Shown here one piece after another: positions 1 through 64,000 of a DNA stretch of 64,000 nt. A model generated the notes under the pieces. It did not search any database. It was not told the DNA's origin and saw only the letters and a list, made by a program, of their open reading frames with translations. Every line of letters begins with the position of its first letter. The stretch's first letter is position 1. The DNA comes from Herbaspirillum sp. Sphag64 (GTDB lineage: Bacteria; Pseudomonadota; Gammaproteobacteria; Burkholderiales; Burkholderiaceae_D), in the NCBI RefSeq assembly GCF_014192645.1, contig NZ_JACHYE010000007.1, positions 124,001 through 188,000 on the forward strand. The letters run 5' to 3'. The position numbers and the translations under genes are program-made.

Positions 1-1313
1 TGACGCGCAAGCCTTGGGTGAAGTCGTCATTGGCACCTGGCTCGAAGACGGTTGCGTTGTATCTGGAAGAGGCTGGTTTGACAAACGATCTGGAGCAACT
101 TGGCTTTGGTATCGTGGCGTTTGCCTGCACCACCTGCAACGGTATGTCGGGCGCGCTGGATCCCGTCATTCAGCAGGAAATCATTGATCGCGATCTTTAT
201 GCGACGGCTGTGCTGTCGGGCAATCGCAACTTCGACGGTCGTATCCACCCTTACGCCAAGCAAGCCTTCCTCGCTTCGCCGCCATTGGTGGTGGCCTACG
301 CCATTGCCGGCACCATCCGTTTTGATATTGAAAAGGACGTACTGGGCGTTGATCGCACGACCGGCAAGGAAATTCGCCTCAAGGATATCTGGCCCAGCGA
401 TGCCGAGATTGATGCCGTGGTCAAGAGCGCGGTCAAGCCTGAGCAGTTCCGCAATGTCTATACCCCGATGTTTGCCGTGCAGCAGGGCAAGGATGAGCAG
501 GTCAGCCCGCTCTACGACTGGCGTGCCATGAGCACCTACATCCGCCGTCCACCGTATTGGGAAGGCGCATTGGCCGGTGAGCGTACCTTGCGTGGCATGC
601 GTCCTCTGGCAGTGCTGCCGGACAATATCACCACCGATCACCTGTCGCCGTCGAATGCAATCCTGCCCGATTCAGCTGCCGGTGAATATCTGGCCAAGAT
701 GGGTTTGCCAGAGGAAGACTTCAACTCTTATGCAACCCACCGAGGCGATCACCTGACCGCGCTGCGTGCGACCTTTGCCAATCCACAACTGGTCAATGAA
801 ATGGCGGTCGTCAATGGCGAAGTCAAAAAGGGATCGCTGGCACGGGTGGAACCGGATGGTAGCGTCATACGCATGTGGGAAGCGATTGAAACCTACCTCA
901 ACCGCAAGCAGCCGCTGATCATTATCGCTGGTGCTGACTACGGTCAGGGATCGTCGCGTGACTGGGCTGCCAAAGGGGTGCGTCTGGCGGGTGTGGAAGT
1001 GATCGTGGCAGAAGGCTTTGAGCGGATTCATCGCACCAATCTGATCGGCATGGGCGTGATTCCGCTGGAGTTCAAGCCCGGCGTAACCCGCAAGACGCTG
1101 GGTATCGACGGTACCGAAACGTTTGATGTGATCGGTACCCGTACGCCGCGTGCCGACCTGACGCTGGTCATCCACCGCAAGAATGGCGAGCGGGTGGAAG
1201 TTCCTGTGACGTGCCGTCTCGATACTGCGGAGGAAGTTTCGATCTATGAAGCCGGTGGCGTACTGCAACGCTTCGCACAGGATTTCCTGGCTTCGACGGT
1301 CAAGGCTGCCTGA
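1..1313 (+). CDS. acnD: Fe/S-dependent 2-methylcitrate dehydratase AcnD (C-terminal part)
   Basis: The gene is already open at the left edge: codons run in frame from base 3 (TRKPWVKSS), so the GTG at 18 is internal and not a start. About 436 residues remain of a family usually near 860. The family dehydrates 2-methylcitrate in the 2-methylcitrate cycle, which consumes propionyl-CoA, and replaces PrpD when PrpF is present. Visible motifs are CTTCNGMSG with the CxxC that ligates the Fe-S cluster, TTDHLSPSNAI, and the swivel-domain motif QGSSRDWAAKG. The adjacent prpF is what separates AcnD from ordinary aconitase. Inference: prpB and prpC probably lie just left of the window. Confidence 0.93.
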   Translation, partial: TRKPWVKSSLAPGSKTVALYLEEAGLTNDLEQLGFGIVAFACTTCNGMSGALDPVIQQEIIDRDLYATAVLSGNRNFDGRIHPYAKQAFLASPPLVVAYAIAGTIRFDIEKDVLGVDRTTGKEIRLKDIWPSDAEIDAVVKSAVKPEQFRNVYTPMFAVQQGKDEQVSPLYDWRAMSTYIRRPPYWEGALAGERTLRGMRPLAVLPDNITTDHLSPSNAILPDSAAGEYLAKMGLPEEDFNSYATHRGDHLTALRATFANPQLVNEMAVVNGEVKKGSLARVEPDGSVIRMWEAIETYLNRKQPLIIIAGADYGQGSSRDWAAKGVRLAGVEVIVAEGFERIHRTNLIGMGVIPLEFKPGVTRKTLGIDGTETFDVIGTRTPRADLTLVIHRKNGERVEVPVTCRLDTAEEVSIYEAGGVLQRFAQDFLASTVKAA

Positions 1314-1343
1314 GTCACACAGAGTGAGCAGAAAGGAATAACG

Positions 1344-2534
1344 ATGTCACACGTACCTCAAATCAAGATACCGGCCACCTATATTCGTGGTGGTACCAGT
1401 AAAGGCGTGTTTTTTCGCTTGCAGGATTTGCCTGCGGCAGCACAAGTCCCCGGGGCCGCACGTGATGCACTGCTACTGCGTGTGATTGGTAGTCCCGACC
1501 CCTATGGCAAGCAGATCGACGGTATGGGCGGCGCTACCTCCAGCACCAGCAAGACGGTGATTTTGTCTAAATCCAGTCGTCCGGACCACGATGTGGATTA
1601 CTTGTTCGGTCAGGTATCCATCGATAGCGCCTTCGTCGACTGGAGCGGTAATTGCGGCAACCTGTCGGCTGCGGTCGGCTCGTTTGCCATCAGCAGTGGT
1701 CTGATTGATGCCAGCCGGATTCCTGCCAACGGTATGTGCACGGTGCGGGTCTGGCAAGCCAATATCAGCAAGACCATCATTGCCCATGTACCGATCACCG
1801 ACGGACAGGTGCAGGAAACTGGCGACTTCGAGCTCGATGGCGTGACCTTTCCGGCAGCGGAGGTGCAACTGGAATTCCTCGATCCGGCAGCCGAGGAGGA
1901 GGGTGCTGGCGGTGCCATGTTCCCGACCGGCAATCTGGTTGATCAACTCGATGTCCCTGGTGTTGGCAGTTTCAACGCCACCATGATCAATGCCGGTATC
2001 CCGACCATTTTCCTCAATGCGAAAGAGTTGGGTTACACCGGCACCGAATTGCAGGATGCAATCAACAGCGATCCGGTTGCACTGGCCCGCTTCGAGACCA
2101 TTCGTGCCCACGGTGCGGTGCGGATGGGTTTGATCAAACAGATTGACGAAGCGGCCAAGCGCCAGCACACCCCCAAGGTCGCGTTTGTCGCCGCACCAAG
2201 CGATTACGTCGCCTCCAGTGGTAAGCCGGTCAAGGCTGCTGATGTCGATTTACTGGTGCGCGCCATGTCCATGGGCAAATTGCATCACGCGATGATGGGT
2301 ACCGCTGCAGTTGCCATTGGCACTGCGGCAGCCATCCCCGGTACGCTGGTGAATCTGGCCGCTGGCGGTGGTGCACGTAGTGCGGTGCGGTTCGGTCATC
2401 CTTCGGGCAGCTTGCGGGTTGGCGCTGAAGCCAGGCAGATCGACGGTGAATGGAGCGTGACCAAAGCCATCATGAGCCGCAGTGCACGGGTATTGATGGA
2501 GGGGTGGGTAAGAGTACCGGGCGACACATTCTAA
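1344..2534 (+). CDS. prpF: 2-methylaconitate cis-trans isomerase PrpF
   Basis: This 396-residue protein belongs to the PrpF family, which works with AcnD by isomerising the 2-methylaconitate it makes so that the cycle can continue. The N-terminus (PATYIRGGTSKGVFF) and the GGARSAVRFGHPSG stretch near the C-terminus are typical of the family. The ATG follows AAGGAAT at close spacing. It begins 30 bases after the acnD stop, which fits an acnD-prpF operon. No prpD is visible in the window, consistent with use of the AcnD/PrpF route. Confidence 0.94.
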   Translation: MSHVPQIKIPATYIRGGTSKGVFFRLQDLPAAAQVPGAARDALLLRVIGSPDPYGKQIDGMGGATSSTSKTVILSKSSRPDHDVDYLFGQVSIDSAFVDWSGNCGNLSAAVGSFAISSGLIDASRIPANGMCTVRVWQANISKTIIAHVPITDGQVQETGDFELDGVTFPAAEVQLEFLDPAAEEEGAGGAMFPTGNLVDQLDVPGVGSFNATMINAGIPTIFLNAKELGYTGTELQDAINSDPVALARFETIRAHGAVRMGLIKQIDEAAKRQHTPKVAFVAAPSDYVASSGKPVKAADVDLLVRAMSMGKLHHAMMGTAAVAIGTAAAIPGTLVNLAAGGGARSAVRFGHPSGSLRVGAEARQIDGEWSVTKAIMSRSARVLMEGWVRVPGDTF

Positions 2535-2575
2535 ACACACAGCCACTGTCATAAAGTGGCGTTGGAGGAGACACC

Positions 2576-4471
2576 ATGAATTTCGCATCGTTGTATCAGC
2601 AATCCATTGACGATCCCGGTACGTTCTGGGCCAATGAAGCCCAACGTATCGACTGGCACAAGCCGTTTTTGCAAACGCTGGATTATTCCCGCGCGCCATT
2701 TGCACGCTGGTTTCTGGAGGGTGAAACCAATCTTTGTCACAATGCTGTGGATCGCCATCTGGCCGAACGGGGCGATCAGAATGCACTGATTGCAGTTTCC
2801 ACCGAAACCAATACGGAAAAGGTCTACAGTTTCCGCGAGCTGCACCGCGAAGTCAGTGCCATGGCAGCGATGATGCAGGCACTGGGGGTCAGGCGTGGTG
2901 ACCGTGTGCTGATCTACATGCCCATGATTGCAGAAGCCGTATTTGCCATGCTCGCCTGTGCGCGTATCGGTGCTGTACATTCCGTGGTGTTTGGCGGCTT
3001 TGCGTCCAGTAGTCTGGCAACCCGGATTGACGATGCCCAACCATGCCTGATTGTGTCGGCCGATGCCGGCTCGCGGGGTGGCAAGGTTGTGCCGTATAAA
3101 GGTTTGCTGGATCAGGCAATTGGTCTGGCTGAACACAAGCCGCATCGTGTATTGCTGGTCAACCGAGGTCTGGCCGAACTACCCATGACACCCGAGCGCG
3201 ATGTTGATTACACGACTTTACGCCCGAATTATCTGGATATTCAGGTGCCGGTAGTCTGGCTGGAATCGAATGAGCCTTCTTATGTACTTTACACCTCCGG
3301 TACCACTGGCAAGCCCAAGGGCGTACAACGCGATGTCGGTGGCTATGCCACGGCGCTGGCGGCATCGATGCAGCATGTGTTCTGTGCTCAGCCTGGTGAA
3401 ACCTATTTCTGTACCTCTGACATTGGCTGGGTGGTTGGTCACTCCTATATCGTCTATGGACCATTGATTGCCGGCATGGCAACGATTCTTTACGAAGGCT
3501 TACCGGTATTGGCGACCACACCAGGTGACGCGGGAATCTGGTGGCGACTGGTCGAGAAGTACAAAGTCACCCGAATGTTCTCGGCACCGACGGCAATTCG
3601 TGTGCTCAAGAAGCAACCGGCTGAATATATGAGCAAGTACGACCTGTCGTCATTGAAGACGTTGTATCTGGCAGGCGAGCCGCTCGATGAAACCACCTCC
3701 AACTGGATTTCAGGCGCGCTTGGTGTGCCGGTGATCGACAATTATTGGCAAACCGAGAGTGGCTGGCCGATTCTGTCGATTGCCCGTGGTCTGGACGACA
3801 AGCCAACCCGGCTGGGAAGCCCCGGTGCGCCGCTGTATGGCTACAAGATGCACATCATGAATGAAAGTACCGGGGAAATCTGCGGCGATAACGAGAAAGG
3901 TGTCGTGGTCATTGAAGGGCCGCTGCCGCCGGGTTGCATGCAGACCGTCTATCGCGATGATGAGCGCTTCGTGAATACCTACTGGTCGAACTTCCCGAAA
4001 CAGGTGTATTCCACCTTTGACTGGGGCATTCGTGACAGTGATGGTTATTACTTCATCCTTGGCCGTACCGATGACGTAATCAACGTTGCTGGTCATCGAC
4101 TGGGCACGCGTGAAATCGAAGAGAGCATTTCCAGCCATACCAATGTTTCCGAGGTCGCTGTCGTAGGCGTGGAAGACAAGCTGAAGGGGCAGGTCGCGAT
4201 TGCATTCGTGATTCCAAAGAAAGCCGATGGCATCGTTACTGCTGAAGGACGTCAGGCACTTGAGGCGGAAATCATGCGTGTCGTCGACAAGCAGATTGGC
4301 GCTGTCGGCCGGCCATCACGGGTGCACTTTGTCAGTGCCTTGCCCAAGACACGCTCTGGCAAGTTGCTGCGGCGTTCTATCCAGGCCATCTGTGAGGGGC
4401 GTGATCCGGGTGATCTGACGACCATTGAAGATCCTAGTTCGCTGCAGCAGATCAGGGCCTGCCTGCAATAA
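2576..4471 (+). CDS. prpE: Propionate--CoA ligase PrpE
   Basis: This 631-residue AMP-forming acyl-CoA synthetase activates propionate to propionyl-CoA and so feeds the 2-methylcitrate cycle encoded just upstream. The adenylate motif YTSGTTGKPKG lies at about residues 239-249. The C-terminal PKTRSGKLLRR carries the conserved lysine (about K596) that is acetylated in related acyl-CoA synthetases. The N-terminal acetyl-CoA synthetase domain is present. The ATG at 2576 follows GGAGGAGACACC. It starts 41 bases after prpF and ends at a strong terminator, so it is probably the last gene of the operon. PrpE is preferred over Acs because of the 631-residue length and the neighbours. Confidence 0.93.
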   Translation: MNFASLYQQSIDDPGTFWANEAQRIDWHKPFLQTLDYSRAPFARWFLEGETNLCHNAVDRHLAERGDQNALIAVSTETNTEKVYSFRELHREVSAMAAMMQALGVRRGDRVLIYMPMIAEAVFAMLACARIGAVHSVVFGGFASSSLATRIDDAQPCLIVSADAGSRGGKVVPYKGLLDQAIGLAEHKPHRVLLVNRGLAELPMTPERDVDYTTLRPNYLDIQVPVVWLESNEPSYVLYTSGTTGKPKGVQRDVGGYATALAASMQHVFCAQPGETYFCTSDIGWVVGHSYIVYGPLIAGMATILYEGLPVLATTPGDAGIWWRLVEKYKVTRMFSAPTAIRVLKKQPAEYMSKYDLSSLKTLYLAGEPLDETTSNWISGALGVPVIDNYWQTESGWPILSIARGLDDKPTRLGSPGAPLYGYKMHIMNESTGEICGDNEKGVVVIEGPLPPGCMQTVYRDDERFVNTYWSNFPKQVYSTFDWGIRDSDGYYFILGRTDDVINVAGHRLGTREIEESISSHTNVSEVAVVGVEDKLKGQVAIAFVIPKKADGIVTAEGRQALEAEIMRVVDKQIGAVGRPSRVHFVSALPKTRSGKLLRRSIQAICEGRDPGDLTTIEDPSSLQQIRACLQ

Positions 4472-4489
4472 ATGTGCTGTTTTTGGATG

Positions 4490-4525
4490 CGGCCGGTGCA
4501 GCAATGCACCGGCCGTTCTTATTTT
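4490..4525 (+). terminator. Rho-independent terminator after prpE
   Basis: A perfect 11-bp stem, CGGCCGGTGCA (4490-4500) against TGCACCGGCCG (4505-4515), has a GCAA loop and is followed by TTCTTATTTT. It lies 18 bases beyond the prpE stop and closes the propionate operon. Confidence 0.9.
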
Positions 4526-4570
4526 GGGTACACTAGCTGGCTTCAGCATCAGCCTGCGTAATTGCTTCTC

Positions 4571-5062
4571 ATGAACTCTCCTATCCGTCCAGTCACGGTA
4601 GCCGACGCTGCTGCCATCTGCGAGATCTACAATCATTACGTCACCACCACAGGGATCAGTTTTGAGCTGGAACCGGTGAGCGTGGAGCAGATGACACAGC
4701 GGATCACTGATATTGCATCGCGCTATGCCTGGTTGGTGTACGAAGAACAGGGACGGGTACTGGGATATGCTTATGCCAGCCAGTGGAAGCCCCGTCTGGC
4801 GTACCGTTATTCGGTCGAGAGTTCGGTGTACCTTGCTGCGGATAGTGGCGGTAAGGGCGTGGGTGCACAGCTGTATGGCGCCTTGTTTGCGCAGTTGAAG
4901 CAACGTGAGGTGCACGTCATCATGGCCGGAATCGCGCTACCAAATGCGGCCAGTATCGGATTGCACGAGAAAATGGGGTTCGTTAAGGTCGGACACTTCA
5001 GGGAAGTTGGCAACAAATTCGACCAGTGGCTTGATGTCGGCTACTGGCAACTGATTCTGTAA
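4571..5062 (+). CDS. GNAT family N-acetyltransferase (phosphinothricin/methionine-sulfone acetyltransferase-like)
   Basis: This 163-residue single-domain acetyltransferase resembles the Pat/MnaT group that acetylates phosphinothricin, methionine sulfone or methionine sulfoximine. Family marks are the opening PIRPVTVADAAAICEIYN, the central ESSVYLAADSGGKGVG, which is the acetyl-CoA pyrophosphate-binding loop region, and the ending KMGFVKVGHFREVG. I chose the ATG at 4571; a TTG three codons earlier is less likely. The next gene starts 11 bases downstream, so the two are probably co-transcribed. The substrate cannot be fixed from sequence. Confidence 0.85.
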   Translation: MNSPIRPVTVADAAAICEIYNHYVTTTGISFELEPVSVEQMTQRITDIASRYAWLVYEEQGRVLGYAYASQWKPRLAYRYSVESSVYLAADSGGKGVGAQLYGALFAQLKQREVHVIMAGIALPNAASIGLHEKMGFVKVGHFREVGNKFDQWLDVGYWQLIL

Positions 5063-5073
5063 GAGGTAGTCAC

Positions 5074-5331
5074 ATGCGATCGACCAAGGCCACGGGCGCA
5101 ATCGAGCGCCTCAATACACGTGCTGGCACGCGCCAGTATTCGATGGTACGTACCGCTGCAGAACTGTTTTATCTGGTCCAGCGTACACCTGACAATCCTG
5201 CAGAGAAACTCTGTGAGCCCTTGCCGTTAGATGAGTTTGTTACCTTCGTCAATGCCTACGGACCACAGAAGCCCAAACGGGTGAGCAAGCTCGACGTCGC
5301 TTTTGAGAAACAGCTCCTGAAAAAGCCTTGA
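5074..5331 (+). CDS. Small conserved-looking protein of unknown function
   Basis: This 85-residue basic protein is not recognised. It has no signal peptide or membrane segment. The N-terminal half is rich in Arg and Thr (ATGAIERLNTRAGTRQYS), followed by a likely helix (MVRTAAELFYLVQR) and a lysine-rich tail (FEKQLLKKP). It sits 11 bases after the acetyltransferase gene, and its stop touches the beginning of the AraC regulator frame. That tight packing suggests it is real and part of a three-gene transcript. No function is proposed. Confidence 0.6.
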   Translation: MRSTKATGAIERLNTRAGTRQYSMVRTAAELFYLVQRTPDNPAEKLCEPLPLDEFVTFVNAYGPQKPKRVSKLDVAFEKQLLKKP

Positions 5332-5345
5332 ATCCAAGGGCTCGC

Positions 5346-6176
5346 ATGATCATCCTGCCTGCTCCACGCGTGCCGCAAAAAGACTGGATTTGGCGCTCAC
5401 ATACGTCAGGCATGGAGCGTATCGAAGCCTTTTTTCACGGCCGCGGCTATGGAATGCATCGTCACGATACGTATGCGATCGGCATTACTCTCCACGGTAT
5501 TCAGTCGTTCCAGTACCAGAAGGAAATGCGACACAGTCTGCCCGGAAATACCATTGCACTTTATCCGGATGAGCCCCATGACGGGCAGGCAGGTGATGCG
5601 ACCGGGTTTCATTATCGCATGCTCTATATCGAGCCTGCATTGTTGCAGGAATCATTAGGTGGTGTAATCCTGCCGTTTGTGCCAACGGGTATCTCAAGCA
5701 ATCCTCACTTATTTGTCGCCGTACGTAACTTGCTGACACATTTGGACGCGACGGTCGAAACGCTTGAGCAGGAAGATGGTATTTTCGAACTGGCCCAGGC
5801 GATGGAAATGGCTTCTGGTGCGCGACCCCGTCGTCATCGCGCTGATTTTCGGATGGCACAATTAGCCCGCGAGTACCTTCATGCAGCAATTGATCGTCAG
5901 GTATCGCTGGAGGAGGTCGCTCAGGCAGTTGGCCGTGATCGCTGGAGTCTGACTCGTGACTTTCGCAGTTTTTTTGGTACCAGCCCTTATCGTTATCTGA
6001 GTCTGCGTCGGCTGGATATGGCGCGGCGACTCATGTTGCAGAACATGGCATTGACCGACGTTGCTGCCAACTCCGGCTTTGCTGATCAAAGTCATTTGAC
6101 CCGACTGTTTACTAAAACGTATGGCATGTCACCAGCACGGTGGCTGCGTATCGCCAGGGCATGCAGTAGTTACTGA
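5346..6176 (+). CDS. AraC family transcriptional regulator
   Basis: This regulator of about 276 residues has an N-terminal cupin-like AraC sensing domain (FFHGRGYGMHRHDTYAIGIT, with paired histidines) and a C-terminal double helix-turn-helix. The HTH region is marked by SLEEVAQAVGRDRWSLTRDF and LTDVAANSGFADQSHLTRLF, ending in the usual YGMSPARW. The ATG at 5346 has AAGGG upstream at good spacing. A TTG at 5328 that overlaps the previous stop would give six more residues. The effector is unknown. Likely targets are its own cluster or the cupin gene downstream. Confidence 0.88.
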   Translation: MIILPAPRVPQKDWIWRSHTSGMERIEAFFHGRGYGMHRHDTYAIGITLHGIQSFQYQKEMRHSLPGNTIALYPDEPHDGQAGDATGFHYRMLYIEPALLQESLGGVILPFVPTGISSNPHLFVAVRNLLTHLDATVETLEQEDGIFELAQAMEMASGARPRRHRADFRMAQLAREYLHAAIDRQVSLEEVAQAVGRDRWSLTRDFRSFFGTSPYRYLSLRRLDMARRLMLQNMALTDVAANSGFADQSHLTRLFTKTYGMSPARWLRIARACSSY

Positions 6177-6270
6177 TGAAAAATTTCTTATTGTGGTAGT
6201 TGCACAATCGTTCAAGACGCTTTATCAGGCATGACGTACTCTCGGGTTTTCTTTTTCATCCGGAGTGCTC

Positions 6271-6651
6271 ATGGTCAAGCAGCCAACAACATTTCAAGCA
6301 ATCAATTTCAAGCAGAAGCTTTCTTTGTTCAGTGAGCAATGGTCGCAGCGCGTGATCGCCGAAATGAACGACTATCAATTCAAACTAGCCAAACTGGAAG
6401 GGGATTTCATTTGGCATGCCCACGCTGACACTGATGAGGTATTTATTATTCTCGACGGCCAGTTGCGCATCGATTTTCGCGATGGCGCAGTGCATTTATC
6501 CAGTGGTGACATGTTTGTTGTACCCAAAGGGGTCGAGCACAAGCCGTTTGCAGAGAGTGAAGTTAGTGTCTTGCTTGTTGAGCCACGTGGTGTGATCAAT
6601 ACCGGTAGCGAAAATAACGAACGCACACGTGCCAATGATGTCTGGATATGA
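6271..6651 (+). CDS. Cupin domain protein
   Basis: This protein of about 126 residues has one cupin fold. The first cupin motif is HAHADTDEVFIILDGQLRI, with metal-ligand histidines and a glutamate. The second is GDMFVVPKGVEHKPF. Small cupins of this type are stand-alone metal-binding enzymes or sensors, and the substrate cannot be told here. I prefer the ATG at 6271 because GGAG lies five bases upstream; a GTG at 6265 overlaps that GGAG. It follows the AraC regulator by 94 bases and converges on the exonuclease III gene. Confidence 0.82.
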   Translation: MVKQPTTFQAINFKQKLSLFSEQWSQRVIAEMNDYQFKLAKLEGDFIWHAHADTDEVFIILDGQLRIDFRDGAVHLSSGDMFVVPKGVEHKPFAESEVSVLLVEPRGVINTGSENNERTRANDVWI

Positions 6652-6669
6652 TGCCATTTTGCTGCGTCG

Positions 6670-6695
6670 CCGCCCACTTATAGTTGCGTGGGCGG
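6670..6695. terminator. Hairpin between convergent cupin and xth genes
   Basis: An 8-bp perfect stem, CCGCCCAC (6670-6677) against GTGGGCGG (6688-6695), sits between the stops of two convergent genes. There is no uridine tract, so it may be only a weak or factor-assisted terminator. Confidence 0.45.
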
Positions 6696-6704
6696 TGTAT
6701 TCAC

Positions 6705-7469
6705 TTAGCTCAGCGTCGCCACAACTGGCGCGTGATCCGATGGCTGTTCCCATTTGCGCGGTATCTTGTCGATCACGCAGGCGGTGCATTGCGCTGCCAG
6801 TGGTGCGCTCAGCAGGATATGGTCGATTCGCATGCCGCGATTGAGGCGGAATCCCATTTGTCGATAATCCCACCAGCTGAACAGCTTCTCTGCTTGCTCG
6901 AACTGGCGGAAGGAATCGCTGAAGCCCATGTCCAGCAACTGCTGGAAGGCCGCACGTTCTTCAGGCGAAACCAGATTCTGTCCGACCCAGGCGGCAGGGT
7001 CGTGCACGTCACGATCTTCCGGCGCGATGTTGTAATCGCCCAATAAAGCCAGTTTGGCGTGTTGTTGTTGCTCCTGTGCCAGCCAGGTATGCAGTGCTGC
7101 CAGCCATTTCAGTTTGTATTGAAATTTATCTGAATCGGGAGCCTGCCCATTGGGGATGTAGGCGCAGACTATGCGCATACCTTCAATGGTGGCGGCGATG
7201 ATGCGCTGTTGCTCATCGTCAAACAAGGGATTGTTCTTGACCACGTCGGTGATCTCATGGCGCGACAGGATGGCTACGCCGTTATAGGTCTTTTGACCGG
7301 TGTAGACGACTTGATAACCAGCTGCATTGATTTCGGCGACGGGGAATTTATCGTCGGTCAATTTGGTTTCCTGCAGACATAGCACGTCAACCGGGTTGTC
7401 AGTGAGCCATTGGAGGACTTGTGGCAGGCGTACTTTCAGTGAGTTAACGTTCCAGGTAGCGATTTTCAT
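6705..7469 (-). CDS. xth: Exodeoxyribonuclease III
   Basis: This 254-residue endonuclease/exonuclease/phosphatase-fold enzyme cleaves DNA at abasic sites and trims 3' ends in base excision repair. It opens with MKIATWNVNSLKVRLPQ, holding the catalytic Asn. The metal-binding glutamate lies in LCLQETKL. GDYNIAP carries the Asp/Asn pair, and the ending SDHAPVVATL supplies the catalytic Asp-His. Length matches the XthA family. It stands alone on the minus strand. Confidence 0.93.
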   Translation of the reverse strand: MKIATWNVNSLKVRLPQVLQWLTDNPVDVLCLQETKLTDDKFPVAEINAAGYQVVYTGQKTYNGVAILSRHEITDVVKNNPLFDDEQQRIIAATIEGMRIVCAYIPNGQAPDSDKFQYKLKWLAALHTWLAQEQQQHAKLALLGDYNIAPEDRDVHDPAAWVGQNLVSPEERAAFQQLLDMGFSDSFRQFEQAEKLFSWWDYRQMGFRLNRGMRIDHILLSAPLAAQCTACVIDKIPRKWEQPSDHAPVVATLS

Positions 7470-7691
7470 GGATAGTGCAAGGCCTTAAATTGAGAGGAAT
7501 GCAACGGCTCCTGACCGCCAGCGATGGCTGTCACGTTCCTCGGTCAAAACAAAGCGAGATAGTACCGCAACTAGTCTGATTTTTACTGAAGCCGCGGATG
7601 GTATCGAACTGGTAGAAGCGGTCGAACGGATGCGGTAGATCGTTGATCGCACTGGCGTTGGTAATGCATAGGCGATTTCAAGCGAATGACT

Positions 7692-7721
7692 GTGTAAAAA
7701 ACGCCTCGTATCGGAGGCGTT
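7692..7721 (-). terminator. Terminator of the mipA-like gene
   Basis: An 8-bp stem (7700-7707 with 7714-7721, core ACGCCTC/GAGGCGT) has a 6-base loop. Read on the minus strand it is followed by TTTTTT. It lies just beyond the stop at 7729. The 7470-7690 stretch next to it shows nothing else recognisable. Confidence 0.85.
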
Positions 7722-7728
7722 GTTGAGT

Positions 7729-8538
7729 TTATTTGAAGCGATAACTGAGTGTTACGAAGCCAAGATTTTCAATGTTGCGATTGACGATAGGACTATTGGT
7801 AATGCCTCGACCAAGCCAGGTGCGGCGCAAGGTGATATTGGCGACCCAGGTTGGTGTAATTGAATACTCGGCACTTAGCGCCAGAATGGTGTTGGTAGAA
7901 GCGCTGCCGCTGTAAGCGCGATAACCACTGGCAGCCGATTCGGCCGAGGTCACGCCGTAGAAATAGTTGTTGTAGCTGGCGCTCTGGCGCACGGCACCGA
8001 TTTGCGGATAGACTGCCAGTGCACCTGCATCGAGCTCTACAGCATAAATCGCTTCGAAAAAGCTCCCGTGTGAGCTACCTACGTCATAAAAGCCATTCAG
8101 GAAGAAGGCACCGAAAGGCGTTTCCTGGTAGGTGCCGATACCCAGCGGTATCGCATCATTACGCCGCTGCAGTCCATTCGATGCATCATGGCCATCGAAA
8201 TTGATGCGCGTTGAAAACTCAAGATAACCATCGCCCATTTGCAAGGTCTTGACGCCAAAGGTATCGAGACGACCAAAGAAACGTCCGTAATCGCCATAGA
8301 TGTATGGCAGCGGAGATACCGTAGCTTTTTTGCCGAGCACATTCTGATCCATGCGAATGGCCCCCAAGCCGAGATCGCCGACATAGTGATCGGTCAGATC
8401 GGTCGGCGAAGTGGTGGGCGAGCTTGTCACGGCCGGGTCTGAAGGTGCGGATTGCTGTGCCAGCGCTTGTTGCGCCAACAGTAGAAAAGCGACACACAGA
8501 AGGGGTTTTAACATGGCAGGCACTTTCGTCTGATTCAT
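7729..8538 (-). CDS. mipA: MipA/OmpV family outer-membrane protein
   Basis: This protein of about 269 residues has a Sec signal peptide (LKPLLCVAFLLLAQQALAQQ) and then a beta-barrel-like sequence of alternating aromatic and polar residues. It ends in SYRFK, a typical outer-membrane terminal aromatic signature. The stretch YFYGVTSAESAASGYRAYSG is a hallmark of the MipA/OmpV (MltA-interacting) family. The family scaffolds murein enzymes or acts as a porin, and the sequence does not say which. The start could instead be the Met at 8514, which would leave a standard-length signal peptide. Confidence 0.85.
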   Translation of the reverse strand: MNQTKVPAMLKPLLCVAFLLLAQQALAQQSAPSDPAVTSSPTTSPTDLTDHYVGDLGLGAIRMDQNVLGKKATVSPLPYIYGDYGRFFGRLDTFGVKTLQMGDGYLEFSTRINFDGHDASNGLQRRNDAIPLGIGTYQETPFGAFFLNGFYDVGSSHGSFFEAIYAVELDAGALAVYPQIGAVRQSASYNNYFYGVTSAESAASGYRAYSGSASTNTILALSAEYSITPTWVANITLRRTWLGRGITNSPIVNRNIENLGFVTLSYRFK

Positions 8539-8713
8539 CTGTCGTTGAGCAGACGAGAGCCTAACATGGGAGTTCCAGTCTTGACTATTGGCTAGTGGAG
8601 TGGAACAGTCCGTCGTTTGATCTTGATGTTAATTTGTGCCATCAACGTCGCAGGTATGACACATTTGGTGCTGTGAGCGGCTACCGTTGTCATTATTTTG
8701 TGCCGCAGTCGAA

Positions 8714-9418
8714 CTAAATAAATGCTCCGGCATGAAATACAACGCGTCCCAATACTTCACTAGTATCCGTGTCGAACGGCTGGCGTTGATAATGCTTGCG
8801 GTTGGGATTGTCCGCGCTGACATACCACTGACCCAGATCAAGGATAAGACGTCTGACGAATACCGCACCATTGACGTTGAGTAAAAATATTCCGTTATCA
8901 ATCGGTTCGGTACTGGCGGTATCGATGACCACAATATCGCCGGCCGCCAGACGTGGATACATACCTGCATCTTCGATTGCGATGGCAATCAGATGCTCAG
9001 GCACCAGGCTGTGACCATTAAGCCAGTTACGGTGCAGGCTCAACACAGCATCGGCCTGCTTGACCTCGGCAATGTCAGGATGACTGGCACCCGGTTTGAG
9101 AATCAGGCTGACCTGCCGGATGAAGATCATGTCATCGACATTTTCTCCACTGTTGGCTTGACTACGGTATGCAAGATGCGCGGAAGTTTCTCCGATCATC
9201 AGCAATTCAAAATAGAGTGGATTGAGGCCGAGACGTTTTTCAAGTCGGCGTGCTGCCTTTTCGCCAAAACCCTGGCCACCACGATACGTTGGCGACAGGA
9301 GTTGGCCTAGGCGAGATTCGCTCAAATTGCTGTCATCACAGAACTGTCTACGATTATTTTGGTAGCGATCCTGGAGCAGGGCAATCAGGCGTTTTCGTCG
9401 GTGTTCATGCATATTCAT
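8714..9418 (-). CDS. CI/LexA-like (S24) repressor lacking the Ser-Lys dyad
   Basis: The protein is about 234 residues from the ATG at 9418. The N-terminal helix-turn-helix covers roughly residues 3-60 (FCDDSNLSESRLGQLL). The C-terminal half aligns by eye with the S24 domain of lambda CI and LexA. Where those have the nucleophile (GDSMxP or GNSM), this protein has DAGMYP. Where they have the lysine (TFKKL), it has VFVRRL. No Ala-Gly cleavage pair is visible in the linker. It should therefore dimerise and bind DNA without RecA-stimulated self-cleavage; this is inference. It faces a YdaS-type regulator across one palindrome, a phage-like switch layout, but no other phage gene is nearby. Confidence 0.8.
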   Translation of the reverse strand: MNMHEHRRKRLIALLQDRYQNNRRQFCDDSNLSESRLGQLLSPTYRGGQGFGEKAARRLEKRLGLNPLYFELLMIGETSAHLAYRSQANSGENVDDMIFIRQVSLILKPGASHPDIAEVKQADAVLSLHRNWLNGHSLVPEHLIAIAIEDAGMYPRLAAGDIVVIDTASTEPIDNGIFLLNVNGAVFVRRLILDLGQWYVSADNPNRKHYQRQPFDTDTSEVLGRVVFHAGAFI

Positions 9419-9437
9419 GAGCTCATTGGAACTCACA

Positions 9438-9453
9438 TTTACCAAATGGTAAA
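9438..9453. promoter_or_regulatory. Palindromic operator between the S24-type repressor and YdaS-type gene
   Basis: TTTACCA-AA-TGGTAAA is an inverted repeat with perfect 7-bp arms and a 2-bp centre. It lies 20 bases upstream of the repressor start and 47 bases upstream of the divergent gene. A plus-strand extended -10 (TGgTAAACT, 9447-9455) with TTGGAA (9426-9431) 18 bases upstream would overlap it. The natural reading is an operator for one or both regulators. Confidence 0.6.
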
Positions 9454-9499
9454 CTAACTTTTGCTTGACTTGACAATAAGTAATGCTACATTGAGGGGC

Positions 9500-9754
9500 A
9501 TGACACTTTTGCAATTTCTTAACTCGTTATCTCCTGAGTCTCGTGCGAGACTGGCTGTACATTGTGAGACTTCCTTCGAGTATCTGCGCCAGATCGGTTA
9601 TGGCAATCGCCCCTGTTCACCGAAGATTGCGGTCTGTATCGAGCGTGAATCGGGTGGCATAATTACGCGAAAATCCTTGTTCCCGAATGATTGGGAAAAA
9701 GTATGGCCAGAGTTGGCAGTGGAAGAGTTGAGTAGTCGCTCTGAGCTCGGATGA
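9500..9754 (+). CDS. YdaS/Cro-like DNA-binding regulator
   Basis: This 84-residue helix-turn-helix protein starts at the ATG at 9500, preceded by GAGGGGC; the open frame reaches back to 9461. The HTH is LAVHCETSFEYLRQIGYGNR. The following CSPKIAVCIERESGGIITRKSL and the aromatic PNDWEKVWPEL are typical of the YdaS/Cro-like family found at prophage control regions. It is divergent from the S24-type repressor. By analogy it would be the Cro-like partner; this is inference. Confidence 0.75.
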   Translation: MTLLQFLNSLSPESRARLAVHCETSFEYLRQIGYGNRPCSPKIAVCIERESGGIITRKSLFPNDWEKVWPELAVEELSSRSELG

Positions 9755-9858
9755 ACGAAAAAAATAAGAGCAAAACGAGAATAAAATCAGAGAAATATAA
9801 GAGTAAAAGTGTGACGACGTTCAAGGCAAAGTACATAGAGACAGGTCACCACAAATAA
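9751..9858 (+). CDS. Possible 35-residue lysine-rich peptide, coupled to the YdaS-like gene
   Basis: The ATG overlaps the previous stop as ATGA. The frame runs 35 codons to TAA at 9856 and encodes about 30 percent lysine (MNEKNKSKTRIKSEKYKSKS at the N-terminus). The DNA is unusually A-rich compared with its surroundings. The 3' end overlaps the A-run of the pepA terminator. The overlap favours translation, but a frame this short in A-rich DNA can arise by chance. Confidence 0.3.
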   Translation: MNEKNKSKTRIKSEKYKSKSVTTFKAKYIETGHHK

Positions 9859-9885
9859 AAAAGCCGTCACGTAAAGTGACGGCTT
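9857..9885 (-). terminator. Terminator of pepA
   Basis: A 10-bp perfect stem, AAGCCGTCAC (9861-9870) against GTGACGGCTT (9876-9885), has loop GTAAA. On the minus strand it is followed by a run of T (A-run at 9857-9862 on the plus strand). It lies about 110 bases after the pepA stop. Confidence 0.85.
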
Positions 9886-9997
9886 AAGTTCACGACTTTA
9901 GTTGGTGGCTTGCCGGCCTAACAGCAATCAATATCGTGATCCTGATCCAGGCATCAACGTACTGAGCAAGCTACTTCGCAGTACGTCAAGCGGATGA

Positions 9998-11521
9998 TCA
10001 GAGTCGTGGTTTCTGTCCTGCTTTCGCGCGCTCAAGCAGAAACGTGGTCAGCAGTGGTACTGGACGCCCCGTTGCACCTTTACTCGCTGCGCCGCGCCAG
10101 GCAGTACCAGCAATATCGAGGTGGGCCCAGGTGTATTTCTTGGTAAATCGTTCCAGGAAGCAGGCTGCTGTCACGCTACCGGCCGGTTGTCCGCCGATAT
10201 TGGCGATGTCAGCGAAGTTGGATTTAAGCTGTTCCTGATAGGCATCCTGAATCGGCATACGCCATGCCGTATCACCACTATGCTTACCTGCGGCCAGCAA
10301 TTCAGCCGCGAGTTGATCGTGGGCTTCATCCTCGCGCGTAAACAGGCCGCTGTTGTGATGACCCAGTGCCACCACGCATGCACCTGTCAAAGTCGCGATG
10401 TCGACCACGGCGGCCGGTTTGAAGCGTTCCACATAAGTGAGGGCATCGCACAGAATCAGGCGACCTTCAGCGTCGGTATTGAGGACTTCGATCGTTTGCC
10501 CCGACATCGATGTGACGATATCGCCCGGTTTGGTGGCGCGTCCAGAAGGCATGTTCTCGCAGGTCGGAATGACGCCGATCACGTTGAGTTTCAGCTGTAG
10601 CTCTGCAATCGCCCGGAACGTTCCCAGCACGGAGGCAGCGCCACACATGTCGTACTTCATCTCATCCATGCCCGGACCAGGCTTGAGTGAAATACCACCG
10701 GTATCGAAGGTGATGCCCTTGCCGACCAGAACAGTTGGTGCGTCCTTGACTTTGCCGCCCAGATGCTTGAGAACGATGAACTTTGGTGGTTCGTCGCTGC
10801 CATTGGTGACCGACAGAAAGCTTCCCATCTTGAGTGCTTCGAGCTGCTTGCGATCCAGTACTTCAACTCCCAGTTTGAAGTCCTTGGCCAGTTTCTTGGC
10901 GACATTGGCAAGATAGCTTGGCGTGCAGACGTTACCAGGCAGGTTACCCAGTTCCTTGGTCAGTTCCATGCCATTGGCCAACGCCACTGCTTCTGCCAGC
11001 GCAGATTTTGCGTCTGTCGAGGATGCGGCGGCCACACCGAAGGTAAATTTTCTGACACCACCGGTCACGGTGTCCTTCTTGCTCTTCATCGTGTCCGAGC
11101 GATAATGGTTATCGCGCGCTGCCACGACCAGTGTGCGGATCGCCCAGGCTTGGTCACGTCCCTTGATGGTTTCAAAGGGCAGCGCCAGTATGGCATCGCC
11201 ACCACCGATTGTTGCCAGTGCCCGTACGACGGCCTGGCTTGCAGCAAAGAAACTCTTCTCGGCAATCTCGCCTTCTTCACCGAGGCCAACCAGCAGTACA
11301 CGCTCGGCAGTAACGCCAGTCAGGCCGCGCAGTAACAGGGAGGAGCCCGGCTTGCCGGTGATATCCCCCGATTTCAGTGCGGCGGCAATCTGTCCAGTTT
11401 GGTCAAGCGCCGCTGCAGCGCTTGTCAGTTTGCGGTTTTCAAAGATGCCGACGACCAGCGTACCGGTCTTCAAAGCGGCGACAGAGGTTTTTACGTCCAA
11501 TGTTTTTATGCTAAAGTCCAT
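9998..11521 (-). CDS. pepA: Leucyl aminopeptidase PepA
   Basis: This 507-residue M17 metallo-aminopeptidase removes N-terminal residues from peptides in the cytoplasm; relatives also bind DNA. The C-terminal catalytic domain carries [11 protein letters not shown] (metal-binding K268 and D273), MKYDMCG (D291), and the signature NTDAEGRL at 348-355 (D350, E352, R354). The N-terminal macro-like domain is present and the length is normal. It is divergent from lptF with only 53 bases between the starts, an arrangement common in proteobacteria. Confidence 0.96.
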
Positions 11522-11574
11522 CGTTTATCCTTAGTTTGCTTTGATTAATTTACCTTCGCGATTATAAGCCCCGA

Positions 11575-12687
11575 ATGATTTTTGAGCGCGCTCTTCGACG
11601 CGAATTGATGAGCACCGCCGGCGCAGTGTTCACGACGCTATTTACCATTACTCTCACGGTGATGCTGATCAAGATCCTTGGTCAGGCCGCCGGGGGGCAG
11701 GTCAGCTCGCAGGATGTCATGGCACTGATTGGTTTTCAGGCCTTGAACTATCTCCCTGTGATTCTTATTCTGACAGGATTTATATCTGTATTGCTGGTGG
11801 TTACACGTAGTTACCAGGATTCCGAAATGGTGGTCTGGTTTGCCTGCGGGCTGAGTCTGACACGCTGGATCAAACCAGTCCTACGTTTTGGCTGGCCTAT
11901 CATCGTCCTGACGACCGTGCTCAGTTTTGTCGTGACGCCTTGGGCGAACCAGCAAAGTGCCAAGTTCCGTGAACGCTTTGAGAAACGCGACGATATTGCC
12001 CGCGTTTCTCCGGGCAAGTTCCAGGAATCAGCCGTGGCTAACCGGATCTTCTTTGTGGAAGGCATTTCCGGTGATTCGACCAAGGTCAAGAATGTCTTCG
12101 TCAATACCTTCAATAATGGCAAAACCAGCATTGTGGTGGCCAAGGAAGGGGAGATGCAGGTTGACGCTGATGGCGAGAAATTTGTCGTCATGAACAAGGG
12201 GCGTCGCTACGACGGCTCACCGACAGAGCCAGATTTCCAGATGATCGAATTTGAACACTACGGTTTGCTCACTGGCGGACAGTCTCCGGTGACCGAAGGT
12301 GAGAAGTCAGTACGGGTTCAGACCAGTTGGGACCTGTTCACCCAGAATAGCAGCTTCAGCCGTGGTGAATTGCTATGGCGTATGGCATTGCCGATCATGT
12401 CGATGACCCTGATGCTGCTGGCCATTCCGCTCTCCTTTGTCAATCCCCGCGCAGGGCGCTCAATCGGATTGCTGGTGGCATTGCTGCTGTTCGTCCTCTA
12501 CAGTAATACTGTCAGCGTATTCCAGTCGTCGGTGTCGCAGGGACGAATGTCATTCATGCTGGGATGGTGGCCGGTTCATCTGGTGGTGGCAGCGATTGTG
12601 GTTGCTCTCTTTTTCTGGCGTCTTAAAGTCAATAGTCGCTATCACCCTGCCACGATGTGGTCCAACTTGCGCTACGGGCGCAAGTAG
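11575..12687 (+). CDS. lptF: LPS export ABC transporter permease LptF
   Basis: This 370-residue inner-membrane protein of the LptF/LptG family forms, with LptG and the ATPase LptB, the machine that extracts lipopolysaccharide and pushes it into the Lpt bridge. The start MIFERALRRELMSTAGAVF is followed by two N-terminal membrane helices, then a periplasmic beta domain (about residues 130-270), then a cluster of helices toward the C-terminus. lptG begins 14 bases after its stop, so the two share a transcript. Confidence 0.94.
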   Translation: MIFERALRRELMSTAGAVFTTLFTITLTVMLIKILGQAAGGQVSSQDVMALIGFQALNYLPVILILTGFISVLLVVTRSYQDSEMVVWFACGLSLTRWIKPVLRFGWPIIVLTTVLSFVVTPWANQQSAKFRERFEKRDDIARVSPGKFQESAVANRIFFVEGISGDSTKVKNVFVNTFNNGKTSIVVAKEGEMQVDADGEKFVVMNKGRRYDGSPTEPDFQMIEFEHYGLLTGGQSPVTEGEKSVRVQTSWDLFTQNSSFSRGELLWRMALPIMSMTLMLLAIPLSFVNPRAGRSIGLLVALLLFVLYSNTVSVFQSSVSQGRMSFMLGWWPVHLVVAAIVVALFFWRLKVNSRYHPATMWSNLRYGRK

Positions 12688-12701
12688 AAACGACGCAACA
12701 G

Positions 12702-13835
12702 ATGAGAGTTATACAACGTTATATCACCACGGAAATCGTCCGCTCGGTTGCTTTCGCACTGGCTGCGTTTCTGGCGCTGTTCGCATTTTTCGAGTTGATG
12801 GGGGAATTGGAATCGGTCGGTCGCAATGGCTATCAACTCCATGATGCGCTGCTCTTTGTCGCTTTGGGCTTGCCTGGTAACGTCTATGAGCTGATGCCGA
12901 TTGCGGTGCTGATCGGGACCATTTATGCCTTGTCGCAGTTTGCTGCCAGCTCTGAATTTACGATCATGCGGGTCTCCAGCATGTCGACGCGCATGGCGGC
13001 AAAAGCACTCGCCAAAATTGGTTTGGGCTTTGCCATTTTCACGATCCTGTTCGGTGAACTGGTTGCGCCAAAGACCACCGAAATAGGACAGAAGCTCAAG
13101 TTGCAAGCCCAAGGTTCGTCGTTATCGCAGCAATTTCGTTCTGGCTTGTGGGCCAAGGATGTGATTAAGGACAAGGGGCTTGACGGCAGTATTGTCGGCA
13201 CCCGCTTCCTGAATATTCAGCGGATCACCGGCAATGGTCATCTGTATGGCGTAAAAATTTACGAACTGGACCAGGACTTTCACCTGTCCGACATGATCGT
13301 GGCCGCTGAAGGTGCTTACCAGAATGATCATGTCTGGCAATTATCCGATGTGGAGCGCACCACCTTCATCTTTGATCATAAGGCACGTGATATCACTTCG
13401 CCGATTGCTACCGAGCGACTCAAGACATTCAGCTTTGTCTCTGAGGTGACGCCCGAGATTCTCTCGGTGCTGTTTGCCGACCCTGATCACATGTCGGCCT
13501 ATGATCTTCGGGCCTACACCAAGCATCTGCAAGCCAATAATCAGCGCACCGAACGCTATGAAATCGCCTTCTGGAAGAAGGTGGTGTACCCACTGTCGAT
13601 TTTCGTCATGATGGCGTTGGCGTTGCCTTTTGCCTACCTGCATTTTCGCGCTGGTGGCGTCAGCCTCAAGATTTTTACCGGTATCATGATCGGCGTCTGC
13701 TTTCAATTGATCAACAACCTGTTTTCTCATCTGGGATTACTCAACAGCTGGCCTGCCCCGGTGACCGCTTCTCTGCCGAGCATTTTGTTCATGTTCTTTG
13801 CAGTGGGAGCGTTACGTTGGGTGGATCGGCGCTAA
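12702..13835 (+). CDS. lptG: LPS export ABC transporter permease LptG
   Basis: This protein of about 377 residues is the partner of LptF in the LptB2FG complex. It starts with MRVIQRYITTEIV, the usual LptG opening, and that decides the ATG at 12702 over the upstream in-frame start at 12657 inside lptF. It has N-terminal membrane helices, a periplasmic domain and C-terminal helices (VVYPLSIFVMMALALPFAYL). The ending FMFFAVGALRWVDRR is typical. cbiX starts 10 bases after the stop. Confidence 0.94.
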   Translation: MRVIQRYITTEIVRSVAFALAAFLALFAFFELMGELESVGRNGYQLHDALLFVALGLPGNVYELMPIAVLIGTIYALSQFAASSEFTIMRVSSMSTRMAAKALAKIGLGFAIFTILFGELVAPKTTEIGQKLKLQAQGSSLSQQFRSGLWAKDVIKDKGLDGSIVGTRFLNIQRITGNGHLYGVKIYELDQDFHLSDMIVAAEGAYQNDHVWQLSDVERTTFIFDHKARDITSPIATERLKTFSFVSEVTPEILSVLFADPDHMSAYDLRAYTKHLQANNQRTERYEIAFWKKVVYPLSIFVMMALALPFAYLHFRAGGVSLKIFTGIMIGVCFQLINNLFSHLGLLNSWPAPVTASLPSILFMFFAVGALRWVDRR

Positions 13836-13845
13836 GGCAAATGCA

Positions 13846-14226
13846 ATGATGATCCAACAAGCTCTGATTCTGTTTGCCCACGGGGCCCGCGATCCGGCCT
13901 GGGCAGAGCCGTTCCGTCGGCTGCAATCGATCAGTCAGATCAGTTTGCCTGACGTGACTGTGGAGCTGGCTTTCCTTGAACTGATGAAGCCATCTTTGCC
14001 AGAAGAAGTAGAAAAATTAGTCGCCGCAGGGATACGCCAGGTTACCGTCGTGCCAGTGTTTTTGGGGCAAGGAGGGCATGTGCGACGGGATTTGCCGCTC
14101 TTGATCGAGCAATTACGCCAGACTTACCCGAGCGTTGTCTTCAAGATTGCCGCAGCAGCGGGTGAAGACGCCGGCGTGCTGCAGGCGTTAGCACAGTATT
14201 GTGTGACGACCGCGCAGGACGAATAG
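13846..14226 (+). CDS. cbiX: CbiX-type sirohydrochlorin chelatase
   Basis: This protein of about 126 residues is a short single-domain CbiX/SirB protein that inserts a metal into sirohydrochlorin. It has the paired active-site histidines in LFAHGARDP and GQGGHVRRDLP. The start is the double ATG at 13846, not the frame extension into lptG. It converges with cobA and the sulfite reductase operon, whose enzyme needs siroheme. The best reading is therefore the iron-inserting (SirB) role; cobalt insertion for cobalamin cannot be excluded. Confidence 0.85.
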   Translation: MMIQQALILFAHGARDPAWAEPFRRLQSISQISLPDVTVELAFLELMKPSLPEEVEKLVAAGIRQVTVVPVFLGQGGHVRRDLPLLIEQLRQTYPSVVFKIAAAAGEDAGVLQALAQYCVTTAQDE

Positions 14227-14254
14227 GCGACTTTCCTGGTTGTTTTCAGTCTTG

Positions 14255-15025
14255 TTATTTCTGATTCTCGTTGCTGGTCACTGGTCGGGGCGCCAGCGCC
14301 TCGCCGATCATCACCAGAACCGGGCCGCTACAGGCCGCTAAGCCTTGTTCCAGGGTTCCCAGTTGCAAGTCCAGAATATGTTCATCTTCGCGACTGCAAT
14401 TTTCGACGACTACCACCGGCGTTGTGCGCGGGTAACCCAAGGACAGCAGTCGTTGCGCGGTTGCCGTCGCTTCCCGACCACCCATATACTGCACCAGCGT
14501 ATCGCCATTGGGCATGATGAACTCCTCCGGCTCATCCGGCGCGGTGCTGGAGGTGAACAGCGACACACTGCGTGCGATCCCCCGTTTTGTCAGCGGGCGT
14601 TGTGCCGAGGAGGCTGCTGCCAGAGCGGCGGTAATGCCGGGCACGATTTCGTAAGTGATGTTCGCAGCATCGAGTGCTCGTAACTCTTCATCGGCGCGAC
14701 CAAACAACATCGGATCGCCCCCCTTCAGACGCACCACCATACGGTATTGTTGGGCACTTTCTACCAGACGCTGATTGATTACCGGTTGCGCGGTAGAGCG
14801 TTGTCCGCTACGTTTACCAACGGCAATTTTAACGGCCTGCGGACATAATGCCAGCATGTCTTCGGTAACCAAGGCGTCGTACAGCACCGCATCAGCCTGC
14901 GCTAGCAGACGTGCACCGCGCACCGTAATCAGGTCGGCCGCGCCAGGACCAGCCCCAATCAGATAAACCTTGCCGACGGCCAAGATGGTGGACGAGACAG
15001 GATTGGGCGAAGTAGGCTGGGACAT
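14255..15025 (-). CDS. cobA: Uroporphyrinogen-III C-methyltransferase
   Basis: This enzyme of about 256 residues uses SAM to methylate uroporphyrinogen III twice to precorrin-2, the first step to siroheme. The family marks are VYLIGAGPGAADLITVRGA, VRLKGGDPMLFGRADEE and VPGITAALAAASSAQRPLTK. It is the stand-alone SUMT domain and lacks the CysG dehydrogenase/chelatase half. The start at 15025 (MSQPTSP) is preferred over 15058. As the last gene of the cysteine operon it would supply siroheme for CysI. Confidence 0.93.
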   Translation of the reverse strand: MSQPTSPNPVSSTILAVGKVYLIGAGPGAADLITVRGARLLAQADAVLYDALVTEDMLALCPQAVKIAVGKRSGQRSTAQPVINQRLVESAQQYRMVVRLKGGDPMLFGRADEELRALDAANITYEIVPGITAALAAASSAQRPLTKRGIARSVSLFTSSTAPDEPEEFIMPNGDTLVQYMGGREATATAQRLLSLGYPRTTPVVVVENCSREDEHILDLQLGTLEQGLAACSGPVLVMIGEALAPRPVTSNENQK

Positions 15026-15070
15026 GCGATCAAAAAGAAGGAATTGGCAGCCAGGCACAGTGACTGCAAC

Positions 15071-15096
15071 CGCCGTTCCCGAACCCGGAAACGGCG
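15071..15096 (-). other. Intercistronic hairpin between cysN and cobA
   Basis: CGCCGTTCCC (15071-15080) and GGAAACGGCG (15087-15096) can pair over 10 bp with one wobble and a 6-base loop. No T-run follows on the minus strand. This suits an mRNA-processing or partial-termination element that lowers cobA expression relative to cysN. Confidence 0.45.
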
Positions 15097-15108
15097 CAGC
15101 AGAGATTA

Positions 15109-16440
15109 TCAGGCATCCAGACGGATCATGCCAGCGGCAACGGTCTGATGTGTGACTTCATCGATCAGGATAAAGGCACCTGTCGCGCGGATCTGGGCAT
15201 AGGAATCGGCCGCAATGGCTTGCTGCACATTGATCGAGACACGGGCAATATCGTTGAGCTTGAGCGACTCGGCAGCATGACGCTGCTGGGTATTGATATC
15301 GAGCAAGGTATCGACTTTGGCAACGCGGGCAGCAACCTGTTTGGTCGTGTGCTTGAGCCAGTATTTGCGGCGCGGGTCCAGTGCATCTTCCGACAGCCAG
15401 CAGAGATCCGCAATGACAGTTTTGAGCAGGCTGGGAGCGTTCTCGGCGGATGCCAGCATGTCGCCACGCGAGATATCGAGGTATTCCTCCAGCAAAATCG
15501 TGACTGATTGTCCGGCACTGGCTTGCTCCAGCGAACCATCGAGCGTCAGAATATCCTTGACGGTGGCAGTCTGGCCGCCAGGTTGTACTATCAGCTTGTC
15601 GCCACGGGTGACCTTGCCTGCCTCAATCCGGCCCATGTAGCCGCGGAAATCGTTGGCTTCATGGCCATTGTGGCGTGCCACCAGTTGTACCGGAAAACGG
15701 AACGGCTCAGCGTGCGCATCTTCATACACGGAGAGGGATTCCAGCAATTCAATCAGAGTCGGTCCCTGATACCAGTCGAGTTTGTCACCGCGGCTGACCA
15801 CATTGTCGCCGGCCAGCGCAGACAGCGGGATTGGTCGTACATCCTGCAGGCCGAGCTGCGCAGCGAAGTCCTGATAAGCGGCTACGATGCGGTCGTAGGT
15901 ACGTTGATCGTAGTTGACCAGATCCATCTTGTTGACGGCCACCACCACATGCTGAATTTGTAGTAAATGGGCAATGGTGGAGTGGCGCTTGGTCTGGGTC
16001 AGCAATTCGACACTACCATCGTCACCCAGCTTGACCTTGGACACATCAATCAGAATGATCACTGCATCCGCAGTTGAAGCACCAGTGACCATATTGCGGG
16101 TGTACTGCTCATGCCCCGGGGTGTCAGCAATGATGAACTTGCGCTTGGGCGTGGCGAAATAGCGGTAGGCCACATCGATGGTGATGCCTTGTTCACGCTC
16201 GGCTTCGAGGCCATCGGTGAGCAGCGACAGGTCAATGGTGTCACCCACGGTACGCTTGTGCTTGGCACGCGAAATGGCGTCGAGCTGGTCGGCGAAGATA
16301 CCTTTGCTGTCGAACAGCAGGCGGCCAATCAGTGTGCTCTTGCCATCATCGACCGAACCAGCAGTGATGAAGCGCAGCAGACCGCGCTCGTGCTGACTAG
16401 CGGAGGTATTGAGGTTGGTTTCGGCAACAGCGGCATTCAT
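15109..16440 (-). CDS. cysN: Sulfate adenylyltransferase large (GTPase) subunit CysN
   Basis: This 443-residue translation-factor-like GTPase couples GTP hydrolysis to ATP sulfurylation by CysD, giving adenosine phosphosulfate (APS). G-motifs are visible: GSVDDGKSTLIGRLL (P-loop), DTPGHEQYTRNM and NKMDLV. It ends after the beta-barrel domains with no fused APS kinase (CysC) domain. That agrees with an APS-reducing pathway. Its ATG overlaps the cysD stop by one base (TGATG), indicating translational coupling. Confidence 0.95.
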   Translation of the reverse strand: MNAAVAETNLNTSASQHERGLLRFITAGSVDDGKSTLIGRLLFDSKGIFADQLDAISRAKHKRTVGDTIDLSLLTDGLEAEREQGITIDVAYRYFATPKRKFIIADTPGHEQYTRNMVTGASTADAVIILIDVSKVKLGDDGSVELLTQTKRHSTIAHLLQIQHVVVAVNKMDLVNYDQRTYDRIVAAYQDFAAQLGLQDVRPIPLSALAGDNVVSRGDKLDWYQGPTLIELLESLSVYEDAHAEPFRFPVQLVARHNGHEANDFRGYMGRIEAGKVTRGDKLIVQPGGQTATVKDILTLDGSLEQASAGQSVTILLEEYLDISRGDMLASAENAPSLLKTVIADLCWLSEDALDPRRKYWLKHTTKQVAARVAKVDTLLDINTQQRHAAESLKLNDIARVSINVQQAIAADSYAQIRATGAFILIDEVTHQTVAAGMIRLDA

Positions 16441-17375
16441 CAGAAATATCCTTCTTTTTTACGTTTTTCCATCGACGCTTCGGAGGTCTGGTCATCCATG
16501 CGGGTCGCGCCGCGTTCGGTGATTTGCGTGACCGCCGTTTCGGCAATGATGGCTTCGATCGAGCTGGCATCCGAGGCCACCGGGCAGGTGCAGGAAATAT
16601 CACCGACCGTGCGGAAGCGCACTACGCGGCTTTCCACAGTTTCTCCCTCTTTGGCAGGCGTGAGGTCGGTCAGTGGTACCAGCAAGCCATTGCGAGGGAT
16701 GACCTGGCGTTCGTGGGCAAAATAGATCGGTGGCAGTGCCAACTTTTCGCGGGCGATATATTGCCAGACATCCAGTTCGGTCCAGTTGGAGATCGGGAAC
16801 ACACGCATGTTTTCACCAGGGTGAACGCGCGTATTGTAGAGGTCCCACAATTCCGGACGTTGTGCCTTGGGATTCCATTGCCCGAATTCGTCACGGAAGG
16901 AAAAAATCCGTTCCTTGGCACGCGCTTTTTCTTCATCGCGTCGTGCGCCGCCAATACAGGCGTCAAACTTGAATTCTTCAATGGTTTCCAGCAATGTCAC
17001 CGCTTGCGCGGCATTGCGCGAATCCGTCTGCGGGTTGCGCAGGCGCACGGTGCCACGCTTGATCGAATCCTCGACCGAACGAACGATCAGACGTTCGCCC
17101 AGTTCGGCAGCACGCTGGTCGCGGAACGTAATGACTTCAGAGAAGTTATGGCCGGTATCAATGTGCACCAGCGGGAATGGGAATTTCCCCGGACGAAAGG
17201 CCTTCTCTGCGATGCGCAGCAAGACGACCGAGTCCTTACCACCCGAGAACAGCAGTGCAGGGTTGCTGCACTCCGCCGCGACTTCGCGCATGATATGAAT
17301 GGCCTCGGATTCCAGCCAGTCCAGATGACGGTTGCTGGCGTTGTCGAGAAAAAGTTGTTCAACTGCAGTGTTCAT
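16440..17375 (-). CDS. cysD: Sulfate adenylyltransferase small subunit CysD
   Basis: This 311-residue PP-loop ATP pyrophosphatase is the catalytic subunit that adenylylates sulfate to APS in complex with CysN. The PP-loop SGGKDSVVLLRIAEKAF is near residue 44. Further family motifs are HIDTGHNF and DEEKARAKERIFSFRD. The ending MEKRKKEGYF is the classical CysD C-terminus. It lies 78 bases after cysH and is directly coupled to cysN. Confidence 0.96.
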   Translation of the reverse strand: MNTAVEQLFLDNASNRHLDWLESEAIHIMREVAAECSNPALLFSGGKDSVVLLRIAEKAFRPGKFPFPLVHIDTGHNFSEVITFRDQRAAELGERLIVRSVEDSIKRGTVRLRNPQTDSRNAAQAVTLLETIEEFKFDACIGGARRDEEKARAKERIFSFRDEFGQWNPKAQRPELWDLYNTRVHPGENMRVFPISNWTELDVWQYIAREKLALPPIYFAHERQVIPRNGLLVPLTDLTPAKEGETVESRVVRFRTVGDISCTCPVASDASSIEAIIAETAVTQITERGATRMDDQTSEASMEKRKKEGYF

Positions 17376-17453
17376 ACGGTGACCTTCGGTTCAAGTCGGA
17401 TTGCTTTTATTCGTTTGTGACTGGCATTACTCATACCGTGCATGATCTGCGCT

Positions 17454-18185
17454 TCACGAGGCATCGGCAGACTGAGATTTGATGCGGATCAGTTTGCCAT
17501 CCACCACATGCAAGCCACATTCCTTGGAGTCGGGATTTTCCCACCACCAGCGCCCGGCACGGACATCTTCACCGGGTTCGATGGCACGCGTACAGGGTGC
17601 ACAGCCAATCGACGGATAGCCTTGATCGTGGAGCGGATTGTAAGGCACCTCATGGTCGCGCAAATATTGCCAGACGTTCTCTTCCGACCAGTCCGCAAGC
17701 GGATTGAACTTGACCATGTTATGCGCCGGATCGTTTTCCTGCACATCAAGCGCTGCACGAGTGACCGATTGCGCGCGCCGCTGCCCTGTGACCCATGAAC
17801 GATTGCCTGCCAGCGCCCGGTTCAGAGGTTCGATCTTGCGGATGCGGCAGCATTCCTTGCGCGCTTCCACGCTGTCATAGAAGCCATTGAGGCCATGACT
17901 TTCCACATACTGGCTGACCGCTTCCGGCTGTGGCCGATAAGGCGTAACGTCGTAGCCATAGGTCGCCTTGATACGGTCGATCATGGCCAGTGTTTCCGGG
18001 TGCAGACGGCCAGTTTCCAGCGTGAAGATGCCAATCGGTAACTGATGACGCAAAATCAGGTCGGTCAGCACCATATCTTCGGCAGCCAGACTGGAAGCAA
18101 ACACAGCAGGGGAATACGCTGCAGCGATTTTTTCCAGCGTGGCGCGGGTACGTGCGATCAACTCGGGCAAGCTTGGTTCGGACAT
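17454..18185 (-). CDS. cysH: Adenylyl-sulfate (APS) reductase CysH
   Basis: This reductase of about 243 residues makes sulfite from activated sulfate with thiol electrons. Two cysteine pairs, ECCRIRKIEPL and GCAPCTRAI, are the [4Fe-4S] ligands typical of the APS-using type and absent from PAPS reductases. The catalytic cysteine is in the C-terminal KECGLH. The start at 18185 (MSEPSLPEL) follows AGGA; an in-frame start at 18215 would add ten residues and touch the DUF934 stop. No APS kinase is visible in the window, which fits direct use of APS. Confidence 0.93.
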   Translation of the reverse strand: MSEPSLPELIARTRATLEKIAAAYSPAVFASSLAAEDMVLTDLILRHQLPIGIFTLETGRLHPETLAMIDRIKATYGYDVTPYRPQPEAVSQYVESHGLNGFYDSVEARKECCRIRKIEPLNRALAGNRSWVTGQRRAQSVTRAALDVQENDPAHNMVKFNPLADWSEENVWQYLRDHEVPYNPLHDQGYPSIGCAPCTRAIEPGEDVRAGRWWWENPDSKECGLHVVDGKLIRIKSQSADAS

Positions 18186-18211
18186 GGTCAATTCCTGTTG
18201 ACGAGTACTGT

Positions 18212-18739
18212 TCAATCGCGCGCCGGCTGTGCTTCACGCTTGGCACGGCGGAACAACGGGTTCTTTTCGTCCCACGAAGTCTGATATTTTTCCGAAAAAT
18301 CGGTCAGGCCCTTCAGTGCATCGTGGATATTCTTGTCGGCACGTACTGCAAAGGCATTGAAGCCCACGCGCTGCATGTAGAACAACTGGTCGCGCAAGAC
18401 ATCGCCAATGGCACGCAACTCGCCGGTGTAGCCCAGGCGTGCGCGCAGGTTGTAGGCGATCGAGTAGCCACGACCGTCGGCAAACTTGGGGAAATCCACG
18501 GCGATGACCTGGAACGGCGCCAGATCATCCTTGAGGGCTTCCGGCCGGTCGTCACTGGCCAGCCACACACCCAATTGTGGGCGGGCTTGCAGCGTCGTCC
18601 GCTGCGCTTGCCAGACGTTGAGTGGCACGATGAATTTGCCTTCCGGTACCGTGACAGACTCGGCAGTTTCACCTTCAGCGAGGCGCAGTACGGTCCAGTC
18701 GTCGCTGATGACGACTTTGTCTTTGATCAGATTAGGCAC
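18212..18739 (-). CDS. DUF934 protein of the sulfite reductase operon
   Basis: This protein of about 175 residues starts at GTG (VPNLIKDKVVISDDWTVL), and the start overlaps the last codons of cysI. That overlap decides the start; an upstream frame inside cysI is a shadow. The DUF934 family is found almost always beside cysI and cysH in beta- and gammaproteobacteria and is thought to help sulfite reduction, but its biochemical role is not established. Visible blocks include IVPLNVWQAQR, VDFPKFADGRGYS, and the C-terminal NPLFRRAKRE. No cysteine pattern for metal binding is apparent. Confidence 0.85.
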   Translation of the reverse strand: MPNLIKDKVVISDDWTVLRLAEGETAESVTVPEGKFIVPLNVWQAQRTTLQARPQLGVWLASDDRPEALKDDLAPFQVIAVDFPKFADGRGYSIAYNLRARLGYTGELRAIGDVLRDQLFYMQRVGFNAFAVRADKNIHDALKGLTDFSEKYQTSWDEKNPLFRRAKREAQPARD

Positions 18740-20426
18740 AGACGTCTTCTCCAATGGCGTGATCGGCTTTGATCGGGGTGGCGTAGACGAAATCCTTGAA
18801 CGGTGCGATACCGATGCGGCGCACGGTGTCAATGAAGCGTTCGTCTTCGATGCGTTGTTGTACGTAGACTTGCAGCAGGCGGTCAATCACCGTCGGCATT
18901 TGATGTGCCGAGAACGAGGGACCGATGATCTTGCCGATGCTCGACTGATTGCCCTGAGCACCGCCCAGCGAGACCTGATACCACTCGGCACCATCCTTGT
19001 CGACGCCCAGAATGCCGATGTTGCCGACATGGTGGTGGCCGCAGGCATTGATACAACCTGAGATGTTGAGTTCGATCTCACCGATATCGTGCTGGAAGTC
19101 GATGTTGTCGAAGCGTTCGGCGATGGCTTGTGCGATTGGGATCGACTTGGCGTTGGCCAGCGAGCAGAAGTCACCACCGGGGCAGCAGATAATGTCAGTA
19201 AGCAGACCGATATTCGGGGTTGCCAGACCGTGGCTACGTGCTTCTTCCCACAAGGCGTAGAGATCGCTTTGCTTGACGTCGGCCAACACCAGATTCTGTT
19301 CGTGGGTCACGCGCAGCTCACCGAAGCTGTAACGGTCGGCCAGATCTGCCACGAAGTCGAGCTGATCAGCGGTGATGTCGCCCGGCGGTACGCCGGTCTT
19401 TTTCAACGACAGAATAGCGGCGGCGTAGCCCGGCACCTTGTGTGCCTTGACGTTGCGCTTGAGCCAGTTGGCGAAGGCCTTGTCGGTGGCTTTCTTTTGT
19501 TCAAATTCAGTATCGATTGCAGGCAGAGCGGCATAATCGGGCGCGGTGAAGTAGTGCGCGACGCGTTGCAGTTCTTCTTCGGTCAGGGTCGAAGGACCGT
19601 CTTTGATATCTTGCCACTCGGCTTCAACCTGGCGTGCAAAGTCTTCGGCACCGATTGCCTTGACCAGAATCTTGATACGCGCCTTGTACATGTTGTCGCG
19701 ACGGCCGTATTGGTTGTAGACGCGCAAAATCGCTTCCAGATACGACATCGCATGTTTCCATGGCAGGAACTCGCGGATCACGCTGCCCAGAATCGGTGTA
19801 CGTCCCATACCGCCACCAACCAGCACGCGGAAGCCGACTTCGCCAGCGTCGTTCTTGATTACGTGCAAGCCGACGTCATGGACGGCAGTCGCGGCACGGT
19901 CTTCAGCAGAGCCACTGATGGCGATCTTGAATTTGCGGGGCAGATAGGCGAATTCAGGGTGGAATGTGCTCCACTCGCGAATCAGTTCAGCATAGGGACG
20001 TGGATCCACGATTTCATCAGCGGCAACGCCAGCCAGCTCGTCCGAGGTTGTGTTACGGATGCAATTGCCAGACGTTTGAATGGCGTGCATTTCTACCGTA
20101 GCCAGTTCGGCCAGAATATCGGGAGACTCTTCCAGCTTGATCCAGTTGAACTGGATGTTCTGACGGGTCGTGAAGTGACCATAGCCACGGTCATACTTGC
20201 GCGCGATGTGGGCAAACATGCGCACCTGACGCGAAGCAAGCAGGCCGTAAGGTACGGCGATGCGCAGCATGTAGGCATGGCGCTGCAGGTACAGGCCGTT
20301 TTGCAGACGCAGGATGCGGAACTCATCCTCGATCAGTTCATCGGAGAGTCGGCGGCGTACTTGGTCTCGGTACTGTGCAACTCGCTCATTAACGATCAGG
20401 TGATCGTACTGGTCATAGCGGTACAT
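18732..20426 (-). CDS. cysI: Sulfite reductase hemoprotein (nitrite/sulfite reductase family)
   Basis: This 564-residue siroheme/[4Fe-4S] enzyme performs the six-electron reduction of sulfite to sulfide. The ferredoxin-like half-domains and siroheme signatures are present (YGHFTTRQNIQFNW; TSGNCIRNTTSDE). The cluster-ligand cysteines fall in CCPGGDFCSLANAKS and SGCINACGHHHVGNIG. Length matches the betaproteobacterial CysI. No flavoprotein subunit CysJ is visible nearby, so the electron donor is probably a ferredoxin or another protein. DUF934 overlaps its 3' end. Confidence 0.94.
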   Translation of the reverse strand: MYRYDQYDHLIVNERVAQYRDQVRRRLSDELIEDEFRILRLQNGLYLQRHAYMLRIAVPYGLLASRQVRMFAHIARKYDRGYGHFTTRQNIQFNWIKLEESPDILAELATVEMHAIQTSGNCIRNTTSDELAGVAADEIVDPRPYAELIREWSTFHPEFAYLPRKFKIAISGSAEDRAATAVHDVGLHVIKNDAGEVGFRVLVGGGMGRTPILGSVIREFLPWKHAMSYLEAILRVYNQYGRRDNMYKARIKILVKAIGAEDFARQVEAEWQDIKDGPSTLTEEELQRVAHYFTAPDYAALPAIDTEFEQKKATDKAFANWLKRNVKAHKVPGYAAAILSLKKTGVPPGDITADQLDFVADLADRYSFGELRVTHEQNLVLADVKQSDLYALWEEARSHGLATPNIGLLTDIICCPGGDFCSLANAKSIPIAQAIAERFDNIDFQHDIGEIELNISGCINACGHHHVGNIGILGVDKDGAEWYQVSLGGAQGNQSSIGKIIGPSFSAHQMPTVIDRLLQVYVQQRIEDERFIDTVRRIGIAPFKDFVYATPIKADHAIGEDVCA

Positions 20427-20483
20427 CTTATGGTCCCTGTTAACGTCTTATCGGATCTGCCAGGCAGAATCCGGATGATTGAA

Positions 20484-21257
20484 TTAAAAAACCAGCTTGA
20501 AGGCAACACTCGTCAGCGTCAGTGCCAGCAGGCCGCGCAGGAATTTCTCGGGCACGGCACGTGCTGCAAGAGAGCCAATGGTAATGCCTGGCACCGAACC
20601 CAGCAGCAGTGCGCCCAGCAAATCCCAGTTGATTGAGCCTAGCCACCAGTGACCAAACGCAGCAATCGCGGTCAGTGGTACAGCATAGGCAATATCGGTA
20701 CCGGCAATTTCAGCCGGTGACAGACGCGGATATAACAACACCAGCAGGGTTGCACCCACCGCACCAGCACCGATGGACGAAATCGTAACGAGTATCCCGA
20801 GTACCGCACCGCTCAGGATAGTGGCGTTGCGCAGTTGCTGACCTTGCAAATGCCGTTCAGGATGGGCATTGAGCCAGCGCTGTAATCTGCTTTTGAACAG
20901 CAACGCAACCACGGTTAGCAGCACTGAAATGGCAATTGAATAACGAATAATCTGGCCAATTTGCGGGCTGACAGTACCAAAGTGCTTGAGCAGCAACGTC
21001 GCCACAAGTGCCGCTGGCAGGGCACCAATGCAGAGCGGACGCACAATATCCCAACGTACCGTTCCCTTGGAGCGATGCGCCAGCGTGCCGGCGCTTTTGG
21101 TGACGGCAGCAAAGGCCAGATCTGTACCCACCGCCACACTGGGGTGAATGCCGAACAGCAAAGTCAGTAATGGTGTCATCAGCGAGCCGCCGCCGACGCC
21201 GGTCAAGCCGACCAGCAAACCAACAGCAAAACCGCTGACTACATAAGAAAGAGTCAT
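20484..21257 (-). CDS. TauE/SafE family sulfite/sulfonate transporter
   Basis: This 257-residue integral membrane protein has about eight hydrophobic segments and the internal repeat typical of TauE/SafE permeases (GLLVGLTGVGGGSLMTPLL near the start, ISSIGAGAVGATLLVLLYP in the second half). It is the first gene of the minus-strand cysteine operon, 57 bases before cysI, and divergent from cysB. A role in moving sulfate, sulfite or a related sulfur anion is inferred from this place. The direction of transport cannot be told. Confidence 0.85.
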   Translation of the reverse strand: MTLSYVVSGFAVGLLVGLTGVGGGSLMTPLLTLLFGIHPSVAVGTDLAFAAVTKSAGTLAHRSKGTVRWDIVRPLCIGALPAALVATLLLKHFGTVSPQIGQIIRYSIAISVLLTVVALLFKSRLQRWLNAHPERHLQGQQLRNATILSGAVLGILVTISSIGAGAVGATLLVLLYPRLSPAEIAGTDIAYAVPLTAIAAFGHWWLGSINWDLLGALLLGSVPGITIGSLAARAVPEKFLRGLLALTLTSVAFKLVF

Positions 21258-21418
21258 AACACCTCGTCTATAACAGGTCGAATCGTAATAAACTTAGGTT
21301 TCAAACCAAACTACATAGTATTCATTTGCTTATATGCACATTCGGTATATGCAAATGCGCTTAGCGGCGGCACACAACGGCCGTGGCGGCAACCAACACA
21401 GACATTCAGGGACGGCGC

Positions 21419-22360
21419 ATGAATCTGCATCAATTTCGTTTTGTCAGGGAGGCGGTCAGGCAAAATTACAATCTGACCGAAGCTGCCAAGGCGCTCTACA
21501 CCTCCCAACCGGGGGTATCGAAGGCCATCATTGAGCTGGAGGAAGAGCTGGGCGTGGATATCTTTACCCGCCACGGCAAGCGTATCCGCGGGCTGACTGA
21601 GCCGGGCAGGGCAGTCTTGCGTTCGGTCGAGCTAATCATGCAGGAAGTGGATGGCTTGAAGCGTATTGGCAAGGAGTTTGCGGCGCATGACAGTGGCAGT
21701 TTCACCATTGCCACCACCCACACCCAGGCGCGTTACTCCTTGCCGAAGGTGATTCAGGCATTTACCCAAAAGTATCCTAAGGTGCGCCTGTCATTGCTGC
21801 AGGGTAACCCCAAGCAGATTACCGAGATGGTACGCAATGACCAGGCCGATATCGCCATTGCCACGGAGTCGCTGGCCTCTGGTGAAGGGCTGGTCTCCCT
21901 GCCTTGTTACCAGTGGGAGCATGTGGTGGTGGTGTCACCCGAGCATCCCTTGCTGAAATCAAAGAATCTGTCGCTTGAAGAAATCGCCAGCTATCCACTG
22001 ATTACTTATGATGCTGCCTTCAGTGGTCGCAGCAAGATCGACCATGCATTCAGTCTACGCGAGCTGAAACCCGATATTGTGCTTGAAGCCATTGATGCCG
22101 ACGTCATCAAGACCTATGTCGAGCTCGGCATGGGAGTAGGCATCATTGCTGGCATGGCGTTCGATGGCGAACGTGATCGCGGTCTGCGTGCGATTCCTGC
22201 TGGTCATCTATTTGGTACCAATGTGTCACGGGTGGCGCTCAAGCAAGGCGCTTATTTGCGCAGTTATGTGTATACCTTCATTGAATTGCTGGCACCGACC
22301 TTGAATCGCAAGTTGATCGCTCAGGTCATGGAAGGCGAGAAAGATATGTACGAACTGTAA
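21419..22360 (+). CDS. cysB: LysR-type cysteine regulon activator CysB
   Basis: This 313-residue LysR regulator starts at the ATG at 21419 (MNLHQFRFVREAVRQNYNLT), the classical CysB N-terminus. The helix-turn-helix is LTEAAKALYTSQPGVSKAII. The ligand-binding domain contains TTHTQARYSLPKVI and the ETDVIKTYVELGMGVGI-like stretch (DADVIKTYVELGMG) of the CysB/Cbl group. It is divergent from the sulfate assimilation operon it is expected to activate. Known family effectors are acetylserine and sulfur compounds. Confidence 0.94.
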   Translation: MNLHQFRFVREAVRQNYNLTEAAKALYTSQPGVSKAIIELEEELGVDIFTRHGKRIRGLTEPGRAVLRSVELIMQEVDGLKRIGKEFAAHDSGSFTIATTHTQARYSLPKVIQAFTQKYPKVRLSLLQGNPKQITEMVRNDQADIAIATESLASGEGLVSLPCYQWEHVVVVSPEHPLLKSKNLSLEEIASYPLITYDAAFSGRSKIDHAFSLRELKPDIVLEAIDADVIKTYVELGMGVGIIAGMAFDGERDRGLRAIPAGHLFGTNVSRVALKQGAYLRSYVYTFIELLAPTLNRKLIAQVMEGEKDMYEL

Positions 22361-22374
22361 GGAAATCCAGAGTA

Positions 22375-23679
22375 ATGAAGCATTTGTTAATTGATTTGCA
22401 CGGCCACACATGGCGCCGCATTCGGCGACTCTGGCTGCAATACGGGATTTTATGGAGCGGCGCTGTGCTGGTGGGGCTGGTGGCGGTGTTGTATGCGCGC
22501 TTGATTGATGTTGGTTTCTCCCTGTTTGAGCACATCCGCGGAAGTCATTGGTGGTTGCCATTGCTGCTGACACCCGCCATGAGTGCCTTGTGCGTCTGGC
22601 TGACCAGGCGCTTTTTCGTTGGTGCGGAGGGCAGTGGTATTCCTCAGGTGATTGCGGCCCTCGGTGAAGAGGGGGAGTTGCGTGCGCGTCGTGCGCCAGT
22701 TCTGCTCTCGTTACGCGTGGTGGTAGGAAAGATCGGAGTATCGTTCCTCGGTATTCTCGGCGGTTTTACCATCGGTCGAGAGGGGCCAACGGTGCAGATC
22801 GGTGCCGCCCTGATGCTGGCGATGGGACGCTTTTATCCACGACCTAGCCTGATTCTGGAGAAGCGACTGATTCTCGCGGGCGCTGCAGCCGGGCTCTCGG
22901 CAGCCTTCAATACGCCACTGGCCGGTATTGTGTTTGCGATCGAAGAGTTGTCGCGCAGTTTTGAACAGCGCGCCAGCGGAGTAGTGATCACCACAGTGAT
23001 CTTCGCGGGCGTGGTCGCGCTGGGCCTGAATGGTAACTACACCTATTTTGGGACGATCCTGGCCGGTGGCGACAATTTCCGTGCGATATTGGTTGCGACC
23101 ATCGCTGGAGGCTTGCTCACGGGTGTGGCCGGAGGGCTTTTTTGCTGGCTGCTGCTCAATACGCATCGCTGGATCCCGGCTCCCCTGCGTACCCTGCGCA
23201 GTGAGCGTCCAGTCATTTTTGGCAGTTTGTGTGGCTTGCTGGTCGCCATCATCGGCGTGGCGACTGCGGGCGCCACCTTTGGCAGTGGCTATGCCCAGGC
23301 CAAAGGTTTGTTATCAGATCAGGCACAATTATCGGCGTTTTATCCATTCACCAAGATGGCTTCGATGGTTGGCTCCTACCTGCCAGGGACACCCGGGGGC
23401 ATTTTTGCCCCCTCGTTATCGATTGGTGCAGGTTTTGGCAATCTGTTGCACTTGTCGCTGACAGAAGTCTCTCTGCCGCTGCTGATCGCGTTGGCAATGG
23501 TTGGATATCTGGCGGGTGTGACGCAAGCACCGATTACATCGTTCGTGATCGTCATGGAAATGATTAACGGTCATGCGCTGGTGATTCCGTTGATGGCAAC
23601 GGCCTTGCTGGCAAGTCGGGTCTCACGCTTTTTTGCGCCGCCGTTGTATGACGCCTTGTCCGAGCGTTATCGGCATTAA
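22375..23679 (+). CDS. ClC family chloride channel/transporter
   Basis: This 434-residue ClC protein has many membrane helices. It carries the three selectivity-filter motifs GSGIPQ, GREGPTVQ and GGIFAPSL. The gating glutamate in GREGP is present, which in relatives marks H+/Cl- exchangers rather than pure channels. There are no C-terminal CBS domains. It begins 14 bases after cysB, so it may share that transcript. No functional link to sulfur metabolism is known. Confidence 0.92.
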   Translation: MKHLLIDLHGHTWRRIRRLWLQYGILWSGAVLVGLVAVLYARLIDVGFSLFEHIRGSHWWLPLLLTPAMSALCVWLTRRFFVGAEGSGIPQVIAALGEEGELRARRAPVLLSLRVVVGKIGVSFLGILGGFTIGREGPTVQIGAALMLAMGRFYPRPSLILEKRLILAGAAAGLSAAFNTPLAGIVFAIEELSRSFEQRASGVVITTVIFAGVVALGLNGNYTYFGTILAGGDNFRAILVATIAGGLLTGVAGGLFCWLLLNTHRWIPAPLRTLRSERPVIFGSLCGLLVAIIGVATAGATFGSGYAQAKGLLSDQAQLSAFYPFTKMASMVGSYLPGTPGGIFAPSLSIGAGFGNLLHLSLTEVSLPLLIALAMVGYLAGVTQAPITSFVIVMEMINGHALVIPLMATALLASRVSRFFAPPLYDALSERYRH

Positions 23680-23716
23680 GCGTCGGTGTGTGGAGAGGCG
23701 GGAAGTGAACAGGCTT

Positions 23717-23760
23717 CAGGGTTCCCGGTGCAGCATAAGTCAGCTGTACCGGGAACCCTG
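23717..23760. terminator. Long hairpin between convergent clc and cheA genes
   Basis: The arms at 23717-23734 and 23743-23760 pair over about 18 bp (core GGGTTCCCGGT / ACCGGGAACCC, one wobble) around an 8-base loop. It lies between the ends of two convergent genes. There is no clear T-run, but its stability and position argue for a bidirectional terminator. Confidence 0.65.
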
Positions 23761-23781
23761 ATTAAAGCAAATTGAAGCAGA

Positions 23782-25758
23782 TTAGACCTGAGCAACTGCG
23801 CGTGAAGAAGTACGGCAGCCTTCGAGCAGGAACGACAAGCCAACGACCAGCACCAATTCACCCTCGGCAGAACGGGCAGTACCGGTAATGCCATTGGTAT
23901 GGATCGCTGTCAGTGGTTTGATGACCAGATCGGCCGTTCCTTCCACCGCCTGCACCCCGAGAATATAAGGATGCGGTACCGCCATCACGATGCCGACCCG
24001 CTCATTGCCAGGTTCGTAACCGAGTACGCCAGCCAGTGAATGGACTGGCAATGGACGTCCCTGGTCACGCAGCACCGGAGCGCCGCCGACTTCGTCGAAC
24101 TCTTCTGGCAATTCCACCACCCGCTCTACAACTGCCATTGGCAGCGCTAAGGCAGCACCGGCGGTACGTACCAGCATGGTCGGAATGATCGACAGTTCGA
24201 TTGGCAGGCGAATCGAGAAACGGGTACCAACACCCAACGTAGAATCGATACGGATCGTACCGCGATGCTTTTCCACGGCGGTCTTGACCACATCCATACC
24301 GACGCCACGACCGGAGACGCTGGAAGCCACTTCCTTGGTCGAGAAGCCGGGCAGAAAAACTAGTTGCAAGGCTTCGTCGATGCTTTGGGCATCGTTTTCA
24401 CCAATCAATCCCTTGGCAAATGCCTTCTTGCGCAGCATATCGGGATCCATGCCCTTGCCATCATCGAAAATCTCGATCATGACGCTGCTGGCCTCTTGCC
24501 ATGCCTTGAGCGAGATGGTGGCCTTGTTCGGTTTGCCAACGGCGATGCGGTCGGTTTCGATCCCGTGATCCAGCGAGTTGCGCAACATGTGCACCAGCGG
24601 ATCGTAAAGGCTGTCGACCACGACCCGGTCGACTTCGGTTTCGGCACCGGAAATTTCCAGATCCACATCTTTGCCGAGATCCTTGGCCAGTTCCCGGACC
24701 AGTCGGGGGAATTTCTGGAACAGACGTCCGACCGGTTGCATGCGAGTCGATAAGGTGGCGCGCTGCAGCTCACTGGAGTAACGCGAGGCACGACCCAGTG
24801 TCTCTGCCAGGGTCGACATCAACGCCGCAGCGGTACCTTCGAATTTGAACTGTTGCAGCTTTTCCAGTAATACGGAAGCCTGATTGGCTGCCTGTACGGA
24901 TTCGCCAGCCACTTCCAGCAAGGCATCGAGTTTGCCTGCGTCGATACGAATGCTTTCTTCCTTGCCGCCTTGCTGATCGGTCGCACGCCGGGCAGGTACG
25001 GCACCCGGTGCGCGCGGTGCCGCAACCGCGGCTGCATCGCCGGCCTCGGGCGCGGCAGGTGCTGCTGCCGGAGCTGCTGCTGTTTGTGTTGCGGCATCGG
25101 TGACGACTGATGCTACTGCCGCTGCGACGCCAGGATTGACAGGTGCTGCAGATGCGACGCTGCTACCAGCGCCGCCGACGGCTAGATAAAGAGAATTCCA
25201 GTCAAGGTTGCCATCGCTACCCAACACGCTGGCATTGCCATCGATGACAGCAACTGTCGCTGCCGGAGCAGCTACCGGTGCGGTCACGACAGCGACCGTC
25301 GCAGCGGCAGGTGCAGCCGCTGCGGCTGCACCTGGAGCTGGAGCTGGAGCTGGAGCAGCAGGGGCTGCACCCTTGCCTTCGATTGCCTGAGTCAGAATAT
25401 CTTCCAGATCTTGAGGCATCGAAGCCAGACTCGAGGGATCGGCGCCATTGGACAACTCATTGAGCTGATCGGCCACGAAGCCGCTGGCCTGGAGGGCTGC
25501 CTCAATGGCTAATGGCGTTACCAATGCTTTGCCATTACGCAGGGCGTCGAAGAGATTCTCTGTCAGGTGACAAGCCGAAACCATTGCTGGCAAGTTCACA
25601 AACCCAGCACCGCCCTTGATGGTATGGAAAGCACGGAATACTGCGTTCAGAATTTCCAGGTCGTCAGGATGTCGTTCAAGAGTCAGCAGATGCTCTTCAA
25701 CGTTGGTCGCGAGCTCCAGTGCCTCGACGACAAAATCCTTGAGCATTTCGTCATCCAT
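23782..25758 (-). CDS. cheA: Chemotaxis sensor histidine kinase CheA
   Basis: This 658-residue CheA relays receptor signals to CheY. The N-terminal Hpt domain carries the phospho-accepting histidine in FHTIKGGAGF (H45). Residues about 130-262 are an Ala/Pro/Val-rich low-complexity linker in place of a recognisable P2 (CheY-docking) domain. Dimerisation begins at IRIDAGKLDALLEVAGE (about 270). The ATPase N-box is LRNSLDHGIE, and the G-box is FSTKEVASSVSGRGVGMDVV. A CheW-like domain ends the protein. Its ATG overlaps the cheZ stop by one base (TAATG). No cheY, cheW or receptor gene is adjacent. Confidence 0.93.
   Translation of the reverse strand: MDDEMLKDFVVEALELATNVEEHLLTLERHPDDLEILNAVFRAFHTIKGGAGFVNLPAMVSACHLTENLFDALRNGKALVTPLAIEAALQASGFVADQLNELSNGADPSSLASMPQDLEDILTQAIEGKGAAPAAPAPAPAPGAAAAAAPAAATVAVVTAPVAAPAATVAVIDGNASVLGSDGNLDWNSLYLAVGGAGSSVASAAPVNPGVAAAVASVVTDAATQTAAAPAAAPAAPEAGDAAAVAAPRAPGAVPARRATDQQGGKEESIRIDAGKLDALLEVAGESVQAANQASVLLEKLQQFKFEGTAAALMSTLAETLGRASRYSSELQRATLSTRMQPVGRLFQKFPRLVRELAKDLGKDVDLEISGAETEVDRVVVDSLYDPLVHMLRNSLDHGIETDRIAVGKPNKATISLKAWQEASSVMIEIFDDGKGMDPDMLRKKAFAKGLIGENDAQSIDEALQLVFLPGFSTKEVASSVSGRGVGMDVVKTAVEKHRGTIRIDSTLGVGTRFSIRLPIELSIIPTMLVRTAGAALALPMAVVERVVELPEEFDEVGGAPVLRDQGRPLPVHSLAGVLGYEPGNERVGIVMAVPHPYILGVQAVEGTADLVIKPLTAIHTNGITGTARSAEGELVLVVGLSFLLEGCRTSSRAVAQV
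25333..25356. repeat. Hexanucleotide repeat in the cheA linker
   Basis: Four exact tandem copies of TGGAGC encode an Ala-Pro run in the CheA linker on the minus strand. The unit is a multiple of three, so copy-number change would alter linker length without a frameshift. Confidence 0.85.
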
Positions 25759-26573
25759 TAGAACCCCAGGCTATCGAGTAAGTCATCCACGTCATTCTGC
25801 TCCATGGCAGCACCTGGTGCCGAAGGGCCGCTCATCAGCTCCACTGGTTTTTCCATGGCGGCCTTGACTTCGGCTGGTGCGTTATCGCGCAGCAGCTGTG
25901 CCAGTTCGCGTTCGGCCACGGCTGTGATGCCAACGATTTTCTTGATCAATTGTCCAGTGATGTCCTGGAAGTCTTGTGCCATCATGATTTCAAGCATGCG
26001 GGCTTTTTCCACATCAGTGGAGATGACAACATCATTGGAGAAGGTCTTGGAGTCGTTGGCCAGACTCTTGAATTCATCGATAGACATCTGCCCGGCAAAC
26101 AGGCGGGTCCAACGCGCTTCAATATCCTTTGCCTTGCTGGCGAGCGCATCCTGGGCGGGCATGCCTGCATCAATCGAGTTGAGTACCTTGTTGGCAGCCT
26201 GCTCGGTCAGGGTGGCTACGTGTTCCAGACGACCCTGCGCATCGCCGATTTGCGAGGCAACATCAGACAGGGAACGGTCATAGCCAAGTTCGCGCATGGA
26301 GTCGTGTAGCAAGCGCACGATACCGCCCAGACGCTCGTACATGGGTTTGCCCGTCCCGTCTCCCCCCTCAGCAGCTTCCTGCCCTGGCTGTGCTGCTTGT
26401 GGTGCTGCGGCAGGTGCTACCGTTTCGGTATTGAGTGTATGAGCAGAAATTTCGTCGAATAATGCTTCGAGATCGGCCTCGCTGGCTGGAGCTGCAGGAG
26501 TTGCAGGTACCGGCGTAAGCTTCTGGGCAGAAATTTCGTCGAATAGTGCCTCTAAATCAACATCGTCACTCAT
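25758..26573 (-). CDS. cheZ: CheY-P phosphatase CheZ
   Basis: This protein of about 271 residues has the long helical CheZ core. The active-site stretch is MMAQDFQDITGQLIKK, with the catalytic Gln in the QDFQDITGQ signature. The C-terminal CheY-binding tail VDDLLDSLGF is nearly identical to that of enteric CheZ. The N-terminus is unusual: DLEALFDEISA occurs twice, at about residues 6-16 and 34-44, separated by an Ala/Pro-rich spacer. The start at 26573 (MSDDVDLEALF) is preferred over 26594. It forms a two-gene unit with cheA. Confidence 0.92.
   Translation of the reverse strand: MSDDVDLEALFDEISAQKLTPVPATPAAPASEADLEALFDEISAHTLNTETVAPAAAPQAAQPGQEAAEGGDGTGKPMYERLGGIVRLLHDSMRELGYDRSLSDVASQIGDAQGRLEHVATLTEQAANKVLNSIDAGMPAQDALASKAKDIEARWTRLFAGQMSIDEFKSLANDSKTFSNDVVISTDVEKARMLEIMMAQDFQDITGQLIKKIVGITAVAERELAQLLRDNAPAEVKAAMEKPVELMSGPSAPGAAMEQNDVDDLLDSLGF
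26443..26545. repeat. Direct repeat inside cheZ
   Basis: An identical 19-bp sequence, GCAGAAATTTCGTCGAATA, occurs at 26443-26461 and again at 26527-26545, 84 bases apart and in frame. It encodes the two copies of the DLEALFDEISA motif. Flanking bases have diverged at third positions, so the duplication is not very recent. Confidence 0.9.
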
Positions 26574-27019
26574 GATCTTGGTATCTCCATACAAATTTGG
26601 TGCCTTACTGGCTTGCGCCGCGCGGCAGAACTATCGGTCACAGCTGCATTACTTGGTTCGACGAGGCGGCTCAGTAATAAAAAGCTCCTGTTCTAACAGA
26701 TGATTTTTGGTAGAGGACAGCGTTGATCTGATTTTCCCCAAATGAATGAAATCTTAAGCGCATACGTTAAGCATATCGATATCTGTCGATGAATAAATAG
26801 AAATTTAACTTATTTTCCATCTTATCTATGCCTAGATACAACCCAGCTATTCTTTCGGGTCGATTATATGCTCCAGTCAGACTAGGGCGTCGTATAAAAA
26901 GTGAGGAAAAATAGTATTTTGACGAGATTGTAGCTGGCAACAAGGTCAAATGTTGCTTATTGGTAATTTTTGTGACCTGGCGGTGTGGAACCGCCAAGTG
27001 CGGAGGTCTCTGATCGGGC
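26574..27019. other. Intergenic region upstream of cheZ and downstream of panC
   Basis: This 446-base gap is AT-richer than its surroundings. It contains two direct TTAAGC copies 13 bases apart (26754-26759 and 26767-26772), followed by the palindrome ATATCGATAT (26773-26782). A small hairpin (TGGCGG 26978-26983 with CCGCCA 26991-26996) could be a weak panC terminator on the minus strand. I saw no convincing sigma-28 or sigma-70 promoter for cheZ-cheA and no believable gene. Confidence 0.5.
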
Positions 27020-28785
<1,766 letters not shown>

Positions 28786-28794
28786 ACCGGGAGA

Positions 28795-29001
28795 TCAGTG
28801 GTTTTGATACACGTAAGACTGTTGCTTGACCCGGGACGCTTGCTCACGGGCGACCTTGTCCAGATCGATGGGGGCCTTGTCCCAGAGTAACGCACGTCCG
28901 GCGCGCTGTTGTTCTTCCAGTTGTGGGTTCTTTTGCTTGAGTTCGGCGATGAACTTGGTGGCTTCGGATTCGTATTTCTTTGACACTTTGTGAAATAGCA
29001 T
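28795..29001 (-). CDS. DUF3460 small protein
   Basis: This 68-residue charged protein (MLFHKVSKKYESEATKFIAE at the N-terminus, then LWDKAPIDLDKVAREQA) has no membrane segment or signal. It matches DUF3460, a family I recall as lying upstream of scpA in betaproteobacteria; the function is unknown. The ATG at 29001 has AGGAAAAAAC upstream. A longer frame reaching 29118 lacks such a site. It is very likely co-transcribed with scpA. Confidence 0.82.
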   Translation of the reverse strand: MLFHKVSKKYESEATKFIAELKQKNPQLEEQQRAGRALLWDKAPIDLDKVAREQASRVKQQSYVYQNH

Positions 29002-29137
29002 GTTTTTTCCTGGTGAATCTGATAAACCGGGACAACTTCCGGCGACAGGCAGTATTTTACTCTGTCTTTGCATCGAATTTACCAGCCATTGGAGGGCGAA
29101 CAATGTTGGCGCTGGCAAAACCGGTTTCGATTGCCGT

Positions 29138-30847
29138 TCAGGGTGGGTTGAAAGAGTCGCTCAAGCTTGACTCGGGCGGTTGAGTTGGCTTGGTGCGACC
29201 GAATTCATGCTTTTTCATGCGGCTCTTACGCAGCAGGCCGGCATCATCCAGTACCGGATAGGCGCTGGCGCAGAACAGCGAATGCATGCGGCGCATATCG
29301 CTGATGAGATCCAGATGTAACGAGCTGGTCTCAATACTTTGCTGGGTTTCACCTGCCAGACGGATCAGGTGGGTTTGTGCATAGGCACGCTCCAGATCAC
29401 GGAAGGCTTCTTTTTCAGCCAGCAGCTTCTGAGCGCTCTTGATATCGCCGTTGAGAAATACTGATAGGCCCAGTTGCAGGCTGGCCACCAGACGTGCATG
29501 CATGTCGCTGACTTCTCGCATTCCTGCATCTGAGAAGCTGCGTTGCGGGGCGATTTTCTTGCTTTCGATACCCTTGACGATGCGCTCGATGATGTCGCCA
29601 GCCTGCTCAAGATTGATCGTCATGGTGACGATGCTGGTCCAGCGCCGCACTTCCTTCTCATTGAGCTCTTCGCGCGAGACGCGTGCCAGATACATTTTGA
29701 CTGCGGTGTAGAGTTTGTCTACATGGTGGTCAAGCTGGCGAATCTGTTGTGCGCGCAGTAGGTCATTGTCACGAATGACGGGCAACAGATTGAGCAACAT
29801 TTTTTCGATCAGATCACCAATACGCAGCGCCTCGCGCGATGCGTTGGCCAGCGCCAGCGAAGGGGTTTCAATGGCGCCCGGATCAAGATGACGGGCGCTG
29901 ATCGTATCCTCGTCGTCCTTTTGAGTCTCTGGTAGCAGGCGCGTACAAAGACGCGACATGGGTTCAACTAGCGGTAGCAGTAGCAGACAGCGGGCGCTGT
30001 TGTACAGCACGTGAAAGGCCACGACACCCAGATGCAGGTCATGCGTGAGCAGGGTAATCCATAGTTCCAGCGGATTGATGAAGGGCAGGGCGATGACGGC
30101 ACCCGACAGACGAAACAGCATGCTGCCCAGCGCCACCCGACGGCCTGCGACGTTCTGGCTGGCTGCGGTGAGCAGTGCCAGTATGCCGCTGCCGAGGTTG
30201 GCACCGATCGTCAGGCACAACGCTACTTTCAATGAAATGATGCCGGAACTGGCCAGGGTTGCTGCCAATAAAACCGCTGCTAGGCTGGAATACGTCATCA
30301 TGGCAAAAACGGCGCCAATCAGTGCATCCAGCGTGACGTCCCCCGTCAGTGTTGAAAACAGGACCTTGATGCCGGGGCCCTGCATGATTGGTTGCGTAGC
30401 GTTGCCGATCATCTGCAGTGCCAGCAGAATCAGGCCGAGTCCGATGACTGCGCGCGCCAGACGTCCGGAAAGATTGTGGCGACGCGGCAGATAAACGACG
30501 ACGCCGCCAAAGATCAGTAGCGGCGACAGCCAGGACAGGTCAAAGCTCAATACCCCAGTCATCAGAGCGGTACCAACATCGGCGCCGAGCATGATAGTCA
30601 GCGCCGGTGTCAGTCCGACCAGGCCTTGTGCCACGAATGAGCAGACAATCACGGCAGTGGCGTTGCTGCTCTGGACCAGACTGGTCACCCCGAGCCCTGC
30701 CAGAAATGCCAGACTGCGGCGCTTGATGCTGGTGCTCAGGATACGTCGCAATTGCGCGCCGTAGACGCGCAGTATGTCGGACCGCACGATATGCGTACCC
30801 CATACCAGCAAGGCGAGGGCTGACAGTAAATTAAGCAGGGTGGTCAT
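29138..30847 (-). CDS. Na/Pi cotransporter family protein with PhoU-like C-terminal domain
   Basis: This 569-residue protein has two parts. The N-terminal half has about eight to nine membrane helices with the duplicated SLVQSSNATAVIV / MTYSSLAAVLLAATL (QSS-type) motifs of Na+-dependent phosphate cotransporters. Residues about 330-550 form a soluble helical PhoU-like domain (TMTINLEQAGDIIERIVKGI). Such fused NptA-type proteins import phosphate or sense it. No pst or pho genes are close, and regulation is not visible. Confidence 0.88.
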   Translation of the reverse strand: MTTLLNLLSALALLVWGTHIVRSDILRVYGAQLRRILSTSIKRRSLAFLAGLGVTSLVQSSNATAVIVCSFVAQGLVGLTPALTIMLGADVGTALMTGVLSFDLSWLSPLLIFGGVVVYLPRRHNLSGRLARAVIGLGLILLALQMIGNATQPIMQGPGIKVLFSTLTGDVTLDALIGAVFAMMTYSSLAAVLLAATLASSGIISLKVALCLTIGANLGSGILALLTAASQNVAGRRVALGSMLFRLSGAVIALPFINPLELWITLLTHDLHLGVVAFHVLYNSARCLLLLPLVEPMSRLCTRLLPETQKDDEDTISARHLDPGAIETPSLALANASREALRIGDLIEKMLLNLLPVIRDNDLLRAQQIRQLDHHVDKLYTAVKMYLARVSREELNEKEVRRWTSIVTMTINLEQAGDIIERIVKGIESKKIAPQRSFSDAGMREVSDMHARLVASLQLGLSVFLNGDIKSAQKLLAEKEAFRDLERAYAQTHLIRLAGETQQSIETSSLHLDLISDMRRMHSLFCASAYPVLDDAGLLRKSRMKKHEFGRTKPTQPPESSLSDSFNPP

Positions 30848-30877
30848 GGCAGGATGTCAGCAGTAATGGAGAACAGA

Positions 30878-32434
30878 CTATGAAACAGTCTCTGCTGGTA
30901 CTTTAGCATGACCGAAATAGTCGACGAACCAAACACTGAATTCATCGCGCTGCTCTTGCGTCATGTGCAGGCCACACTTGGTGCGGCGCCACAAAATGTC
31001 GTCCGGTTCCACGGCCCATTCATGGGTAACCAGATAGGCGACCTCACGCTCGACCAGCCCTCCACCGAAGTTGCGGCCCAGATCAGCGGTGCTGACTGCA
31101 TCTTGCAGGATACGCGTTACGTGCCGGCCATGTCGGTTAAACAGGTGGGTTAGCAACTGGCTATCCAGCTTGCTGTATTTTTGCTTCAGCAACGCCAGTT
31201 CCTGAGTGCGGTTCTGGCGCTTGAATTCACCGCCGGGCAGTGCTTCGGTCTGGCTCCATGGGCCTTTTTTGGTGCGCGTCCAAGGCGCCAGTTTTTCGAG
31301 CACCGATTCGGCCAGACGGCGGTAGGTGGTGATCTTGCCACCGTACACCGACACACAGGGGATGTTGTCGCTGTCTTGCAATACCAGCGTGTAATCGCGG
31401 GTTACCGCCGAAGGGTTGTCGGATTCGTCATCAAACAGCGGGCGCACACCGGCGTAGCGCCAGACAATGTCCTTCTGCGCGATCGGCTTGGCCAGATACT
31501 GATTCACCGCACGCAGCAGGTAATGCTCTTCCTCGACGCTGATATGCGCTCCTTTGTCCATGTTCTCCTGTGGTACATCGGTGGTGCCGATCAGGGTGTA
31601 GTTGTCTTCGTAAGGAATCATGAAGACGATGCGCTTATCGTCGTTTTGCAGGATATACGCATGCTCGCCCTGGAACAGTCTGGGCACCACGATATGGCTG
31701 CCACGCACCAGTTTGACAGCAGCATGGGTAGCGCCAGGCTCGGCTGGGTTAAGCATGCTATCGAGTTTGGCAACCCATGGGCCAGCGCTGTTGACCATGG
31801 CGCGGGCACTGAGTTGCTGACGTTCACCGGTCAGCGTGTTTTCCAGCTCACATTGCCAGGTTTTGCTGGCCGCATCGCGATGCGCACTGACCAGTCGCGT
31901 ACGGGCCAGAATATTGGTGCCATGTTGCTGTGCACTCTGCAGATTCAGGATGACCAGACGGGCATCATCAACCCAGGCATCCGAGTAGGCAAAACCCTTG
32001 GTAATGTCCTTGCGCAGGCCGCTCGGTGCGGCCATACGGTCGAGTGCGATTGCCTGTGAATGTGGCAAGCTGATGCGACCACCGATATGGTCATACAGCC
32101 ACAGGCCGAGGCGGATCATCCAGCCCGGGCGCAAGCCTTTGACATGGGGCATCACGAAGCGTAAAGGCCAGGAAATGTGTGGTGCGATATTGAGCAGATG
32201 CTCGCGCTCGGCCAATGCTTCTGCCACCAGACGGAACTCGTAATATTCCAGGTAGCGCAGGCCACCGTGTATCAGCTTGGTACTGGCCGAAGAGGTCGCA
32301 CCGGCAAAGTCATTCTGTTCGCACAAGGCGACCGTCAGGCCGCGTCCGGCAGCGTCGCGCGCGATACCCGCGCCGTTGATGCCGCCGCCGATGATCAGCA
32401 GATCATAAGGTTGCGCTGTACTCGAAGTAGTCAT
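30878..32434 (-). CDS. glpD: Aerobic glycerol-3-phosphate dehydrogenase GlpD
   Basis: This 518-residue FAD enzyme oxidises glycerol-3-phosphate to dihydroxyacetone phosphate and passes electrons to the quinone pool at the inner membrane. The FAD-binding motif is DLLIIGGGINGAGIARDAA near the N-terminus. Further blocks are SSASTKLIHGGLRYLEYYEF and SVYGGKITTYRRLAE. Its ATG overlaps the stop of the preceding SorC-type regulator as ATGA, which points to coupled expression. No glpK, glpF or glpR is in the window. Confidence 0.95.
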   Translation of the reverse strand: MTTSSTAQPYDLLIIGGGINGAGIARDAAGRGLTVALCEQNDFAGATSSASTKLIHGGLRYLEYYEFRLVAEALAEREHLLNIAPHISWPLRFVMPHVKGLRPGWMIRLGLWLYDHIGGRISLPHSQAIALDRMAAPSGLRKDITKGFAYSDAWVDDARLVILNLQSAQQHGTNILARTRLVSAHRDAASKTWQCELENTLTGERQQLSARAMVNSAGPWVAKLDSMLNPAEPGATHAAVKLVRGSHIVVPRLFQGEHAYILQNDDKRIVFMIPYEDNYTLIGTTDVPQENMDKGAHISVEEEHYLLRAVNQYLAKPIAQKDIVWRYAGVRPLFDDESDNPSAVTRDYTLVLQDSDNIPCVSVYGGKITTYRRLAESVLEKLAPWTRTKKGPWSQTEALPGGEFKRQNRTQELALLKQKYSKLDSQLLTHLFNRHGRHVTRILQDAVSTADLGRNFGGGLVEREVAYLVTHEWAVEPDDILWRRTKCGLHMTQEQRDEFSVWFVDYFGHAKVPAETVS

Positions 32435-33477
32435 GTTCTGGCTCGTCGTTGGTGGTTGTCAGTGTGGAGTGCTTGGGTATTGCTGTCTTGTTTGGAGTTG
32501 GCTTCCTGCTCAAGCTCTTGCACCAAGAGCCTGGCGGTCGGTTCATCGATCATCAGTTCGTTGATGTAGCCGCCATGCAAGGCAGCGCGTAGTCCGGCGA
32601 TCTTGCTCTTGCCGCTGACGACGCAGATGGCATGGGCGGCATGTTGAAAGCGATCCAGATCCGGGCCGCTGCTACGGGCATTCAAGGCAATATCACGCCA
32701 GCTGCCGTCAGCACGGAAAAAGACCGTCGCAATATCGGCAATGACGCCATCTTTGCGAATGCCGTCCAGATCATCCTGATCGAGGTAGCCAGCGGTGTGG
32801 ATATGGCTGTAACTGCCGCTGTCGGTGGTGCCGATACTAAACAGCAGTATCGTGGCATTGTCTTGCAACTCCCGGATCGCCTTGATGCTGCGCTCGCGCC
32901 ACAGCGCGGTGCGGGTATCGGCATAATCGAAAAACGCTGGCACTGGCAGGCTGTGTGCGCGCGCGCCGTAGTTCTGGGCAAACCGGGTCACAATCGATTC
33001 GCCGAAGGTGTTGACGATGTTGGTACCGGATCCGGAGCCATTGAGCTGGACTACTTCAACACCGTGTACCGATTTGGCGCTGAGATTGTCGGCGATGGCG
33101 GCAACCGTCTTGCCCCAGGCTAGTCCGATGACAGTTGATGGCTGTACCAGTGTATTGAGATAGGCCGCCGTGTGGGCGGCCACGCGCTGCATGTTGTCGC
33201 TTTCGCTGCCGGTGGCAGGTACTGGCACGACTTGCACTGAACGTAATGGATAGTGGGCACGAATGCTGGCTTCCAGATTGCCTGAGAACTCTTGGGGATC
33301 ATGAACGCGGATTTCGACCAGGCCTTTTTCCATGGCGTAGGACAGTAAGCGCGACACGGTGGCGCGCGAAGTGCCCATTTCTTCTGCGATGGCGGCGGTG
33401 GTCATGTTCTGAAAGTAATACAGACGCGCCACGCGCACGGCAGAAAGGGCAATGTCCTGACGATCTCCTGTAGCCAT
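32431..33477 (-). CDS. SorC/DeoR family sugar-binding transcriptional regulator
   Basis: This protein of about 348 residues has an N-terminal helix-turn-helix (NMTTAAIAEEMGTSRATVSR), then the SorC C-terminal sugar-phosphate-binding domain (VIGLAWGKTVAAIADNL; VVQLNGSGSGTNIV; FSIGTTDSGS). The start at 33477 (MATGDRQDIALSAVRVA) is preferred to 33558. It overlaps glpD by four bases. Inference: it controls glpD and senses a polyol phosphate such as glycerol-3-phosphate. A GlpR/DeoR repressor is more usual for this job. Confidence 0.88.
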   Translation of the reverse strand: MATGDRQDIALSAVRVARLYYFQNMTTAAIAEEMGTSRATVSRLLSYAMEKGLVEIRVHDPQEFSGNLEASIRAHYPLRSVQVVPVPATGSESDNMQRVAAHTAAYLNTLVQPSTVIGLAWGKTVAAIADNLSAKSVHGVEVVQLNGSGSGTNIVNTFGESIVTRFAQNYGARAHSLPVPAFFDYADTRTALWRERSIKAIRELQDNATILLFSIGTTDSGSYSHIHTAGYLDQDDLDGIRKDGVIADIATVFFRADGSWRDIALNARSSGPDLDRFQHAAHAICVVSGKSKIAGLRAALHGGYINELMIDEPTARLLVQELEQEANSKQDSNTQALHTDNHQRRART

Positions 33478-33630
33478 TTTTCGGATTAAGCCTCGATTGA
33501 ACAAGTGTGCACTGCGTTTGAACGTTTGTACAATACGCGAAAGTATTTGAGAAATCAAGCGCGCGCAACGATGCAGCGCAACATGCTGTTAGTGCGAGCG
33601 GGTCTTAAAAAATGAGGGAAATGAGAGGGC

Positions 33631-33655
33631 TTGAGCGAAGAAGGCTCAATTTTTA
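33631..33655 (+). terminator. Weak hairpin with T-run
   Basis: TTGAGC (33631-33636) pairs with GCTCAA (33644-33649), followed by TTTTT on the plus strand. It lies in the 200-base gap between an acetyltransferase gene and the SorC regulator, both on the minus strand, so no plus-strand gene ends here. It may act on readthrough or antisense RNA, or be chance. Confidence 0.3.
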
Positions 33656-33680
33656 CTAATTTGGCGTGATGCAGGTGTGG

Positions 33681-34175
33681 TTAGGCAATTTGTTGCAGCG
33701 AGCGTCGCATAACAATAGGCGCCGGTTCAAGCGGATTGGCGTAGCGATAATGCAGCTCGGGAGCGATCTTGAAGCCGAATTCAGCGTAGAACTCGAGTAG
33801 GCGAGGCTGATCCGAGCGAACTGCCAGTCGGAGTTCTTGTACACCGACGTTGCTTGCCTGTTGCGTTATCTTTGTCATGAGCAACTTGGATAGCTGCTTG
33901 CCACGATACTGAGGGAGGATGCCCAAGCGCAGGATTTCCCAAATGGTAGGATCTTCAGGCATCGGCAGCCAGCGCAGCGAACCGATCGCCGTGTCTTTAT
34001 CCTGTATTACCAGTGCACCGCCTTCCCGCAAGTCGTTTGCGACCCGTTCGGTCCCCTCGCGGTGCCCGCTGGAGCTAGGAGCAACCTTGCCGGACCAGCT
34101 CTTGCGCGTCAATTCGGCGATCAGCTCAGCGTCTTCGGTAGTGGCGAAACGAATGGTGGGCTCAGTGGATGTCAT
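33681..34175 (-). CDS. GNAT family N-acetyltransferase
   Basis: This single-domain acetyltransferase is about 164 residues from the ATG at 34175 (MTSTEPTIRFATTEDAELIA). The acetyl-CoA binding stretch is RLGILPQYRGKQLSKLLMTK. The C-terminal LRLAVRSDQPRLLEFYAEFGFKI is also typical of GNAT enzymes. An ATG at 34190 or a frame start at 34298 overlapping metG are alternatives. It lies 95 bases downstream of metG on the same strand. Substrate unknown. Confidence 0.82.
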   Translation of the reverse strand: MTSTEPTIRFATTEDAELIAELTRKSWSGKVAPSSSGHREGTERVANDLREGGALVIQDKDTAIGSLRWLPMPEDPTIWEILRLGILPQYRGKQLSKLLMTKITQQASNVGVQELRLAVRSDQPRLLEFYAEFGFKIAPELHYRYANPLEPAPIVMRRSLQQIA

Positions 34176-34269
34176 GTAAAGCGCGGTCATGCCAGAAATG
34201 TTTGCCTTGTGCCGCCACAGCACGGTGGCTGGTGGCGGCGTTCGAGCGATGTCAAGGAGGGTAATTACC

Positions 34270-36342
34270 TCAACGTACCCGCATCCCAGGTTCTGCACCT
34301 GGCCACGGGTTCAGTACATAGATTCCCGGATTCGATTTTTCATCCTTGGCGGAAGCCGCCAAGACCATGCCTTCAGAGATGCCGAATTTCATCTTGCGCG
34401 GCGCCAGATTGGCAACCATCACGGTCAGCTTGCCAACCAGCTCTTCCGGCTTGTAGGCCGAGGCGATGCCAGAGAACACGTTGCGGGTCTTGCCTTCGCC
34501 TGCATCAAGTGTCAGTCGCAACAGCTTGGTCGATCCTTCGACCGCTTCGCAGTTCACAATCTTGGCAATGCGCAGATCGATTTTAGCAAAGTCATCGATA
34601 CTGATTTCAGGTGCCAGTTCTTCCATCGCTGTGCTGTTTTCAGAGCTCGATGGCGCAACTGGTGCAGCCGCTTCTGGCGCATCGAACAGGGCATCCAGCA
34701 TCTTGGGATCGACGCGTTGCATCAGGTGGGCATAGGTATTGATGGTATGGCCATCGGCCAGTGCGGTCTGTACATCAAGCCAGCGCAAAGGTGCAACATT
34801 GAGGAAGCCTTCGACCTGGGCTGCCAGTTGCGGCAGCACCGGCTTCAGATAGACGGTGAGCAGGCGGAAGGCTTCCAGCAAGCGGCTGCAGACTTCATGC
34901 AGTTGCGCGTCCTTGCTGCTGTCCTTGGCCAGTTCCCAGGGTTTGTTGGCATCGACAAAGGCATTGATGATGTCAGCCTGTTCCATCACCGCACGCAGTG
35001 CCTTGCCATATTCGCGTTGTTCATAGAGTGCCTGGATATCGGTGGCGACACCGCGCAGACGTGCCAGGAAGGCATCATCCGCATTGGCCCACTGCATGCT
35101 CAATTTACCGTCAAAGCGCTTGGCAATGAAGCCGGCGGCGCGGCTGGCGATGTTGACGTACTTGCCGATCAGGTCGGCATTGACGCGGGCTACGAAGTCG
35201 TCTGGATTGAAGTCGACGTCCTCGACCTTGGCATTGAGCTTCGCGGCAATGTAGTAGCGCAGCCATTCAGGGTTCATGCCGATGTCCAGATAGCGTAGTG
35301 GCGAAATACCTGTGCCGCGTGATTTGGACATCTTTTCGCCGCTGACGGTGATGAAACCGTGCGCGAAGACATTGTTCGGGACCTTGCGACCGGCAAACTT
35401 CAGCATAGCTGGCCAGAACAGGGTATGGAAATAGGTAATGTCCTTGCCGATAAAGTGATATTGCTCGGTCTTGTCGTCAGCCATGAAGGCATTGAAGTCG
35501 CGGCCGGTCTTGTCGAAATAGTTCTTCAGCGAGGCCAGGTAGCCGATCGGTGCATCCAGCCAGACATAGAAATATTTGCCTGGTGTATCGGGAATTTCGA
35601 TACCAAAATAGGGCGCGTCACGGCTGATATCCCAGTCACCGAGGCCACCTTCGCCATCCAGCCATTCCTTGGCCTTGTTGGCGACTTCCGGTTGCAGGCG
35701 ATTGTTGTCGAGTGCCCATTCGCGCAGAAAGGCGACGCATTTCGGATCTGACAGTTTGAAGAAAAAATGTTCGGACGACTTCATGACCGGCGTGGCACCA
35801 GACAAGGTCGAATACGGATTTTTGAGGTCGGTTGGCGCGTACACGGCACTACAGTTCTCACAGGAGTCGCCATATTGATCCTTGGTGCCGCATTTCGGGC
35901 ATTCGCCCTTGATGTAGCGATCCGGCAGGAACATGTTCTTGACCGGGTCAAAGAACTGTTCAATCGTCTTGCTGGTGATGAGCTTGGCATCATCACGCAG
36001 GGCGCGGTAGATTTCTTGCGACAGCTGGTGATTTTCGGTGCTATCTGTCGAGCTCCAGTTGTCGAAGGCAATATGGAAGCCGTCCAGATACTGCTTGCGA
36101 CCGGCGGCAATATTGGCCACGAACTGCTGCGGCGTGATGCCGGCCTTCTCGGCGGCAATCATGATCGGCGCACCGTGGGCATCATCTGCACCGACAAAAT
36201 GGACCTCATGGCCCTGCATTCGCTGGAACCGGACCCAGATGTCGGCCTGGATGTATTCCATGATGTGACCGATATGGAATGCACCGTTGGCGTAGGGGAG
36301 AGCGGTGGTGACGAACAATTGGCGTGGCGATGAGGTGCTCAT
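34270..36342 (-). CDS. metG: Methionyl-tRNA synthetase
   Basis: This enzyme of about 690 residues is a class I synthetase that charges tRNA-Met. It has the HIGH signature ([10 protein letters not shown], residues 23-26), a zinc knuckle with paired cysteines ([17 protein letters not shown]), and the KMSKS motif in [14 protein letters not shown]-terminal EMAP/tRNA-binding domain starts near [15 protein letters not shown], as in the long dimeric MetG form. The start at 36342 ([10 protein letters not shown]) is chosen over a TTG at 36348. It is divergent from apbC. Confidence 0.96.
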
Positions 36343-36566
36343 TGGCAATGCGTACTGGTGGGTGGTGGGAAAAGTCCATCATTTTAGCAGCCGTGAACGT
36401 TTTGGCGCAGAGTGACCGAACAAACAGACCCGCTGTGCAGGGCGTCTCATGGTTTTTGAGGCGTGTTTGATGTGCTGTTGGTAATTTTTTGCAGGTTGCC
36501 GCAATGCTGTCTCTGCTTCCCTGGCGCGATTGGTTTAGACTTGCGGGTGTCTTTCAAGGAGAAGTA

Positions 36567-37655
36567 ATGAGCATCACCGTCGAAGCAGTCAAGGCAGCGC
36601 TGTCGCAGGTCATTGATCCCAATACCGGCAAGGATCTGGTCGCAGGGAAAACTATCAAAAACATTCAGATTGATGGCAGTAACGTCGCCTTTGAGGTCGA
36701 GCTGGGTTATCCAGCCAAGAGTCAGTTTGAGTTGATTCGCAGTGCCGCTGTTACTGCTGTACAAACATTGTCGAGTGTCGGCGCCGTGCAGGCTGAAGTC
36801 GGCTTCAAGATCGTGGCGCACGCTGTGCAGCGTGGCATCAAGCTCAAATCGAACGTCAAGAACATCATCGCAGTCGCATCTGGTAAGGGTGGCGTCGGCA
36901 AATCCACCACGGCAGCCAATCTGGCGCTGGCGCTGGCGGCTGAAGGTGCGCGCGTCGGTATTCTGGATGCCGATATCTACGGTCCGTCGCAGCCGATGAT
37001 GCTGGGTATTTCCGGTCGGCCAGAAACACTGGACGGCAAAACCATGGAGCCGCTTGAAAATCACGGTCTGCAAGTGTCATCGATCGGATTCATGATTGAC
37101 CCGGACGAGCCAATGGTCTGGCGCGGCCCGATTGTCACGCAGGCATTGCAGCAATTGCTGGATCAGACCAACTGGCGTGATCTCGATTATCTGATCGTTG
37201 ATATGCCGCCCGGTACCGGCGACGTGCAATTGACCTTGTCGCAGAAGGTCCCGGTCACTGGCGCGGTGATTGTGACCACGCCGCAAGATATTGCCTTGCT
37301 GGATGCGCGCAAGGGTTTGAAAATGTTTGAGAAGGTCGGTATCCCGATCCTCGGCATTGTCGAGAACATGAGTACCCACATCTGCTCCAACTGCGGTCAT
37401 GCTGAAGCAATTTTTGGCTCCGGCGGTGGTGAGCGCATGTGTGCCGACTTTGGTGTCGACTTCCTTGGTGCATTGCCCCTGACGATGGCGATTCGCCAGC
37501 AGACCGACTCTGGACGACCCACGGTGGTGGCGCAGCCAGATGGTCCAGAGGCAGAGATTTATAAGACCATTGCACGCAAGGTTGCCATCAAGGTGGCGGA
37601 CAAGGCTAAGGATATGACCAGCAAATTCCCGAGTATCGTGATTCAGAACGACTAG
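36567..37655 (+). CDS. apbC: Iron-sulfur cluster carrier protein ApbC (Mrp)
   Basis: This P-loop ATPase of about 362 residues carries and delivers Fe-S clusters. The N-terminal MIP18/DUF59 domain spans about residues 1-90 (VKAALSQVIDPNTGKDLV). The Walker A motif is ASGKGGVGKSTTAANLALAL with the deviant lysine of the Mrp/MinD class. The Walker B region is YLIVDMPPGTGDVQLT, and the cluster-binding CxxC is in HICSNCGHAE. The ATG at 36567 follows AAGGAGAAGTA, so the 26 extra upstream residues of the open frame are rejected. Confidence 0.94.
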   Translation: MSITVEAVKAALSQVIDPNTGKDLVAGKTIKNIQIDGSNVAFEVELGYPAKSQFELIRSAAVTAVQTLSSVGAVQAEVGFKIVAHAVQRGIKLKSNVKNIIAVASGKGGVGKSTTAANLALALAAEGARVGILDADIYGPSQPMMLGISGRPETLDGKTMEPLENHGLQVSSIGFMIDPDEPMVWRGPIVTQALQQLLDQTNWRDLDYLIVDMPPGTGDVQLTLSQKVPVTGAVIVTTPQDIALLDARKGLKMFEKVGIPILGIVENMSTHICSNCGHAEAIFGSGGGERMCADFGVDFLGALPLTMAIRQQTDSGRPTVVAQPDGPEAEIYKTIARKVAIKVADKAKDMTSKFPSIVIQND

Positions 37656-37773
37656 GGTTGTCTCTGGGTAATTACCTGCACAGTAACATCCCTCTGAGCA
37701 GCAGTGGTGTTGGCCAGCCGATTCCCTCGCGAGAGCCAACACGGTAAAATGCTGCTCTCACTATCCGACTCAC

Positions 37774-37802
37774 AACGGCTTTGGCGTTCCAAGGCCGTTT
37801 TT
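37774..37802 (+). terminator. Terminator-like hairpin immediately upstream of the gltX start
   Basis: AACGGCTTTGG (37774-37784) pairs with CCAAGGCCGTT (37789-37799) with one wobble and a CGTT loop, followed by TTTTT. The T-run ends 7 bases before the gltX ATG. It could end apbC transcripts or act as a leader attenuator of gltX. A second stem, GTGTTGGC (37707-37714) with GCCAACAC (37735-37742), lies just upstream, and TTCCCT-16-TAAAAT (37722-37749) is a possible promoter between the two. Confidence 0.7.
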
Positions 37803-37809
37803 ATTTATC

Positions 37810-39222
37810 ATGACTTCTACAGCTTCCACTTCTCCTGTCCGCACGCGCTTCGCGCCTAGCCCGACTGGCTACCTGCATCTTGGTGGTGCCCGTACGGCAT
37901 TGTTCTCCTGGGCATTTGCCCGTCGCTTTGGCGGCACCTTTATTTTGCGCATTGAAGACACCGATCTGGAGCGTTCGACGCCAGAAGCGGTACAAGCCAT
38001 CATTGACGGTATGCAATGGCTTGGTCTGGCGCACGACGAAGGTCCGTTTTATCAGATGAAGCGGATGGAGCGTTACCGTGAGGTTGTGGCGTACATGCTG
38101 GAGCAGGGCACAGCTTATTATTGTTATTCCTCGCCGGAAGAAGTCGAGGCCATGCGTGAACGTCAACGTGCTGCTGGTGAGAAGCCGCGTTACGACGGCA
38201 CTTGGCGTCCCGAGCGCGACAAGACTTTGCCACCGGTGCCAGAGGGTCGCAAACCGGTGGTGCGCTTCCGCAATCCGCTGGAGGGTGATGTCACCTGGAA
38301 TGACGTCGTCAAGGGTCCGATCACGATTTCCAATCGCGAACTTGATGATCTGGTGATTGCCCGCCCCGACGGTACGCCGACCTACAACTTCTGTGTTGTG
38401 GTGGATGACTGGGACATGAAGATCACCCACGTCATTCGCGGTGATGATCACGTCAACAATACGCCGCGTCAGATCAACATCCTCAAGGCGCTTGGTGGCA
38501 CGCTGCCAGAATATGGTCATGTACCGATGATTCTCGGTGCTGATGGTGAGAAGCTGTCCAAGCGGCATGGTGCGGTCAGCGTGATGGATTATCCAGCGCA
38601 AGGTTATTTGCCGGAAGCGATGTTGAACTACCTGGCGCGTCTGGGCTGGAGTCATGGCGACGAAGAGATTTTCTCGATGGAGCAATTCTGCGGCTGGTTT
38701 GATCTCGATCACCTGTCGAAGTCGCCTGCGCAATTCAACCCTGAGAAACTGGCCTGGCTCAACAATCACTACATCAAGCTGGCTGACAACGAGCGCCTGG
38801 CCGGCTTGGTCAAGCCGTTGCTGGAAAAGGAGGGCGCGCAATTTGACGGTGCGCCATCGTTGCCGGCTGCAATTGGTTTGCTCAAGGAGCGCGCCAATAC
38901 CGTCAACGACATCGCCGCAGCAGTTCAGCTGTTCTATCGTCAGCCGAATCCCGATGCGGCGCTGGTCACTCAACACATCACTGATGCCATCAAGCCAGCG
39001 TTGCAGGATTTTGCTGCACGATGCGCCACCGTCGAATGGAACAAGGCCGCGTTGGCAGCGATGATCAAGGAAGTGCTGGCAGCGCACGGATTGAAGATGC
39101 CGCTGCTGGCAATGCCTTTACGCCTGATTGTTGCTGGTCAACTCCAGACACCAGCGATTGACGCTGTGCTGGAATTGTTCGGTCGTGACGTGGTTTTGAC
39201 ACGTCTGAAAAATTATTTATAA
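37810..39222 (+). CDS. gltX: Glutamyl-tRNA synthetase
   Basis: This 470-residue class I synthetase charges tRNA-Glu. The N-terminal [19 protein letters not shown] holds the HIGH-type motif (HLGG, residues 23-26). [12 protein letters not shown] holds the KMSKS-type motif (KLSKR, 248-252). The start [14 protein letters not shown] suits the family, yet no good ribosome-binding site precedes it because a terminator-like stem occupies that stretch. Two tRNA-Glu genes follow within 400 bases. Confidence 0.96.
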
Positions 39223-39249
39223 AAAGTCAGGTTTTTCGTAGAAAAGAAC

Positions 39250-39278
39250 TTGCACTATGAAAATGAATACTGCATAAT
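39250..39278 (+). promoter_or_regulatory. Promoter of the tRNA cluster
   Basis: TTGCAC (39250-39255) and CATAAT (39273-39278) are spaced by 17 bases and end 16 bases before the first base of tRNA-Ala. This is a good sigma-70 match in the expected place. Confidence 0.6.
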
Positions 39279-39294
39279 CTCGTTTCTTCGCAAC

Positions 39295-39370
<76 letters not shown>

Positions 39371-39493
39371 GCGACACAGGCAGTAAAGTGTTGTTGATGC
39401 GAAATTGCAGTATGTAGTAATAAGTAGTCGCAAGTAACAAGCTGTGATGCCACACAGTGTAGTATCGGTAGTAGCTGCGGGATGTAACACAAA

Positions 39494-39569
39494 GTCCCCA
39501 TCGTCTAGAGGCCTAGGACATCACCCTTTCACGGTGAGTACGGGGGTTCGAATCCCCCTGGGGACGCCA
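39494..39569 (+). tRNA. tRNA-Glu (anticodon TTC), copy 1
   Basis: This is a 76-base tRNA with encoded CCA. The acceptor GTCCCCA pairs with TGGGGAC. The anticodon stem TCACC/GGTGA encloses CTTTCAC, giving TTC. The T-arm is GGGGGTTCGAATCCCCC. It lies 123 bases after tRNA-Ala, probably on the same transcript. Confidence 0.97.
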
Positions 39570-39608
39570 GCTTTACCGAGTACTTATGTTGCTGCAAACC
39601 GGACAAAT

Positions 39609-39684
39609 GTCCCCATCGTCTAGAGGCCTAGGACATCACCCTTTCACGGTGAGTACGGGGGTTCGAATCCCCCTGGGGACGCCA
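39609..39684 (+). tRNA. tRNA-Glu (anticodon TTC), copy 2
   Basis: This copy is identical over all 76 bases to the tRNA-Glu at 39494-39569 and lies 39 bases downstream. A strong terminator follows directly. Confidence 0.97.
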
Positions 39685-39691
39685 AAACAAC

Positions 39692-39722
39692 AAACGCCCG
39701 CTGATGCGGGCGTTTTTGTTTT
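39692..39722. terminator. Terminator of the tRNA cluster
   Basis: AAACGCCCGC (39692-39701) pairs with GCGGGCGTTT (39706-39715) around a TGAT loop and is followed by TTGTTTT. A-richness on the left means it can also stop the minus-strand binding-protein gene, whose stop is at 39730. Confidence 0.92.
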
Positions 39723-39729
39723 GGCGACG

Positions 39730-40545
39730 CTAGTTTGCCGGAGCGATAGAGGCGTTGCGATATAACTGCACATTTTTATTCAAAATTTCTCTGAACTGAT
39801 CGCGATCCCGCATTTTCCCTAATTCGACATCCAGCAATTTCAGATATTTCAGGCAGGGACTACGTTTGCTGAAGGCAAGCGTACTTGGGTTATTGACTAG
39901 CGGCGGCGTCAGCGCCACAAATTTGTCCTGCTGCTCAGCCCTTAGCAGGTAGCCCATCCCACTAAAGTAGCCAGAAATCACATAATCGAGTCGGCCCAGT
40001 TCCAGCTTTTTGAAATTGATATAAGTCTTTTGTGCAATTTCGACATTCAGATTTTTTTTCATAAAATCATCAAAATCACCGCCAAACTGATTGCCTGCCG
40101 TGATGCCGCCTTTTTTGCCGACCAGATCGTTCCAGCCTGAGTATCGAAACTCCCGTCCTTTTGCGACGAATACAGTCGGGAAGTTATTAAACATCTGGAC
40201 TTTACTGAATTCTAGATACCTTAGCCGCTCAGGTGTCGGCCGCAGTGAGGCAATAATGTCAACCTCTCCGTCTTTACCAGCCTGCAGTACACGCTGCATT
40301 GGTCCGACATAACGGATTACGTAGGGGGCCTGAATCGCTTTGAGGGCGGTCGTTACGATATCAATACTGGCACCCATCAACTTGCTACCGTCGTACCAGT
40401 GAATAGGGCCGTAGTCGGAGTCGTCCGTGATCACAATCTTGTCGCACTCGCGTGACTGTGCAAAGGAGCATAGCGGAAATAGCGAAGACAGACAGAGCGA
40501 TAACACCACGCGCCATTGTGTTTTCCCCGCATTGCACCACAACAT
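39730..40545 (-). CDS. Family 3 periplasmic solute-binding protein (paralogue A)
   Basis: This protein is about 271 residues from the ATG at 40545, which has AAGGAGATATTC upstream; the longer frame to 40677 is rejected. A Sec signal (VVLSLCLSSLFPLCSFAQ) precedes a bacterial extracellular solute-binding domain of the amino-acid type (TDDSDYGPIHWYDGSKLMGA; IASLRPTPERLRYLEFSKV). Two cysteines, in SRECDK near the mature N-terminus and RSPCLKYL near the C-terminus, may form a disulfide. No permease or ATPase gene is adjacent. It is about two thirds identical, by eye, to the divergent protein at 41043-41858. Ligand unknown. Confidence 0.82.
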   Translation of the reverse strand: MLWCNAGKTQWRVVLSLCLSSLFPLCSFAQSRECDKIVITDDSDYGPIHWYDGSKLMGASIDIVTTALKAIQAPYVIRYVGPMQRVLQAGKDGEVDIIASLRPTPERLRYLEFSKVQMFNNFPTVFVAKGREFRYSGWNDLVGKKGGITAGNQFGGDFDDFMKKNLNVEIAQKTYINFKKLELGRLDYVISGYFSGMGYLLRAEQQDKFVALTPPLVNNPSTLAFSKRSPCLKYLKLLDVELGKMRDRDQFREILNKNVQLYRNASIAPAN

Positions 40546-41042
40546 GAATATCTCCTTGCTCGGGCAGGAATGACGCCTCTGCCACTTATTTGTTTGTCCC
40601 TTGTCGCCATAGATGATAGCAACATGAATAAGCAATACGTACAGCAAGCCTACTTGGGATGATGTCGAAAATGCCACAACTCATGATACAAGAAACACAG
40701 GGGAAATTGCGGGGTATGAGGATGCATTGGTTACACAATCAGCAAAATCGAAGCATGCTTCTTTTGGTTGATTTTTAATGATGTTCTTGCCTGTCAGAAT
40801 CTGAGCGAGTGGTCGTGGCAAATATTTCTGATGGCACACCTGTATCTTGTCCTGCTTCTTATTGCTATGACGTTTTGATTGTCTGTGACGTTGCCAGCAA
40901 CTCTTGCTATGATCACAAAAATAATTAAGCTGCATGGCAGTCCCGGGCTAGTCTTCAATCCACGTTTGTCGTAGTCACAACGAGGATTTTGGTGATTGAT
41001 ATCGGAACAGGGCCCAATGAGGCCCGACGAAGGAGGGGGATC
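40546..41042. other. Intergenic region between the two divergent binding-protein genes
   Basis: This 497-base gap is AT-rich and holds no convincing gene; two minus-strand frames inside it lack coding character. A plus-strand extended -10, TGcTATGAT (40905-40913), could start the right-hand gene after a leader of about 120 bases, but no good -35 accompanies it. A related TTGCTATGA occurs near 40862. Confidence 0.4.
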
Positions 41043-41858
41043 ATGCCAATTCATATGGATATTGTTGATTGCTGGCGTTCGGTCCTGTTGGCATGTGTGA
41101 TTGCCAGCGGCAGTTCGTGCGCGGTAGCACAGCAGCGAGAGTGTTCGCAGATTATCGTGACGGACGATTCTGATTACTCACCGTTGCACTGGTATGACGG
41201 TAAATCGCTCAATGGTGCCAGTATTGAAATTGCGACGACCGCCATCAAAGCGATTCAGGCGCCATTCTTGGTACGTTTCGTCGGGCCGCTGGAGCGCGTT
41301 TTGCAAGCGGGTAAAGACGGTGATGTAGATCTGATTGCTTCATTACGACCCACACCGGAGCGAATGAAATATTTGGAGTTTAACAAAGCGCCTGTGTTTG
41401 CCAATCCGCCGACTCTTTATGTCGCCAAAGGTCATGAATTCATTTATAGCGGCTGGAATGACCTGATCGGTAGACGGGGTGGCATGACCGCTGGCAATCA
41501 GTTTGGTGGTGGATTTGATGATTTCATGAAAAAAAATCTGACCATCGAAGTGGCGCAGAAGACCTACATGAATTTCAAGAAGCTCGAACTTGGTCGGATC
41601 GATTATTTGATAGCTGGCTATTACAACGCTGAAGGATACTTGCTTAAGAGCAGTCAACAGAGCAAGTTTGTGGCGCTCAAGCCTGCGGTAGTTAATACGT
41701 TCAGTACCATCGCTTTCAGCAAACGCAGTCCTTGCCTGAAATATCAGCAGGCCCTGGATACCCAGATCGGCATCATGCGCGATCAGGGGGTGCTGGACGA
41801 AATACTCGAAAGAAATATTCGTCTCTATCGGGATGTTGCGGAAGAAGTGGGCAACTAA
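41043..41858 (+). CDS. Family 3 periplasmic solute-binding protein (paralogue B)
   Basis: This 271-residue protein, from the ATG at 41043 after GGAGGGGGATC, has exactly the length of its divergent paralogue. A Sec signal (SVLLACVIASGSSCAVAQ) precedes a domain matching the paralogue block by block: TDDSDYSPLHWYDGKSLNGA, VLQAGKDGDVDLIASLRPTP, AGNQFGGGFDDFMKKNL, AFSKRSPCLKY. The N- and C-terminal cysteines are kept. As with the paralogue, no transport partner is adjacent. A sensing or accessory role is as possible as uptake. Confidence 0.82.
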   Translation: MPIHMDIVDCWRSVLLACVIASGSSCAVAQQRECSQIIVTDDSDYSPLHWYDGKSLNGASIEIATTAIKAIQAPFLVRFVGPLERVLQAGKDGDVDLIASLRPTPERMKYLEFNKAPVFANPPTLYVAKGHEFIYSGWNDLIGRRGGMTAGNQFGGGFDDFMKKNLTIEVAQKTYMNFKKLELGRIDYLIAGYYNAEGYLLKSSQQSKFVALKPAVVNTFSTIAFSKRSPCLKYQQALDTQIGIMRDQGVLDEILERNIRLYRDVAEEVGN

Positions 41859-41877
41859 GTGTGTAATTGATTGTGTG

Positions 41878-41932
41878 CTGATCCTCACTATGGTGCCTTT
41901 TCAGAGTCGACAGGGCAGACAGTGAGGATCAG
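41878..41932. other. Perfect 12-bp inverted repeat downstream of paralogue B
   Basis: CTGATCCTCACT (41878-41889) and AGTGAGGATCAG (41921-41932) are exact complements 31 bases apart, followed by AGATTTTC. They could form a terminator of the binding-protein gene with a large loop, or mark the ends of a lost small element. Confidence 0.55.
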
Positions 41933-42034
41933 AGATTTTCGTCTCTACGGATTTTCTTTTACACTCCTCTCAATATACACATTCGGCGGCAACGATAAAC
42001 GGGCTGCCGGGCCATAAAACAGGAGGAGTCAGGC

Positions 42035-42835
42035 ATGACCGAAGCAGCCGAGTTGGACATCGATACCCGCGGTGTCGCGACCATTACCCTCAATCGTCCC
42101 GAAGTACACAATGCGTTCGATGACGCGTTGATTGCTCATTTGATCGATCTGATCAATCGTGCGCGTGATAACCCAGCAGTCCACATTCTGGTGCTGGCGT
42201 CGACCGGGAAGTCATTTTCAGCCGGTGCCGATCTTGCGTGGATGCGGAGAATGGCCGATGCCAGCTATGGCGATAACGTCCGCGATGCGCTGCAACTATC
42301 CGCGCTGATGGAGTCGCTCAATAATTTTCCGGCACCGACGATCGCCAAGATTCAGGGAACCGTCATGGGAGGCGGCGTTGGGCTGGTTGCCTGCTGTGAT
42401 ATCGCGATTGCTTCAGACCACGCTACCTTCGCCTTGTCCGAGGTCAAACTGGGTTTGGCACCGGCAGTGATCAGCCCCTATGTGATTGCCAAGATTGGTG
42501 TCTCTCAGGCGCGGCGCTATTTTGTCTCGGCCGAACGCTTCTCGGCGATACGCGCAGCGGCAATTGATCTTGTCCATGAAGTGGTGTTGGCCGATGAACT
42601 GGACGACAAGCTTGAGCAACTTGTTAGCCATTTGCTGGCCAATGGTCCTAAGGCGATGCGACGCGCCAAAGAACTGGTACAGGTGGCAAATCCACTGGCT
42701 TGCACACCATTACTACGCGATTTCACGACCAATATGATCGCTGCGTTACGTGCCTCGCAAGAAGGGCGAGAAGGCTTGCGGGCGTTTCTTGAAAAGACGC
42801 CGCCTGACTGGATCACAAACCTTACCGCGCGTTGA
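42035..42835 (+). CDS. Enoyl-CoA hydratase/isomerase, methylglutaconyl-CoA hydratase-like
   Basis: This 266-residue crotonase-fold enzyme has the oxyanion-hole stretches SFSAGADLAWM and GTVMGGGVGLVACCDIA. The whole sequence resembles LiuC, which hydrates 3-methylglutaconyl-CoA in leucine breakdown, more than generic fatty-acid hydratases. No other liu gene is in the window, so the assignment rests on sequence resemblance alone. The ATG follows AGGAGGAGTCAGGC. Confidence 0.8.
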   Translation: MTEAAELDIDTRGVATITLNRPEVHNAFDDALIAHLIDLINRARDNPAVHILVLASTGKSFSAGADLAWMRRMADASYGDNVRDALQLSALMESLNNFPAPTIAKIQGTVMGGGVGLVACCDIAIASDHATFALSEVKLGLAPAVISPYVIAKIGVSQARRYFVSAERFSAIRAAAIDLVHEVVLADELDDKLEQLVSHLLANGPKAMRRAKELVQVANPLACTPLLRDFTTNMIAALRASQEGREGLRAFLEKTPPDWITNLTAR

Positions 42836-42851
42836 GATCGATCTCACCATT

Positions 42852-42887
42852 GAAAACAGCCGCATCCGGTATTGGCATTGCGGCTGT
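42852..42887 (-). terminator. Terminator of the PfpI-like gene
   Basis: ACAGCCGCA (42856-42864) pairs with TGCGGCTGT (42879-42887) around a 14-base loop. On the minus strand TTTTC follows. It lies between the convergent hydratase and PfpI-like genes and may serve both. Confidence 0.75.
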
Positions 42888-42916
42888 CGTCTGATTCAGC
42901 GTTGAAGCACGTTGAA

Positions 42917-43498
42917 TTACAGCTTGATTTCAGTACCGAGCACCTTCAGGAATTGCGCCAGCCATTGCGGATGCGCAGGCCAGGCCGGTGAGGTCACGAA
43001 GTTGCCATCGGTGACGGCGCTATCGACGGCGATGTCGGCGTAACGGCCACCGGCCAGCTTCACTTCAGGGGCGCAAGCCGGGTAGGCAGAGATATTTTTG
43101 CCCTCGATCACACCGGCTGCCGCCAGTAACTGAGCACCATGACAAACTGCTGCAATTGGCTTGTTGGCACTGGCGAAGTGGCGCACGATGGCAAGCACTT
43201 TCTCATTCAGACGCAGATATTCCGGTGCCCGGCCACCAGCGATGACGACGGCATCGTAGGCAGCAGGCTCAACGTCATCGAAGCTGGCGTTGAGTACAAA
43301 TTGATGCCCGGGCTTTTCGGTATAGGTCTGGTCGCCTTCAAAATCATGGATTGCTGTCTTGATCTTGTCGCCGGCTTTCTTGCCCGGGCACACGGCGTGC
43401 ACGGTATGCCCTACCATCTGCAATGCCTGGAATGGCACCATGGTTTCGTAATCTTCGGCAAAATCGCCAGTCAATAACAGAATCTTCTTTGCTGCCAT
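42917..43498 (-). CDS. DJ-1/PfpI family protein
   Basis: This 193-residue protein has the DJ-1/PfpI fold. The nucleophilic cysteine lies in [14 protein letters not shown], with the conserved glutamate in [10 protein letters not shown] near the N-terminus and [13 protein letters not shown] in the middle. Family members have been called proteases, glyoxalases or deglycases; which applies is unknown. It precedes nothing obvious and lies 72 bases downstream of a LysR gene on the same strand. Confidence 0.87.
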
Positions 43499-43570
43499 GC
43501 TGATCTCCTTTAGCGTGAGCCCGTGGGCTCGGTGGTTGAGTGTGCATGCGCGCTCAGATGCGCGTTCTTC

Positions 43571-44488
43571 TTATTGAATCCACGTCATTTGACGCGACTT
43601 CCCCATCAAAAAATCCTTGTTCGGCTCCATGCAGTCACGCAAGTAAGTCCATAGCGCTGCGATTCTTGCCACATGTCTTTGTTCACTTGCCGCAACCAGC
43701 CAGAACGTACGCAGTATTTCAACCTCGCCATCCAGCACCGGTACCAGATGTCCACTCTGCTGCGCCAGAAAGCAGGGCAGGATCGCCAATGCTTGACCAC
43801 TGCAGGCAGCGGTGTACTGGGCAACCACGCTGGTACTGCGAAACGCCCGGAAGGCTTCGGGTGCCAGACTATCCTTGTAACGCAACTCCTCGCTGAACAC
43901 CAGATCATCTATGTAGCCGATGAAGCGATGCTGTTCTAAATCAGCTGTCGTACGAATTGGCGTGTGGTTTGCCAGATAGGCCGGCGTCGCATAAAGCTTG
44001 AGTGCATAATCGGCCAGTTTCGTGACAACGTAATTACCGCTGACTGGACGCTCAATAGTGACACTGATATCCGCCTCTCGCTTGGATAAATTGACAAAGC
44101 GCGGCATCGGCAGCAGATCGACGGATATATGCGGGTTGCGTGCGCAAAAATGGGCGATATGCGGCGCTAGCACGAAGCTGCCAAAGCCTTCCGTGGCACC
44201 CAGTCGGACCTGACCCGACAGCAACCGGTTGTGGTCGCCCAATTCCTCGGTGGCGGCGTAGACCGTACTTTCGATTTTTTCCGCATACTCCACCAGCCGG
44301 TAGCCTTCTTCCGTCAGGCTGTAACCATGCTGATTACGGTCGAACAACTGGCTGCCAACCTGTTCCTCAAAGCGTTTGATGCGGCGCGACACCGTGGAGT
44401 GGTCAATACCCAGCTTACGGGCAGCATCTACCAGCCCCTGACTGCGCGTGAGCTCCAAAAATATACGCAAATTATCCCAATCCAGCAT
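43571..44488 (-). CDS. LysR family transcriptional regulator
   Basis: This 305-residue regulator has an N-terminal winged helix-turn-helix (LVDAARKLGIDHSTVSRRIK) and a LysR substrate-binding domain. The opening LDWDNLRIFLELTRSQG, with a DHSTVSRR recognition helix, is a recognisable LysR subgroup. It is divergent, across 160 bases, from the binding protein-mmsA-mmsB operon. Inference: it controls that operon in response to valine-derived metabolites. Confidence 0.88.
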   Translation of the reverse strand: MLDWDNLRIFLELTRSQGLVDAARKLGIDHSTVSRRIKRFEEQVGSQLFDRNQHGYSLTEEGYRLVEYAEKIESTVYAATEELGDHNRLLSGQVRLGATEGFGSFVLAPHIAHFCARNPHISVDLLPMPRFVNLSKREADISVTIERPVSGNYVVTKLADYALKLYATPAYLANHTPIRTTADLEQHRFIGYIDDLVFSEELRYKDSLAPEAFRAFRSTSVVAQYTAACSGQALAILPCFLAQQSGHLVPVLDGEVEILRTFWLVAASEQRHVARIAALWTYLRDCMEPNKDFLMGKSRQMTWIQ

Positions 44489-44648
44489 CGTGTCTCCTGT
44501 ATAGGGCTAGTACTTGTCTTGTGCTTTGCATTTTTGCAAAACAATTTTGAATTATTGGCTATTGTAACGATATTAACGCACAGGCAAAATGTTCCTCGAC
44601 AGCAGCAAGATAGCTGACTGACATCGATAAAAACCACGAGGAGACACA

Positions 44649-45887
44649 ATGATGCAGTTTGACCGCGCACGTTCAGCGCTGGCAATGGGAGCACTTTCGG
44701 CGGCGCTTTCGCTGTCCTTGTCCTGTATTGGCAGTAGCGCCTACGCGCAAGATAACGATACCGTCAAAATCGGAATCCTGACCGACATGTCTGGTCCGTA
44801 TTCAGCGATGGGTGGCCAGGGTTCGGTGGTGGCGGCCAAGCTGGCGATCGAGGATTGCCTCAAGGCCGAATGCAAGGGGATGAAGATCGAAGTGCTCTCA
44901 GCCGACAATCAAAACAAACCTGATGTTGGTGTCACCCGCGCCCGTGAATGGCTGGACCGTGACAAGGTCGAGGCAATTGCCGATCTGACCAACTCTTCGG
45001 TTGCGCTGGCTGTACAAAAGCTGATCAAGGAAAAAGGTGGTATCGCCATGTACAGTGGCCCGGCCACTGGCACACTGACCACCAGCGAATGTGCGGTCAA
45101 TGGCTTCCACTGGATGTTTGATACCTATTCTCAGGCTGCAGGTGCGGCTGCAGCACTCACCAAGTTGGGTAACAAGTCCTGGTATTTCGTCACCGTTGAT
45201 TATGCGTTCGGTCATTCTCTGGAAAAAGATGCCAGCGATGTCGTCAAGAGTCTGGGCGGGAACGTCGTCGGCTCGGTACGTCATCCATTGAATGCCTCCG
45301 ACTTTTCTTCCTTCCTGCTGCAGGCACAAGCTTCCAAAGCCCAGGTCATTGGCTTGGCCGATGGTGGTTCGGATGTCGTCAATGCGATCAAGCAGGCTCG
45401 CTCTTTCGGTGTCGGTGACAAGAACCAGCGTTTGGTGGCCTTGCTGGTGTTCCTGTCAGACGTCCACGCATTGGGTCTTGATGCGGCACAGGGGCTGATC
45501 TATACCGATGGCTTCTACTGGGACTATGACAAGGATACGCGTGACTTCTCGCGTCGTTTCGAAGCCCAGTTCAAGAATAACAAGCCAACCATGGTGCAGG
45601 CCGGTGTTTACTCCAGCGTCTATCACTTCCTCAAGGCGCGTGCCGCAGCCCGCACTTCTGATTGGAAAGTGGTTGCCCAGAAGATGCGCGAGATTCCGAT
45701 CCATGACGTGGTCATGCGTAATGCCTCGATTCGTCCCGATGGCCGTGTGATTCATGACATGTATCTGTATCAGGTCAAGTCACCGGCTGAATCCAAGGGT
45801 GCCTGGGATTATCTGAAACTGTTGTCGACGATTCCGGCACAGCAGGCATTTCGTCCGATGGACGCGGCTTGTCCACTGGTCAAGTAA
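44649..45887 (+). CDS. Branched-chain amino-acid-type ABC transporter substrate-binding protein
   Basis: This protein of about 412 residues has a Sec signal (LSLSCIGSSAYAQ) followed by a type I periplasmic binding fold (TVKIGILTDMSGPYSAMGGQ), like the Leu/Ile/Val-binding family. GAGGAGACACA precedes a double ATG, and I use the first. No permease or ATPase genes follow; mmsA comes next instead. Its ligand may be a branched-chain amino or keto acid, judged from the operon. That is inference. Confidence 0.85.
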   Translation: MMQFDRARSALAMGALSAALSLSLSCIGSSAYAQDNDTVKIGILTDMSGPYSAMGGQGSVVAAKLAIEDCLKAECKGMKIEVLSADNQNKPDVGVTRAREWLDRDKVEAIADLTNSSVALAVQKLIKEKGGIAMYSGPATGTLTTSECAVNGFHWMFDTYSQAAGAAAALTKLGNKSWYFVTVDYAFGHSLEKDASDVVKSLGGNVVGSVRHPLNASDFSSFLLQAQASKAQVIGLADGGSDVVNAIKQARSFGVGDKNQRLVALLVFLSDVHALGLDAAQGLIYTDGFYWDYDKDTRDFSRRFEAQFKNNKPTMVQAGVYSSVYHFLKARAAARTSDWKVVAQKMREIPIHDVVMRNASIRPDGRVIHDMYLYQVKSPAESKGAWDYLKLLSTIPAQQAFRPMDAACPLVK

Positions 45888-45927
45888 GCAAGTAAGCAAA
45901 TACGTAAGTAGCGAACAGTCACTTTTT

Positions 45928-45980
45928 CCGGACGTCCTGGTCCACTGTTGCCAAATTCTCCGCAGGACGTCCGGCTTCTT
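45928..45980 (+). terminator. Hairpin between the binding-protein gene and mmsA
   Basis: CCGGACGTCCTG (45928-45939) and CAGGACGTCCGG (45963-45974) are perfect 12-bp arms around a 23-base loop, followed by CTTCTTCTTC. It ends 30 bases before the mmsA start. It may be a partial terminator that lets the binding protein be made in excess, or a full terminator with mmsA having its own promoter. Confidence 0.65.
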
Positions 45981-46004
45981 CTTCATCACACTGGAAAACG
46001 CATC

Positions 46005-47513
46005 ATGAGCCAAGCCAATATCCCTCAGGTTCCCCTGTATATCAACGGCGAACACGTGCAATCGACCACCAAGGAGTGGCGCGACGTACTCAATCCTGCG
46101 ACGCAGGAAGTCGTAGCACGTGTCCCGTTTGCGACCAAAGAGGAGGTTGATCTCGCCGTCGCCAATGCCAAGCAAACCTTTGCCAGCTGGCGCAATACTT
46201 CACTGGCGCAGCGTATGCGCATCATGCTCAAGTTCCAGCAGCTGTTGCGTGAGAATATCGGCCCGTTGGCCGAACTGATCACCCGCGAGCACGGCAAGAC
46301 CCTGCCGGATGCCGAGGGTGAAGTCATGCGTGGTCTGGAAGTCGTCGAGCATGCCTGCTCGGTCACTTCGCTGCAATTGGGTGAGCTGGCCGAAAACGTC
46401 GCCAATGGCGTTGACGTCTACACCATCCATCAGCCCATCGGGGTGGGTGCTGGTATTACCGCATTCAACTTCCCGGTCATGCTGCCTTGCTTCATGTTTC
46501 CGGTCGCGGTCGCTTGCGGCAATACCTTTGTGCTCAAGCCGTCCGAGCAGGATCCTTCGTCGTCGCTGTTCCTGGTTGAGCTGGCTAACAAGGCCGGTTT
46601 GCCACCGGGTGTGCTCAACGTAGTGCATGGTGGCCCTGACGTCGCCAACATGATTTGCGATCATCCTGATATCAAGGCGATTTCCTTCATTGGTTCGACC
46701 CATGTCGGTACGCATATCTATCGTCGTGCCAGCGATGCTGGCAAGCGTGCGCAATCGATGATGGGTGCTAAAAACCACTGCATCGTGCTGCCCGATGCAC
46801 CAAAAGATCAAGCCATCAATAACTTGCTGGGTGCGGCGTTCGGTGCGGCTGGTCAGCGCTGCATGGCAAATTCGGTGGTGGTCCTGGTGGGTAATACCAA
46901 AGAATGGATTCCAGAGATCGTCGAGCGCAGCAAGGCACTTAAGGTTGGTCCGGGCGTGGATCGTCAGGCTGATGTTGGCCCGTTGGTGTCGAAGGCTGCC
47001 AAACAACGTGTCGAGCGTTTAATCGGGAGCGGTGTCGAGCAGGGTGCCAGATTGCTGCTGGATGGTCGCAATCTGAAGGTTGCCAATTACCCGGAGGGCA
47101 ACTTTGTCGGACCAACTGTCTTTGCAGGGGTCAAGCCCGGCATGGATATCTACGATCAGGAAATTTTTGGCCCGGCAATGTGTATCGTCGAAGTCGAGAC
47201 ACTGGATGAAGCGATTGCCTTTATCAATGCCAATCCCAATGGTAACGGTACCTCGATCTTTACCTCTTCAGGCTGGGCAGCACGCAAGTTCCAGAATGAA
47301 ATTGACGTTGGTCAGGTTGGCATCAATGTGCCGCTGCCGGTACCAGTTGCCTACTTCAGTTTTACAGGTTCACGTGCCTCCAAGCTGGGTGACCTCGGTC
47401 CTAATGGCAAGCAGGCGGTACTGTTCTGGACCCAGACCAAGACCGTCACTGCACGCTGGTATGCACCGGATGAAGAAGCCGGTAAGGTCAATACCACCAT
47501 CTCGCTGAAGTAA
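46005..47513 (+). CDS. mmsA: CoA-acylating methylmalonate-semialdehyde dehydrogenase
   Basis: This enzyme of about 502 residues converts methylmalonate semialdehyde to propionyl-CoA with NAD and CoA, the end of valine breakdown. The start is the ATG at 46005 ([16 protein letters not shown]). Motifs include [16 protein letters not shown] and the catalytic cysteine in [14 protein letters not shown], the MmsA version of the aldehyde dehydrogenase signature. mmsB follows 48 bases downstream. Its product feeds the prp genes at the start of the window. Confidence 0.94.
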
Positions 47514-47561
47514 ATTTTGATGCAGTAAGTCGCTGTATTGCAGAGCATAAAGGAGAGCATG

Positions 47562-48452
47562 ATGAGTGCCGACATCGTATTTATCGGATTGGGCAACATG
47601 GGTTTGCCGATGGCCCAGAATCTGGTCAAGGCCGGTCTTGCCGTCAGTGGTCACGATCTGGTCGCTGCCAGCGTCGAGAAGCTGGTCGCCACTGGCGGCA
47701 GCACGCAGGCAGATCATCTGGCAGCAGTGGCGCAAGCCAAGGTGGTCATTACCATGCTGCCGGCGAGCAAACATGTAGAAGGGATGTATCTGGGTGAGCG
47801 CGGTATTTTGGCGCATGCCAAGACTGGCACGCTCTTGATTGACTGCTCCACGATTGCGCCGGAAGTGTCACGCAAGGTCGCCTTGGCAGCACTGGCCAAG
47901 GGACTGGAAATGCTCGATGCACCGGTCTCCGGGGGCACCGGCGGTGCGGCAGCAGGGACGCTGACCTTCATGGTGGGCGGCACCGCAGATGCCTTTGGAC
48001 TTGCAAAGCCGTATTTCGAAAAAATGGGCAAGGCGATCTACCATGCCGGCGCCAGTGGTAGCGGACAAACTGTCAAGGTCTGCAACAACATGTTGCTGGG
48101 CATACTGATGGCGGGCACGGCAGAAGCGATCCGGCTTGGTATGGCCAATGGCATGGACCCTAAGGTGCTGTCGGAGGTGATGTCCAAGAGTTCGGGGCGT
48201 AACTGGGCGCTGGAGGTCTACAATCCCTGTCCCGGCGTGATGGAAGGTGCACCTGCCTCGAAGGGGTATGCTGGCGGGTTTGGCGTCGATCTGATGCTCA
48301 AGGACTTGGGCTTGGCGGTGGAAAATGCACTGGCCACTGGCAGCAGCGTTCCGATGGGGGCATTGGCGCGTAATCTGTACGACATCCACAGCAAGGCGGG
48401 TTCGGGCGCACTGGATTTTTCCAGTATCTTTAACCTGCTGGCCAAATCGTAG
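47562..48452 (+). CDS. mmsB: 3-hydroxyisobutyrate dehydrogenase
   Basis: This NAD-dependent enzyme of about 296 residues oxidises 3-hydroxyisobutyrate to methylmalonate semialdehyde, the substrate of MmsA. The Rossmann motif is VFIGLGNMGLPMAQNLVKAG. The conserved substrate-binding block is DAPVSGGTGGAAAGTLTFMV, and the catalytic lysine is in GSGQTVKVCNNML. AGGAG lies 6 bases before the second of two ATGs, which I chose. It ends at a strong terminator. Confidence 0.93.
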   Translation: MSADIVFIGLGNMGLPMAQNLVKAGLAVSGHDLVAASVEKLVATGGSTQADHLAAVAQAKVVITMLPASKHVEGMYLGERGILAHAKTGTLLIDCSTIAPEVSRKVALAALAKGLEMLDAPVSGGTGGAAAGTLTFMVGGTADAFGLAKPYFEKMGKAIYHAGASGSGQTVKVCNNMLLGILMAGTAEAIRLGMANGMDPKVLSEVMSKSSGRNWALEVYNPCPGVMEGAPASKGYAGGFGVDLMLKDLGLAVENALATGSSVPMGALARNLYDIHSKAGSGALDFSSIFNLLAKS

Positions 48453-48484
48453 CAGGCTGGTGATCAGATCGGTTGAGAGAAACA

Positions 48485-48512
48485 AAAACGGCGTCCAGAT
48501 GGACGCCGTTTT
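48485..48512. terminator. Bidirectional terminator after mmsB
   Basis: AAAACGGCGTCC (48485-48496) pairs perfectly with GGACGCCGTTTT (48501-48512) around an AGAT loop. T-rich sequence follows on the plus strand and A-rich sequence precedes it. It lies between convergent mmsB and denD. Confidence 0.93.
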
Positions 48513-48531
48513 GTTATCCCTTACTTCCCGC

Positions 48532-49506
48532 TTATTGTTTCACTTCATCCTCAATATGCGCGCGGATGATGCTGGCAAAGTCGCTGTCGGCGGTAAAGCC
48601 TAATGCCTTGGCACGTTTGGCTTCAAAGTTGCCGGGCCAGGAATTGACGATACGTTTGACGGCTTCGTCTTCCTTCCATTCGATCAGCTTGACCACGTCG
48701 GCACCAGCCACCTGTTCCAGTGCATCGACCATCTGACGCACCGTCACCGACAAGCCATCGATGCTCAGGAAGCGTGCCAGACCGAGGTCGGCACCATTGA
48801 TTTCATGGCCGTGGATCAGATTGTCGATGGCCTTGCGTGGTGACATCAGCCACATACGCGTCTCAGGCGTGACCGGACAGACTGACGGTTGTCCATTCAA
48901 GGGTTCACGGATGATGCCGCTGGCGAAACTCGACGCGGCCTTGTTGGGTGCTCCCGGGCGTACTGAAATGGTCGGCATGCGCAGTGCGCGGCCATCGATA
49001 AAGCCTTTGCGGCTGTAATCGTTGACCAGCAGTTCACCCATCACCTTTTGCGCGCCATAGGAGCTTTGCGGCATCAGCAAGGCATTGTCTGGCACCTGTG
49101 CAGCAAGCTCGCCACCGAAGACCGCCACGGAGCTGGTGAATATCACGCGTGGCCGGGTGCCAAGCGCACGGGCGCGCTCTAGAATCAGCCGAGTGGCGTC
49201 GAAGTTGATTTTCATGCCGAGTTCAAAATCGGCTTCTGCATGGCCACTGACAATCGCTGCCAGATGGAAGATCGATTGCGTGTCCTGGCCAATCACGCGT
49301 TCGATCACCGCTGCGTCAGCAATATCACCGGTCACTACCTCAATGCGAGGATCGTCAAAACCCTGCGCTGCAATCACATCAAGCAGAGTGATGCGGCTGA
49401 TGGTCTGAGGTTTGCCATCGTTGCCGGTCAACTGACCGCGCTTGAGTAATTGTCGTGCCAGACGACTGCCCAGAAAGCCGGCACCGCCGGTAATGACGAT
49501 TTGCAT
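48532..49506 (-). CDS. denD: D-erythronate dehydrogenase-like NAD-dependent epimerase/dehydratase
   Basis: This extended SDR protein is about 324 residues from the ATG at 49506 (MQIVITGGAGFLGSRLA). The NAD-binding glycine motif is TGGAGFLG. The active-site SYGAQK (YxxxK) follows FTSSVAVFGGELAAQ. The whole sequence fits the DenD family, which oxidises D-erythronate at C2 in four-carbon acid sugar use. The partner genes otnK, otnC and otnI are not in the window. It is divergent from a FadR-type regulator. Confidence 0.85.
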   Translation of the reverse strand: MQIVITGGAGFLGSRLARQLLKRGQLTGNDGKPQTISRITLLDVIAAQGFDDPRIEVVTGDIADAAVIERVIGQDTQSIFHLAAIVSGHAEADFELGMKINFDATRLILERARALGTRPRVIFTSSVAVFGGELAAQVPDNALLMPQSSYGAQKVMGELLVNDYSRKGFIDGRALRMPTISVRPGAPNKAASSFASGIIREPLNGQPSVCPVTPETRMWLMSPRKAIDNLIHGHEINGADLGLARFLSIDGLSVTVRQMVDALEQVAGADVVKLIEWKEDEAVKRIVNSWPGNFEAKRAKALGFTADSDFASIIRAHIEDEVKQ

Positions 49507-49534
49507 GTGTGCTCCTGAAATTAGTATGAGTGAA

Positions 49535-49553
49535 AAAGTTGTCATACAACTTT
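49535..49553. promoter_or_regulatory. FadR/GntR-type operator between denD and its regulator
   Basis: AAAGTTGT-CAT-ACAACTTT has perfect 8-bp arms. Its core TTGTCATACAA (49539-49549) fits the FadR-subfamily consensus TNGTNNNACNA. It lies 29 bases from both the denD start and the regulator start, so one bound regulator could control both promoters. Confidence 0.75.
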
Positions 49554-49581
49554 GCGAGGAGTTTATGGAGAAAGCGGTATC

Positions 49582-50448
49582 ATGTCAACCGCTCTGACAC
49601 AGCTCTCACTCGTTCAAACTATTCATCAAACTTATTCAGAAAACTTACCTATGCCAGCATCCTCACGCTTGCCATCGTCCCAGGAAACCTCGACCGCCAC
49701 CACTTTGGCCGATCGGGTAACCCAGACTTTGGGTGAACAGATTCGACGTGGCGAATTCCCGCCAGAGTCGCGTCTGCCTTCTGAAAATGCGCTTACTGAG
49801 CGTTTTCAGGTCAGTCGTACGGTGATCCGGGAGGCGATTTCGAGGCTGAAATCTGAAGGCATGGTGGGTTCACGACGCGGCAGTGGCACGGTGGTCCTGG
49901 CACCTGATAATGCGGCTCCGTTTCGTCTCAAGGTGGAGGTCGGGGAAGCGCGCGATGCGATTGAGACGGTGTTGCGGGTCATTGAGTTACGTCGTGGTGT
50001 CGAGGGTGAGATGGCAGCGCTGGCTGCGCAACGTGCTAGTGCCTCAGAACATCGGGAGATCACGGATGCTCTGGCTGCGATCGATCAGGCAGTCGCAGCT
50101 GGGCGCGATGGCGTCGCGGAGGACTTTGCGTTTCACTCTGTCATTTCAGTGGCTGCGCATAATCCTTTGTACACCTCGCTGCTGCAGTATCTTAGCCAGT
50201 TCCTGCAGGCGGCGATCAGAGTGGCGCGCATCAACGAAGCAAGACGCGATGATTTCAGCCAGCAGGTACGTCAGGAGCATGCTGCAATTGCCGCCGCCAT
50301 TGCCGCTGGCGATCCGGCAGAAGCACGTGCAGCTGCCTTGCAGCATATGGAGAATTCAGCACAACGGATCGAAGCTGCTGACAGGGAGTTCTGGGCTAGC
50401 GAAGGTGGTAAGGCAGTGCAGCATTTGCGTCGTACCAAAGGCTTGTAG
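49582..50448 (+). CDS. FadR/GntR family transcriptional regulator
   Basis: This protein of about 288 residues has a winged helix-turn-helix at residues about 45-110 (LGEQIRRGEFPPESRLPSEN; FQVSRTVIREAISRLKSEGM) and a helical FCD effector domain (VLRVIELRRGVEGEMAALAA; HSVISVAAHNPLY). The first 30 residues are low-complexity, so a start at 49651 (MPASSRLPSS) is possible. It is divergent from denD with a consensus operator between them. Its ligand is probably an acid sugar; that is inference. Confidence 0.88.
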   Translation: MSTALTQLSLVQTIHQTYSENLPMPASSRLPSSQETSTATTLADRVTQTLGEQIRRGEFPPESRLPSENALTERFQVSRTVIREAISRLKSEGMVGSRRGSGTVVLAPDNAAPFRLKVEVGEARDAIETVLRVIELRRGVEGEMAALAAQRASASEHREITDALAAIDQAVAAGRDGVAEDFAFHSVISVAAHNPLYTSLLQYLSQFLQAAIRVARINEARRDDFSQQVRQEHAAIAAAIAAGDPAEARAAALQHMENSAQRIEAADREFWASEGGKAVQHLRRTKGL

Positions 50449-50482
50449 TTTGCGCTCAGGGGAGGGGAACACGAGACGAAAA

Positions 50483-50515
50483 AAAACGCTGCCGCAATGA
50501 AGGGGCAGCGTTTTT
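50483..50515. terminator. Bidirectional terminator between the FadR-type gene and efp
   Basis: AAAACGCTGCC (50483-50493) pairs with GGCAGCGTTTT (50504-50514) around a 10-base loop, with A-run before and T-run after. It lies between convergent genes. Confidence 0.9.
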
Positions 50516-50530
50516 GATCGGGGTAACGGA

Positions 50531-51106
50531 TTAGTTACGCACGACCTTCTTGTACTCGTTGGTACGGGTATCGATTTCGATCAGGTCGTCCTGGCTCACG
50601 AACAGTGGCACCATGACGATGGCTTCTTTGCCAGCGATCGCGTTTTCGATCTTGGCTTCCTTCAGGACGTTACCCGAAGTATTGCCCTTGACGGCTGGTT
50701 CCGAGTACACAACCTGACGCGCGATGGTAGTTGGCATTTCAACCGAGATTGCCTTGCCGTCATAGAACACGGCTTCGCATTCCATACCATCCTTCAGGTA
50801 GTTCAATGCATCACCGATGTTTTCGCCTTCGATTTCGTACTGGTTGTATTCACCATCCATGAACACGTACAGTGGATCTGCGAAGTAGGAGTAAGTCACT
50901 TCCTTCTTGTCCAGCACGACCACGTCGAACTTGTCGTCACCGCGGAAAACGTTTTCCTGTGGGCTGTTGGTCAACAGGTTCTTCATCTTCCACTTGTAGG
51001 TGAAACCGGTGCGGCTCGAACCGTTGACGTCGGAGCGCAATACGATCATCGGCTTGCTGTCGACCATAATGATGTTGCCGACGCGAATTTCTTTTGCAAA
51101 TTTCAT
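50531..51106 (-). CDS. efp: Elongation factor P (arginine-32 type)
   Basis: This 191-residue protein starts at the ATG at 51106 ([20 protein letters not shown]). It rescues ribosomes stalled at proline runs. The tip loop of the N-terminal domain reads [12 protein letters not shown], which places arginine at position 32 where the lysine-type factors have Lys34. Arg32 factors are rhamnosylated by EarP, and the earP gene lies directly upstream on the same strand. The OB-fold domains and the C-terminal [16 protein letters not shown] are normal. Confidence 0.95.
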
Positions 51107-51290
51107 AGCGAATAGTTGTAAAAAGTAGGTTGCAGTAAGTTCCGTGCAATCTTCTGTAGCCCACCGGAAAAACACCGCAAGCCTACGTTGGATTGGAATT
51201 CTGAATGCGCCTGAAGAATGCTTCAGAAAGGGCATTAAAAATTAGCCCTATATTCTAACTCACTTTTCTTCTATTGCCTTCTGTTGCGTT

Positions 51291-52487
51291 CTATTGCTGT
51301 GATTGCTGCAACAGCCCACGGGAAAACTGCAACAGGTTTGTTGCCAGATCGCCATGCGCCAGCATCTTGTTTTGCCAGGAGGATGTCTGCCTGGCAATGT
51401 CCGTCAGATCGCTCGCCAGTGTCGACCATAAGGTGCTCCAGTCTGCCGGCTCATCGGCGCCGTTCCAGGCCAGTGAAAAAGCCCGTAGTGTATCGGTACC
51501 AATCTTGTAACGTTGCAGGAATGCCTTGAGTTTGACGTGATGCAGATTCTCATCCTGGGCATAGATATGCCAGACGAAAGGCCGGCCAGCCCATTGCGCG
51601 CGGACGAACGAGTCTTCGCCGCGCACGAAGTTGAGATCACATGCCCAGAGCAGGCGGTCGTAATCAGGCTGCGGTACAAACGGCAACACACGTATGCTGA
51701 GCGCGCCGTGCCGAGCCACCATGCCAGCCTGTGTCGGCACCTCTGCCGGCAGCCCAAACAAGGCCGCGACGGTGCTGCCACCAACGCCTTCTGGTACCAG
51801 GCAAGTGATGGACTGGTTGCTGTTTTGCCATGCCGTCAGCAAGGCTTGCAGTGGTGCTTGTGGATAGCAGAACAACGAGATCTTTAAGCCTACCTGCTCG
51901 GCTGGCGTTACGCCAAGTCCGCTCAGAAAGTCGCACACGGCCGATGGGTTTTGTTGAAACTCTAGTCGCTGCTGCTGCAATCCGGTCTCAGCCAGCAAGC
52001 CACCGGTCTTGTCGGTAAATCCGGGGAAGAAGAAGTGCTTGGTCAATGACAGTGAGGGGTGTGGCGAGGGCAGCGTATGACAGCCTTCGACCCATTCTTC
52101 CGCTGTCAATCCTTCCAGATTGAGCCATACCGGGCGCGGTGTACATTGCGCCATGGCCTGAATGTAGCCGGGCGGGATATTGCAGCCAAAGAATTCGATG
52201 ACGATATCGGCAATCTCGCCAGGGGCAAAGTGTCCTTCTTGATCGCGCCAATGTCGGACCTGGATGCCTGCAACATACTGTGTTTCCGGAGTAAGCAGCA
52301 CCTCAGGGCAAAGACGCTGAAAACTGCGCAAATCATCTACCCACAAGGTGACGGCAATTCCATGTTCCTGATGTAACTGGCGCGCGAGTCGCCAGCAGAT
52401 TCCGATATCGCCGTAGTTGTCCACGACCTTGCAAAACAACGCGAGTGTCAATGGATGGGTAGTGTTGATGGGCGTAATTGCGGACAT
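51291..52487 (-). CDS. earP: EF-P arginine rhamnosyltransferase EarP
   Basis: This inverting glycosyltransferase of about 398 residues transfers rhamnose from dTDP-rhamnose to Arg32 of EF-P. The N-terminal FCKVVDNYGDIGICWRLARQ contains the two aspartates reported as essential in EarP. The C-terminal NFVRGEDSFVRAQWAGRP contains the conserved glutamate of the nucleotide-sugar site. The start at 52487 (MSAITPINTTH) is chosen over 52580. It lies 184 bases upstream of efp. Confidence 0.94.
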   Translation of the reverse strand: MSAITPINTTHPLTLALFCKVVDNYGDIGICWRLARQLHQEHGIAVTLWVDDLRSFQRLCPEVLLTPETQYVAGIQVRHWRDQEGHFAPGEIADIVIEFFGCNIPPGYIQAMAQCTPRPVWLNLEGLTAEEWVEGCHTLPSPHPSLSLTKHFFFPGFTDKTGGLLAETGLQQQRLEFQQNPSAVCDFLSGLGVTPAEQVGLKISLFCYPQAPLQALLTAWQNSNQSITCLVPEGVGGSTVAALFGLPAEVPTQAGMVARHGALSIRVLPFVPQPDYDRLLWACDLNFVRGEDSFVRAQWAGRPFVWHIYAQDENLHHVKLKAFLQRYKIGTDTLRAFSLAWNGADEPADWSTLWSTLASDLTDIARQTSSWQNKMLAHGDLATNLLQFSRGLLQQSQQ

Positions 52488-52590
52488 GGCAGGCAGAAGA
52501 AGATGAAAAACAGCGTTGATGCGAACCGCATCATACAAGAACCGACAAGAACGAGTATGCGAAGCGTGCCAGATCAGCATCCCGCCGCAG

Positions 52591-52637
52591 TTGACAAACC
52601 AGCTTGCTATTTTATATAGTTGTATGGTGCAACTATA
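52591..52637 (+). promoter_or_regulatory. Promoter and overlapping palindrome of the MarR-GNAT gene
   Basis: TTGACA (52591-52596) has TATATA 16 bases on, or TATAGT 18 bases on. The inverted repeat TATAGTTG (52615-52622) / CAACTATA (52630-52637) has perfect 8-bp arms and a 7-base centre, and overlaps the -10. This is the usual geometry for an autorepressed MarR gene. Confidence 0.72.
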
Positions 52638-52655
52638 ATTCCGATGGAGTGAGCC

Positions 52656-53636
52656 ATGTCAACCGCTAGTAGCCAGCCGGAAGCCTTGATTGATCAGATT
52701 CGCGAAGCCTCTCGAAGCATGGTACGAGAACTGGGGTTCATGCAGAGCACCTTGGCCGCAACCGATTATCCCGCTTCTGCTGTCCATGCCTTATTGGAAA
52801 TAGGCGCTCGGCGAAGCATGACGGCGGTCCAGCTTGCCAGCTTTCTTGGACTGGAAAAGTCCAGTGTCAGCCGCATGGTGCGCAAGCTGATCAATGCCGG
52901 TGAGATCAGTGAGGCCAGTCATGAAGATGCGCGCAGCAAGTCTTTGCACCTGACGTTGAAGGGGCAAAAGACCGTCGCTGCCATCGAGCAATACGGACGT
53001 GCACAGGTCACTGATGCATTGAATTGTTTGTCGTCCTCTCAACGGCAACTTGCTGCTACCGGACTTTCTTGCTACGCCAATGCATTGGCGTTGAGGCGTA
53101 CCGGTGCAATAGCCGAGCCGCCAGCGATCGAAGTCGTCGCTGGTTATCAACCAGGTGCGATTGCACAGATTGTCTTGATGCACGCGCAGTATTACAGCAG
53201 GACCGTTGGTTTTGGCAGCCAGTTTGAGAGCAAGGTCGCTGCCGGTCTGGCGGAGTTTGTACCGCGCTTGACCAAGTCTTGCAACGGGTTATGGCTGGCA
53301 CTGCAAGGCGGGCAGATTGTCGGCTCCATTGCCATCGACGGGGAAGATCTGGGTAAACAGCGCGCCCACCTGCGCTGGTTCATTGTCAGTGATGCCGCGC
53401 GCGGGAGTGGTGCTGGACGACAGCTGCTGGAAACCGCGCTGGTATTTTGTGATGCCCAAGGCTTCGCAGCGACGCATTTATGGACCTTTCAGGGACTGGA
53501 TGCGGCTCGCCGTTTGTACGAAACACATGGCTTCCAGTTGACCGAGCATTGGCAAGGTACACAATGGGGAAAAGAAATGGTGGAGCAAAGTTTCGTACGC
53601 GCTCAATTCGGCGTGCTGCCGGGCGAGCAATGTTGA
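52656..53636 (+). CDS. MarR-type regulator fused to a GNAT acetyltransferase
   Basis: This 326-residue two-domain protein has a MarR winged helix-turn-helix at residues about 1-145 (MTAVQLASFLGLEKSSVSRM; ISEASHEDARSKSLHLTLKG) and an acetyltransferase domain at about 160-320 (HLRWFIVSDAARGSGAGRQL; GLDAARRLYETHGFQLTEHW). Such fusions are known in proteobacteria, but their substrates and targets are mostly undefined. A strong promoter with an overlapping palindrome precedes it, suggesting self-control. Confidence 0.9.
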   Translation: MSTASSQPEALIDQIREASRSMVRELGFMQSTLAATDYPASAVHALLEIGARRSMTAVQLASFLGLEKSSVSRMVRKLINAGEISEASHEDARSKSLHLTLKGQKTVAAIEQYGRAQVTDALNCLSSSQRQLAATGLSCYANALALRRTGAIAEPPAIEVVAGYQPGAIAQIVLMHAQYYSRTVGFGSQFESKVAAGLAEFVPRLTKSCNGLWLALQGGQIVGSIAIDGEDLGKQRAHLRWFIVSDAARGSGAGRQLLETALVFCDAQGFAATHLWTFQGLDAARRLYETHGFQLTEHWQGTQWGKEMVEQSFVRAQFGVLPGEQC

Positions 53637-53670
53637 TGTCGTATTTTTGCTGCATCTAAATCGAATAAAT

Positions 53671-53690
53671 TTAAATTGTTTGCAATTTAA
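53671..53690. promoter_or_regulatory. OhrR-type operator upstream of ohrR
   Basis: TTAAATTGTTTGCAATTTAA has perfect 8-bp arms around TTTG. A nearly identical site lies upstream of ohr at 54264-54283, which is the main evidence that both belong to OhrR. Confidence 0.8.
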
Positions 53691-53715
53691 TTTTGTGATG
53701 TGTAATATGCAAAGC

Positions 53716-54195
53716 ATGGCAACCGACAAAACATCACCGACAGACTCTTTCATCGATCAGGCATTGCTGCTGGATAACCAGCTCTGCTTTGCGATGTATT
53801 CGACGTCGCTGGCGATGACGAAGCTGTACAAAAAGCTGTTGAAGCCGCTCGATATGACTTATCCGCAATATCTAGTCATGATGGTGTTGTGGGAAAAGGA
53901 CGAAGTCACCGTCTCTGAATTGGGGACAAGGCTGTTTTTGGACTCTGGAACATTGACGCCGTTGCTCAAGCGGATGGAAGTCATGGGTTTGCTGGCACGT
54001 AGCAGGGATGTCAGCGATGAGCGCCGGGTATTGGTCAGTTTGACTGAACAGGGACGAGACTTACGCCACAAGGCGACCTCGTTGCCAAGCAAACTGATGT
54101 GTGCATTGCCACCGCTAGAACAGGTTGGTGCGCTGCGTGAGGCACTCAAGGATGTACGAAAAGGATTGCTCGTTGAGACTGACGATACACCGTAG
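53716..54195 (+). CDS. ohrR: Organic hydroperoxide-sensing repressor OhrR
   Basis: This MarR-family protein is about 159 residues from the ATG at 53716; ATGs at 53698 and 53707 are also possible. The N-terminal LLLDNQLCFAMYSTSLAMTK holds the peroxide-sensing cysteine of OhrR. MTYPQYLVMMVLWE and FLDSGTLTPLLKRMEVMGLL are the recognition helices and wing context. It lies upstream of ohr in the same direction, and both promoters carry matching palindromes. Oxidation of the cysteine would release it. Confidence 0.9.
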   Translation: MATDKTSPTDSFIDQALLLDNQLCFAMYSTSLAMTKLYKKLLKPLDMTYPQYLVMMVLWEKDEVTVSELGTRLFLDSGTLTPLLKRMEVMGLLARSRDVSDERRVLVSLTEQGRDLRHKATSLPSKLMCALPPLEQVGALREALKDVRKGLLVETDDTP

Positions 54196-54263
54196 GTGGG
54201 TATTGATATGTCAAGATAGGTAATGTCGCAGGAAGCTGTCTGATGACATCGCATGTTTGAAAT

Positions 54264-54283
54264 TTAAGTTGTTAGCAATTTAA
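54264..54283. promoter_or_regulatory. OhrR-type operator upstream of ohr
   Basis: TTAAGTTGTTAGCAATTTAA matches the ohrR-upstream site at 18 of 20 positions. It lies about 95 bases before the ohr start. Confidence 0.78.
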
Positions 54284-54376
54284 TTGTGTTAAATTTAGTT
54301 GTTGCGTTTGTTTCTTACCGATAACCGGCGTGATTACTATTGACTTGTTGTTTTAACTCACTCGAAAGGAAGCACC

Positions 54377-54802
54377 ATGAAACTCGAAAAAGCACTCTAC
54401 CAAGCTCAGGCAACTTCGACCGGCGGCCGCGAAGGCAGTTCCAAGTCTTCTGATGGCATCCTCGACGTCAAGCTGACGACACCGAAGGAACTCGGTGGTG
54501 ATGGCCGTCCGGGCACCAATCCAGAGCAACTGTTTGCAGCTGGTTATTCGGCCTGCTTCATCGGCGCGCTGAAGTTTGTTGGCGGTCAGGAAAAGATTGC
54601 TGTGCCTGCTGACACCAGCATCAAGGCAACCGTTGGCATTGGCCCGATTCCTGCTGGCTTCGGTATCGAAGTCACACTGGATATCACATTGCCAGGCGTT
54701 GACCGTGCTGTTGCTGAGAAGCTGGTCGAGAAGGCACATCAAGTCTGCCCATACTCGAACGCTACACGCGGCAACATCAATGTGACACTGAACCTGATCT
54801 AA
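54377..54802 (+). CDS. ohr: Organic hydroperoxide resistance protein Ohr
   Basis: This 141-residue thiol peroxidase of the Ohr/OsmC family reduces organic and fatty-acid hydroperoxides. The two catalytic cysteines are in [12 protein letters not shown] and [13 protein letters not shown]. The conserved arginine region [13 protein letters not shown] is also present. The ATG follows AAAGGAAGCACC. The [20 protein letters not shown] opening and the length are typical. Confidence 0.96.
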
Positions 54803-54859
54803 TTCAGCTTAGTTCAGCTCAGTTACTAAATCATTTATCGATTCAGTAACGCACAGACA

Positions 54860-54897
54860 AAAGCCCCGCCGGCTGCGATGCAGTCCGGCGGGGCTTT
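54860..54897. terminator. Bidirectional terminator between ohr and cydX
   Basis: AAAGCCCCGCCGG (54860-54872) pairs with CCGGCGGGGCTTT (54885-54897). The 12-base loop can itself close with CTGC/GCAG. It separates the convergent ohr and cyd operons. Confidence 0.92.
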
Positions 54898-54949
54898 GTG
54901 CTGTTGGCATTGCAGTAGCAATGTCAACCATGGTGTTACTTCTTTTCAG

Positions 54950-55117
54950 TTACTTCTTCTTGCGCGATTTCTCGGCAGCACGTGCCGATTCAAAGCGTTC
55001 CTTGGTGCTTTCTTCAGTACGGCGACCAAACGCGTAATTGGCTTCCAGCCACATCACATTGATGATGCCAAACGCCAGTGCCAGGCCAATTCCGAGTATC
55101 CAGGCGAAATACCACAT
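54950..55117 (-). CDS. cydX: Cytochrome bd oxidase small subunit CydX
   Basis: This 55-residue protein begins MWYFAWILGIGLALAFGI, the hallmark of CydX/YbgT, with one membrane helix and a conserved glutamate in MWLEANY. It ends in a charged tail (AAEKSRKKK) longer than that of the roughly 37-residue enteric form. AGGAGAAC lies just upstream of the ATG. It is the last gene of cydP-cydA-cydB-cydX and stabilises the heme site of the oxidase in relatives. Confidence 0.92.
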   Translation of the reverse strand: MWYFAWILGIGLALAFGIINVMWLEANYAFGRRTEESTKERFESARAAEKSRKKK

Positions 55118-55195
55118 GTTGTTCTCCTTTTCCTTGAAACCAGCCCGCTGATAGCGAGGGGCTGGTGGTATTGCAATTGATATCGAGCGAATAGA

Positions 55196-56338
55196 TCAGT
55201 AAGCGGTGTGTTCGTTGTCCGCGATATCCTTGAGCGTCACCTTGCCGCGCATGACGCGGTATACCCAGGTGGTGTAGAGCAGGATGATCGGCAGGAACAC
55301 CAGTACCACACCAAACATGATGGTCAGCGTCTTTTGACTGGAGACGGCATCCCACATCGTCAGGCTGCTACGTGGATCGAGCGAGGACGGCATCACGAAC
55401 GGGAACATCGCAGCAGCAGGCGTCAGGATGATGAACGCTACCGCGATGCCGCTGGCGACGAAGGCCAGTTTCGCCTTGTTGGCGGCACTCAGTACAACGG
55501 TCAGCAACAGCGCAACGATACCGATCACAGGAATGATCTTGGTCAGCGGCCAGCGTGCATAGTTTTCCATCCAGGCTCCGGCACTTACGACCACGGTCTT
55601 GGCCAGCGGTGTGAACGCCGTATTGGCGTCCGGCATGGCAGTAATGCGATAGCCATCAATACCCATGGCGACCCAGATACCGCCCAACACGAACAGCACC
55701 AGTGCTGCCAACGCTGCACCGATAGCAGTCTTGCGAGCACGTTGGGCAATTGCACCCTCGGTCTTGACCGTCAGATAGGTCGCGCCATGGGTCAGCAACA
55801 TGGCCACGCTGAGCAGGCCGGCCAGCAGACCGAACGGATTGAGCAGAGCGAAGAAGCTGCCGGTATATTCCACCCGCATAGTGTCGTCATAGTGGAACGG
55901 CACACCCAGCAACAGATTGCCAAACGCCACGCCGCAGATCAGCGGAGGTACGAAGCCACCGGCAAACAGACCCCAGTCCCAGGCATTGCGCCAGCGTGGA
56001 TCGGCTACCTTGCTGCGATAGTCGAAGCCCACCGGACGGAAGAACAGCGAGAACAGCAGGATCATCAGCGCAATGTAAAAGCCCGAGAAGGCGGTGGCAT
56101 AGACCAGTGGCCAAGCCGCAAACGTCGCACCACCGGCGGTGATGAACCAGGTTTGATTGCCTTCCCAGGTGGCGCCGATGGAGTTGATCACTACCCGTCG
56201 CTCGGCGTCGGTCTTGCCAACGAAGGGCAGCATGATGCCAACCCCGAAGTCAAAGCCATCGGTCAGGGCAAAGCCGATGATCAGGACGCCAACGAAGGCC
56301 CACCAGATCAGTTTCAGTAATTCATAGTCCCAGGTCAT
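55196..56338 (-). CDS. cydB: Cytochrome bd ubiquinol oxidase subunit II
   Basis: This 380-residue integral membrane subunit pairs with CydA in the high-affinity quinol oxidase. The N-terminal [20 protein letters not shown] and the [16 protein letters not shown] motif are characteristic. About eight to nine helices follow, with the length usual for CydB. It starts 9 bases after cydA and is followed by cydX after 78 bases. Confidence 0.95.
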
Positions 56339-56347
56339 GATGTTTCC

Positions 56348-57958
56348 TTAGCGTGCAGGTGAGGTGATGGAGGCCAGAACAGGAGTGGCTGACGCCGTTT
56401 TGTCTGCGTCTTGTTCCCAGTGATAGTTACCGGTATGCAGGCTACTTGGGCCAAGGCGTGCGTACTTCACCATCAGAATCATTTCGACAACCAGCAAGAA
56501 TGTGTAGAACAGCACGAAACCGATCAGGCTGAAATACAGGTTGGACACTTGTAAGGTCGAAGCCGACAGGTGGGTTGGCAGAATACCGGCAATCGTCCAT
56601 GGTTGACGGCCGTATTCAGCAACGATCCAGCCCAGTTCAGCAGCGATCCATGGCAGCGGGATGGCGATGACGGCCAGACGCAGCAACCAGCGTTGCGGTG
56701 CCAGTTGCTTGCGCACCAGGAAGTAGAACGAGGCCAGGAAGATGAACAGGAAGAACAAGCCCAGCGCGACCATGCCACGGAACGACCAGAACAGCGGTGC
56801 GACCTTCGGAATGGTGTCATTGACGGCCATGGTGATCTGTTCCGGTGTGGCATCGATCACGTTCGGGGTGTACTTCTTGAGCAGCAAGCCATAGCCCAGA
56901 TCAACTTTGATCTTGTCGAACTCGGCGCGGGTAGCAGGGGATTTGTCGCCCGACTTCAGTCGGGTCAGCACCTCATAAGCATGCATGCCGTTACGGATGC
57001 GAACTTCATTCTGCTTCTTCAGATCATGGATGCCCAACACTTGCGTATCGGTCGAGCGGGTCGCAATCAGACCCAGCACATACGGGATCTTGATCGCGTA
57101 ATTAGTCTTTTCTGCCTTGTCATCTGGCAGACCAAACAGGGTGATGCCAGCCGGTGCCGGATGGGTATCCCATTCGGCTTCAATCGCTGCCAGCTTGACC
57201 TTGTTGACTTCGCCAGCGGTATAGCCGGATTCGTCACCCAGCACAATCACTGATAACGTGGCGGCCAGACCAAAACCTGCAGCAACCGCAAACGAACGCA
57301 GTGCGAACCCGGTATCACGTGCCTTGAGCAGGTAATAGGCGGAAATGCCGAGCACGAACATCGATGCCGTAACATAACCGGCTGCAACCGTATGCACGAA
57401 CTTGACCTGCGCTACCGGATTAAAGATCACGTCAGCCATGCTGACCAGTTCCATGCGCATGGTTTCGTAATTGAACTCAGCGCCGACCGGATTGTTCATC
57501 CAGCCGTTGGCAATCAGAATCCACAGCGCCGACAGGCTCGAACCGAAGGCAACCAGTACCGTCACGATAAAGTGTTGTACCTTGGTCAGACGATCCCAGC
57601 CAAAGAAGAACAGGCCGACGAAGGTCGATTCCAGGAAGAATGCTGCCATCCCTTCAATCGCCAGCGGCGCACCAAAGATGTCGCCGACATAGTGCGAATA
57701 GTAAGACCAGTTGGTGCCGAACTGGAATTCCATCGTGATACCGGTCGCAACGCCCATGGCAAAGTTGATACCAAACAGCTTGCCCCAGAAACGGGTCATG
57801 TCTTTATAGACGGTAGCGCCCGTCATCACATAGACCGCCTCCATGATGACCAGAATCCAGGACAGGCCCAGCGTCAGCGGGACGAAAAGAAAGTGGTACA
57901 ACGCCGTCACGGCAAATTGCATCCGTGACAGATTGACGACCTCATCAATGGGTAGCAT
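56348..57958 (-). CDS. cydA: Cytochrome bd ubiquinol oxidase subunit I
   Basis: This 536-residue subunit holds hemes b558, b595 and d and oxidises ubiquinol while reducing oxygen without proton pumping. The N-terminal RMQFAVTALYHFLFVPLTLG carries a heme-ligand histidine. The GRQPW motif lies in AEYGRQPWTIAGILPTHL. The quinol-binding Q loop is of the long type, judging from total length. The ATG overlaps the end of cydP by 14 bases, which indicates translational coupling. Confidence 0.96.
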   Translation of the reverse strand: MLPIDEVVNLSRMQFAVTALYHFLFVPLTLGLSWILVIMEAVYVMTGATVYKDMTRFWGKLFGINFAMGVATGITMEFQFGTNWSYYSHYVGDIFGAPLAIEGMAAFFLESTFVGLFFFGWDRLTKVQHFIVTVLVAFGSSLSALWILIANGWMNNPVGAEFNYETMRMELVSMADVIFNPVAQVKFVHTVAAGYVTASMFVLGISAYYLLKARDTGFALRSFAVAAGFGLAATLSVIVLGDESGYTAGEVNKVKLAAIEAEWDTHPAPAGITLFGLPDDKAEKTNYAIKIPYVLGLIATRSTDTQVLGIHDLKKQNEVRIRNGMHAYEVLTRLKSGDKSPATRAEFDKIKVDLGYGLLLKKYTPNVIDATPEQITMAVNDTIPKVAPLFWSFRGMVALGLFFLFIFLASFYFLVRKQLAPQRWLLRLAVIAIPLPWIAAELGWIVAEYGRQPWTIAGILPTHLSASTLQVSNLYFSLIGFVLFYTFLLVVEMILMVKYARLGPSSLHTGNYHWEQDADKTASATPVLASITSPAR

Positions 57959-58247
57959 GAGTAACCTCAGTAGTGGTGGGAGAGTAATCGGAAGCAGGCA
58001 AAACAGTGTTGCCGGTGCTGTTGGCAGCGGAGGCAGTGGTGCCAGAGAGCAGATGCTGCTCTACCAGCGACGTGGGCATACGCATGTGTTTGGCCTGTGG
58101 TTCAGAAAAAAACGCCTTTGCCAGCAGCATCAGGATCGAGACCTTCAGTAGCAGCAACAGGGTAATTTCTACTCCCAGCGGCAGTTGGGTCAGGCGCGGC
58201 AGGCGCGATAGCTTATGCGCGCGTGATAACCAGGATGGGGGCGTCAT
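57945..58247 (-). CDS. cydP: CydP-type small oxidase-associated protein
   Basis: This 100-residue protein has one clear membrane helix (VEITLLLLLKVSILMLLAKA) preceded by the basic RAHKLSRLPRLTQLPL segment. It fits the CydP family of putative small subunits seen ahead of cydA in many beta- and gammaproteobacteria. The Thr/Ala-rich C-terminal third is low-complexity. Its stop falls inside the start of cydA. Its role in bd oxidase assembly is not established. Confidence 0.8.
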   Translation of the reverse strand: MTPPSWLSRAHKLSRLPRLTQLPLGVEITLLLLLKVSILMLLAKAFFSEPQAKHMRMPTSLVEQHLLSGTTASAANSTGNTVLPASDYSPTTTEVTHATH

Positions 58248-58437
58248 GATGGACTCCTTGTGCAGTCAATGGCCATTTCCCCGCAATGGCGCAACAATCT
58301 GTGTCCGAGAGAGTTGGGGGTAGTTGATTGCATGGCGTGTTGTTCTTTTAAGGTTCAATAATGCGAATGAAGCGATGCACTGGCTTAGTGGCTCAGTTGC
58401 TCAATACCGATACCCGGTATATCTTCAAGTTGACGCT

Positions 58438-58479
58438 ACTATGCGATCAGAACCCGATCAGAACCTTGATACGGATCAA
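58438..58479 (-). promoter_or_regulatory. FNR-type box and likely promoter of the cyd operon
   Basis: TTGATACGGATCAA (58466-58479) is a perfect TTGAT-N4-ATCAA box. On the minus strand CATAGT (58438-58443) is a -10-like element whose centre is 32 bases downstream of the box centre, the spacing of a class II FNR-activated promoter. The predicted start is near 58431, about 180 bases before cydP. Confidence 0.68.
58444..58465. repeat. Exact tandem 11-bp repeat in the cyd promoter
   Basis: CGATCAGAACC occurs twice head to tail with no gap, filling the space between the FNR-type box and the -10-like element. Direct repeats with 11-bp spacing are a common binding format of OmpR/ArcA-type response regulators. 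Confidence 0.9.
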
Positions 58480-58586
58480 AGAACGGTGAATTCCCTCCTG
58501 ATTGGCAACTTTGTGCTGCCGGAGAATTAAGGCAGGGATATGGGGAAGGGGGAGAAGCCATGCTCAAGCCGTGTTAACATCCGCGC

Positions 58587-60287
58587 ATGAATGAAAAAGA
58601 CGCACTGGCACACGCCTATTCCCTGTTCCAGCAAGGCAATTTCGCTGCTGCTTATGCCCATCTGCAGCCATGGGCGCAGTCGATCACGGCACCTCCCACT
58701 CTCTTGCACCTGGCTGGCGCGGCAGCCGCAGCGACCGGCGTGCATCCGGACGCGGTACGCTGGCTGCGCCGCGCATCGGCGGCAATACCCGATGATCTGG
58801 CGATCAGCTACAAGCTGGCGCGGGTATTGGTCGATGCCGGGCAGCCGCAGGAGGCGCTGGCGCTTTACCTGCAATTGATCGCCGATGGCGTTAAACATGC
58901 CGACGTCTATACCGCCGCAGCGGTTCTGCTGCATGAGTCCGGGCGCGATGAAGAGGCATTGCAAACCTTGCAACATGCCCTGCAACTGGCACCCGATGCG
59001 GCCAATAACTGGTATCTGCTGAGTGTGTTGCAGGCCCGGCTGCGCCGCCTGCCAGACACCATCGACAGTGTGCAACATGCCATCGCGCTGGCACCTGACC
59101 AGATTCACTTTCATCGCGATCTGGCGCTGGCGCTGCATGCTCTGCACCGCAATGCCGAGGCATTGCCGGTGATTGAACGTGCACGAGATATGCAGCCTGC
59201 CTCTGCGGTGCTGTGGACAGCCCATGCCGCGATCCTGAGTCGCCTGGGGCGCTATGAAGACGCCATCGCCAGCAGCGAGCACGCCCTGCAACTCGACCCG
59301 GCGCATGCCGACGCCAAAGTCAATCTGGCGCTGACTTTGCTGACACTGGGCCAGATGGAGCGTGCATGGCCTTTGTATGAAGCACGCTGGCAAGGTGCCT
59401 TGGCCGATCCGGCAAGGCATCAAGGCATGCCGCGCTGGAGCGGTAAAGAGCAAGTCCGCGACAAGCGTATCCTGCTGTGGGCTGAGCAAGGCTTCGGCGA
59501 TACTATCCAGTTCAGTCGCTATGCACTGGCAGTCGCTGCTGTGGCGGGAGAAGTGGTGCTGGAAGTGCCAGCCGAGCTGGCGCAGCTGATGACCACATTG
59601 ACGGGCGGTGCCGGTGTCGGTGAAGGGGGCAGTATCCTGATCGTTGAGCGTGGCGACACACTGCCGCCAGCAGACTATCAGTTACCGTTGATGAGCACTC
59701 CCCTCATTCTGACCACGCGGCTGGACAACATTCCTGCCCAGACCGCCTACCTGCAGGCTGATCCGATCAAGCAGGCGCACTGGCAGGCAGCGCTAGGAGC
59801 GCGTCAGCGGCCGCGTATCGGGATTGTCTGCGCCGGCAATGGCGGCAATCAACGCGATGCCATGCGCTCCTTGCCACTGGCCGCATTTGCACCGCTGTTC
59901 ACGCAAATTGATGCCGATTTTTATCTCTTGCAGCCCGCTCTGCGCCAGTCTGATTATGCTTATTTGCAGCAAGCAAAGGTACCAGCGTTGCACTGGCCCG
60001 GCCGGGAGTTACAAGCCTTTGATGATACGGCAGCCTTGATCGCCGAGCTCGATCTGGTCATCAGCGTCGATACCGCCGTGGCACATCTGGCGGGCGCCAT
60101 GGGCGTGCCGGTCTGGATTCTATTGTCGGAAATGGTCGATTGGCGTTGGTTCCTGCACCGCAATGACAGCCCCTGGTATCCCTCAGCCAGGCTATGGCGA
60201 CAGCAACAAGCTGGTGACTGGGATGAACTTATTGCCCGTGTTAAGGCAGCCTTACCTGATGCCCTTAAGTCGGGAAGCGCAAGCTGA
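58587..60287 (+). CDS. TPR-repeat protein with C-terminal glycosyltransferase-9-like domain
   Basis: The first 300 or so of 566 residues are tandem tetratricopeptide repeats (for example LARVLVDAGQPQEALALYLQ and AILSRLGRYEDAIASSEHAL). The C-terminal part (RLDNIPAQTAYLQAD to the end) resembles heptosyltransferase-type enzymes; LVISVDTAVAHLAGAMGVPV is the typical nucleotide-sugar block. Such proteins often modify surface or flagellar proteins, but the substrate is unknown. Its 3' end overlaps the convergent sensor-kinase gene by 23 bases. Confidence 0.82.
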   Translation: MNEKDALAHAYSLFQQGNFAAAYAHLQPWAQSITAPPTLLHLAGAAAAATGVHPDAVRWLRRASAAIPDDLAISYKLARVLVDAGQPQEALALYLQLIADGVKHADVYTAAAVLLHESGRDEEALQTLQHALQLAPDAANNWYLLSVLQARLRRLPDTIDSVQHAIALAPDQIHFHRDLALALHALHRNAEALPVIERARDMQPASAVLWTAHAAILSRLGRYEDAIASSEHALQLDPAHADAKVNLALTLLTLGQMERAWPLYEARWQGALADPARHQGMPRWSGKEQVRDKRILLWAEQGFGDTIQFSRYALAVAAVAGEVVLEVPAELAQLMTTLTGGAGVGEGGSILIVERGDTLPPADYQLPLMSTPLILTTRLDNIPAQTAYLQADPIKQAHWQAALGARQRPRIGIVCAGNGGNQRDAMRSLPLAAFAPLFTQIDADFYLLQPALRQSDYAYLQQAKVPALHWPGRELQAFDDTAALIAELDLVISVDTAVAHLAGAMGVPVWILLSEMVDWRWFLHRNDSPWYPSARLWRQQQAGDWDELIARVKAALPDALKSGSAS

Positions 60288-61683
60288 AGCGGATGCAGCC
60301 GCTGGCGTCGCAACTGACGTCAGCGCTGCCGCCGTGCAAGGTCATGATGGCCTTGACGATGGCTAAACCCAATCCGTTCGACTCGGTGTATTCGCTGCGT
60401 GATTTGTCACCCCGATAGAAACGGTCGAACATCCTTTCCATCTGCTGCCGGTTCATTGGCGTGCCACGGTTTTCCACGGTAATGACAACATGGCGATTGG
60501 CATGGTTTTCCTCAGCCAGCGCCGCTTCAATGACGATGGTACTGTCGGCATCGCCATAGCGCACCGCATTGACCACCAGATTGCTGACCGCACGCCGGAA
60601 CATGACCAGATTGGCCTGACAGGCGGCGCTATCTGCCACCTGTACCTGAAAACGCATATCCCGCTCCGCTGCCACACCCTCGAAGTAATCAGCGATACGC
60701 TGTAACTCCTCGCGCAGATCAATGGTGGATCGCTCGACCTTGAGCCCGGCATGATCGGCCTGCGCCAGGAAGAGGATGTTGTCGATGATCCGTGACAGAC
60801 GGGTCAGTTCTTCCAGATTCGACTCCAGTAACTGCTCATACTCTTCCACGCCACGGCGTTGGCCGAGCGTGACCTGGGTTTGTCCCATCAGGATATTGAC
60901 CGGGGTACGGATCTCATGGGCCAGATCGGCCGAGAATTGCGACAGATGCTCATAACCGTTTTCCAGCCGGTCCAGCATCGCATTCAAGGCACCGGCCAGT
61001 TGTCGCAGTTCGGCAGGTGCTTCTTCTTCGCGCAGGCGCGTGCTCAGATTGGTCGGCGTGATTTCAGCTGCTCGGCGGCTCATGCGCGTCAACGGCATCA
61101 AATCCCGGCGCAGCACCACAAAGCCCAGCGCGGCCGTCAGCAACACCGTCAGGGCCACTGCCGCCACTACGCGCCACAGGTAGGTACGCATCATGTGCGA
61201 CTCTTGCGTCATCACATAAGCGGCGACGATCTCCACCGTATCCTTATGTTCACCGACCTCGGCCAGTGCCGCAATCCAGCGCACCCGCACACCATCGGCA
61301 CGTTGACCATCATGCAGATCAGCGATGCTTAATGCTGCACCGATCGCGCGTGGTGTCATCCGGGGCGGCTGCAACTGGTCGGGGTTCATGTTGATGAACG
61401 GCGCTTCGCCCTGACGACGGAAGATCCGTACATCCTGCTCGTTACCCATCATGCTTTCGAACAGCGCCGGGCGCTGTTCCATCTGCTCGACGTTCACCAG
61501 ATCATGCATCAGTTTGCGGAAGTGCTCGACCCGGCCAATGAGTGTGTAATCGGCACGCAACTCCAGCGCCTGCTGCGCCGAGTGGTACAGATACAGCCCC
61601 AGTCCGGTGACTACCAGACAGGCAATCAGCGAGAACAGGGCGCTGACGCGCGCGGCTAACGTCCAGTAACGCCAGGGTTTCAT
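60265..61683 (-). CDS. Sensor histidine kinase (CusS/HprS-like)
   Basis: This 472-residue inner-membrane kinase has TM1 (about 13-33), a periplasmic domain (about 34-168), TM2 (about 170-190), and HAMP. The dimerisation box [16 protein letters not shown] has phospho-histidine H256, and an HATPase domain ends with [12 protein letters not shown]. It belongs to the heavy-metal/redox sensor group of CusS and HprS. No cysteine lies in the periplasmic domain or TM2; one is in TM1 (C22). Its ATG overlaps the response-regulator stop as ATGA. Inference: it senses oxidants, because msrPQ is adjacent. Confidence 0.9.
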
Positions 61684-62351
61684 GGATTTTCCGAAAACAT
61701 GTAGCCGATGCTGCGCACGGTATGGATCAGTTTTTTCTCGAACGGCGCATCAATCTTGGCGCGCAGGCGCTTGATGGCAACGTCCACTACATTGGTGTCG
61801 CTATCAAAGTTCATGTTCCACACCTGTGACGCAATTACCGAACGCGACAAAGCCTCGCCCCGCCGCTTGATCAGCAGATGCAAGAGCAGGAATTCCTTGT
61901 TGGTGAGCACGATATGGACGCCCTGACGGGTCACTTTGTGGCGGACATGGTCCAGTTGCAGATCAGCCACCTGATACACCTCGGCATCTCGCGTGACACC
62001 GCGCCTTAGCAGCGTGCGGATACGCAATACCAGTTCCGTGAAAGAGAAGGGCTTGACCAGATAATCGTCGGCCCCCAGTTCCAGTCCGCGAATCCGGTCA
62101 TCCACCTGATCGCGAGCCGTCAGAAAGATCACCGGCAGATCGCGCTTGCTGCGTAGCGCACTCATCACCTGCCAGCCATCGGTGCCGGGCAACATCACAT
62201 CCAGCACCACCAGGTCATATTGCTGCTCCATGGCCATGCGCAAGCCATCGGTGCCGTTACGCGCCAGATCGACCGCATAGCCGGATTCGCGCAAGCCTTT
62301 TTTAAGGTAGTCGCCGGTCTTCGGATCGTCTTCGATAACAAGGATAGCCAT
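61680..62351 (-). CDS. OmpR-family response regulator (CusR/HprR-like)
   Basis: This regulator is 223 residues from the ATG at 62351 ([20 protein letters not shown]). The receiver domain carries the phospho-acceptor D51 in [15 protein letters not shown], followed by [17 protein letters not shown]. The winged-helix output domain includes [20 protein letters not shown] and ends [12 protein letters not shown]. It is closest in style to CusR, CopR and HprR. A CusR/HprR-type box lies 56 bases upstream, between it and msrP. Confidence 0.92.
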
Positions 62352-62406
62352 GGTGGATGCCCGCAAATGTGTGCATTCTAGCAATCGTGGGCAGGGTCAG
62401 GGCATC

Positions 62407-62424
62407 GATGACAAATTTGTCATC
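62407..62424. promoter_or_regulatory. CusR/HprR-type box between the response regulator and msrP
   Basis: GATGACAAATTTGTCATC is a perfect 18-bp palindrome. Its core fits ATGACAA-NN-TTGTCAT, the consensus reported for enteric CusR and HprR. It lies 56 bases from the regulator start and 115 bases from the msrP start. Confidence 0.85.
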
Positions 62425-62538
62425 AAATTGCCATCGCGACGACATGGCAGAAAACCTATCATAATGGTCATCAATGTCATTGCTGCCGGATGATGCATGC
62501 AACATAAGACATTGCCACCTTTTTTTCAGGAACCTGCC

Positions 62539-63525
62539 ATGCTGATCCGTATCCGCCCCGACCAGACCGACATACCGCTCGCCTCCGAGATTACGCCGCA
62601 AGACGTCTACGCCGCCCGCCGCCAGTTCATGGGTCAACTGGCGGCCGGTGCCGTTGCCGGTATTGGTGGCAGCCTGCTCAGCAGTGGCGCGCATGCTCAA
62701 ACAGCAACAGGTACTGGCACCCATAAACTGGCTGCCACGCTCAACAGCGCCTATGCGGTCATGGATAAGCCAACCGCCTATCAGGATGCAACAAGTTATA
62801 ACAATTACTACGAATTTGGTACCGACAAATCAGAGCCTGCACGTACGGCAGGTACCCTCAAGACCAATCCATGGACCGTCAGTATCGAAGGCGAGGTTAA
62901 AAAGCCATTCGTGCTGGATCTGGATGCACTGACCAAGCTGGCGCCGCTGGAAGAGCGTATTTACCGCCTGCGTTGCGTGGAAGGCTGGTCAATGGTGATC
63001 CCCTGGATTGGCTACTCGCTGTCCGCCCTGATCAAGAAGGCTGATCCTACCGGTGCTGCCAAATACGTCGAATTCGTGACACTTGCGGACAAGAAGCAGA
63101 TGCCCGGCCTTGCTGACCCTATCCTCAACTGGCCCTATACCGAAGGTTTGCGACTCGATGAAGCCAATCATCCACTGGCGCTGTTGACGCTGGGCATGTA
63201 CGGAGAAGTGTTGCCCAATCAGAACGGTGCGCCGGTGCGGGTGATCGTGCCCTGGAAATATGGCTTCAAGTCGGCCAAGTCCATCGTCAAAATCCGCTTC
63301 CTCAAAGAGCAGCCAAAGACAGCGTGGAATATCTACGCACCGCAGGAATATGGCTTCTACTCCAACGTCAATCCGAATGTTGATCACCCACGCTGGTCAC
63401 AGGCCACCGAGCGGCGTATCGGCGAAGATGGCTTCTTCGCCCGCAAGCGTAAAACGCTCATGTTCAACGGCTACAACGACGTCGCCGGGCTGTATGCCGG
63501 CATGGATTTGAAACGTTATTACTGA
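62539..63525 (+). CDS. msrP: Protein-methionine-sulfoxide reductase catalytic subunit MsrP
   Basis: This periplasmic molybdenum enzyme of about 328 residues repairs oxidised methionines in envelope proteins. A Tat signal with [15 protein letters not shown] is followed by cleavage near AHAQ. The cysteine that binds the molybdopterin metal is in [15 protein letters not shown]. Length and the ending GMDLKRYY match the family. The ATG at 62539 is chosen over 62497. msrQ follows after 17 bases. Confidence 0.95.
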
Positions 63526-63542
63526 ACCAAAGGAAAATCCGC

Positions 63543-64000
63543 ATGGCGTTCCTGAAAGACCTTTCCACCCGGCGCGTACAGCAACTGCGCAATGTGTTGT
63601 TTGTTCTGTGCCTGTTGCCGCTGGTGCGACTGGTGGTATTTACGTTTCTGGATCGTCTGGGGGCCAACCCGATTGAATTCATCACCCGCAACACCGGTGA
63701 CTGGGCCTTGTATTTTCTGGTAATGACACTGGCTGTGACGCCACTGCGACGCCTGACCAACTGGAACTGGCTGGTACGTCTGCGCCGTATGCTGGGTCTG
63801 TATGCGTTCTTCTATGTGTTCCTGCACTTCACGGTGTTTTTCTGGCTGGATCACTTCTTTGACCTGCAGGAGATGTGGGCCGACATCGTCAAGCGTCCCT
63901 TCATCACGGTCGGCATGGCGACCTTTGTATTGCTGATGCCTTTAGCGGCAACCAGTACCAACGCCATGGTCCGCCGGCTCGGCGGCAAGCGCTGGCAATG
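63543..64000 (+). CDS. msrQ: MsrQ heme-binding membrane subunit (N-terminal part)
   Basis: The frame opens at ATG 63543 (MAFLKDLSTRRVQQLRNVLF) after AAAGGAAAATCCGC and runs off the right edge after 152 complete codons. Several membrane helices are visible. So are the heme-domain stretches DWALYFLVMTLAVTPLRRL and RRMLGLYAFFYVFLHFTVFF with histidine ligands. MsrQ passes quinone electrons to MsrP. The remaining C-terminal part, usually about 50 residues, lies outside. Confidence 0.93.
   Translation, partial: MAFLKDLSTRRVQQLRNVLFVLCLLPLVRLVVFTFLDRLGANPIEFITRNTGDWALYFLVMTLAVTPLRRLTNWNWLVRLRRMLGLYAFFYVFLHFTVFFWLDHFFDLQEMWADIVKRPFITVGMATFVLLMPLAATSTNAMVRRLGGKRWQ

Follow-up and report, generated by a model that had tools for sequence, protein, structure and literature searches.

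A chromosomal S24-type repressor of Herbaspirillum with replaced cleavage residues and apparently repeated loss of these elements among its orthologues

The S24-type repressor encoded at 8714-9418 (REP) of the window, by which we mean the whole 64,000-nucleotide stretch of DNA analysed, appears from its residues to have lost the canonical route of self-cleavage, in agreement with an earlier sequence-only reading that called it non-cleavable. Both catalytic residues and the P1 residue of the cleavage site are replaced, and a protein from which Ser, Lys and the scissile Ala are all gone should be unable to cleave itself. At least one of these elements has been lost from 7 of the 9 copies of REP at the same chromosomal locus in the genus, in varying combinations. 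Among the orthologues, the pattern of the dyad looks like repeated loss and not like a new conserved sensor. We regard the locus as a likely relic of an immunity switch of the CI/Cro type, in which the repressor has lost SOS-triggered self-cleavage and probably still binds its operator.

Domains and cleavage residues of the repressor

8714-9418, minus strand: REP, a CI-like repressor of 234 aa with an HTH and an S24-fold domain
9197-9418, minus strand: N-terminal DNA-binding domain, residues 1-74, from AlphaFold helices and HTH superposition
8723-9133, minus strand: S24-like C-terminal domain, residues 96-232, catalytically degenerate, from Pfam PF00717 and the LexA/CI folds
9092-9094, minus strand: Pro109 codon (CCG), where relatives carry the P1 residue of their Ala-Gly bond, from alignment to them
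8963-8965, minus strand: Gly152 codon (GGT), catalytic Ser position, from alignment to LexA mutants
8852-8854, minus strand: Arg189 codon (AGA), catalytic Lys position, from alignment to LexA mutants

Profile and fold agree on the identity of REP as an S24-type repressor. The Pfam profile Peptidase_S24 (PF00717) scored 45.7 bits against a cut-off of 23.3, and the PHROG 4 phage repressor family matched at 7.3e-18. The gene starts at the ATG at 9418, which is conserved in orthologues; a longer reading frame from a TTG at 9514 was rejected because the orthologues align from that ATG. An AlphaFold model built on 19 aligned sequences (mean pLDDT 78.9, pTM 0.69) predicted N-terminal helices at residues 3-19, 23-30, 34-41, 45-48 and 53-63, a linker of low confidence at residues 78-92 and a beta-rich C-terminal domain. 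The N-terminal domain superposes on HTH chains of phage repressors and C-proteins, best on the Salmonella phage Rep-Ant complex 5d50 (Z 10.9, 71 residues). The best superposition of the C-terminal domain was on Thermotoga maritima LexA 3k2z (Z 13.7, 123 residues, 2.6 Å), and it also matched lambda CI from a complex with RecA (8gmu, Z 11.7) and the CI of phage 186 (2fkd, Z 10.5).

The dyad columns were set by profile alignment of REP to solved chains of Mycobacterium tuberculosis LexA, in which the depositors' mutations S160A (6a2s) and K197A (6a2t) fall at REP columns 152 and 189. Gly152 thus occupies the place of the catalytic Ser and Arg189 that of the catalytic Lys, the two replacements that had been read from the letters alone. 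The absence of a scissile Ala-Gly pair, also claimed then, could be traced to one position: Pro109-Gly110 aligns with the Ala-Gly of relatives, most of which have Ala before Gly110, so the change is Ala to Pro at P1. Another Ser and Lys aligning at the dyad would have spoken against the earlier claim, and none stands in nearby; after residue 95, Ser or Lys occurs at 104, 108, 112, 120, 127, 137, 169, 201, 208 and 220. Three S24 proteins were found in the genome, REP, LexA and a UmuD-like protein, and the latter two have intact elements (RVAAG, GMSM and VTVKR in LexA; ISAG, GDSM and FTIKW in the UmuD-like protein).

In another genome of the genus (locus L162, genome G207), a distantly alignable S24-type protein has Ala in place of the catalytic Ser and Arg in place of the Lys, and is perhaps a second degenerate repressor of the genus.

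Cleavage elements among orthologues at one chromosomal locus

Full-length REP was found in 9 of the 34 genomes of the genus, which has Herbaspirillum among its members. In all 6 copies with long flanks (loci L033-L037 and L039), xthA lies on one side and pepA-lptF-lptG on the other, with mipA accompanying xthA in 5 of them; a genome lacking REP (locus L082) has the gene order xthA-mipA-pepA. REP and its divergent YdaS-like neighbour are no more than 1.5 kb from pepA in every one of the 9 genomes except G252, where about 1.7 kb lies between YdaS and pepA. The pepA loci returned numbered 30, 9 of them from REP-bearing genomes and 21 from others. That the repressor is chromosomally retained, as first proposed, is supported by its place beside pepA in 9 of 34 genomes and by the purifying selection described below. 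G252 also carries a second copy away from this locus (L007/L038, on contig G252:C25) with dyad and Ala-Gly intact and no adjoining YdaS match; the copy L007 was left out of the nine.

At the P1, Ser and Lys columns, REP of the window has Pro, Gly and Arg; that of G298 Ala, Ala and Arg; those of G152 and G294 Ala, Gly and Lys; that of G196 Pro, Ser and Lys; and those of G240 and G252 Ala, Ser and Arg, while G281 and G287 have the intact Ala, Ser and Lys. The sequence-only reading had suggested asking orthologues whether Gly and Arg are conserved, and they are not: the Ser column holds Gly in 3 copies, Ala in 1 and Ser in 5, and the Lys column holds Arg in 4 and Lys in 5 (n = 9). An exchange of Lys for Arg alone may leave weak cleavage activity, which bears on G240 and G252; the literature matches listed held no report on K156R.

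The pepA tree joined the window with G298 (96/93), G152 with G294 (100/100) and G196 with G240 (98/93), yet the last two have lost different elements. If the intact state is ancestral and the two pairs with shared losses are collapsed, 5 of 7 lineages have lost elements. Unrooted parsimony over the 9 copies required 2 changes at P1, 3 at Ser and 2 at Lys, or 3 at Lys if Lys is ancestral; since 2 Lys/Arg changes suffice in the unrooted case, the Arg of G252 and that of the window and G298 could be shared.

These losses were compared with three sets of relatives. Among viral contigs, which were found by search patterns free of the dyad, Ala-Gly, Ser and Lys were all kept in 80 of 80 relatives (the best 80 of 233). 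Among 60 S24 relatives of the family, a set in which several rows are near copies and which includes the L162 protein, Ser was kept in 59, Lys in 58 and Ala-Gly in 57, with any loss in 3 rows. In the genera g6 and g40, all 27 full-length relatives inspected (27 of the 29 listed, leaving out G136 and G290) were intact. The full-length counts leave out L046 (28% identity, with Asp-Gly at the scissile columns and Ser and Lys present) and the truncated L052. Fisher tests, which ignore relatedness within the control sets, gave p = 5e-9 by copy (7/9 vs 0/80) and p = 4e-6 against the family (vs 3/60); by lineage the values were p = 6e-7 (5/7 vs 0/80) and p = 1e-4 (vs 3/60).

We also estimated the constraint on the two genes. 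Between the window and G298, with silent sites near saturation, pN/pS was 0.26 for REP as a whole, 0.13 for the HTH and 0.30 for the less constrained S24 domain; six further within-genus pairs gave 0.23-0.38 for REP. For ydaS the values were 0.28 (window and G298), 0.27 (window and G287) and 0.09-0.21 (four pairs of the remaining genomes). On these ratios, the coding regions of both genes are under purifying selection.

A table was drawn up of 33 S24 columns in which 93% or more of 59 background rows agree (L162 left out). Thirteen of the 33 are invariant in the 9 copies (103, 105, 110, 145, 153, 155, 161, 181, 184, 190, 198, 204 and 224), and columns 113, 179, 206 and 215 differ from the background in all 9. 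Thirteen columns vary besides 109, 152 and 189, namely 107, 143, 148, 150, 166, 169, 185, 187, 200, 202, 220, 226 and 227. The idea that loss is specific to the cleavage residues is accordingly only partly true, other conserved S24 columns varying in the clade too. REP is not a pseudogene but a relaxed protein: part of the S24 domain has stayed constant, and the cleavage columns belong, with others, to the parts set free.

The divergent partner, its operators and explanations of the loss

9500-9754, plus strand: YdaS/Cro-like partner of 84 aa, divergent from REP (PHROG 35 transcriptional repressor, 1.2e-10)
9438-9453, no strand: REP-proximal operator-like palindrome, a perfect TTTACCA and TGGTAAA around AA, with no second exact match found in the genome
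9475-9490, no strand: eroded ydaS-proximal operator with 5 mismatches and its left half lost, in the register of the second palindrome of relatives
9465-9492, plus strand: candidate ydaS promoter TTGACT -16- TACATT, by consensus match only

The PHROG 35 match places the partner near the YdaS family. Its score with the Pfam profile YdaS (PF15943), 14.7 bits, is below the cut-off of 30, of which a phage-type relative at locus L042 also falls short (23.4). The partner gave tblastn matches in 18 phage records, one of which, a record of phage mEp043, annotates its own YdaS-like gene as Cro. A full YdaS-like gene occurs in the identical 9 of 34 genomes as REP (co-occurrence 9/9), and a tenth genome, G258, has a match of 37 residues only. 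The start codons of the two genes are 80 bp apart in 8 of the 9 copies and 81 bp apart in the window, so that a repressor and a divergent YdaS-like gene flank a short intergenic region as in a lambdoid CI/Cro switch. Viral loci have a similar layout: an opposite-strand YdaS match lies beside REP in 31 of 80, and in 14 of the best 15 of these it starts 82-84 bases from the REP start.

Of 17 chromosomal copies, 16 carry the 16-bp palindrome TTTANCANNTGNTAAA at ≤1 mismatch and always in the same register, at a distance of 20 bases from the start of REP, against 6 of 8500 shuffled sequences with such a match anywhere. In that register it has 0 mismatches in 14 of the 15 phage contigs tested, which were drawn from the 31 viral loci where YdaS was matched. 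In relatives, a second palindrome overlies the ydaS -10, and both operators are present at ≤2 mismatches in 7 of the 9 locus copies. The window does not have two intact operators, one per promoter, and repression of ydaS there is doubtful because the ydaS-proximal one is eroded. A wider regulon of REP is not indicated, as the operator pattern at ≤2 mismatches gave 10 genome sites, one of them exact, against 11 for the reversed control. Judging by the promoter spacing (9465-9500 and 9418-9453), the ydaS transcript, and perhaps that of REP, may have no leader or almost none; the lambda cI transcript from PRM is leaderless.

In several relatives, ydaS is followed by a gene for a membrane protein with 4-5 predicted helices by a simple hydropathy count and no family match (L033:3956-4777(-), L035:5866-6594(-) and L036:8077-8838(+)). 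It looks intact in G281, G287, G196, G152 and G294, is apparently frame-broken in G240, and was not seen after ydaS in the window, G298 or G252. The 4 copies with Lys changed to Arg are the 4 in which this gene is broken or unseen, a post hoc observation on few copies, two of which are sisters.

Phage kinship is seen in locus L042 (G067), where REP, YdaS (45%) and a DUF1376 replication-type gene follow in order and the dyad is intact, and in Mannheimia phage vB_MhS_587AP2, which has a CI with 23% identity to REP (E 4e-6) and a divergent YdaS-like gene. In genus g6, 6 of 8 long loci with REP relatives adjoin an acs-type gene. The 8 chromosomal g6 relatives, whether in relic or live prophages, keep all three cleavage elements, and no YdaS match adjoins REP in these 8 long loci. 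Loss as a rule for chromosomal copies is contradicted by the g6 relatives; because they keep all three elements, chromosomal residence alone does not lead to loss. What might explain the loss, over a handful of lineages, is a YdaS gene left behind when the other phage genes are gone. Two g6 loci have phage-like neighbours, L041:8277-8819(+) with a weak match to a Q-like zinc motif and L049:5982-6410(-) with the PHROG 1024 family; an acyl-CoA synthetase gene also neighbours the REP relatives there. In one of the 8 long loci, L045 of genome G201, an intact-dyad REP relative at L045:7001-7711(+) sits in the pepA-xthA slot with no YdaS match, which would mean either that the insertion is ancient or that the slot has been used more than once.

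By the simplest reading, the REP locus is the immunity switch left from an ancient prophage, with REP as its CI-type repressor, the YdaS-like protein as its Cro-type antagonist and the 81-bp gap holding both promoters and operators. To judge from their intact residues, phage relatives of REP would cut themselves at Ala-Gly through Ser-Lys once RecA is activated. With the rest of the prophage lost, damage inducibility may no longer have been maintained in the genus, or may have been selected against, since damage would switch on ydaS. The cleavage elements would then have been lost in separate lineages, all three in this genome. REP has most likely remained at the locus as a protein that binds DNA and regulates its own gene, opposed only by YdaS competition or by dilution. 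Competition by the YdaS-like protein, one of two means of release named in the sequence-only reading, is plausible because YdaS acts as the Cro in CP-933P, the divergent promoter region of 80-81 bp is shared and the two genes co-occur 9/9. The wider claim of that reading, by which some other signal, for instance a ligand, has to bring about release, is not supported: Gly and Arg are not conserved in the 9 copies, and nothing requires release. Ligand sensing was set aside for the same reason, there being no conserved dyad substitutes across orthologues.

A stronger form of the relic switch, which we put forward tentatively as one possible course, is that its hosts were selected to disarm the SOS trigger, any of the three hits being fixed repeatedly while DNA binding was conserved. 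Uncleavable alleles would be favoured because they keep ydaS from being switched on by damage; should the release of YdaS carry a cost, an SOS-cleavable repressor is a liability after the death of the phage, and uncleavable alleles would be favoured or at least permitted. The dyad-keeping chromosomal g6 relatives, with no adjoining YdaS match, are in line with such selection. If it is true, the locus is a natural series from an inducible phage switch to a fixed host regulator.

A serious rival, although we hold it unlikely, is that the whole switch is decaying, REP and YdaS being prophage debris with no function left and the loss of cleavage neutral drift. It is serious because the second operator is eroded and the membrane gene is gone from the window; the S24 domain, less constrained than the HTH, also drifts at several conserved columns, and REP is absent from 25 of the 34 genus genomes at E 1e-20. 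Against decay, the REP and ydaS frames are intact with pN/pS well under 1, the REP-proximal operator is a perfect palindrome, and REP and YdaS have been kept together in 9 of 9 genomes. Decay and selected disarming both predict no damage induction, and the present data do not separate them.

It is improbable that REP has acquired another means of release and so remains a regulated switch, whether through an antirepressor in the style of 186/Tum or Gifsy or through ligand binding in the S24 domain. Phage 186 CI, which lacks the catalytic residues and is inactivated by the Tum antirepressor, shares the fold of REP, and the Gifsy repressors are uncleaved and respond to LexA-controlled antirepressors (PMC3121763). 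No replacement residues are conserved among the orthologues, however, and LexA boxes at ≤1 mismatch in the window number 18 against 22.45 expected, a weak point since antirepressors can be small and distant. One LexA-box match in the window, at 39442-39457, is exact. It is very improbable that REP is still inactivated in trans, with either the intact S24 proteins of the host or an ATP-dependent protease doing the cutting: host LexA and the UmuD-like protein keep Ala-Gly, Ser and Lys, and the sister G298 keeps its Ala-Gly, but P1 is Pro in the window, unfit for the Ala/Cys-Gly specificity of S24 cleavage, and efficient trans cleavage by S24 proteins is not usual.

Relation to known repressor systems

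Non-cleavable repressors are usually known as finished products. Here a single locus of one genus offers repressors with no, one, two and three hits together, with the phage relatives as an unchanged baseline, and this series makes testable how a prophage switch uncouples from the SOS response, by drift or by selection. It is also a warning against taking every repressor annotated as S24 to be damage-inducible. What looks new is that the loss is graded and has recurred among orthologues; non-cleavable phage repressors are already known. Among the matches listed from open-licence literature, there was no earlier case of orthologues at one chromosomal locus repeatedly losing cleavage elements, and the matches listed on prophages, repressors or S24 proteins of Herbaspirillum held nothing on the REP locus.

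With the autocleaving repressors lambda CI and P22 C2 and with LexA, REP shares the two-domain layout, the S24 fold, a divergent Cro-type partner and intergenic operators. It differs from them in that Ser, Lys and the scissile Ala are replaced and that no prophage was recognised around it.

Also comparable are RacR-YdaS-YdaT of rac (PMC5700373) and PaaR2-YdaS-YdaT of CP-933P (PMC8630535), chromosomal prophage remnants in which a CI-type repressor is divergent from YdaS. In CP-933P, PaaR2 and YdaS are reported to compete for intergenic operators like CI and Cro, with bistable expression. In rac, deletion of racR is lethal through release of ydaS-ydaT; Jobling has argued that YdaS and YdaT are regulators, not toxins (PMC5917428). 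Unlike both, the REP locus has no YdaT that we could see. PaaR2 is described as without sequence similarity to CI, whereas REP belongs to the S24 proteins and the dyad is intact in its phage relatives. Gifsy, 186 and N15 are listed as having non-cleavable repressors, and RacR and DicA are grouped with the Gifsy (GfoR-like) type (PMC3121763); there is therefore precedent for YdaS being paired with a non-cleavable repressor in a cryptic prophage.

REP resembles 186 CI/Tum, N15 and Gifsy GfoR/GftR (PMC3121763) in that it should not be inactivated by its own cleavage, and shares a fold with 186 CI. Its predicted non-cleavability, in contrast to theirs, would have arisen from a protein that looks cleavable, through losses repeated among the orthologues. 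A survey labels 210 of its 271 predicted cI proteins putatively non-autoproteolytic (PMC10432266). Another parallel is FddR, a phage-derived S24 repressor fixed in Francisella, which has kept cleavage, with Ser-Lys and Ala-Gly intact and a response to DNA damage (PMC13148647). Both are phage repressors fixed in the chromosome of a genus, and REP has gone the opposite way.
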